Shown here: positions 1-33,199 of the stretch, piece by piece
Position numbering within the stretch: position 1 is the first letter of the stretch
Layout of the letters: each line of letters starts with the position of its first letter
Source of the DNA: Deltaproteobacteria bacterium
GTDB taxonomy: Bacteria > Desulfobacterota > Desulfobacteria > Desulfobacterales > Desulfosarcinaceae
Reading direction: 5' to 3'
Assembly: GCA_020444075.1 (NCBI GenBank)
Contig: JAHLLR010000056.1
Span: 1 to 33,199, forward strand
DNA: 33,199 nucleotides
Notes under the pieces: generated by a model
Seen by the model: the letters and a program-made list of their open reading frames with translations, nothing else
The model's database searches: none
Told to the model about the DNA's origin: nothing
Translations under genes and position numbers: made by a program

Positions 1-155
1 AGAGCCATCCCGTTTTTGTTGATTTTCCCGACGGGGAGTTTGCAAGACGGACAGACGTCTACGTTCAGGGGCATGTATTCCATGCATTCCGGGCATTTTT
101 TAGAGATATACCCGTAAGATTTGCCGGAATCGATAGAGCCGTGTGGTGTTTTCAT
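1..155 (-). CDS. Small zinc-ribbon protein, N-terminal part only
   Basis: The first 51 codons of a minus-strand gene that runs off the left edge. The ATG is at 155-153. The visible protein begins MKTPHGSIDSGKSYGY and then has two cysteine pairs, CPEC and CPSC, about a dozen residues apart, the usual layout of a small zinc ribbon or rubredoxin-like knuckle. No signal peptide or membrane segment is seen in this part. It lies 54 bases downstream of the PpiD-like gene on the same strand and could be cotranscribed with it. Function is unknown; metal binding is inferred only from the CxxC pairs. It may be a short stand-alone zinc-ribbon protein or the head of something larger. Confidence 0.6.
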   Translation of the reverse strand, partial: MKTPHGSIDSGKSYGYISKKCPECMEYMPLNVDVCPSCKLPVGKINKNGMA

Positions 156-209
156 GGGAAACCCATCTTGTTTTTTTTCTAACGCAGGAGACTGTTCAGG
201 GACGACCCG

Positions 210-2102
210 TTATTCCAGATACGCTTTTTCGATGGTTATCTGGCTGTCGGCTTTCCGTGCATCGATCCAATCCTGGATCACCGTCTTTTGCTTCTGTCGA
301 AGGAGCCTGCTATTGATGTCGCCTTTCTCGGCTTCAAAACCGTCGGCTTCGGGCGCTTTTCTCTCTGACAGCCGTAGCAGATAGAAGCCCGCGGTTCCCT
401 TTACCGGCCCTTCGGTTGCATTTCCGGGCGAAGATAGCTGAAAGGCCGCTTCAGTGAATTTGGGGTCCGAACCAATATCCGGAATCGGTTCGTTGCGCGT
501 GAACCGGCCGGTGTGCTTTATTTCCACGCCATGAACGGAGGCGCTTTCTTCGAGCGATTTTCCCGTACGCAGTTCTGCCGACATTGCTTCGACATCCTCG
601 CTGGCTTTGTCGGCCTGCATTTTCTCGGTCAGATCCGCTTCCACGCGTGATTTTACAGCCTCCAGTTCAGGAATGACAGCTTCGATGGTTTCCGTGGGCT
701 GAATGAGGTAATACCGACCGCCGATATCCTGAATGTCGCTGATTTCATCAGTCTGGAGGGCAAACGCGGCGGCGGCGAACGCCCCTTTGTCCCTGCCCAG
801 TACGTCCGGTCCCCGGCGGCTGAAGGAACCGGTTTCCATCACGGCAAGCCCGAATATCTTCGCATTTTTGACCAGATCGTCCTTCTCAAAACAGCCCTCA
901 TAGAATTTTTCCGCCTTGTCGTAGGCCAGATTCCGTGATTTCCTAACGGTCAGGGCGTCGATAATCTGTTCTCTGCTTTGTTCAATCGTTTTGGTGGACG
1001 CTTCTTCCACGGATTCCACCTTGATGACATGCCACCCGAACTGGGTTTTTACCGGATCGCTGATTTCCCCCGCAGACATGGAAAATGCCTTGTCGGCAAA
1101 GGGTTTGACCATCTGGGATTGCTGGAACTTGCCCAGATAGCCGCCCCGGTCTTTGGTGGGGCCCTCCGAATAGGTTTTTGCCAGTTCGGCAAAGTCCTGG
1201 CCGCCCTTGGCCATCTTTGTGATCGCTTCCGCCCGGGTTTTGGCTGCCAGATCGGCTTCTTCGTTTGCGCCCGGATCTACTTTGATCAGAATATGGCGTG
1301 CCTCTACGGTTTTTTCGGTTTTGAATTCATTGATATTGGAGTCATAGTAATCCGTGATTTCATCTTCATCAATCTTAACCTGATTTTTATAGGCCTCCGG
1401 GTCGAACACCACATATCGGGCCTTGATCATCGGATCGGTTTTGTAGTTTTCTTTTTTGGCCTCGAAATAGGCTGCAATCTCTTCTGCCGAAGGTTTGATA
1501 TTCGTGTATCGGGCAGGCTCGAACAGAACGTAGTCGATGTTGACTGACGTGTTCTGCCAGTCATACCACTGGCGTGCTTCCGCTTCGGACACCTTTGCTG
1601 CACCCATGATGATCCGGGTGAGTTTTTGACCCAGTAAAACGTTTTTCTGATCCGCTTCAAACTCTTCCGGAGAGAGATGGACCTGGGCAAGGATGCTGCG
1701 ATAGCGGCGACTGTCAAAGGATCCGTTGTTCTGAAAGACAGCCGTTTGCTTGATCGATTCGGCAACCTCGGCGTCAGAAACCCGCAGGTCAAGTTTCTTT
1801 GCCTCCTGAAGTAAAATGGTGCGGTCGATCAGTTGATTCAGCGCCTGGTTTTTGACCTGGAGCATTTCAATCATGTCATCATTCAGACTGGAACCGAACC
1901 GTTGACGATATTGATCAAGCAGGTTGTTGTATGCGCGCCGGTAATCAACAACCGAGATGATTTCATCGTTGACGACGGCAACCTTGGATGCCTCCCGGGA
2001 ACGGAAACTGCCCACGCCCCAGAATACGAAAACGATTACGATAGCAAACAGAATTACTTTGATCATCCAACTACCAGCTTGTTTCCGCATCACATTGAGC
2101 AT
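210..2102 (-). CDS. Membrane-anchored PpiD/SurA-like peptidyl-prolyl isomerase chaperone
   Basis: A 630-residue protein with the architecture of PpiD: a short cytoplasmic N-terminus, one membrane anchor (about residues 12-30, hydrophobic ending FVFWGVG), a SurA-type helical chaperone region (about 35-260) and a parvulin PPIC domain (about 265-365, opening with VEARHILIKVDP and including GGYLGKF and FGWHVIKV). A weaker rotamase-like segment follows near residues 480-610. Such proteins sit on the periplasmic face of the inner membrane and help fold exported and outer-membrane proteins. The ATG at 2102 has GAGGT upstream with a good gap. The length matches the PpiD family (about 620). The exact orthologue name is not certain because SurA_N/PPIC proteins vary in this phylum. 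Confidence 0.88.
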   Translation of the reverse strand: MLNVMRKQAGSWMIKVILFAIVIVFVFWGVGSFRSREASKVAVVNDEIISVVDYRRAYNNLLDQYRQRFGSSLNDDMIEMLQVKNQALNQLIDRTILLQEAKKLDLRVSDAEVAESIKQTAVFQNNGSFDSRRYRSILAQVHLSPEEFEADQKNVLLGQKLTRIIMGAAKVSEAEARQWYDWQNTSVNIDYVLFEPARYTNIKPSAEEIAAYFEAKKENYKTDPMIKARYVVFDPEAYKNQVKIDEDEITDYYDSNINEFKTEKTVEARHILIKVDPGANEEADLAAKTRAEAITKMAKGGQDFAELAKTYSEGPTKDRGGYLGKFQQSQMVKPFADKAFSMSAGEISDPVKTQFGWHVIKVESVEEASTKTIEQSREQIIDALTVRKSRNLAYDKAEKFYEGCFEKDDLVKNAKIFGLAVMETGSFSRRGPDVLGRDKGAFAAAAFALQTDEISDIQDIGGRYYLIQPTETIEAVIPELEAVKSRVEADLTEKMQADKASEDVEAMSAELRTGKSLEESASVHGVEIKHTGRFTRNEPIPDIGSDPKFTEAAFQLSSPGNATEGPVKGTAGFYLLRLSERKAPEADGFEAEKGDINSRLLRQKQKTVIQDWIDARKADSQITIEKAYLE

Positions 2103-2154
2103 TCACGACCTCTTCTTTGGATCATATTGCCGATCCCTGAATTTTTATTGTGTT

Positions 2155-2296
2155 GAGCCACTTTCAAAACGCCCCATTTCGGCCAATATCGGCGTTGGGC
2201 TCACATTTCAATCCTCAACGTAGCGCGGCTGCGCCTGCGGTTGAAATGTTCGCCCGCCTTGATCTTGACCGAACTGAAACGTTTTGAAACAGGCTC
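2155..2296. mobile_element. MITE-like inverted-repeat element, 142 bp
   Basis: The two ends are a 17-bp imperfect inverted repeat: GAGCCACTTTCAAAACG at 2155-2171 and CGTTTTGAAACAGGCTC at 2280-2296, 15 of 17 paired. Complementarity continues inward with interruptions (TTCGG and CAA..ATC blocks) to a perfect 9-bp pair ACATTTCAA (2203-2211) / TTGAAATGT (2241-2249), so most of the element is one long imperfect stem with a loop of about 29 bases. The 4-base word TGTT lies directly outside each end (2151-2154 and 2297-2300), as expected of a target-site duplication. It has no coding capacity. The IS family that might mobilise it was not identified, and no second copy was noticed in this window. Confidence 0.6.
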
Positions 2297-2556
2297 TGTT
2301 GTCTATCTTTTCCGGTCTGCCGCCGGAACCCTGAAAAACCGCTGTCCCTGACAGCCATCGCCGCCCGTTGCCCTATCATTGAGCTATAACACTAAAATAT
2401 CTCATCTTTTCAAACGATTGACATTAAATGCTGCCGCGCACTTTGTCAACAGTTTACCGCTTGCCAGTGGCCATTTGAAAAACCAGGGGTGGTGTTCTCA
2501 GCAACTTCCGGTGTCCGGTCAACCCCACATTGCCAAATAGGAACTGACCACTGAAA
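2297..2556. other. Noncoding stretch between the inverted-repeat element and the tRNA
   Basis: No convincing gene is seen. A minus-strand promoter-like pair for the PpiD-like gene is possible: TTGACA (read from plus 2449-2444), a 17-base spacer, then TAATGT (plus 2426-2421). The -35 is perfect but the -10 is poor. If real, the 142-bp inverted repeat lies inside the PpiD-like leader RNA. A plus-strand TTGACA at 2418-2423 faces it but has no matching -10. Confidence 0.35.
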
Positions 2557-2583
2557 TTAAAAATTGCGTGTTAAAAATTGCGT
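2557..2583. repeat. Two 13-bp direct repeats before the tRNA promoter
   Basis: TTAAAAATTGCGT occurs at 2557-2569 and again at 2571-2583, a period of 14 bases. The second copy ends on the first base of the tRNA -35 box. It could be an A-rich upstream activating element or a slippage duplication. Confidence 0.6.
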
Positions 2584-2611
2584 TGACATGGAAAACCGAT
2601 TTTGTTAGGTT
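2583..2611 (+). promoter_or_regulatory. Sigma-70-type promoter of tRNA-Ala
   Basis: A perfect -35 TTGACA at 2583-2588, a 17-base spacer, and a -10-like TAGGTT at 2606-2611. The tRNA starts 15 bases further on, so the mature 5' end is close to the expected start of transcription. The -10 is weak, but an A/T-rich stretch lies directly upstream. Confidence 0.6.
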
Positions 2612-2625
2612 GCCTTTTCATTTTC

Positions 2626-2701
2626 GGGGCTGTAGCTCAGCTGGGAGAGCGCATGACTGGCAGTCATGAGGTCAGGGGTTCGATCCCCCTCAGCTCCACC
2701 A
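2626..2701 (+). tRNA. tRNA-Ala (anticodon GGC)
   Basis: A complete 76-base cloverleaf with CCA encoded. The acceptor stem pairs GGGGCTG (2626-2632) with CAGCTCC (2691-2697), with one G-U pair. The D arm is GCTCAGCTGGGAGAGC, the anticodon stem-loop is CATGA-CTGGCAG-TCATG with anticodon GGC, and the T arm contains GGTTCGATCC. The discriminator base is A at 2698, followed by CCA at 2699-2701. GGC reads GCC and GCU alanine codons. It stands alone rather than inside an rRNA operon and has its own promoter and terminator. Confidence 0.97.
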
Positions 2702-2710
2702 AAAAATACG

Positions 2711-2746
2711 AAAGGGGCACGCTTATTGTCAGCTGCCCCTTTTTTA
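2711..2746. terminator. Rho-independent terminator, probably bidirectional
   Basis: AAAGGGGCA (2711-2719) pairs perfectly with TGCCCCTTT (2734-2742), and a T run continues to 2745. On the other strand the stem is followed, after a few bases, by a T run (plus-strand A run at 2701-2706). It can therefore end both the tRNA transcript and the convergent SLOG-gene transcript. Confidence 0.85.
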
Positions 2747-2762
2747 TTGGTTCAACGCCGCT

Positions 2763-3224
2763 TCACTGCAGGGTGTGTGTCATGATATTGATGGTGTCCT
2801 TGTAAATGTCAGGATCATGGCTGGCGCGTGGCCCGGCCACGTTGAGGATCTCGATCCGGTTCATTTCGATCCAGGAGGCGACCAGCGAGCCTGCCTCCGA
2901 CGGCCGTTGACCTATGGACAGGTCGATGTGCAGCAACTGCTTGCCGTGCTTCAGCGCCATCCTCCGGGTATAGTCGGTGCCGCCGATTGGGCGGCCGCGG
3001 GAGATGATCAGGGTGCCGTCTGAATCCATCACATTTTTTTCCGTACGGGCTTCATAATCGCTCGTGGGCATTTCCTGCAGCTGGTAGCGGGAAGGCAGGG
3101 CGCCGTCTTCGGCCAGGCGTCCCTTGGGAACCCACCCGCCGTGGGCGATTCCCAACCGGATGGCCACATCCAGGGCCGCTCGGTCCACGCCGGTCTGTCC
3201 GCCGGAAATAATTTTTTTCAACAT
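2763..3224 (-). CDS. SLOG-superfamily protein, circularly permuted YpsA type (putative molybdenum carrier)
   Basis: A 153-residue protein starting MLKKIISGGQTGVDRAALD and containing GGWVPKGRLAEDG. These are the signature segments of the family annotated as putative molybdenum carrier and later placed in the SLOG superfamily (cpYpsA), which is thought to bind nucleotide-derived ligands. No enzymatic role is established, and the molybdenum name is historical. The reading frame is open further upstream, but the ATG at 3224 is chosen because the family begins at this glycine-rich strand and AAAGGA lies upstream. It is the last gene of a three-gene minus-strand operon, 14 bases after the response-regulator stop, which suggests ligand sensing or signalling linked to that regulator (inference). 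Confidence 0.8.
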   Translation of the reverse strand: MLKKIISGGQTGVDRAALDVAIRLGIAHGGWVPKGRLAEDGALPSRYQLQEMPTSDYEARTEKNVMDSDGTLIISRGRPIGGTDYTRRMALKHGKQLLHIDLSIGQRPSEAGSLVASWIEMNRIEILNVAGPRASHDPDIYKDTINIMTHTLQ

Positions 3225-3238
3225 GGTCGCGTTATCCT

Positions 3239-3613
3239 TTATATTGGGGTGTCCATGGTACGGCTCAAGACCGCCTTGATCTCCTCCATGGTGGCGGGTT
3301 TGCCGATGGCTCCGTCGAATCCGGCCCGCTCCAGTCGCTCGGGACTGTATAGGTGCGCATGGCCGGAAAAGGCGTAAACACAGACGCTCGGCCGAACCTG
3401 CTTGATCTGCTCGCAAAGGTCCATTCCGTCGATTTCCGACATGATGAGATCAATGAAAATCAGGCTGAACGCCTGCTTTTCAACCATCGCCAGGGCTTGC
3501 TGGGGGTTGTCGGTGGTCTTTGCATCAAACCCGATCCGCCCGAGAATCTCTTTCATCATTTCCAGTTGGTCGGACTCGTTGTCTATTACCAGGATGGTTC
3601 CTTTTTCGGCCAT
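3239..3613 (-). CDS. Single-domain response regulator (CheY-like receiver)
   Basis: The 124 residues are one receiver domain and nothing else. The phosphoacceptor is Asp55 in LIFIDLIMSE, the switch residue is Ser83 in YAFSGH, and the conserved lysine is Lys105 in IGKPAT. The N-terminal acidic pair is D11-N12 rather than the usual two acids, which may alter magnesium binding. There is no output domain, so it must act by protein contact or as a phosphorelay carrier. A strong ribosome site, AGGAGGTGAT, sits just before the ATG at 3613 and overlaps the last codons and stop of the Smr gene, implying coupled translation. No histidine kinase lies nearby. Confidence 0.9.
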   Translation of the reverse strand: MAEKGTILVIDNESDQLEMMKEILGRIGFDAKTTDNPQQALAMVEKQAFSLIFIDLIMSEIDGMDLCEQIKQVRPSVCVYAFSGHAHLYSPERLERAGFDGAIGKPATMEEIKAVLSRTMDTPI

Positions 3614-3614
3614 A

Positions 3615-3884
3615 TCACCTCCTTTTCAGCGTCACCAGCGTTGCCCCCCATCCCCCGGCATCTGCAGGAGCGCCTTCAAACCCCTGAACGCGCAAATCCT
3701 TTTCCAGCAAGGCATGGACCCTCGAACGCATCACGCCGCTGCCTTTGCCGTGAATGATCCGCAGGTCATAGATGCTGGATTCCAGGCAGGCGTCGATATA
3801 GTCCTGCATCAGCCCTTTGAGTTCGCCGGGGGCGAAGGTGTGAAGGTCAAGGACACCGTCTATGGGAACGACTACCGGATCCAT
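3615..3884 (-). CDS. Small Smr-domain protein
   Basis: An 89-residue protein that is essentially one Smr domain, the fold at the C-terminus of MutS2. The motifs are LDLHTF near residue 12 and the glycine-rich IIHGKGSGVMRSRVHALL in the middle. Smr domains bind nucleic acid and many are nucleases; stand-alone ones have been linked to RNA or DNA cleavage. The frame is open for 24 more codons upstream, but those residues do not resemble the family. The ATG at 3884, preceded by GGGA, gives the family start. It is the first gene of the Smr, receiver and SLOG operon. Its substrate cannot be told from sequence. Confidence 0.85.
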   Translation of the reverse strand: MDPVVVPIDGVLDLHTFAPGELKGLMQDYIDACLESSIYDLRIIHGKGSGVMRSRVHALLEKDLRVQGFEGAPADAGGWGATLVTLKRR

Positions 3885-4210
3885 GATTATCCCGCAGTTC
3901 CTGATTGATTGCGTCGGTGGTGCTATGCTTAGCGGTTTGATACAAGCATAACCCAAACCCGTTCAAGGGGCAAGCCAGTAAGGTGCACGGGCGATCGGAC
4001 GGCAACAGAAACGTTGTCCTTTAAAAAAATCAATCCGATTGCCGGGCGGACACGCCTGCAACTGAAGAAAAACCACTCTGAAATGAGCCGGTTTGGCTTT
4101 TCCATCTGATGTGACTGTGGTAAGAGAAACGATACCAAAATTGGAATGCATTGCCCGTGTCCAAAAACGGTTTTTCCACGACCCTATAGGTGTCCAATGG
4201 TGGTGAAGTT
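3885..4210. promoter_or_regulatory. Divergent intergenic region; candidate promoter for the Smr operon
   Basis: No gene is supported in these 326 bases. For the minus strand a candidate promoter is TTGAAC (plus 3966-3961), an 18-base spacer, and TATCAA (plus 3942-3937). An inverted repeat TATGCTT (3924-3930) / AAGCATA (3944-3950) with a 13-base gap straddles this -10 and could be an operator. No convincing aroB promoter was found on the plus strand. Confidence 0.4.
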
Positions 4211-5245
4211 ATGAAAAAGTTGTTGGTTCGAGGAGCCTCCGGATCCTCTCAAATTATGGTTGGGGAGTCGATTGACAATCTGAAGCAATATATTGACGGG
4301 CGCCGCCCGGTGATCATTACCGACACCACGGTCGCCGGGCTTTACCAAAAACAGTTTCCCGCCTGCCCGATTATTTCCATCGGTTTGGGAGAGAAGATCA
4401 AAACCGTGGAGACGGTGACGACCCTTTTCAGTCAACTCGTAGACCTGGAGGCGGATCGATCCACTCTCATTATCGGCGTCGGTGGCGGCATCGTCTGTGA
4501 CATCGCCGGATTCGTGGCCTCTACCTACATGCGGGGAACGCCCTTCGGTTTTGTCTCCACCACCTTGCTGTCGCAGGTGGATGCCAGCGTGGGGGGAAAA
4601 AATGGAGTGAATTTCGGTGGGTATAAGAATATGGTGGGGGTGTTCAATCAACCCGAGTTCGTCATCTGTGACCTGATGCTGCTCCGAACCCTGCCGTTCA
4701 GGGAGATCCAGTGCGGCTTTGCGGAGATCATCAAGCACGGGGCCATCGCCGATTTCCGCATGTTGGATTTTATAGAAAATCACCGGGATGCCGCCCTGGA
4801 TTTGGATAGGGCCATCGTCGAGCATCTGGTATATCGCTCGATCGAGATAAAAGCGGGTGTCGTCACCCGGGATGAAAGGGAGCACGGGGAGCGGCGCAAG
4901 CTGAACTTCGGGCACACTTTCGGTCACGCCATAGAAAAACTCACGGGTATTCCCCATGGCGAGGCCGTGGGCATCGGTATGGTGATGGCCGCCAAATTGT
5001 CCGTGCAAAAAGGGATGCTGCCTCCTCTTGACGCCAGGCGCCTTGAACGGATCATCGACAGCTACGGGTTGCCTGTTCGGCCACCGGTGAACGCCCCATC
5101 CATGCTTGCGGCGATGCGCAAGGACAAAAAGAGGGAGGGGGGGCGAATCCATTTTGTATTCCTCGACGCGTTGGGCAGTGCCTGCGTGGAAGAGATCTCT
5201 TTGGATGAACTCCATCGACTGGTGAACGCCATGGAGATGAGATAA
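4211..5245 (+). CDS. aroB: 3-dehydroquinate synthase
   Basis: Converts DAHP to 3-dehydroquinate, the second step of the shikimate pathway to aromatic amino acids, using NAD and a divalent metal in the cytoplasm. The 344 residues show the NAD-binding loop GVGGGIVCDIAG (about 89-100), the TTLLSQVDASVGGKNGVN segment, and metal ligands Glu172 (AEIIKHG), His235 (FGHTFGH) and His249 (PHGEAVG). The length is near the family norm. A GTG seven codons upstream at 4190 is possible, but the ATG at 4211 follows GGTGA and fits the usual N-terminus better. The next gene starts 13 bases after the stop, so the two are probably cotranscribed. Confidence 0.95.
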   Translation: MKKLLVRGASGSSQIMVGESIDNLKQYIDGRRPVIITDTTVAGLYQKQFPACPIISIGLGEKIKTVETVTTLFSQLVDLEADRSTLIIGVGGGIVCDIAGFVASTYMRGTPFGFVSTTLLSQVDASVGGKNGVNFGGYKNMVGVFNQPEFVICDLMLLRTLPFREIQCGFAEIIKHGAIADFRMLDFIENHRDAALDLDRAIVEHLVYRSIEIKAGVVTRDEREHGERRKLNFGHTFGHAIEKLTGIPHGEAVGIGMVMAAKLSVQKGMLPPLDARRLERIIDSYGLPVRPPVNAPSMLAAMRKDKKREGGRIHFVFLDALGSACVEEISLDELHRLVNAMEMR

Positions 5246-5258
5246 GTGACCTGAGCCG

Positions 5259-6410
5259 ATGCGTTTTCTCTTTCTGGAACCCTTTTACGGCGGCTCCCAT
5301 CGAGACTTTGCCGAGGGCCTTGTGGCCCATTCCCGCCATGATATCCATCTGGCGACCCTGCCCGCCCGATTCTGGAAATGGCGCATGCGCGGGGCGGCCC
5401 TTCACTTTGTTCAAACGATAGGGGACCTGGCATCCTTTGACGGGATTATCACCACCGGCCTGATGAGCCTGGCGGATTTCACCGCGCTGTGCGGTGAAAT
5501 CCGTCCGCCGGCAATGGTTTATTTTCACGAAAATCAACTCACTTATCCACTGGCTCCCGGTGAGCAGATGGACCTGCAGTTCGGTTTCACAGACATCACC
5601 ACCGCCCTTTGCGCAGACCGGATCCTGTTCAATTCCCGATTTCATTTTGATCAGTTTTTCACCATTCTTCCCGGTTTTATCGGCCAGATGCCCGAGTTCA
5701 AGCCTCGGTGGGCCATTGAAGCCATCCGGAGTAAAGCCGGCATTCTTCACCCAGGCTGCCGCTTTGCTGCAACATCTTCTGAACCGGCGCCGTTGCCTCC
5801 GGGGCCGCCATTGATCGTCTGGAACCACCGCTGGGAATTTGACAAGAATCCGGAGGCATTCTTTGACGCCCTTGACCGAGTGGATCGAATGGGGGTTGAT
5901 TTCAGGCTGGCCCTTCTGGGTGAGAACTATCGGACCGAACCAAAAGTGTTTTTCGAAGCCAAATCCCGTTTTGCCGACAAGATCGTTCACACCGGTTTTG
6001 CACTCTCGAAGAACGAGTATGCGGGCTGGCTCAGGAAGGGGTTTGTCGCAGTGAGCACGGCCATCCAGGAGAACTTCGGCATCGCCATGGTTGAAGCCAT
6101 GCGACAGGGTTGCCTGCCGCTGCTGCCTCGCCGGCTCTCCTACCTGGAAATCCTTCCCTCCGCGTTTCATGATGTTTTCTTGTATCGTGACGATGATGAA
6201 CTGGTGCGTAAACTGGCCGATATGTTGCGCTACCCTCAACGCTATGTCGGACATCGACCGGTGCTGTCGGACCTGATGGCGCGGTATGCCTGGCCGGCGG
6301 TCATCGACCGCTACGACCGGGAGTTGGAATTGCTGACGGAGGGCGGAAGACGGAATACTGAGGACAACAGACGGACGACTGAAGCCCGATTGCCAGAGCA
6401 AGATTTCTGA
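5259..6410 (+). CDS. tRNA-queuosine alpha-mannosyltransferase-like glycosyltransferase (DUF3524/GTDC1 family)
   Basis: A 383-residue GT4-type glycosyltransferase. The N-terminus MRFLFLEPFYGGSHRDFA and the later VYFHENQLTYPL are hallmarks of the DUF3524 family, whose animal member GTDC1/QTMAN mannosylates queuosine in tRNA-Asp. The C-terminal Rossmann half has VWNHRWEFDKNP and a donor-site segment ENFGIAMVEAMRQGCLP resembling the GT4 EX7E region. A bacterial member may modify queuosine tRNA in the same way, but that is inferred from family membership alone. The last 25 or so residues are polar and repetitive (GGRRNTEDNRRTTE) and look like a disordered tail. It follows aroB closely; no queuosine synthesis gene is in the window. 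Confidence 0.8.
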   Translation: MRFLFLEPFYGGSHRDFAEGLVAHSRHDIHLATLPARFWKWRMRGAALHFVQTIGDLASFDGIITTGLMSLADFTALCGEIRPPAMVYFHENQLTYPLAPGEQMDLQFGFTDITTALCADRILFNSRFHFDQFFTILPGFIGQMPEFKPRWAIEAIRSKAGILHPGCRFAATSSEPAPLPPGPPLIVWNHRWEFDKNPEAFFDALDRVDRMGVDFRLALLGENYRTEPKVFFEAKSRFADKIVHTGFALSKNEYAGWLRKGFVAVSTAIQENFGIAMVEAMRQGCLPLLPRRLSYLEILPSAFHDVFLYRDDDELVRKLADMLRYPQRYVGHRPVLSDLMARYAWPAVIDRYDRELELLTEGGRRNTEDNRRTTEARLPEQDF

Positions 6411-6472
6411 AGTCAGAAGGTTGCTGAACCGGCCAAGCATTAAACATCCATGAGAAATGAAATTTTCTTTCC

Positions 6473-7414
6473 ATGATACTTAAAATCATTGTGTTGGCGT
6501 CGCTGATTTTCGGGCTGATGGTGAATACCGCACCCGCGGACCAATCGACGAAGAACCGGTTCTTCTACAGTGGCGACGGTTACCTTCACTTGGTAAGCAA
6601 TAAGAGCGGTAAGGCCTTCAAGGGACGCTATCGTAAAGGGTACAGTCAATATCATGCCGACGCTTACAGGGAAATATCGGCTGTTTTCGGCGCGCCATAC
6701 CAATCCTCGCGTCAGGTCCTTTCATTGCGATTGATCGAATTTTTGGATTACCTTGAAGACCGATTGGCACCGGGTGCGGTGCTCACGATTACCTCCGGAT
6801 ACAGGCCCCCGGAATACAACACCCGACTGCGCAAGGGGGGTGCCTTGGCGGCCAAGGCAAGTTTGCATCAATACGGCATGGCCGCTGATTTCATATTGGA
6901 GGGAGTTCCGTCAAAACGGGTATGGGAATACGTGCAATCGATAGGATTTGGCGGAACCGGATATTACCATGGCAAAACGGTGCATGTGGATGTGGGACCC
7001 TCACGGTTCTGGGATGAAAAAAGTTCAGGTGTGGGCACGGGCCTGTCGGATGACAACAAGCTAATTGGCGTGGTAACCGATTACGATGTATATGGTCCCG
7101 GGGAATGGGTGACGTTGCGCTTTATTCGCATGACCGCCTTCCCCATCAGGGTGCAATCGGAATTCAAGCTTATTCCCAGTAAGGTTCCGGGAAATATGGA
7201 AGGTACTCTTGCGTTTAGGCCTGATTCCGGGAAGATAACCGATGACAGGTGTGCTGAATTCGACAATATCGACCAGATGGCTTCGTTGCGGTGGCGCCTG
7301 CCGTTGAATATTTTGCCTGGGCGCTACCTGATTCGTGCTGGTTTTTGTGGCAATTTGTGGGAAAGGATGCCGGAAGACGTTTCTACTCCGGATTTTGAGA
7401 TTCGTTTCCCATGA
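6473..7414 (+). CDS. Secreted M15/YcbK-like (DUF882) murein peptidase with a C-terminal extension
   Basis: A 313-residue protein with a signal peptide (about 1-22, ending NTAPA). The catalytic domain (about 60-180) has the zinc-peptidase pattern of YcbK and D-Ala-D-Ala peptidases: [11 protein letters not shown], then His132 and Asp139 in [11 protein letters not shown], and His171 in TVHVDVG. It should cut peptide cross-links in periplasmic peptidoglycan. YcbK itself is only about 180 residues; here some 130 further residues, probably beta-rich, follow without a recognised domain. No clear Shine-Dalgarno precedes the ATG at 6473. The stop abuts the fragment of an ABC ATPase gene, so the 3' end lies at a recombination junction, and the native C-terminus should be compared with relatives. 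Confidence 0.82.
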
Positions 7415-7994
7415 CCGATATAAGCGTTGGAAAGATCAGTTGATGGAGGTGGTCGGGCTGCGGCCAAGCCAAGCCCGGCGCTACCCCCACGAATTCAGCG
7501 GTGGTCAGCGCCAGCGAATCGTTATTGCGCGGGCCCTGACCCTGCAGCCAAAGTTCATCCTGGCCGACGAACCGGTGAGTGCCTTGGACGTCTCTATCCA
7601 GGCCCAGGTCATTAACCTGCTGCTGGGGCTTCGAAAACGCTTTGGCTTGACCTACCTCTTTATTTCTCATGATCTCAGTGTCGTAGAGCACATATGTGAT
7701 CGAGTGGCGGTAATGTATTTAGGCCGCATCGTAGAGTTGGCTGACAAAAATTTTTTTTATGGACAGGCGTTGCATCCCTAATCCCAGGCACTGCTTTCCG
7801 CCGCGCCCAGGCCTGAACCAGGCGCCAACCGACGACGAATTGTCTTGCATGGTGATGTGCCAAGCCCCATCAATCCTCCCGGCGGTTGTACATTCAATCC
7901 CCGATGCCCTGAGGTACGTGAAAGATGTAAGATCGAGTGCCCGGAGTTCAGAGAGGTGAGCCCGGGAAGATGGATAGCCTACCATTTCAGGTAA
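7415..7994 (+). pseudogene. Decayed OppF/DppF-type oligopeptide ABC transporter ATPase, 3' part only
   Basis: Similarity begins near 7430 ([17 protein letters not shown]) and runs through the ABC signature FSGGQRQR, Walker [15 protein letters not shown] and H-loop FISHDLSVV. The Walker A half is missing. At 7779-7781 a TAA stands where relatives have tyrosine in HPYSQALL. The same frame then continues as SQALLSAAPRPEPGANRRR, IVLHGDVPSPINPPGGCTF and NPRCPEVRERC, and ends REVSPGRWIAYHF at the stop 7992-7994. That is the normal C-terminus of peptide-transport ATPases, including its oligopeptide-ABC tail. This is therefore a 5'-truncated gene with an in-frame nonsense change and no frameshift seen. 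It cannot make an active ATPase. No transporter partners are nearby. Confidence 0.92.
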
Positions 7995-8165
7995 GCGCAC
8001 GCTGCCTTAATTTTTCCAAAGCACAGTTAACACAATGTCAAGAGCGGGTATGCCTTTCTCGAATTTCTCGCTGACGGTGATGTGATAAACCCAGAAGTTC
8101 TCAAATGTAAGGTTGCCTGCTCGTCATCTGTCCTCAGTCATCGGGTCTCCGAGTTCCGCCTGTCA

Positions 8166-8194
8166 TTGACACCATGGAGGGATATCCCTATATT
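8166..8194 (+). promoter_or_regulatory. Strong sigma-70-type promoter of the cyclophilin gene
   Basis: TTGACA at 8166-8171, exactly 17 bases, then TATATT at 8189-8194. Transcription should begin near 8201, which places the reading-frame extension upstream of 8267 in untranslated leader. Confidence 0.78.
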
Positions 8195-8216
8195 GGTAAA
8201 ATTCGAAGCAACCCAT

Positions 8217-8242
8217 CCACGCCCCTGCGCGGCGTGGTTTTT
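8217..8242 (+). terminator. Possible attenuator hairpin in the cyclophilin leader
   Basis: CCACGCC (8217-8223) pairs with GGCGTGG (8231-8237) around a 7-base loop and is followed by five T (8238-8242). It lies after the promoter and before the ribosome site, where it would act as a premature terminator or a stabilising leader stem. The stem is short, so its strength is uncertain. Confidence 0.45.
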
Positions 8243-8266
8243 CATTCCATGAACAAGGAGAAATCG

Positions 8267-8791
<525 letters not shown>

Positions 8792-8837
8792 TGCCGATGG
8801 TCCCGGAGTCGCCGCTGCGCCACCCGGGCAATTCAAT

Positions 8838-8866
8838 GCCGGCTCCGCCTTATCGGCGGAGCCGGC
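8838..8866. repeat. Perfect 12-bp palindromic hairpin between the cyclophilin gene and pepA
   Basis: GCCGGCTCCGCC (8838-8849) pairs fully with GGCGGAGCCGGC (8855-8866) around TTATC. There is no T run, so it is not a classic terminator. It may protect the upstream mRNA end or partly insulate pepA. The 11-base word GGCGGAGCCGG recurs in an intergenic hairpin at 14343-14353. Confidence 0.7.
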
Positions 8867-8882
8867 CGGAAAGAGGCCGTGC

Positions 8883-10352
8883 ATGCTTGAAGTCAAAGTC
8901 GTCAACTTGAAACGCGTGAAGGTGGACACCCTGGTGGTGCCCGTGTGCGAGGATCACGAGATTCACACCGACAACACGTTGAAATCACTCATTGGTGCTG
9001 CAAAAGCATTCTCCGAGTTCAAGGGGAAAAAAGGTGATGTCATCACCTTGTTCGAACCATCTGAAACCCGTATCACCCGGGCCCTCTTTTTCGGGCTGGG
9101 AAAAGCCGAAACGTTAACCGGCGAATCCTTCAGGGCCTTTGCCGGAAAGGCGGTGAAGTCCTGCATCAACGCCGGTCTGCCCGCCATGACCCTTGCCACG
9201 CCGTCTGCCGCCGAGTTGACAATCAATGCCGAGACTCTTTTTGGAACCCTGATGGAAGGGGCCTGTCTGGGAAACCATATCTTCGACCGGTACAAGATGG
9301 AAAAGGAGAAGACCCCGGTCAAAACCGTAGTTCTCATGGCCACGGCAGCCCAGAAAAAGGCCTATTCCGGCTTGGCTAAATCCGTGGCAGCCGTTTGCGG
9401 CGCCAGTGTCATGGCCAGAGAATGGGTGACGACGCCATCTAACGACAAGCGGCCGGAAGCCTTCGCCGAATTGATCCAGAAAGCCGCCCGGACAGCGGGG
9501 CTGAAGACCCGGATCATGGATGACCGGTGGTTGGAAAAGCAGCAGTTCGGCGCCATGCTGGCGGTGGCTCAGGGCAGCAGCGCCAAACCCCGGTTAGTAA
9601 CCATGGAATACACCCCCAAGGATGCCGTCAAGACGGTTGTCCTGGTTGGCAAGGGCGTCACCTTCGATTCCGGCGGCATTAATTTGAAGCCCTCCGGCAG
9701 CATCGAAACCATGAAAATGGACATGTCCGGAGCCGCCGCCGTGGCCGGCACCATGATGGCCGTGGCCCGCCTTAAACCGGGGATCAAGGTGGTGGGAGTC
9801 ATGCCGCTGGTGGAGAACATGCCCTCGGGAACCGCTATCCGCCCGGGGGATATTATTCGGTCCTATACGGGCAAGACCATTGAAATCGGCAACACCGACG
9901 CGGAAGGGCGCTTGATTCTCATCGACGCCATGGCCTGGGCCGTCAAACAGTATAAACCGGACACCCTGATCGATCTGGCCACGCTTACCGGTGCCTGTGT
10001 CGTCGCCCTGGGCGAAAAAATCGCCGGTGTCTTCTCCAAAGACCCGGAGCTGGCCGCCGGCATTGTAGCGTCGGGGGAAAAGACCCACGAGCGCTGCTGG
10101 CGCCTGCCCTTGCCCGAGGACTACAAGGAACTGCTGAAGAATGATTTTGCCGACCTGGCCAACGTGAGCAGCAGCCGCTGGGGTGGGGCTATCACCGCAG
10201 CCCTGTTCCTTTCCGAATTCGTGGGTGACACGCGCTGGGCGCATATCGACATTGCCGGGCCGGCATGGGCCAAGAAGGCGTCGGATTACTGCGGGGCCGG
10301 CGGGACGGGGTTTGGTGTGCGGCTGCTGTGCGACTGGATCGGGAAACTGTGA
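8883..10352 (+). CDS. pepA: Cytosol (leucyl) aminopeptidase, M17 family
   Basis: Removes N-terminal residues, preferring leucine, from peptides in the cytoplasm; some members also bind DNA. The 489 residues comprise an N-terminal macro-like domain (about 1-160) and a catalytic C-terminal domain with the two-metal signature segments VTFDSGGINLKPSGS, MKMDMSGAAAV and the family pattern NTDAEGRLIL. The length matches PepA. AGAGG lies before the ATG at 8883. It is closed by its own terminator at 10433-10462. Confidence 0.95.
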   Translation: MLEVKVVNLKRVKVDTLVVPVCEDHEIHTDNTLKSLIGAAKAFSEFKGKKGDVITLFEPSETRITRALFFGLGKAETLTGESFRAFAGKAVKSCINAGLPAMTLATPSAAELTINAETLFGTLMEGACLGNHIFDRYKMEKEKTPVKTVVLMATAAQKKAYSGLAKSVAAVCGASVMAREWVTTPSNDKRPEAFAELIQKAARTAGLKTRIMDDRWLEKQQFGAMLAVAQGSSAKPRLVTMEYTPKDAVKTVVLVGKGVTFDSGGINLKPSGSIETMKMDMSGAAAVAGTMMAVARLKPGIKVVGVMPLVENMPSGTAIRPGDIIRSYTGKTIEIGNTDAEGRLILIDAMAWAVKQYKPDTLIDLATLTGACVVALGEKIAGVFSKDPELAAGIVASGEKTHERCWRLPLPEDYKELLKNDFADLANVSSSRWGGAITAALFLSEFVGDTRWAHIDIAGPAWAKKASDYCGAGGTGFGVRLLCDWIGKL

Positions 10353-10432
10353 ATTGGAATCAGTAATGCCGGGATTCGGGAATTGAGGTATTGGTGGTGC
10401 GGCTTTCAGCCGCGGACGATCAATAAACTGCC

Positions 10433-10462
10433 AACGGCCGGGGAATCCTCCCGGCCGTTTTT
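10433..10462 (+). terminator. Rho-independent terminator of pepA
   Basis: AACGGCCGGG (10433-10442) pairs perfectly with CCCGGCCGTT (10450-10459) around seven bases and runs into five T. There is no matching T run on the minus strand, so it serves the plus strand only. Confidence 0.88.
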
Positions 10463-10544
10463 ATATTCAGCGGCACATTTTTCCTGATTGCTGTGATCCA
10501 TCATCGGATTTCTGACCTCTGACTTCAGTCTTACGACCGCTTTG

Positions 10545-13500
10545 CTATCGATGCCTGGCCACCATCGCTTCGGCCAGCTTTTCCGCCGATTGGCCGAACA
10601 GGTCGTCCACGGCCACTTCGTTCAGGTAGTCGTCGGTCCAGGAGACGCTGTTTTCCTGGACAATGTTCTTGATGTGCTCGTATTTCCCACCCAAGGCCTT
10701 GATTCTCTTCTCCAACGGGATGGCCTCCTTGAACCCGATATTCAACAGCAGCAGGTAGCGGATGCGACTGCCATCCGTGGGATCTTCCGATGTGGCCGGA
10801 ATTACCACGATGCTGCGCCCGTCTTTTCTGCCCTTGCCGATATAGACGTTGCCTTCGCTGACGATGATGCGTTTGGTGCCCTTGAGGACCGGGTCGGTTT
10901 CCACCCGCGACGCCAGCTGGGCCTGGACGCCCGTCTTTTTCAGGATGGCAATGGTGGTTTGATCCGTGGGATCGCCCAGCAGACCCAGGCCATCGATGCG
11001 GTAGAGGATGCTGCCTTTGACGTGGTCAATAACACCCTGGATGTTCTTCATGACGATGATGTTGCGGTTGACCACCTGGGAAAGGTCCAACTTGTGGTCG
11101 GTCAGGGTTTCGAAAAGGATGCCCTCCACCCGCTCGCTGATGCGGCTCGTGCCCACGGTGACGGTTTTGGCCTGGTGTTTGATGGCGTCCACCGGGCGGG
11201 ACATGAGATTGATGGACTCTCCCAGCACGCGGAAAAGACTGTTGAGTACATTTTTGGCGGTTCCCTTAAGGCCGAAATCCATTTCGAAATCGGACAGCGG
11301 CAGCCGGCCCGACAGGTACTTGAACAGCAGGGTCAGGTCCGATGCATGGGTGATGGCCGTGGGGAATTGCTCGGCCTTGCGCCGGTCGCGAAAGACCTGG
11401 TAAAAACCGGCGATTTTCTCCCGGAAGGTCTTTTCCAGAACGACCTCGTAGACGTCCAGGCCCTGTCCGGCAAGATCGTCAAGGGTATTGTGGATGGATT
11501 CACGGACGCCGTGGAGGAACCGGGATCCTTCATGAATGGCCAGCGCGGCGTGGTAGCCCCAGATGTGGCCCACCAGCGTGTTGAGAATGGGGGCAAACTG
11601 GGGGCTCACCCGGGGAACGTGAAAGACATCCTCGGCATACGGCCGGAAGCGTTCCTCACCTTCGTCGGCGATAACCACCGGGGCGGCCTTGTGGGCCTTG
11701 AATATGGCCGTATCTTTGATGATGTCCCCGATGACAGTGCCTTTGGAACCGGCGGCGCAGACGATAATCAGCGGCTCGGAGGAGAGGTCGATGTGCTTCT
11801 TATCCTCCACAAAATCCGAGGATATGGTCTTGTAGCACAGTTCGCTGAGCTTGATGCGGATCTCGTCCGCCGAGGATTTGTTGGGGCCGCTGCCCACGGC
11901 CGCCCAGTAAGTCTTGGTGGCTGCCAGGCGCCGGGCCGACGCCTGGATTTGATTTCCCATGGCCAGAACGGTGCGCATGTGATCGGGGATTCGCAGCAGT
12001 TCCGCGATCTGGTCCGAGAGAAACTCGGTGGAGCGGCGCCCCTTGATCCCGGCCACTTTCAGACCCAGCAGGGCACCCGCGACGATCTGCGAGTAAAAGG
12101 CTTTGGTGGAGGCCACGCTCATTTCGATATCCCGGCCGCTGGAGGTATACAATACACCGTCGACCTTGAAGGTGATGTCCGAGTCCCGGCGGTTCACGAT
12201 GGCCAGGGTGTAGGCGCCGCGGGCCTTGACCATATCCACGGTGCGGTTGGTGTCGGTGGTGGTCCCGGACTGGCTGATGGCAACGACCAGGGCGTCGGCC
12301 ATGCTGGTGTCGTCGTCGCCTTCGTTCAATTCGAACCCGCTGAGTTCCGAAGCCTTGAGGGCTCGCAGCTGAATGGCGGGATCGGCCAGATAGGATTTCA
12401 GGATGTCGGCGCAAGCCTGGGCGGCCACCCCCGCCGTTCCCTGTCCCACGAAAAAAACGCGGCGGATCCGATCTTCCCTGAAGGCCGCTTCCAGCGAACG
12501 GGGGAAGGCGCGTTCGTCGAGATGAATGACGTAATGCCGGCCGTCGCCGGCAATTTTCCAGCGATTGAGCAGGGTGCGTTCGACCGACTGGGGCGCTTCG
12601 GAAATCTCTTTTAAAAAGTAGTGGGGGTATCCCTGCCGATCGATATCCCTGGAGGTGATTTCCGTACGCTTGACGTCGTCGTCGGAAAGCTGGATGGGGG
12701 TGCCGTCGTAGTACATGGCGGTGATGCCGGCGAGTCCTCCGGGGGAGCGCTGGTCCAGGATGAAGATCTGGCCCTGGGTCGGCCCGTTTTTCCCGTCCAC
12801 TATCTGCTCACCGTTCATCTTGAGGAAACGGGATGTCTCCTCGATGAATCCATAGACTTCGGAAGCCGGCATATAGTGGTCTTCGGCCAGTCCCACAAAA
12901 ACGGCCTGGCCGCTGCCCTTCTGAGCCAGGAAGAATTTTCCCGGGGCCAGGTCGGTGTGCATGGAAATGGCGTGGGATCCCTGGAAATCGCTTACCGCCA
13001 GTCGGAAGGCCTCGGCCACGCCGGCGCCGGTTTTAAGGTAGTGCTCGATCTGCAGGGGAATGATTTTGGTGTCTGTCGTGATCGGTTCGGGAATGGTGCA
13101 CCCGGAGGCTTCCATCGCTGCTTTGAGTTCCTGGTAGTTGTCGATATCGCCGTTGAGGCAGGCATGGATGATCGGACGGTCCTTCAAGGTGGCGCCGGAG
13201 AGGGTATTGTCCACCGGATGGCAGTTGGGTTCGGTGATGGCGCCCACCGAGGCCCAGCGCGTATGGGACGACACGGTGTGGAAGGTGTGGGGGGCGGCGG
13301 CGATTTGCATCAGGATGTCGTCCTGTTGAATCTGCCGGCGCAGGAAGCGGATATTGTCCCCCAGGCTGCCGATTTCGGCGGCAATTTTATAAACCACCGT
13401 CAGGGCCACGATCGCCTGGCCGTTGTCGGCGGCAGAGCGGTTCATGCTGATGCTCGTGTTGCCCAGAACGTCGCGATCCATGCGGCGTTCGACATCCGCG

Positions 13501-14315
13501 GCGAGGCCTTTGCGGTCAAATTCGGCGGCGAGTGTTTCATACGCTTCAGCCGGCAGGATAAACAGAATGGAGATGCCTGCCGAATCCCGCCCCCGCACTT
13601 CAAGCCGGTCGATGCTGTTGAGCACGGCGTTGATCTGTCGCAGAACGGTAATGCGGCCGTCCGGCCCCTGGCCGGCGGGGTCGGGCATCAGCGACCGGAT
13701 GCGTCCGATGTTGCCGGCCAGTTCCACATCCAGGCACCAGATCATGTCCTTGAGGGCTTCGAGACGCGTGGAAACCACATCGACCACCCGGGGGGCCAGG
13801 CTGCCCACCTGTCTGGTCAGCAGGGCCTGCTCTCGCTGCAGAACCAACGATAGTCTACCGGACAGATCGGCGACCGTTTTCTGGGCGGCCGGATCCTTGA
13901 ACAGGGTGAGAAACGCAGCCTCCTGCTTGAGGGTCCGGATGTTGGCCAGCAGGGTGTCCAGCGTCGCCTGTCCACCCAGGTATCCGCCGGCGAAGGCATC
14001 CATCTCAGGGAGCCGGGTTTCCAGTCCGGCCGCCGCGGCGGTATCGACGAGTGCGGCCATGGAGGAAAGATCGATCTTAACGTTGCCACCCGCTTTTCCC
14101 TTGACCGCAATGATGCCGGCCAGGCCGCAGCAAAGCCGGTTAACGGAGCAGGGGAAGAGGATTACCGCCGGCCCGGCCACATTCGCGGTATGCCGTCCCC
14201 AGTAGATCGAAGGCCATCGTGAAAACCGACTTCGAATGTTGGGAATCAGACGAGACAGGCGCTCAACGGCGCACGCGGCATGCCAGGCCAGGGTGGCGGT
14301 ATGGATAGGATTCAT
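10545..14315 (-). CDS. Giant GlmS-like glutamine amidotransferase/SIS-domain protein
   Basis: A 1256-residue protein containing all parts of glucosamine-6-phosphate synthase spread over twice the usual length. Class II glutaminase motifs: CCGLAGII with the expected catalytic Cys63, RGRDSAG at 241, HTRWASVG at 351, LNGDIDNY at 387 and TTDTK at 413. Then YPHYFLKEI (563) and two SIS sugar-isomerase domains, about 618-750 (SQSGTTTDTN, SVASTKAF) and 803-930. About 320 unrecognised residues follow. Compared with GlmS there are insertions of roughly 150 residues between Cys and RGRDSAG and 65 before HTRW. AAAGGA precedes the ATG at 14315, so Cys63 should need removal of a propeptide, as in PurF or GltB. 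It probably makes an amino-sugar phosphate; the product is unknown. It lies 46 bases after kdnB. Confidence 0.85.
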   Translation of the reverse strand: MNPIHTATLAWHAACAVERLSRLIPNIRSRFSRWPSIYWGRHTANVAGPAVILFPCSVNRLCCGLAGIIAVKGKAGGNVKIDLSSMAALVDTAAAAGLETRLPEMDAFAGGYLGGQATLDTLLANIRTLKQEAAFLTLFKDPAAQKTVADLSGRLSLVLQREQALLTRQVGSLAPRVVDVVSTRLEALKDMIWCLDVELAGNIGRIRSLMPDPAGQGPDGRITVLRQINAVLNSIDRLEVRGRDSAGISILFILPAEAYETLAAEFDRKGLAADVERRMDRDVLGNTSISMNRSAADNGQAIVALTVVYKIAAEIGSLGDNIRFLRRQIQQDDILMQIAAAPHTFHTVSSHTRWASVGAITEPNCHPVDNTLSGATLKDRPIIHACLNGDIDNYQELKAAMEASGCTIPEPITTDTKIIPLQIEHYLKTGAGVAEAFRLAVSDFQGSHAISMHTDLAPGKFFLAQKGSGQAVFVGLAEDHYMPASEVYGFIEETSRFLKMNGEQIVDGKNGPTQGQIFILDQRSPGGLAGITAMYYDGTPIQLSDDDVKRTEITSRDIDRQGYPHYFLKEISEAPQSVERTLLNRWKIAGDGRHYVIHLDERAFPRSLEAAFREDRIRRVFFVGQGTAGVAAQACADILKSYLADPAIQLRALKASELSGFELNEGDDDTSMADALVVAISQSGTTTDTNRTVDMVKARGAYTLAIVNRRDSDITFKVDGVLYTSSGRDIEMSVASTKAFYSQIVAGALLGLKVAGIKGRRSTEFLSDQIAELLRIPDHMRTVLAMGNQIQASARRLAATKTYWAAVGSGPNKSSADEIRIKLSELCYKTISSDFVEDKKHIDLSSEPLIIVCAAGSKGTVIGDIIKDTAIFKAHKAAPVVIADEGEERFRPYAEDVFHVPRVSPQFAPILNTLVGHIWGYHAALAIHEGSRFLHGVRESIHNTLDDLAGQGLDVYEVVLEKTFREKIAGFYQVFRDRRKAEQFPTAITHASDLTLLFKYLSGRLPLSDFEMDFGLKGTAKNVLNSLFRVLGESINLMSRPVDAIKHQAKTVTVGTSRISERVEGILFETLTDHKLDLSQVVNRNIIVMKNIQGVIDHVKGSILYRIDGLGLLGDPTDQTTIAILKKTGVQAQLASRVETDPVLKGTKRIIVSEGNVYIGKGRKDGRSIVVIPATSEDPTDGSRIRYLLLLNIGFKEAIPLEKRIKALGGKYEHIKNIVQENSVSWTDDYLNEVAVDDLFGQSAEKLAEAMVARHR

Positions 14316-14361
14316 GTTGGTCCTTTATTGATTGCGGGCTCCGGCGGAGCCGGATGGGCGG

Positions 14362-16648
<2,287 letters not shown>

Positions 16649-16658
16649 ACATGCCTCC

Positions 16659-18050
16659 TTATCCTCGGGAATTATTCCCTGCCTGTCCCTTTTTGGCAAA
16701 ATAGTCCTTGAAATAGTGTTCGATGGCCATTCGGGCATACTGTCCGGCCCGGATGCCGATATAATCTTCATGGGCCACCATTACCGCGACCACTATTTTT
16801 TCGGATCCTTTTTTTTCCGTGGCGAATCCAACGAACCAGTCGAAGCGGGCATCATGGGCCCGGTTGTAGATAGAGCCGGTTTTGCCTCCCAGGGTCAGGC
16901 GTGACAAGACCTTGCTGCGACCGTGTCCGCGAAATATCTTTTTTGCGGTGCCCGAGGATACGGTGGCAATCATGAGCTGGTTCAGCACGTCGGCCGTTTT
17001 GGGAGATACCGCTGCGGTCAAAAATTGAGGTTCGGTCCGATAAACCGGGTTGCCGTTATCGTCGATGATCCGGTCCACCAGGGTCGGCTCCACCGGCTTG
17101 CCGCCGTTGACCACCGCCGAAACGATCACCGCCCCATGGAGGGGGGAAAGCGTCGTGTAGCGGTTGAACCCGCTGGCAATTTCCGCCCGGTGGTAGGATT
17201 CGTCATCTACGGCCAGCCGGCTGGTGGGCCAGTAAAGCTCGAAATCGACCTGCCGGTTGAAAGCAAAGGCATCTCCGTAAGCTTCCAGGGTTTCCCGGTT
17301 GAGGATCAGTGCCCCTATTTTACCAAACACCGGATTGACGGACTGGGCAAAGGAATCCCGCAGGGAGATAGAATTGGTGTAGCGGTTGGTCTTGTCCGTC
17401 AACTGGCGTTTGTAAAGGGTGTGTTTGTAGCCGTTGAAACTGAACCGGGAACCGGCGGTATAGCCTTTCTCTTCAACCGCCGCCGCTGCCGTTACGATCT
17501 TGAAGAGGCTGGCTGCCGGGTATTCGGCCATCAGGCAGGGATCCCGGTCGGGATCAATCTTGTTGAATCCCGCCATGGCCAGAATCCGACCCGTGTCCGG
17601 CGCCATGGCCACGATGCCGATATAGCGGGAATTTTCACGGTCCATGCGTTTGAGCAGATACTGCTGAAGCCCCAGATCCAAACTGGTGCTTACCTGGTAG
17701 GGGCGGCCGTCGAAGTCGACCTTTATCGGGTTCGCCTCCAGGTTGATCAGCCGGGTTTTTCCCAGAAGGATGTGGACATCCGCTTTTTCAATCAGGCCCG
17801 GGGTCTTTGCCGTCTTCTGCGGCGGGACTGACTCCGCGACAGCCGCACCCGTTTCCTTGTTGATGCCTGCGGTGAAAACCCACCCGATCCCTGCAATTGC
17901 CAGAATCAACAGCCCCGCAACCACCCACGGCCTGCCGCGGTTCAGCCGGGTGCGTCTGGACGGGAAGTACTGACGCCTGAGGCTTTCCTGGTAGGTTCTC
18001 CAGCTGGGCTGGGGTGACGAATGCGTATCACGTTTAAAAAAGCGGGTCAT
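16659..18050 (-). CDS. Penicillin-binding protein, transpeptidase domain
   Basis: A 463-residue inner-membrane protein with a short basic cytoplasmic N-terminus, one membrane segment (about 41-62) and a periplasmic transpeptidase domain. The three penicillin-binding motifs are present: SLFK with Ser181, SVN at 237-239 and KTG at 390-392. The region between anchor and catalytic domain is small, and there is no glycosyltransferase domain, so it is a compact class B-like PBP or a PbpA/MrdA-related form. It should cross-link peptidoglycan. It is 27 bases after metG and 10 before kdnA on the same strand. Its role, elongation versus specialised, cannot be told here. Confidence 0.85.
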   Translation of the reverse strand: MTRFFKRDTHSSPQPSWRTYQESLRRQYFPSRRTRLNRGRPWVVAGLLILAIAGIGWVFTAGINKETGAAVAESVPPQKTAKTPGLIEKADVHILLGKTRLINLEANPIKVDFDGRPYQVSTSLDLGLQQYLLKRMDRENSRYIGIVAMAPDTGRILAMAGFNKIDPDRDPCLMAEYPAASLFKIVTAAAAVEEKGYTAGSRFSFNGYKHTLYKRQLTDKTNRYTNSISLRDSFAQSVNPVFGKIGALILNRETLEAYGDAFAFNRQVDFELYWPTSRLAVDDESYHRAEIASGFNRYTTLSPLHGAVIVSAVVNGGKPVEPTLVDRIIDDNGNPVYRTEPQFLTAAVSPKTADVLNQLMIATVSSGTAKKIFRGHGRSKVLSRLTLGGKTGSIYNRAHDARFDWFVGFATEKKGSEKIVVAVMVAHEDYIGIRAGQYARMAIEHYFKDYFAKKGQAGNNSRG

Positions 18051-18077
18051 TTCCGAAAATTATACCCCCGGGGATGG

Positions 18078-20000
18078 TCAGCTTAACGGCGTACCGGGCG
18101 TGACCGAATGATCCAGTGTCGCCACGGTGACGCCGTCTTCGTCCGATGCCGCAATGAGCATGCCCTTGGACAACACGCCCATGAGCTTGGCGGGTTTGAG
18201 GTTGGCCACGACGATGACCTGTTTGCCCACCAGATCCTCGGGAGTGTAGCTGCCGGCGATACCGGAGACGATGGTTCGCGTTTCACCCAGGTCCACCTCC
18301 AGCTGAAGCAGTTTGTTGGCGCGGGGGACTGCCTGGGCGGACACGACGGTGGCCACACGCAGGTCTATCTTGGCAAAATCGTCGATGGTGATTTCCGGTT
18401 TGATGGGTTTTTCCATGATCGGGGTTGCGGCCTTTTCCACGGGTTGTTGTTGTTTCTTGTCCAGGTCGATGCGGGGAAACAGGGATACGGATTTTCTCAG
18501 TTTCACCCCCGGCTTCACCCCTCTCCATGTGGTGAGCCGGTCCATCTTGTAAAAACCGTCATCGCCGGAAAATCCCAGGTGTTTCTGCATCCTGGCGGCC
18601 GTATCGGGCATCACCGGATAGATCAGGCCGGAGATGATGCGAAGCCCTTCCAGCAGGTTATAAATTACCGTTTCCAACTGTCTGCGGGTGGCCTTGTTCT
18701 TAGCCAGCACCCACGGGGCGGTTACATCCACATACTTGTTCATGTGGGTGATGAACTCCCACACCGATGCCAGGCCCTTGTGAAAGGCAAACTCTCCCAT
18801 GCTGGCGGCGTAGGCGTCGATGGCGGCCCGGGAATTGTTTTCCAGCCCCAGGTCCATTTCCTTTTCCACCTCGGGGTCCGGTTCGGGAACCACGCCGCCG
18901 AAATACTTATGGGCCATGGAGAGCACCCGGGAAAAGAGATTGCCCAGGTCATTGGCAAGGTCCGCATTGATGCGTTGGACCAGGGCCTCTTCACTGAAGT
19001 TGGAGTCCAGGCCGAAAGCCATGTCCCGCATGAGAAAAAAACGGAACGCGTCCAGACCATAAACGTCTTTCATCTCAAGGGGCTCCACTACATTGCCGAT
19101 GCTCTTGGACATCTTGCTCTGGTCCACGTTCCAGTAGCCGTGAACATTCAGGTGCTGGTAAACGGGAATCCCGGCCGCTTTGAGCATGATTGGCCAGTAG
19201 ATTCCGTGGGGCTTGAGGATGTCCTTGGCCACGATGTGCTGGGCCACGGGCCAATAGGTCTTGTACAATTCTCCATCCGGGTAGCCCAGCGCCGACACAT
19301 AATTGAGCAGGGCATCGAACCAGACGTAGGTTACGTAATCGGCGTCAAAGGGCAGGTTGATGCCCCATTTAATGCGGGATTTGGGCCGCGAGATGCACAG
19401 GTCGTCCAGGGGGTCGCGCAAAAATGCCAGGACTTCGTTCCGGTAGCGTTCGGGACGGATAAAGTCGGGATTCTGATTAATGTGGTCGATCAGCCATTGC
19501 TGATACCGGCTCATCTTGAAAAAATAGTTGGACTCCTTGATGGTTTCCGGAGGGGTCTGGTGGTCGGGACAACAGCCGTCGACGAGTTCCCGCTCGGTGT
19601 AGAACCGCTCGCATCCAAAGCAGTAAAGTCCTTCGTATTCACTGAAATAGATGTCACCGGCATCGTAGATGCGCTGCAGGATGGTCTCCACCACGGCCAT
19701 ATGGGCCGGGTCCGTGGTGCGGATGAAGTAATCGTTGGAAATGTTGAGTTCCGGCCACAGTTTCCTGAAAAGGCCGCTGATCTGGTCCACATACTCCCGT
19801 GGGGTCCGATTTTCCTTTCTGGCGGCGCGGACGATTTTATCCCCATGTTCGTCCGTGCCGGTGAGAAAATAGGTCTGGTCGCTTGACATGGCGTGAAACC
19901 GCCTGACCACATCCGCGGCAATGGTGGTATAGGCATGGCCCAGGTGGGGGCGGGCGTTCACATAATATATGGGTGTGGTGATATAAAACGGCGAGGCCAT
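18078..20000 (-). CDS. metG: Methionyl-tRNA synthetase with C-terminal tRNA-binding domain
   Basis: A 640-residue class I synthetase that charges tRNA-Met. HLGH at 19-22 is the HIGH motif and KMSKSIGN is the ATP loop. A single zinc knuckle is suggested by CFGC and the later CCPDH. The catalytic and anticodon-binding parts run to about residue 510. After a linker, a Trbp111/EMAP-like domain starts near IDDFAKIDLRVATV and continues to the end; it aids tRNA binding and dimerisation. AGGAG precedes the ATG at 20000 and overlaps the ricT stop. The order holB-ricT-metG resembles the cluster in Firmicutes and many Desulfobacterota. Confidence 0.96.
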   Translation of the reverse strand: MASPFYITTPIYYVNARPHLGHAYTTIAADVVRRFHAMSSDQTYFLTGTDEHGDKIVRAARKENRTPREYVDQISGLFRKLWPELNISNDYFIRTTDPAHMAVVETILQRIYDAGDIYFSEYEGLYCFGCERFYTERELVDGCCPDHQTPPETIKESNYFFKMSRYQQWLIDHINQNPDFIRPERYRNEVLAFLRDPLDDLCISRPKSRIKWGINLPFDADYVTYVWFDALLNYVSALGYPDGELYKTYWPVAQHIVAKDILKPHGIYWPIMLKAAGIPVYQHLNVHGYWNVDQSKMSKSIGNVVEPLEMKDVYGLDAFRFFLMRDMAFGLDSNFSEEALVQRINADLANDLGNLFSRVLSMAHKYFGGVVPEPDPEVEKEMDLGLENNSRAAIDAYAASMGEFAFHKGLASVWEFITHMNKYVDVTAPWVLAKNKATRRQLETVIYNLLEGLRIISGLIYPVMPDTAARMQKHLGFSGDDGFYKMDRLTTWRGVKPGVKLRKSVSLFPRIDLDKKQQQPVEKAATPIMEKPIKPEITIDDFAKIDLRVATVVSAQAVPRANKLLQLEVDLGETRTIVSGIAGSYTPEDLVGKQVIVVANLKPAKLMGVLSKGMLIAASDEDGVTVATLDHSVTPGTPLS

Positions 20001-20003
20001 GGT

Positions 20004-20810
20004 TTAACTCCTGTCGTTGACAATGTCATCAAGGCTGATTTCCGCTTCACCGCCTTCTTCCAGCCGCACCGTCAGGCGGTTGCAGATAACGTTGTGGCGG
20101 GTCACTTTTCCCGGGCCGTTTTTGGTGGTTACAACCTTGCCAATTTTGGGGAAGCCCTGTTTCAGTTTCCGGTATGTCTCATTTTCGAAGGTCAGGCAGC
20201 ACATGAGCCTGCCGCACTGGCCCGAAATTTTGGTGGGGTTCAGGGAAAGCCCCTGCTGTTTGGCCATGCGGATGGATACCGGCTCGAACTTTTCCAGGAA
20301 CGATGAGCAGCAGAACATTCGTCCACAGCGTCCAAGGCCCCCGCACATCTTGGCTTGATTGCGAATGCCCACCTGTCGCATCTCGATGCGGACCTTGAAC
20401 TGGTTGACCAGGATTTTTACCAGCTGCCTGAAGTCCACCCGGCCATCGGCAGTGAAGAAGAAGGTGAGTCGGCTGGCGTCGAAGGTGCTCTCCACGGAGA
20501 ACAGGTTCATCTTGAGCCCGAGTTCCTTGATACTTTTCATGCAGAAAGCATGGGCTTCGCGCTCCAGGGACGTGTTGTGTTCGACCTGGCTCAAATCCTT
20601 TTCATTGGCTTTGCGAAATATATTTTTCAGAGGCTTGCCGGGTTTGTCGGTATCCTCCACCAGTTCGGGCGGCGTCTCCACGGTTCCGAATCCCAGACCT
20701 TTTTCCGATTCCACGATCACCTGGTCGCCTACGCTGAGGACAAAGGCTCCGCAGTTGAAATCGTAAACCTTGCCACCGGTTTTAAACCGGATTCCCACTT
20801 TTTTTTTCAT
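20004..20810 (-). CDS. ricT: PSP1-domain regulatory iron-sulfur protein, RicT/YaaT type
   Basis: A 268-residue PSP1 (YaaT/RicT) protein. The domain core carries a characteristic cysteine cluster: Cys156 and Cys162 in CGGLGRC, Cys167-168 in MFCCSSF, and Cys199, Cys204 and Cys205 in CGRLMCC. In Bacillus, RicT works with RicA and RicF, binds [4Fe-4S] clusters and affects RNase Y, phosphorelay and competence; whether this applies here is unknown. The frame opens eight codons earlier at a GTG (20834), but the ATG at 20810 starts the family-like MKKKVGIRFK. It sits between holB and metG, its usual neighbours. Confidence 0.88.
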   Translation of the reverse strand: MKKKVGIRFKTGGKVYDFNCGAFVLSVGDQVIVESEKGLGFGTVETPPELVEDTDKPGKPLKNIFRKANEKDLSQVEHNTSLEREAHAFCMKSIKELGLKMNLFSVESTFDASRLTFFFTADGRVDFRQLVKILVNQFKVRIEMRQVGIRNQAKMCGGLGRCGRMFCCSSFLEKFEPVSIRMAKQQGLSLNPTKISGQCGRLMCCLTFENETYRKLKQGFPKIGKVVTTKNGPGKVTRHNVICNRLTVRLEEGGEAEISLDDIVNDRS

Positions 20811-20874
20811 GGTTTCTCTTGTACCCGAACCCACACCCTGCAGTGTATCCGTTTAATTTACTTTTTCCGAGGCT

Positions 20875-21903
20875 TCAGGCCCCTGCCATTCGCAGAGCCA
20901 TGGCGTCCAGTGTCAATCTTGCGTTCGTATTGGATCGCAGTGCCGTCAATGCGCGGTCCACCGCATCGATCTGTTCGAGCAGCTGCGTCTGGCTGACGTG
21001 TTTTGCAGCCGCGGAAAGCGCTTCCAGCCGATCCTGATTCAAAACCCGCTGCGGGTCCGTCCTGAAGACCAGAATGTCCCGCAGCCACAAGGTAATGATT
21101 TCCAGGGAATCTTCAATAAGGTCCTTTTTCTTTGCCAACATTTCAGACCATGCCAGCCACGCCCGGATTCCTGATATCCCGGTATCGGCCATTTGACTTC
21201 CCATGGCCTGGATGATCCAGTCCCGTCGGTTCAGCCATCGGCTGTCGATCAATTTTTGCGCACGGGTGAAACTGCCGCCGCAGAGGGCGGCAACCGCCTC
21301 TACGGTTTCCGGTTTGATTCCGCCCGCCGCCGTCAGCAGTTGTTTAATATCTGCCTCGCGAAGGGGCGAAAAACGGATGTGCTGGCACCGTGAGACGATG
21401 GTGGGCATCAGATCGGATGTCTGGCGTGCCGTCAGCACCAGCAACGTTCGGTCCGGGGGCTCTTCCAGAACCTTCAGGAGCGCATTGCCCGCTTCCGGAT
21501 TCAAGGTCTGCGCATCGGCCAGAATCACCACCCGCCGGTTTGCCTCATTGGGCTTCAACGTCAGCGCCTGAAGCAGTTTCCTGATCTGGGCGATTCTGAT
21601 AACCGACGATAGGGGGGCGACATGGATGATATCCGGATGATGGTTCCCGGCAATCTTTCTGCAGGGCCCGCAATCTCCGCAGGCATCAATGGCATCGAGA
21701 TGGGGGCGGCGGCGAATCGCCGACTGTAACGTCAGGCAGTTGCAGGCCATGGCAAATGCCGTGGCCGTTATTTTTTTCCCCACACCATCGTTACCGGTAA
21801 AGAGCAACGCATGAGGCAGGGTACCGTTGCGGATAAACGTCTTGAGCAACCTGATGGCGTGCTGTTGGCCAACGATGGCGTTAAATACGGTTGCCGTCGT
21901 CAT
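20875..21903 (-). CDS. holB: DNA polymerase III delta-prime subunit
   Basis: A 342-residue AAA+ clamp-loader subunit that helps load the sliding clamp at the replication fork. It begins near the RFC-box-like FNAIVGQQHAIRLL, has a modified P-loop GNDGVGKKI, a zinc-knuckle segment CGDCGPCRKI, then VVILADAQTLNPEAGNALLK and LEEPPDRTLLVLTA typical of HolB/DnaX. The open frame continues 21 codons upstream, but the ATG at 21903 gives the usual start. ricT follows 64 bases after the stop. tmk, often beside holB in other bacteria, is here about 5 kb away on the opposite strand. Confidence 0.9.
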   Translation of the reverse strand: MTTATVFNAIVGQQHAIRLLKTFIRNGTLPHALLFTGNDGVGKKITATAFAMACNCLTLQSAIRRRPHLDAIDACGDCGPCRKIAGNHHPDIIHVAPLSSVIRIAQIRKLLQALTLKPNEANRRVVILADAQTLNPEAGNALLKVLEEPPDRTLLVLTARQTSDLMPTIVSRCQHIRFSPLREADIKQLLTAAGGIKPETVEAVAALCGGSFTRAQKLIDSRWLNRRDWIIQAMGSQMADTGISGIRAWLAWSEMLAKKKDLIEDSLEIITLWLRDILVFRTDPQRVLNQDRLEALSAAAKHVSQTQLLEQIDAVDRALTALRSNTNARLTLDAMALRMAGA

Positions 21904-22002
21904 TTTCCATGGATCCCGGAAGATTGAATCGGGCCCGCCTCTTTTGAGTCCGGGGCCCGGTGCCAAGGGTCCCGTCCGTTTGGCGCTGGGTTGGCATGCC
22001 GA

Positions 22003-22278
22003 CTATTGATCCACCCGTTCCTTGAGCTCTTTTCCGGCTTTGAAAAAAGGAAGCTTTTTGGGTTTGATGGTGACCTTTTCGCCGGTTTTGGGGTTTCTTC
22101 CCGTATAGCTTTTGTACTCTTTCACGAAGAAGCTGCACAGACCGCGAATCTCAACTCGCTCTCCATCGGCCATGGCTTCGGCCATGCTGTCAAAAAAGAT
22201 CTGGACCACTTTTGCCGCTTCGGATTTGGATATGTCGGCCTTTGTCTTCAAAGCGGAGATGAGTTCCAGTTTGTTCAT
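22003..22278 (-). CDS. HU/IHF-family DNA-binding protein
   Basis: A 91-residue histone-like protein. After the helical dimer body (1-45) come RGLCSFFVKEY and the DNA-binding arm GRNPKTGEKV with the intercalating proline near residue 63, then the KPKKLPFFKAGKELKE tail. Such proteins bend DNA and compact the nucleoid. The segment RGLCSF, where the family usually has RGFGSF, is slightly unusual. GGAGGG lies upstream of the ATG at 22278, and a likely promoter is at 22325-22354. It precedes holB by 99 bases. Whether it is HU or IHF-like cannot be decided from one subunit. Confidence 0.93.
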   Translation of the reverse strand: MNKLELISALKTKADISKSEAAKVVQIFFDSMAEAMADGERVEIRGLCSFFVKEYKSYTGRNPKTGEKVTIKPKKLPFFKAGKELKERVDQ

Positions 22279-22324
22279 GTACCCTCCTTCAACAATCGGT
22301 AGTGTATACGGGATTGAAAGTGAT

Positions 22325-22354
22325 TCTATAAAATAAAACTTAATAGAAAGTCAA
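22325..22354 (-). promoter_or_regulatory. Candidate promoter of the HU-family gene
   Basis: Read on the minus strand: TTGACT (plus 22354-22349), an 18-base spacer, TATAGA (plus 22330-22325), in very AT-rich DNA. It starts directly after the NusG-like stop, giving the HU gene its own start. Confidence 0.5.
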
Positions 22355-22358
22355 GTAG

Positions 22359-22886
22359 TTATGATAATATTTCCGGCAGCTTCTCCACATCGGCGGCATC
22401 GACGTTGACGGCGGCGAACTGGCCCAGGGCTTCGATGTTGACGATCACCCGGCCGTCACCGCGGTAGCTTGAAAAAATACCCGTCACACCGGCAAAGGGT
22501 CCGCTGACCACCATTACCCGATCCCCGTTCTTGAACCGGGTGCCGGTGATCACTTCTCCGTCCGTGGAAACCATGATCTTGAGGGAATCAATCGTTGCAT
22601 CGGCAATCGGTACCGGTCCCCGGGTGCTGCCGATGAGCCGCACCGCCCCCGTGGTTTTTAATATCTCGATGTGTTCATACGGATTCAGATCGGTCCTGAC
22701 AAAAAGATAACCGGGGAAAAGGGGCACACGGATCATCTTGTGCCGGTCCCTCCGCCTGCTTTTCACGGTAATCTTGGGCAGGAAGACATCCAGGGTCTTT
22801 TTGGCCAGTCCGTCGTTGACCACATTTTCGAAACGGCTTTTTGTGTGAAGCGCATACCAGGCGCGCGTCAGTTTGTCTCCAGCCAT
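22359..22886 (-). CDS. NusG-family transcription antitermination protein (UpxY/RfaH-like paralogue)
   Basis: A 175-residue NusG-type protein. The NGN domain spans about 8-105 (WYALHTKSRFE, VPLFPGYLFVR) and the KOW domain about 118-150 (FKNGDRVMVVSGPFAGVTGIF). NusG proteins bind RNA polymerase and affect pausing and termination. The housekeeping nusG normally sits between secE and rplK; this copy has no such neighbours and reads like the UpxY/RfaH-type paralogues that drive long surface-polysaccharide operons. It lies between lptD and the HU gene, on the strand of a long envelope-rich gene run. No strong Shine-Dalgarno is seen. Its target operon is unknown. Confidence 0.85.
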   Translation of the reverse strand: MAGDKLTRAWYALHTKSRFENVVNDGLAKKTLDVFLPKITVKSRRRDRHKMIRVPLFPGYLFVRTDLNPYEHIEILKTTGAVRLIGSTRGPVPIADATIDSLKIMVSTDGEVITGTRFKNGDRVMVVSGPFAGVTGIFSSYRGDGRVIVNIEALGQFAAVNVDAADVEKLPEILS

Positions 22887-23016
22887 GGGGTGTGGTTCCG
22901 TTGGTTAAAAATGAATCAACTGATCTGAACACGTCCCGCCAGTTCATCCGATGGGGGATCAGAGGGGGATTCGTGTATCATCCCTATGGCCAAAAGGCAA
23001 TTGGCATTCGCATCGG

Positions 23017-25335
23017 TTACTCGCCGAGCCCGCCGATGCCCATCAGGTTGATTGAAAATAAAAATTTATTGTCCTCGCCTTCCACGGCATAGAAAAAATC
23101 GACGGACCAGCATTGGGCGGTGTAGAGAAAACCGGCACCCTTGATGATGTCCGTTTCGTCCTTCAGGTTGCGCTCGTATTCGCCCCTGGCACTGAGGTGG
23201 TCGGTCAGGGTGACGGACAGGGTGCTGCGAATGGATTCATAGTCGTCCCTTTCATACCGGTGCTCCACCCACAGCCGGTCCCCGCGGTGGTCGGCGATGC
23301 CGGCGCCCACATTATGGGATGAAAAATGGGTGGCGTAGGTGTTGTAACTGGCGTCGGCATCGACGGTTAGATAACGCCAGAAATTTAATTCCAGTTCGCC
23401 ATAGATGTCTGAAAAGGGTTCGGGCTGATCGTCATTGGCCGCTGCGATGTCATAGCTCTGCTCCAGATAAAAGCGGCAGAAGCGATTGTAGTCGAAAGCC
23501 GTCGGCGTTGGCGGATCCCCCTGCCTCGTGTCCGTCGGTCTGACTTTTTTTTCAGATGAGGAACCACCGCCGGCCGTTGTGGCGGAGCGGACCGGCTTGG
23601 TCGTTCTTGCCGTAAAGGTGTTGGTCAGGGAGTAGGTCACCCGGTTTTTTTCATCGATGCGATCCAGATCGGAAAAATAAGGCAGGTCCGACTGGTCCTG
23701 ATTCGGGATGTATTCGTAAACGACTCTGGGTTTGGCACTGTGGCGAATACGGTCCACAGCTGCTATGGGAGATCCCATGATTTTTGAAAACTCCGTGGAA
23801 AGATCCAGACGGGCGTCGTAGATCTGGCGATAGCTGGAGTGATCCAGGCTGTCGTTGTCCCAGCGGTCCATTACCCAGGTGGTCTGGCGCCAGCCAACCG
23901 ACGGCTCCACCGACAGGTAGTTTTTCCAGCTGAGCGGCAGATAGGCCCTGGGATGAATGTCCGACCGATGCCCCCGATCGCCGTCCTCCCGGTAAAAATA
24001 GGCGTATTCGGAATCCAGGTCCCAGTAAACGCCCGTACCGAAAGCCTGCTGTTTGGTGCCGTTGAACTGGATAACCGGAAGTTGTTGGAGCGTATCGTCG
24101 GACGATTCCCAGCGCCGGTTGGTTACGTTGTCGTTCCACAGCAGGTCGCCGTTCAGGGAATAGCGCGACCAGGTTCGGTTGACGTTGAGCCGGTTGGTAC
24201 GGATGGTTTCATCATAGGTGTCCAGGTCCCGGCCGAATGACCTCAGAAAGGAATCCCGGGTTTCGTTGAATCCGCTGCGCCCGTCCTTGAACTCGTTGAG
24301 GTAGTCCTGATCGCTGACGATATCCAGATCCAGTCGCGCCATGGCCCCCCCGGGGAGTTCCTGGTCCTGCTTGGCCCGCAGCCAGTAGCGGTCCGTGTTG
24401 GGCCTGTCGTAGGCATCACCGGCATAGCCCCATTTCCGGGTGGCCTCCAGGGTGCCGTCATCGGTTTTACGGTCCTGCAGACCGTCGGCCATGAGGGTCC
24501 CATATGAATCCCGGGTCAGGGCATAGCGGTATTCCAGGCCGACTTTGGTGCCTCTTTCCTGCATGTAGTGGGTATACACGGTCGCATCGGTGCTGTCGCT
24601 GATGGCCCAGAAGAGCGGTTGATTCCAGCTGACCCCCCAGCGGTCCGAATAGCCCGCCTCCGGAATCAGCAGGCCGGTCTGGCGCTTGGTTTTTGCCGGG
24701 AACAGGAGGTAGGGGGTGTACAGAATCGGCACATCCCGGGCTCTGAGCACGGCGTGGGTGGCGGATCCGTAGCCTTCGATAGTGACCTTGACCGTTCGAC
24801 CGGTGATGACCCAGTCCGGCCGGTCACCGTCGCAGCTGGTGATGGAGCCCTTTTCCATCTGGTAAGTGTCCTTGCCGGTTTTTTCGATGCGCTCGCCGTG
24901 GATGTAAAAATGATTCTCTTTCAGGAACACGGTGCCGCCGTGAACCACGCCGGTTTCCTGATCCAGGTTCAGTTCCACGCGTTCTCCCGTAAGAATATCG
25001 TCGCCTACGGTCATCACCACGTGGCCGTCGGCCACGGCGGTCATGGCTTTGTGGTTGAAGGAAACCGCATCGGCCACCAGGCGGGCGGCCTGCTTTTCGA
25101 TGATCACATTGCCCCTGGCATGATAGGTGGTGGACTCGGCATCGTAGTCGACCGTATCCGCACTGATCTGCCAGGGGACTTTCGGGCTGCCGCTGAGCCG
25201 GTCCGTTATGGACTCGGCGTGGGCGGCAACAGGCGCCCCCGTCGTTAAGAACCAGAGCGTAAAGCAAAAGATGGTCAGGATCACTACCGGACAGCTTATT
25301 TCGGGAGATGATGGTCTGAACATGGAAGGTCGCAT
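23017..25335 (-). CDS. lptD: LPS-assembly outer-membrane protein LptD
   Basis: A 772-residue outer-membrane protein that, with LptE, inserts lipopolysaccharide into the outer leaflet. It has a signal peptide with cleavage likely after AHA (about residue 40), an N-terminal OstA/LptA-like jellyroll (about 55-165: ISADTVDYDAESTTYHARG), and a large beta-barrel with the family segment GYSDRWGVSWNQPLFWAI. The barrel ends in aromatic-rich strands. Start choice is uncertain: TTG 25338, ATG 25335 and ATG 25323 are in frame, none with a good ribosome site; 25335 is used. Its presence shows an LPS-bearing outer membrane. A divergent promoter region separates it from surE. Confidence 0.94.
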   Translation of the reverse strand: MRPSMFRPSSPEISCPVVILTIFCFTLWFLTTGAPVAAHAESITDRLSGSPKVPWQISADTVDYDAESTTYHARGNVIIEKQAARLVADAVSFNHKAMTAVADGHVVMTVGDDILTGERVELNLDQETGVVHGGTVFLKENHFYIHGERIEKTGKDTYQMEKGSITSCDGDRPDWVITGRTVKVTIEGYGSATHAVLRARDVPILYTPYLLFPAKTKRQTGLLIPEAGYSDRWGVSWNQPLFWAISDSTDATVYTHYMQERGTKVGLEYRYALTRDSYGTLMADGLQDRKTDDGTLEATRKWGYAGDAYDRPNTDRYWLRAKQDQELPGGAMARLDLDIVSDQDYLNEFKDGRSGFNETRDSFLRSFGRDLDTYDETIRTNRLNVNRTWSRYSLNGDLLWNDNVTNRRWESSDDTLQQLPVIQFNGTKQQAFGTGVYWDLDSEYAYFYREDGDRGHRSDIHPRAYLPLSWKNYLSVEPSVGWRQTTWVMDRWDNDSLDHSSYRQIYDARLDLSTEFSKIMGSPIAAVDRIRHSAKPRVVYEYIPNQDQSDLPYFSDLDRIDEKNRVTYSLTNTFTARTTKPVRSATTAGGGSSSEKKVRPTDTRQGDPPTPTAFDYNRFCRFYLEQSYDIAAANDDQPEPFSDIYGELELNFWRYLTVDADASYNTYATHFSSHNVGAGIADHRGDRLWVEHRYERDDYESIRSTLSVTLTDHLSARGEYERNLKDETDIIKGAGFLYTAQCWSVDFFYAVEGEDNKFLFSINLMGIGGLGE

Positions 25336-25416
25336 CAATTAAATAAAGGCATAGACGTTATGGGAAAAGAGGTGGTTTCAGTGTGGATCCTGCGGGGGCG
25401 GATGCAGGATAACCGC

Positions 25417-25445
25417 TTGCACATAAATGAAAAATTCAATATAAA
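25417..25445 (+). promoter_or_regulatory. Promoter of the surE operon
   Basis: TTGCAC at 25417-25422, a 17-base spacer, TATAAA at 25440-25445. The predicted leader is about 95 bases. The -10 overlaps a candidate minus-strand -10 for lptD. Confidence 0.65.
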
Positions 25446-25467
25446 GCTATCCGGTTATAAATTGCAA
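25438..25467 (-). promoter_or_regulatory. Candidate divergent promoter of lptD
   Basis: On the minus strand TTGCAA (plus 25467-25462), 18 bases, TATATT (plus 25443-25438). It shares its -10 bases with the surE promoter, so the two could exclude each other. Confidence 0.4.
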
Positions 25468-25545
25468 CAACAGTTTTAAACATCGATTGCCGACCGGGGC
25501 AGGTCCTGGTCGTGCAGCGATATTTCAGATGAAAAAAGAGTTTTC

Positions 25546-26310
25546 ATGCGCGTACTGCTGACCAATGACGACGGCATCCATGCACCGGGATTATGGGCAT
25601 TGCACCGCGCCTTTTCGGCCCGCCACCACGTGACGGTGGTGGCGCCGGATCGTGAACGCAGCGCGGTGGGTCACGGGATTACCCTTCACCAGCCCATCCG
25701 TTTCGAAAATACCCGGGTCAACGGCAGCCTGAGCGGTTTTGCCGTCAACGGCACCCCGGCGGACTGTGTGAAACTGGGTTTGGCCGAGCTGTTGGATGCC
25801 CCTCCCGAGCTGGTTGTCTCCGGCATCAATCCGGGCGCCAACGTGGGCATCAATGTCAACTATTCGGGAACCGTGGCCGCCGCCAAGGAGGCTGCCATGG
25901 CCGGCATTCCCGCCATAGCCATATCCATCATTGCCCCCGGTGACCGGCACGTCGATGCTGCAGCCCGTTTTGCCGAATCCCTGTCGCTGCAGGTGAAGGG
26001 ATGGGGGCTTCCGCAGGGGACTTTCCTCAACGTCAATTTTCCCGATCTGCCGATAGGCGAGATTCGCGGTGTGCGCTGGAGCCGCCAGGGAACCGGGGTT
26101 TTTGCCCAGCATTTTGAAAAACGGCGCGATCCGAGGGACCGGATCTATTACTGGCAAGGATGTGACGGCCAGGCGGCCTACGACCAGTCGGATATTGACG
26201 GAGCCGCCCTGGGCGACCGGTATATTTCCATTACCCCCATCAAATGCGACATGACCGATTACGATACCCTGCGGGAACTGGCCCGGCGAGACGTTCCCCT
26301 AACCCCTTAG
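25546..26310 (+). CDS. surE: 5'/3'-nucleotidase SurE
   Basis: A 254-residue metal-dependent nucleotidase that dephosphorylates nucleoside monophosphates. The metal site is in MRVLLTNDDGIHAPG (Asp8, Asp9) and in VVSGINPGANVGINVNYSG; VNGTPADCVKLG is another family signature. The length is typical (about 250). AAGAG lies shortly before the ATG at 25546. It leads a plus-strand gene set with the HD nuclease, tmk and the cysK-cysS fusion. In other proteobacteria surE often sits with pcm; that is not the case here. Confidence 0.95.
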   Translation: MRVLLTNDDGIHAPGLWALHRAFSARHHVTVVAPDRERSAVGHGITLHQPIRFENTRVNGSLSGFAVNGTPADCVKLGLAELLDAPPELVVSGINPGANVGINVNYSGTVAAAKEAAMAGIPAIAISIIAPGDRHVDAAARFAESLSLQVKGWGLPQGTFLNVNFPDLPIGEIRGVRWSRQGTGVFAQHFEKRRDPRDRIYYWQGCDGQAAYDQSDIDGAALGDRYISITPIKCDMTDYDTLRELARRDVPLTP

Positions 26311-26353
26311 CCAACGGCCGTTTATTTTTGAAGACCGTGAGACGGTGACACCG

Positions 26354-27316
26354 ATGACCAAACGTTTTGTCTCTGAACTTGTCGCGGGCGGCGCCCTGGA
26401 CGAGGTGTTTATGCTGGCCCAGCGCGCCATGGCCCATAAGAAGGACGGGAACCCTTTTTTGAACGTGACCCTGTCGGATCGCACCGGCCAGATAAAAGGA
26501 GTGGTATGGGACCAGGTGGAGCGCATCGCCGCCGCGGTCGCCGAAGGCGATTTCGTGCATGTCCGGGCGCAGGTGGGCGAGTATCGGGGCAGCCTTCAGC
26601 TGGTGATCAAGGATATGGTCCGGGTGCCGGCGGACCAGGTGGATGCAGGGGACTTTCTGGCGGTCACCACCCGTGACGTGGGCAAGATGTTCGACCGGCT
26701 CAAGGAGATGACCGCCCGGATGCAGACACCGCATTTAAAGGCGCTGTTTGAGGCCTTCTGGACCGATGATGCGTTTGTGGCCGACTATACCCGGGCGCCG
26801 GCGGCCAAGCTCATGCACCACGCTTATATCGGCGGCCTTCTGGAACACACCCTGTCCATGGCCATTTTGTCGGAATTGATTGCCGGGCATTACAGCGGCG
26901 TGGACAGGGATATGCTGCTGGCCGGGGTGATCCTTCACGATGTGGGAAAGACCAGGGAACTGGAATATACCCGCCGCATCGATTATACCGATGAAGGCCG
27001 GCTGCTCAGTCACATTATCATCGGCCTGTCCATGCTGGATGAAAAACTGAAGCAGGTGCCGGATTTTCCGGATGTCCAGGCCCACCTGCTCAAGCACATG
27101 ATCGTCAGCCACCACGGCGAACGGGCCTTCGGTTCCCCCGAACCGCCCAAAACCATCGAGGCGGTCCTGCTCAATTATATTGACGAGATGGATTCCCGGG
27201 TGAACAGTATCCGTGAATATGTGGCCCAGGATCCGTCGGACGGGTCCTGGACGCCTTATCACCGGCTGCTGGAGAGACATTTCTACAAAGGTCCGGGCAA
27301 TTCGGATGCGGGATGA
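26354..27316 (+). CDS. YhaM-like 3'-5' exoribonuclease (OB-fold plus HD domain)
   Basis: A 320-residue protein with an N-terminal OB-fold nucleic-acid domain (about 10-100, with PFLNVTLSDRTGQIKG and VVWD) and an HD phosphohydrolase domain (about 155-290: LMHHAYIGGLLEHTLSM, LAGVILHDVGKTREL and IVSHHGERAFGSPEP). This combination is that of YhaM/CBF1, which degrades RNA or single-stranded DNA from the 3' end. The GTG at 26345 is in frame, but GGTGA five bases before the ATG at 26354 favours the latter. It ends six bases before the tmk ATG, so translation is likely coupled. Confidence 0.88.
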   Translation: MTKRFVSELVAGGALDEVFMLAQRAMAHKKDGNPFLNVTLSDRTGQIKGVVWDQVERIAAAVAEGDFVHVRAQVGEYRGSLQLVIKDMVRVPADQVDAGDFLAVTTRDVGKMFDRLKEMTARMQTPHLKALFEAFWTDDAFVADYTRAPAAKLMHHAYIGGLLEHTLSMAILSELIAGHYSGVDRDMLLAGVILHDVGKTRELEYTRRIDYTDEGRLLSHIIIGLSMLDEKLKQVPDFPDVQAHLLKHMIVSHHGERAFGSPEPPKTIEAVLLNYIDEMDSRVNSIREYVAQDPSDGSWTPYHRLLERHFYKGPGNSDAG

Positions 27317-27322
27317 TTGATT

Positions 27323-27967
27323 ATGTTCATTACTTTAGAAGGCATTGAAGGGTCCGGGAAAACCACCCAGATCCAGATTGTCGCCGATTGGCTGATGACG
27401 ATCGGCCGTGACTGCCTGACCACCCGGGAGCCCGGCGGGACGCCCATCGGCGGTCAGATTCGTTCCGTCCTGCTCCACCCGGAAAACAGTGACCTGGCCC
27501 CTGCGGCTGAGCTGCTCCTTTACGTGGCGGACCGGGTCCAGCATCTGGAAACGGTGGTCCGTCCGGCCCTGGCGGCCGGCAGGGTGGTGGTCTGCGACCG
27601 CTATTTCGATGCCACCCTGGTCTATCAGGGCTACGCCCGGGGACTGGACAGGGGGATGATCCGTCAGCTCCACCAGCTGGTCTGCAACGGCCTGACACCC
27701 GATCTGACCCTGCTGCTCGATCTGGATCCCGAAGCCGGGCTGGCGCGCGCCTGGCGCCGGATTGATGCCGATGCCGCCCATGCGAAGGAATCCCGGTTCG
27801 AAAAAGAGCGCCTGGCCTTCCATCGGCGGGTGAGGGCGGGTTACCTGGATCTGGCCAGGCGGGAACCCCGGCGCTTCGTCATCATCGACGCCGAGGTCGA
27901 CGAGCAGGCGGTGCGTGAGCAGATTGAAGCGGCGCTCAAGTCACGCTTCAAAGGCAATGCCGGATGA
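27323..27967 (+). CDS. tmk: Thymidylate kinase
   Basis: Phosphorylates dTMP to dTDP for DNA synthesis. The 214 residues have the P-loop FITLEGIEGSGKTTQIQ at the start, the substrate segment TTREPGGTPIGGQIR, and VVVCDRYFDATLVYQGYARG. The length is typical. The ATG at 27323 is preceded by GGATGA, which overlaps the stop of the nuclease gene; a TTG two codons earlier is unlikely. The fused cysK-cysS gene follows after 106 bases. Confidence 0.95.
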   Translation: MFITLEGIEGSGKTTQIQIVADWLMTIGRDCLTTREPGGTPIGGQIRSVLLHPENSDLAPAAELLLYVADRVQHLETVVRPALAAGRVVVCDRYFDATLVYQGYARGLDRGMIRQLHQLVCNGLTPDLTLLLDLDPEAGLARAWRRIDADAAHAKESRFEKERLAFHRRVRAGYLDLARREPRRFVIIDAEVDEQAVREQIEAALKSRFKGNAG

Positions 27968-28073
27968 AGCGGGAGGCCCGGTCAGCATCCGATCGACCAT
28001 CGATTCAATTTTTGATGTTGAATTTCGGTTTACATTCCGTTCTTTTTTGCCATTGCAAACGGGACCTTTTGTC

Positions 28074-30356
28074 ATGAACGACAGCATTTTGAATCATATC
28101 GGCAATACCCCGCTGGTGGAGATCCGGCGGCTGAACCCCAACCCGCATGTCCGGGTGCTGGCCAAGCTGGAGTATCTCAACCCCGGCGGTTCGATCAAGG
28201 ACCGCCCGGCGCTGTCCATGATCGAGGAGGGGGAACGGTCGGGTGAACTGAAACCGGGAAAGACGGTGATCGAGGCCACCAGCGGCAACACGGGGATCGG
28301 CCTGGCCATGGTCTGCTCGGTCAAAGGCTACCGGCTGCTGCTGGCCATGAGCGAGGCGGCCAGTGTGGAGCGGCAGCAGATCCTCAGGGCGCGTGGTGCG
28401 GAGATTCTGCTCACCCCGGGCCATCTGGGCACCGACGGTGCCATCGAGGAGGTGTACCGCCTCGCGCGGGAGAATCCCGACACCTATTTCATGACCGACC
28501 AGTACAACAACCCGGCCAACTGGAAGGCCCATTACAACGGCACCGCCGTCGAATTATGGGATCAGACCGGCGGCACGCTGACTCATATGGTGGCTACCAT
28601 GGGCACATCGGGAACCCTGATGGGGCTGTCCCGGCGGCTCAAGGAATTCAACCCCGAGATCCGGATCATCGGGGTGGAGCCATATCTGGGACACCGGCTC
28701 CAAGGGCTTAAAAACATGAAGGAAGCCTACCAGCCGGAAATATTCGAGAAGCGCCTGTTGGACGAGAAGGTCAACGTGGAGGATGAGCCGGCTTTCGAGA
28801 TGACCCGGCGCCTTGCCCGGGAAGAAGGCCTCATGGTGGGCATGAGCAGCGGTGCAGCCATGGTGGTGGCCGCCGAGGTCGCCACGTCCCTGGAGCAGGG
28901 GACGCTGGTGGTGATCTTTCCCGACGGCGGTGAACGCTACCTTTCCACCCCGCTCTTTGCCGTCCAGGAGAAGATAGACCTCAAGCTGTTCAATACCATG
29001 ACGCATAAGAAAGAGCCTTTTTTGCCGGTGAATCCGGGGAAGGTGTCCATGTACGCCTGCGGCCCGACGGCCCATGCCCGCATGCACGTGGGGGAGGGCC
29101 GACGCTTCATCTTTTCCGACCTACTGGCGCGCTACCTGGCTTACCGGGGATATGCGGTCAACCAGGTGATGAACATCACCGATCTGGACGACAAGACCAT
29201 CGAGGGCTCCGAGAAGGCCGGCATGTCCCTGGAAGACTTCACCGGCATGCACATCGAATCCTTTCATAAGGATCTTAAAAGGTTGGGCATCCAGCCGGCC
29301 AATCACTATCCCCGGGCCAGCGAACACGCCGACGATATGGTCAGCCTGGCTGACCGGCTGGTCAAAAAAGGCTATGCTTACGAAAAGCTGCGTTCCATCT
29401 ATTTCGACATTTCGCGATTCAAGGCATACGGCCAGTTATCGGGAATCGACCTCAACAAGATCCGCGTCGGCGCCACCGTGGACCTGGACGAGTACGAAAA
29501 GGACAATCCCCGCGATTTCACCCTGCTCAAACGCACCCGGCTGTCGGAACTCAAGCGGGGCATCTACACGCCGACCGACTGGGGCAACATGCGCCCCTCA
29601 TGGCACCTGCAATGCGCCGCCATGTCCATGCGATACCTGGGGGATTTCTACGATATCCACTGCGCCGGCCGAGAGCTGGTATTTCCCCACCACGAGAACG
29701 AGATCGCCATTGCCGGCGCCCTGACCGGCAAGACCCTGGCCAAATACTGGGTTCACTGCGACCGCGTGCTGGTTGACGGCAAGAAGGTCGACGAAAAGAA
29801 AGATGCCCTGACCATTCAGGGCCTGCTGGACATGGGCTACACGGGGCGGGAGATCCGCTACTGGCTGATCTCGGTCAACTATCGCAAACCGGTCCTGTTT
29901 TCCGTGGCGCGACTGAATCGGGTGCGCAAAACCTTAAAGCGCCTGGATGCCTGTATCCGGGCCTTGAAGAACGTCCGCCGTGGAGATTCCTTCGGGGAAC
30001 TGGATCAGCTCTGCTACGACATCAAAAATGGGTTTGCCTCCGCCATGGACGACGACCTGAACATCTCCGCCGCACTGGCCTCTCTCTTCACCGTGGTCAA
30101 GCGCATCAACACCCTGATTCTGGAAAGGCTCATTGATGCTGCCGGGGCTGAAAAAGTGCTGGAAACGCTGGCCCGCATCAACACGGTGGTGAACATTATC
30201 GATTTTGAGGACGAAACCGAAAACCCGGCCGTACAGCAATTGATGGACGAACGGAGGCGCGCGCGGCAGGCCAAGGACTGGGTCCTTGCGGATCGGCTGC
30301 GCGACCAACTGCTGGAGATGGGGGTGGTTCCCCGGGATGATCGTGTCCGTCCATGA
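28074..30356 (+). CDS. Fused cysteine synthase (CysK) and cysteinyl-tRNA synthetase (CysS)
   Basis: One 760-residue frame. Residues 1 to about 300 are a PLP-dependent cysteine synthase: PLP Lys42 in NPGGSIKDRPA, phosphate-binding TSGNTG and GMSSGAA. Residues about 305-760 are cysteinyl-tRNA synthetase: CGPTAHARMHVGEGR (HIGH region and zinc Cys329), TDLDDKTIEGSEKAG, WHLQCAAMSMRYLGD (Cys514), and the zinc-site HCAGRELVFPHHENE. The ATP loop KMSKS is replaced by KVDEK (571-575, in DGKKVDEKKDALT), a marked departure. The fusion would make cysteine and charge it to tRNA, or form a relay for another cysteine-derived product. The frame is open 53 codons upstream into tmk, but the ATG at 28074 begins the CysK fold. 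The ribosome site is weak (GGGACC). Confidence 0.9.
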   Translation: MNDSILNHIGNTPLVEIRRLNPNPHVRVLAKLEYLNPGGSIKDRPALSMIEEGERSGELKPGKTVIEATSGNTGIGLAMVCSVKGYRLLLAMSEAASVERQQILRARGAEILLTPGHLGTDGAIEEVYRLARENPDTYFMTDQYNNPANWKAHYNGTAVELWDQTGGTLTHMVATMGTSGTLMGLSRRLKEFNPEIRIIGVEPYLGHRLQGLKNMKEAYQPEIFEKRLLDEKVNVEDEPAFEMTRRLAREEGLMVGMSSGAAMVVAAEVATSLEQGTLVVIFPDGGERYLSTPLFAVQEKIDLKLFNTMTHKKEPFLPVNPGKVSMYACGPTAHARMHVGEGRRFIFSDLLARYLAYRGYAVNQVMNITDLDDKTIEGSEKAGMSLEDFTGMHIESFHKDLKRLGIQPANHYPRASEHADDMVSLADRLVKKGYAYEKLRSIYFDISRFKAYGQLSGIDLNKIRVGATVDLDEYEKDNPRDFTLLKRTRLSELKRGIYTPTDWGNMRPSWHLQCAAMSMRYLGDFYDIHCAGRELVFPHHENEIAIAGALTGKTLAKYWVHCDRVLVDGKKVDEKKDALTIQGLLDMGYTGREIRYWLISVNYRKPVLFSVARLNRVRKTLKRLDACIRALKNVRRGDSFGELDQLCYDIKNGFASAMDDDLNISAALASLFTVVKRINTLILERLIDAAGAEKVLETLARINTVVNIIDFEDETENPAVQQLMDERRRARQAKDWVLADRLRDQLLEMGVVPRDDRVRP

Positions 30357-30415
30357 ATGGCACCTTGCGGCCCGGATCCGTGTTCTCACATCTTGGAAAA
30401 TTATTGGAGAAAAAC

Positions 30416-31423
30416 ATGACTCCCGCATACCTGCCCTTTACCTATCTATCCGAATCCACGGCCCGCATGCTGACCGCTCTTGTGGGACCGGTGGTGATTT
30501 ACCAGCCATTGGCAACGAGCATTCCCGAAAGCCTGCGTGCACTGGCATCGCAGGGGCTCGTTGAGATCCGCACACCGATAATCCGGGATGACGACCGGCT
30601 GCGCGCCGCTTTAGCGGAATTCACCGACTGGGCGCGGATGAATCCGGGAAAATCCACCCCGGGTGCCGGGTTTTTCAGTCAGCGGCAGGGGGACATTCCT
30701 TTTTTCGACGAAACCGCGATCAACCGGATCCGATCCGATATTAAGCGGTATCATCAGACCGATCATCAGGCGGATCAGGAGGCGGAAAAAACGGAGGCCG
30801 AATTCAGTGCCCGACTGTTCCTGGCACTGGCCCAGGAGAACGACCAGGCCACCGACCGCCTTGACCATGATCTCAATCGGTTCAAAACGCTGGAAAAGGA
30901 TTTTCTGGACACCCTGACGGATACCGATGAGGTGGGTTTCAGTCGTCAGACCTTCGGTGCCCAGATCTGGCGGGACGATCCGGGTGCAAAACTGACCATG
31001 CAACGGATTCGTGCCTGGGCGACCCTGGCTATTGCCGATGATGCGCTGCCGGAACTGTTGACCACCACCAGCCGCGCGGTGATCGATGCCCTGCTTGAAA
31101 CCGATGGCGGCGCGCTTTGTTTCCAACGGCTGGCCGGCATTCGACTTCCCCTCCCAACGGCCGGTGCAGGTCCGGCATTAGGCAGTGTGCTGGCCGATCT
31201 GACTGCCCGGGAATTTCCATCATCGGATGCCCTTTCTACCTTCGCATCGATGGCCGCGGGTACGGAATCCGAGCCGGCCGCGACAGTCACCCTTTTTGCC
31301 GCCGCGAAGTGGACACCCTCAAGCGTCATCCGACGGATGGCTCCCGCAACCGCCGTCGCGTCGGGCAAAAATGAAAAAACGGAATCGGTTGGCCACACCC
31401 TGATTGTCCTGGTGGAAAGTTGA
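30416..31423 (+). CDS. Unrecognised 335-residue protein
   Basis: No family was recognised. The protein begins MTPAYLPFTYLSESTARML, is soluble-looking (no signal peptide or membrane segment), and is rich in charged helices: residues about 115-190 contain dense acidic and basic residues (RIRSDIKRYHQTDHQADQ) consistent with a coiled coil. The C-terminal third is alanine, serine and threonine rich and may be flexible. GGAG lies before the ATG at 30416; a longer frame from the ATG at 30353 overlaps the end of the cysK-cysS gene by one base, but its first 21 residues look untranslated. It follows that gene by 59 bases and is probably in the same transcript. It is probably a lineage-specific conserved protein. 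Confidence 0.72.
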   Translation: MTPAYLPFTYLSESTARMLTALVGPVVIYQPLATSIPESLRALASQGLVEIRTPIIRDDDRLRAALAEFTDWARMNPGKSTPGAGFFSQRQGDIPFFDETAINRIRSDIKRYHQTDHQADQEAEKTEAEFSARLFLALAQENDQATDRLDHDLNRFKTLEKDFLDTLTDTDEVGFSRQTFGAQIWRDDPGAKLTMQRIRAWATLAIADDALPELLTTTSRAVIDALLETDGGALCFQRLAGIRLPLPTAGAGPALGSVLADLTAREFPSSDALSTFASMAAGTESEPAATVTLFAAAKWTPSSVIRRMAPATAVASGKNEKTESVGHTLIVLVES

Positions 31424-31502
31424 TTCCGGCATCGATGAAAAGCCCAACTGGCGGGGAATTGGGGGCTATCCGGCGGGGTGCTGAAAAAAACGGCTTCAAC
31501 GC

Positions 31503-31529
31503 TTGACTGGGTGTTTTATTTGGTATAAG
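31503..31529 (+). promoter_or_regulatory. Candidate promoter of the ferredoxin gene
   Basis: TTGACT at 31503-31508 and TATAAG at 31524-31529, with a short 15-base spacer. The distance to the ATG (31607) leaves a leader of about 70 bases. Confidence 0.45.
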
Positions 31530-31606
31530 CCCTTTCCCATTAAAAGACAGCAGATGTTGATAATTGGATCAACACGCATAGAACCTATTGAAAGGAGACT
31601 TTTAAG

Positions 31607-31795
31607 ATGGCTTTTAACCCGATCGTTGACGAGACCAAATGCGTTGGCTGCGAAGAGTGTGTCGATGTGTGCCCCGTGGAAGTGTTCGAGATGCAGGATG
31701 AAAAATCCGTCCCGGTGAACGCTGAAGAATGCCTCGGCTGCGAAAGCTGCGTGGAAGTGTGCGAAGAGAGCGCCATCACCGTCGAAGAAACCTAA
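31607..31795 (+). CDS. 2x[4Fe-4S] ferredoxin
   Basis: A 62-residue bacterial-type ferredoxin. Two cluster motifs are present: Cys12, 15, 18 and 22 (CVGCEECVDVCP) and Cys42, 45, 48 and 52 (CLGCESCVEVCE). It carries low-potential electrons in the cytoplasm of anaerobes, for example to or from pyruvate or aldehyde oxidoreductases. The second motif lacks the usual proline after its last cysteine, and the protein is strongly acidic. A good AGGAGA precedes the ATG at 31607. It forms its own transcription unit with a strong terminator at 31823-31856. Confidence 0.96.
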   Translation: MAFNPIVDETKCVGCEECVDVCPVEVFEMQDEKSVPVNAEECLGCESCVEVCEESAITVEET

Positions 31796-31822
31796 TCATT
31801 GATGGTGTTAAAGACGTTCCAG

Positions 31823-31856
31823 CCCCTGACGGATTCATCCTTCAGGGGTTTTTTTT
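31823..31856 (+). terminator. Rho-independent terminator of the ferredoxin gene
   Basis: CCCCTGA (31823-31829) pairs with TCAGGGG (31842-31848), with an inner GGAT/ATCC stem after one mismatch, and eight T follow (31849-31856). Confidence 0.92.
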
Positions 31857-31904
31857 CCCGTCGCATCCGAATAATCCATCCTTTAGCATTGCCGGGAATC
31901 GGTC

Positions 31905-32408
31905 ATGAACCGTTATCAGATCGTCGAAACCGCATTCGGTTACAGCGCCGTAGCTTTTTCCGCCGAGCCGTTCAAACTGGTTGAGATCAGGCTGCCTGCA
32001 TCCGATCTCGACGAACTGTGCCGGCCATTTGACGAAGCGTATTGGCGAATCGACAATTACCATCCGAAAGCATCCGAAATTGGTTCCATCCTGGTTCGAT
32101 ATTTCAACGGAGAAAAAATCGACATCCCCTGGCCGGTGATGGACCTTGCCCGCTTCACCTCCGCCCAACAGGCCGTCTATCGTACGGTGGCCAAGATCCC
32201 CTACGGCCGGACTGCCTCCTACGGCCAGGTGGCGAGGATGGCCGGGCTTCCCCGAGCCGCCCGGTTCGTGGGCACCACCATGGCCAACAATCCTTACCCG
32301 GTTTTCATCCCCTGCCATCGGGTGATCAGAAGCGACGGGACACCAGGACTGTTCGGCGGCGGAGAGCCCTTGAAAGCAAGAATGCTGGCGCTGGAAGCAG
32401 CCTCCTGA
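31905..32408 (+). CDS. ogt: Methylated-DNA-[protein]-cysteine S-methyltransferase
   Basis: Repairs O6-methylguanine by moving the alkyl group to its own cysteine, a single-turnover reaction. The 167 residues have the acceptor Cys137 in FIPCHRVI, the DNA-binding turn ASYGQVARMAG with the conserved tyrosine at 106, and an arginine near 120 in PRAARFVG that would flip the base. The N-terminal domain is short and poorly conserved, as usual for Ogt. There is no Ada regulatory domain. The ATG at 31905 follows the ferredoxin terminator by 48 bases; GGGAA lies just before. No separate promoter was recognised. Confidence 0.93.
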   Translation: MNRYQIVETAFGYSAVAFSAEPFKLVEIRLPASDLDELCRPFDEAYWRIDNYHPKASEIGSILVRYFNGEKIDIPWPVMDLARFTSAQQAVYRTVAKIPYGRTASYGQVARMAGLPRAARFVGTTMANNPYPVFIPCHRVIRSDGTPGLFGGGEPLKARMLALEAAS

Positions 32409-32822
32409 TTGTTGTATCCGCCAGCAAAAAAAACTCAATCCGGGAACAACCTGCAATACTGCTGTGTAATTCCAACCTGAACTGAAATCTGTCCAAGCAC
32501 AAGATGTGGGATCCCAATTAATTCAGATTCGTTTTCATTTAATGGCAAGTTACCTGTCTTTTGAGATAAGCTTGATAGGTGCAGTTATGAAGGAGTAAAT
32601 TGTACTGAACTGCTTACTCGAAACATTGTACAATTTACGAAATGACCTGGATTGGATTCAAATGATCCTGCGGTGGCCAATGGTTTTTATGGTTTTGGTT
32701 CCACCTTAGGTTCTCTCATGATTCTATTCCCATCATTTCCCCAACTGCAAAAAAACTACCCACCCTTTTTTGGAACAAAAATTAAGGGTTCTTCGGAATA
32801 TAATCTGAAAAGTGGATAGCGC
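32409..32822. other. Noncoding stretch with nested inverted repeats
   Basis: No gene was found in these 414 bases, which are more AT-rich than their neighbours. The notable structure is at 32581-32638. GTAAATTGTAC (32595-32605) and GTACAATTTAC (32628-32638) form an 11-bp perfect pair. GCAGTT (32581-32586) pairs with AACTGC (32608-32613), and GAGTAA (32593-32598) with TTACTC (32614-32619), in interleaved order, a pseudoknot-like layout that competes with the first pair. The remainder, 32639-32760, shows nothing recognised. Confidence 0.55.
32749..32789 (-). terminator. Weak candidate terminator of the MoaD-like gene
   Basis: On the minus strand ACCCTT pairs with AAGGGT (plus 32784-32789 with 32762-32767). 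A run of seven T (plus A at 32749-32755) follows after six bases. The gap between stem and T run makes it weaker than a standard terminator. Confidence 0.35.
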
Positions 32823-33059
32823 TCACATACCCCCCACTGCTGGTGCCAAGCCAACCCGGTCACCATCGGACAACACTTCGTCGAGATCCGTAATGCGGCT
32901 GTTGACGAACGCAATCTTAACATCCTCTCGAGCAATACCTGCCTGCGCGATAAGGTCCCCGACAGTTTGTCCTTCATCCAATTGGTAGGGGGTGCTGGCA
33001 TTGTAGTCACATGCGTCGAGGTTCACTAGGGTTGAAAAGCATTTTAGATTTATTTTCAT
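32823..33059 (-). CDS. MoaD/ThiS-family ubiquitin-like sulfur carrier, GGM ending
   Basis: A 78-residue beta-grasp protein starting MKINLKCFSTLVNLDACDY and ending RVGLAPAVGGM. MoaD and ThiS accept sulfur as a thiocarboxylate on a C-terminal Gly-Gly; here one methionine follows the pair, so that residue would have to be removed before activation. Relatives with this ending sit next to aldehyde:ferredoxin oxidoreductase genes in anaerobes, so a role in tungsten or molybdenum pterin cofactor supply is likely (inference). The frame opens nine codons earlier at 33086, but AGGAG lies directly before the ATG at 33059. Upstream sequence continues beyond the window. Confidence 0.88.
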   Translation of the reverse strand: MKINLKCFSTLVNLDACDYNASTPYQLDEGQTVGDLIAQAGIAREDVKIAFVNSRITDLDEVLSDGDRVGLAPAVGGM

Positions 33060-33199
33060 GACAAACTCCTCTGTTAGCAAAAACAAATGATCGCCGCACC
33101 CGTTTGATTCAAGTAACGGCCGAAGGCATGCTTAGCAAAAATTACAAATCATGCTGTCGTTAGGGACGAATGTCCGGTAGTTCATACCTGATGCTTTGG
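33060..33199. other. Upstream region of the MoaD-like gene, window end
   Basis: No supported gene is seen. A minus-strand frame is open from the right edge to a TAA at 33134-33132 (about 21 codons), too short to tell the tail of a gene from chance. No good promoter was recognised. Confidence 0.3.

Follow-up and report, generated by a model that had tools for sequence, protein, structure and literature searches.

Can a protein of 1256 residues, with its catalytic cysteine 62 residues inside the chain, be the glucosamine-6-phosphate synthase (GlmS) of a bacterial lineage? One reverse-strand gene raises this question in the window, the whole 33,199-nucleotide stretch of DNA analyzed here. GlmS, a textbook enzyme, supplies both peptidoglycan and LPS synthesis with their first committed precursor, and an Ntn glutaminase needs the free amino group of its catalytic cysteine. 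The gene most likely specifies a double-length GlmS with a conserved pro-segment. The gene, its start and its two main domains are as follows.

10545 to 14315, reverse strand: giant GlmS-like gene, an open reading frame of 1256 residues
14321 to 14326, reverse strand: Shine-Dalgarno-like AAAGGA upstream of the ATG at 14315, read from the sequence
12651 to 14129, reverse strand: Ntn glutaminase domain with inserts and linker, residues 63-555 (top Foldseek match, the GlmS glutaminase 1xff)
11526 to 12650, reverse strand: double-SIS isomerase domain, residues 556-930 (aligned to 7dnr_B by VIA-align)

The first-pass annotation had called a giant GlmS-like frame with a ribosome site at its start, and both calls were upheld: AAAGGA at 14326-14321 precedes the ATG, and among 146 genomes sampled from the order, 136 gave strong matches, far beyond chance. 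The isomerase half was superimposed on the E. coli GlmS isomerase (7dnr_B) by VIA-align with Z 40.7 and an rmsd of 2.2 over 346 aligned residues. Pfam SIS was detected at residues 673-750 (E 2e-12) and GATase_6 at residues 349-485 with 26.4 bits, slightly below its cut-off of 27. The NCBIfam models PRK00331 (residues 323-926, 252.7 bits versus a curated cut-off of 381) and glmS, TIGR01135 (residues 321-926, 232.6 bits versus 418.05), were matched below their cut-offs, and pathway calls using these cut-offs would therefore score GlmS as missing.

Homologues were compared in an alignment of 111 giant rows (87 with the extension before the cysteine, 23 without it and 1 truncated), in which two sites proved informative.

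14127 to 14129, reverse strand: Cys63 codon, putative catalytic cysteine and first residue of the mature chain
11151 to 11192, reverse strand: displaced GlmS C-tail, residues 1042-1055, with the Lys1050 codon at 11166-11168 (matched position by position to canonical C-tails)

Cys63, the proposed nucleophile, was present in 110 of the 110 rows that reach it, so the loss in close relatives that would have spoken against it was not seen. It is followed by glycine, as is the glutaminase cysteine of GlmS, and is the second Cys of a "CC" pair, the first of which (Cys62) is not conserved. Glutaminase residues R353, N388, G389 and D415 were kept in 111 of 111 giants. The isomerase residues E818, K822, E825, H841 and K1050 were likewise found in all 111, with identical letters in 4 canonical GlmS rows; they are the counterparts of Glu481, Lys485, Glu488, His504 and Lys603 of E. 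coli GlmS. Position 681 was S in 85 rows and T in 26. Every active-site residue tested was thus present, as the first-pass annotation had stated, together with a C-tail lysine that it had overlooked. This lysine, Lys1050, lies within DAIKHQAKTVTVGTSR and corresponds to Lys603 of the E. coli enzyme. The giant C-tail could be paired with four canonical C-tails, and residues 1038-1058 had the highest conservation among 11 stretches compared. All 4 canonical rows end at the C-tail, whereas the giant continues for 201 residues. Structural matches of several chains include it by their end points only (for example 1jxa_A, model 1-502 to 241-608). Block pLDDT was 40-42 over model residues 491-510; because the model is unsure at the C-tail, Lys1050 has no reliable placement in it.

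We determined which GlmS each genome carries, taking E 1e-130 or better as a strong giant match and a score over the curated cut-off as canonical GlmS, both in the same draw of 146 genomes from the order. The giant was found in 136 genomes, canonical GlmS in 4, both in none, a short fragment only in 1 and neither in 5. Incompleteness may account for these five, but G020 and G041 among them are 97% and 98% complete. Because 136 genomes carry the giant, 4 the canonical form and none both, the giant is most likely the GlmS of the lineage, and nearly all sampled members of this order of sulfate reducers appear to use a double-size GlmS for their cell-wall amino sugar. The window's own genome (95.75% complete) had GlmM over cut-off (549 bits) and no GlmS over cut-off, a search for a standard glmS that the first-pass annotation had proposed and whose outcome fits the giant as GlmS; its only nagB-like match was weak (37 bits versus a cut-off of 237). 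The D. alkanivorans genome, recorded as complete, gave a single match, the giant. One genome outside the order, G324, had both the giant and a canonical-size GlmS, and more such genomes are possible there, since two candidates per genome were scored.

Two genes directly upstream bear on which sugar is made.

14362 to 15441, reverse strand: KdnB-like 3-deoxy-manno-octulosonate 8-oxidase (PDB 5k8c, E 1.1e-144)
15455 to 16771, reverse strand: KdnA-like 8-amino-3,8-dideoxy-manno-octulosonate transaminase (PDB 5k8b, E 1.6e-166, match from residue 42)

Their position invites the reading that the giant makes a different amino sugar, for instance a precursor linked to these Kdo8N genes, with glucosamine 6-phosphate coming from elsewhere. 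However, a KdnA-like gene was present in only 15 of 57 fetched loci (many contigs were short), and a metG-like gene lay upstream of the giant in 31 of the 57; others, among them L043, L057, L059, L085, L088, L091 and L092, had the metG-like gene upstream and showed no Kdn gene of either kind under the cut-off applied. The neighbor names metG-like and PSP1-like are our own reading rather than the product of a family search. With GlmM present, no other GlmS over cut-off in the genome and the GlmS residues kept, we consider a different product quite improbable; the evidence points to ordinary glucosamine 6-phosphate. The first-pass suggestion of a new amino-sugar synthase subfamily holds for a distinct GlmS subfamily with about 62 residues before the cysteine, but "new amino-sugar synthase" probably overstates the case. 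A glmS riboswitch was also considered, and the sole Rfam match at gathering score within the window was a tRNA.

The extension before Cys63 falls into two parts.

14211 to 14315, reverse strand: variable N-terminus, residues 1-35 (dN/dS 0.66-1.40, computable in 3 of 6 comparisons)
14130 to 14210, reverse strand: conserved pro-segment, residues 36-62 (dN/dS 0.10-0.27, computable in 4 of 6 comparisons)

The cysteine, residue 2 in GlmS, is preceded here by 62 residues, and 87 of 111 giant rows carry such an extension. An in-frame start lies upstream in every one of the 87, accompanied by a Shine-Dalgarno-like stretch in 67. The residue before the cysteine was C in 45, N in 10, G, H, F and Y in 6 each, S in 5 and A, P and D in 1 each. 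It could be argued that the extension is an artefact, with translation beginning at or near the cysteine and the upstream frame untranslated. In its favor, residues 1-35 vary freely, and an in-frame ATG, GTG or TTG falls between residue 38 and the cysteine in 64 of the 87 rows, which leaves room for a shorter leader there. Yet the codon preceding the cysteine was never start-type in the 87 rows, Pro55 was kept in 86 of them and F, L or I at position 54 in all 87, and the low dN/dS over residues 36-62 indicates purifying selection. An artefact is therefore hardly credible, and these features together indicate a real extension.

In 23 of the 111 rows the cysteine is residue 2, a count that is not a frequency, since extension-free rows were partly sought deliberately. 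ATG directly precedes the cysteine in all 23, with a Shine-Dalgarno-like stretch in 19. Homologues starting at MCG had been named as evidence against a processed enzyme; these 23 do start there, but the 87 others keep a conserved segment at that place. We read the MCG-starting giants as counting for a pro-segment, because their ATG lies exactly one codon before the cysteine. On the tree the trait changed at least 8 times, at least 4 of these forced by starred (well-supported) branches, compared with a shuffled mean of 24.5; the segment was gained or lost repeatedly at exactly the cysteine junction. Residues of the mature protein that change where the pro-segment is lost were sought in 397 columns. 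No column differed in over 4 of the 7 clades lacking the extension, and we therefore propose no partner residue for the pro-segment.

A conserved, apparently translated segment directly before the cysteine is the arrangement of propeptide-processed class II amidotransferases. We infer that the mature N-terminus is Cys63, and a leader of about 60 residues must probably be removed, by self-cleavage or by a protease, before the glutamine half can work. Block pLDDT was 38-54 over model residues 1-40; because the model is unsure around the pro-segment and cysteine strand, the cleavage site has no reliable placement. Alternatively, the extension could stay in place, leaving the glutaminase silent, with glucosamine 6-phosphate made from free ammonia, or permanently restrained. 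Sulfate reducers often live amid ample ammonia, evolution is quicker across residues 63-232 (dN/dS 0.31-0.55) than elsewhere in the enzyme, and the case for cleavage is drawn from sequence. A silent domain, however, would not be expected to keep Cys63, R353, W354, N388, G389 and D415 invariant across all 87 extension-bearing rows, nor would several lineages without the extension then begin exactly at the cysteine. The inactive glutaminase that the first-pass annotation had left as an option is thus unlikely.

The added length was located against one canonical GlmS from the same order.

13641 to 14099, reverse strand: insert 1, residues 73-225 (153 residues), helical in the model, inside the glutaminase
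13374 to 13544, reverse strand: insert 2, residues 258-314 (57 residues), inside the glutaminase
11193 to 11525, reverse strand: insert 3, residues 931-1041 (111 residues), mostly helical in the model, after the SIS domain and ahead of the C-tail
10548 to 11150, reverse strand: extra C-terminal domain, residues 1056-1256 (201 residues), alpha/beta in the model with mostly good confidence

Glutaminase insertions of roughly 150 and 65 residues had been described; the first estimate was close, but the second comprises the 57 residues of insert 2 and a separate 9 (335-343). Similarly, the final 320 to 330 residues, said to match nothing, do contain the 111-residue insert and 201-residue domain, but the C-tail with K1050 is recognizable between them. 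A profile of the C-terminal domain gave no convincing relative among PDB sequences (3 matches, E 0.51, 0.54 and 4.1), and when 18 members were scanned against Pfam, 4 families came up, each in just one or two of them (best E 0.015). For the C-terminal half, Foldseek (50 matches listed) and VIA-align brought up GlmS along with further SIS proteins; the VIA-align matches span model residues of about 1-503, barely reaching the extra domain. In a draw of 198 genomes from the phylum, 24 matched the domain, and full copies occurred only within giant genes. Free-standing copies were sought in these genomes; besides the full copies there were a 368-residue frame in G275, whose giant spans two contigs, and short stretches of the domain in two more genomes, G053 and G067.

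Taken together, we think it probable that the giant is the working double-length glucosamine-6-phosphate synthase of its lineage, its pro-segment removed between the preceding residue and Cys63 and Lys1050 holding the substrate. This account joins the observed anatomy, residue conservation, selection on the pro-segment, repeated gain or loss of that segment at the junction, and the absence of any genome in the order sample with both the giant and canonical GlmS. The chain would be synthesized with its pro-segment of about 62 residues, the last 27 conserved; cleavage would expose the amino group of Cys63, which would hydrolyze glutamine; ammonia would move to the double-SIS domain; and there Lys1050, like Lys603 in E. 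coli GlmS, would hold fructose 6-phosphate as it is converted to glucosamine 6-phosphate. The GlmS C-tail links the two active sites, and because insert 3 and the C-terminal domain flank it, our guess is that they most likely serve assembly or regulation. A bolder and rather doubtful version is an Ntn-type GlmS zymogen that cuts itself before Cys63 after folding, the flanking insert and domain forming a regulatory module that gates ammonia transfer; self-processing would then switch on amino-sugar synthesis in most of a sulfate-reducer order. The order appears to rely on a GlmS form beyond the reach of curated models. The C-tail, which couples both active sites, accommodates 111 residues on its N-terminal side and 201 on its C-terminal side, and an allosteric module could act there.

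No published account of a giant GlmS was found among the titles and abstract openings of the matches listed. Compared with GlmS and GFAT (PDB 1jxa, 2j6h and 6r4e), the giant likewise has an Ntn glutaminase, two SIS modules, the C-tail lysine and all tested active-site residues, and its fold agrees in both halves, the best Foldseek match of the glutaminase half being GlmS. It differs in length (1256 versus about 610 residues), in its pro-segment, three inserts, internal C-tail and extra domain, and in falling below both curated cut-offs; 170 of 601 aligned positions carry the identical residue in one canonical GlmS from that order. The giant shares the SIS fold with NagB-II and further SIS phosphosugar isomerases (8eym, 7kqa), but those chains (about 320-340 residues) match the SIS half only, whereas the giant also has a glutaminase. 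We know of no pro-segment in a GlmS. Bacillus PurF and glutamate synthase GltB are class II amidotransferases bearing a propeptide before the catalytic cysteine, and the giant resembles them, by their general description, in having such a segment, its cleavage being presumed here. PurF relatives exist both with and without a pro-segment, and the giant family offers natural with/without pairs for studying pro-segment gain and loss in Ntn amidotransferases.

The GlmS-like gene and its upstream neighbors were placed as follows:
10545-14315, minus strand: giant GlmS-like open reading frame of 1256 residues, with an ATG start and AAAGGA upstream
14362-16771, minus strand: KdnB- and KdnA-like genes for 8-amino-Kdo (Kdo8N), directly upstream of the giant

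The start at 14315 with a ribosome site, as read in the first-pass annotation, was borne out by the AAAGGA preceding the ATG. The true KdnA-like start is probably inside its reading frame, since homology begins only at residue 42. Of 57 loci fetched, 31 show a metG-like gene upstream of the giant, with many contigs not long enough to judge. Elsewhere in the window, a 148-aa frame (7335-7781, plus strand) looks like a gene remnant: its match to an ABC transporter ATPase domain is confined to the C-terminal portion (positions 80-136 of 137 in Pfam ABC_tran). An 813-aa frame (27915-30356, plus strand) is a cysteine synthase fused to a cysteinyl-tRNA synthetase, with TIGR01136 over cut-off at residues 59-348 and TIGR00435 at 356-808; because a second, stand-alone CysS is present in the same genome (contig C165, 589 bits), the fused CysS may be specialized.

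The NCBIfam GlmS models matched residues 321-926 of the giant well, at 252.7 and 232.6 bits, but both scores were below the curated cut-offs (381 and 418.05 bits, respectively). Pfam found SIS, with GATase_6 slightly below its cut-off, and the top entries in a PDB sequence search were GlmS and human GFAT. Compared to L093, a canonical GlmS encoded by a member of the same order, the giant was identical at 170 of 601 aligned positions and possessed these extra pieces of 9 or more residues:
62 residues ahead of the catalytic Cys (the prosegment)
residues 73-225
residues 258-314
residues 335-343
residues 502-513
residues 604-613
residues 931-1041 (111-residue insert)
all residues beyond the C-tail (201-residue domain)

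The C-terminal region had initially been considered wholly unrecognizable, which overlooked the GlmS C-tail. Fetched canonical GlmS proteins end in VDQPRNLAKSVTVE (3 of 4) or PDKPRNLAKTVTVG (the other), and alignment paired this C-tail with VDAIKHQAKTVTVG, residues 1042-1055 of the giant. It contains K1050, the counterpart of the Schiff-base lysine, Lys603, of E. coli GlmS. Among 11 stretches compared, conservation was highest at residues 1038-1058 (mean majority frequency 0.95, 67 rows). Exact placement of the 111-residue insert, just before this C-tail, depended on the alignment; the isomerase domain ended at 930 in one run, and the other additionally put three residues of the canonical protein at 1018-1020. 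In genome G067, a 154-aa open frame (C41:28427-28612) approximately 7 kb away from the giant gene contains a piece of the same C-terminal domain that follows the C-tail in giants (model 127-188).

The model of the N half (residues 36-576) had a mean pLDDT of 83.6 and pTM of 0.85, with low confidence across the prosegment and Cys strand. Among PDB structures it was best matched by 1xff_B, the glutaminase domain of GlmS (TM by target 0.74, rmsd 8.4 across 306 columns, E 1.9e-10). The C half (residues 556-1256; mean pLDDT 82.2, pTM 0.66) matched the E. coli GlmS isomerase 7dnr_B with a Z of 40.7 and rmsd of 2.2 over 346 residues. Several GlmS chains aligned with this half over a range running from where the isomerase domain begins to the chain's own C-terminal residue; 1jxa_A, for instance, pairs model 1..502 with 241..608 (ranges being end points only). 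The C-tail itself was poorly determined (block pLDDT 40 and 42), and the extra C-terminal domain was modeled as alpha/beta; the structure matches listed were taken up by a single domain.

Conservation was assessed in 111 giants after removal of duplicates. Cys63, the nucleophile originally proposed, was retained in 110 of 110 giants reaching that position, and R353, N388, G389, D415, E818, K822, E825, H841, and K1050 were each found in 111 of 111. At position 681, 85 giants have Ser and 26 have Thr. Cys62, the first Cys of "CC", was not conserved.

One draw of 146 genomes from the order was searched with both the giant protein and TIGR01135; the latter scored over cut-off in 14 of 14 control genomes. 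The giant was matched at an E value of 1e-130 or lower in 136 of the 146, some of these matches being partial at contig ends or carrying an internal stop. Canonical GlmS scored over cut-off in 4 (G005, G064, G085, and G138), all lacking the giant. G133 had only a fragment, and G020, G041, G106, G143, and G144 had neither a giant match nor GlmS over cut-off. A standard glmS elsewhere in the window's own genome had been suggested as a check, and the other TIGR01135 matches there were only partial (116.6, 55, and 15.4 bits); one further match (12.6 bits) falls inside the giant gene itself. GlmM scored over its cut-off in that genome, and the best nagB match reached 37.4 bits, where the cut-off is 236.9. 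Judged from sequence, the giant is most likely the GlmS of its lineage.

GlmU in the same genome was below the TIGR01173 cut-off, as in 5 of 14 control genomes. Its best pieces (contigs C103 and C168; loci L156 and L157) were a separate 307-aa frame, which matched the N-terminal half, and one of 434 aa adjoining glmM, which matched the C-terminal half; synthesis of UDP-GlcNAc may likewise be atypical in this genome.

In a draw across the phylum, the giant (E 1e-150 or better) was found in 37 of 297 genomes: 11 of the 12 that belong to the order and 26 of the remaining 285. Exclusion between giant and canonical forms is not absolute, since at least one genome from outside the order, G324, carries the giant plus a canonical-size GlmS in this search, which scored two candidates per genome. 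In the phylum of an Aminicenantes record, 2 of 80 genomes had the giant, including that record's own, possibly through transfer or binning error. On the tree, the giants of L071 and L106, records reached via this phylum, were placed among those of sulfate reducers, with a long branch for L071; this position, too, could reflect either gene transfer or an error in binning.

The prosegment and Cys63 occurred together in 87 giants; 23 giants lack the prosegment and begin Met-Cys. Many of the 23 were fetched for a late-starting match, and their count is not a frequency. All 23 have ATG immediately before Cys, 19 with a Shine-Dalgarno-like pattern. Each of the 87 has an in-frame start codon ahead of residue 36, accompanied in 67 by a Shine-Dalgarno-like stretch. 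None has a start-type codon just before Cys, a position occupied by C, N, G, H, F, Y, S, A, P, or D. ATG, GTG, or TTG occurs between residue 38 and Cys in 64, never adjoining Cys, so shorter leaders are possible in those giants. All 87 carry F, L, or I at position 54, and 86 have Pro55; C63, R353, W354, N388, G389, D415, and K1050 are in 87 of 87. In six close-relative comparisons, dN/dS was 0.10-0.27 for residues 36-62 in the 4 computable (the other two being saturated) and 0.66-1.40 for residues 1-35 in three.

In a quickly built tree of residues 345-930, prosegment presence changed at least 8 times, at least 4 forced by well-supported branches, compared to 24.5 when shuffled. The three deepest giants lack it; because a long branch is common to them and the outgroup, a join flagged by the tree tool, the prosegment may have been either gained or lost. 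No mature-protein residues tracking prosegment presence were found.

A literature search, with most subscription journals outside its reach, found no description of a giant GlmS. Given their positions on either side of the C-tail, which joins both active sites, the 111-residue insert and the 201-residue domain might naturally be guessed to act in assembly or control. For the prosegment, the economical reading would be removal, perhaps autocatalytic, at X|Cys63, exposing the cysteine at the N-terminus, since class II amidotransferases require their catalytic cysteine at the extreme N-terminus, lineages without the prosegment place Met exactly before Cys, and lineages with it retain all glutaminase residues tested. 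Bacillus PurF and glutamate synthase are precedents for such prosegment removal.
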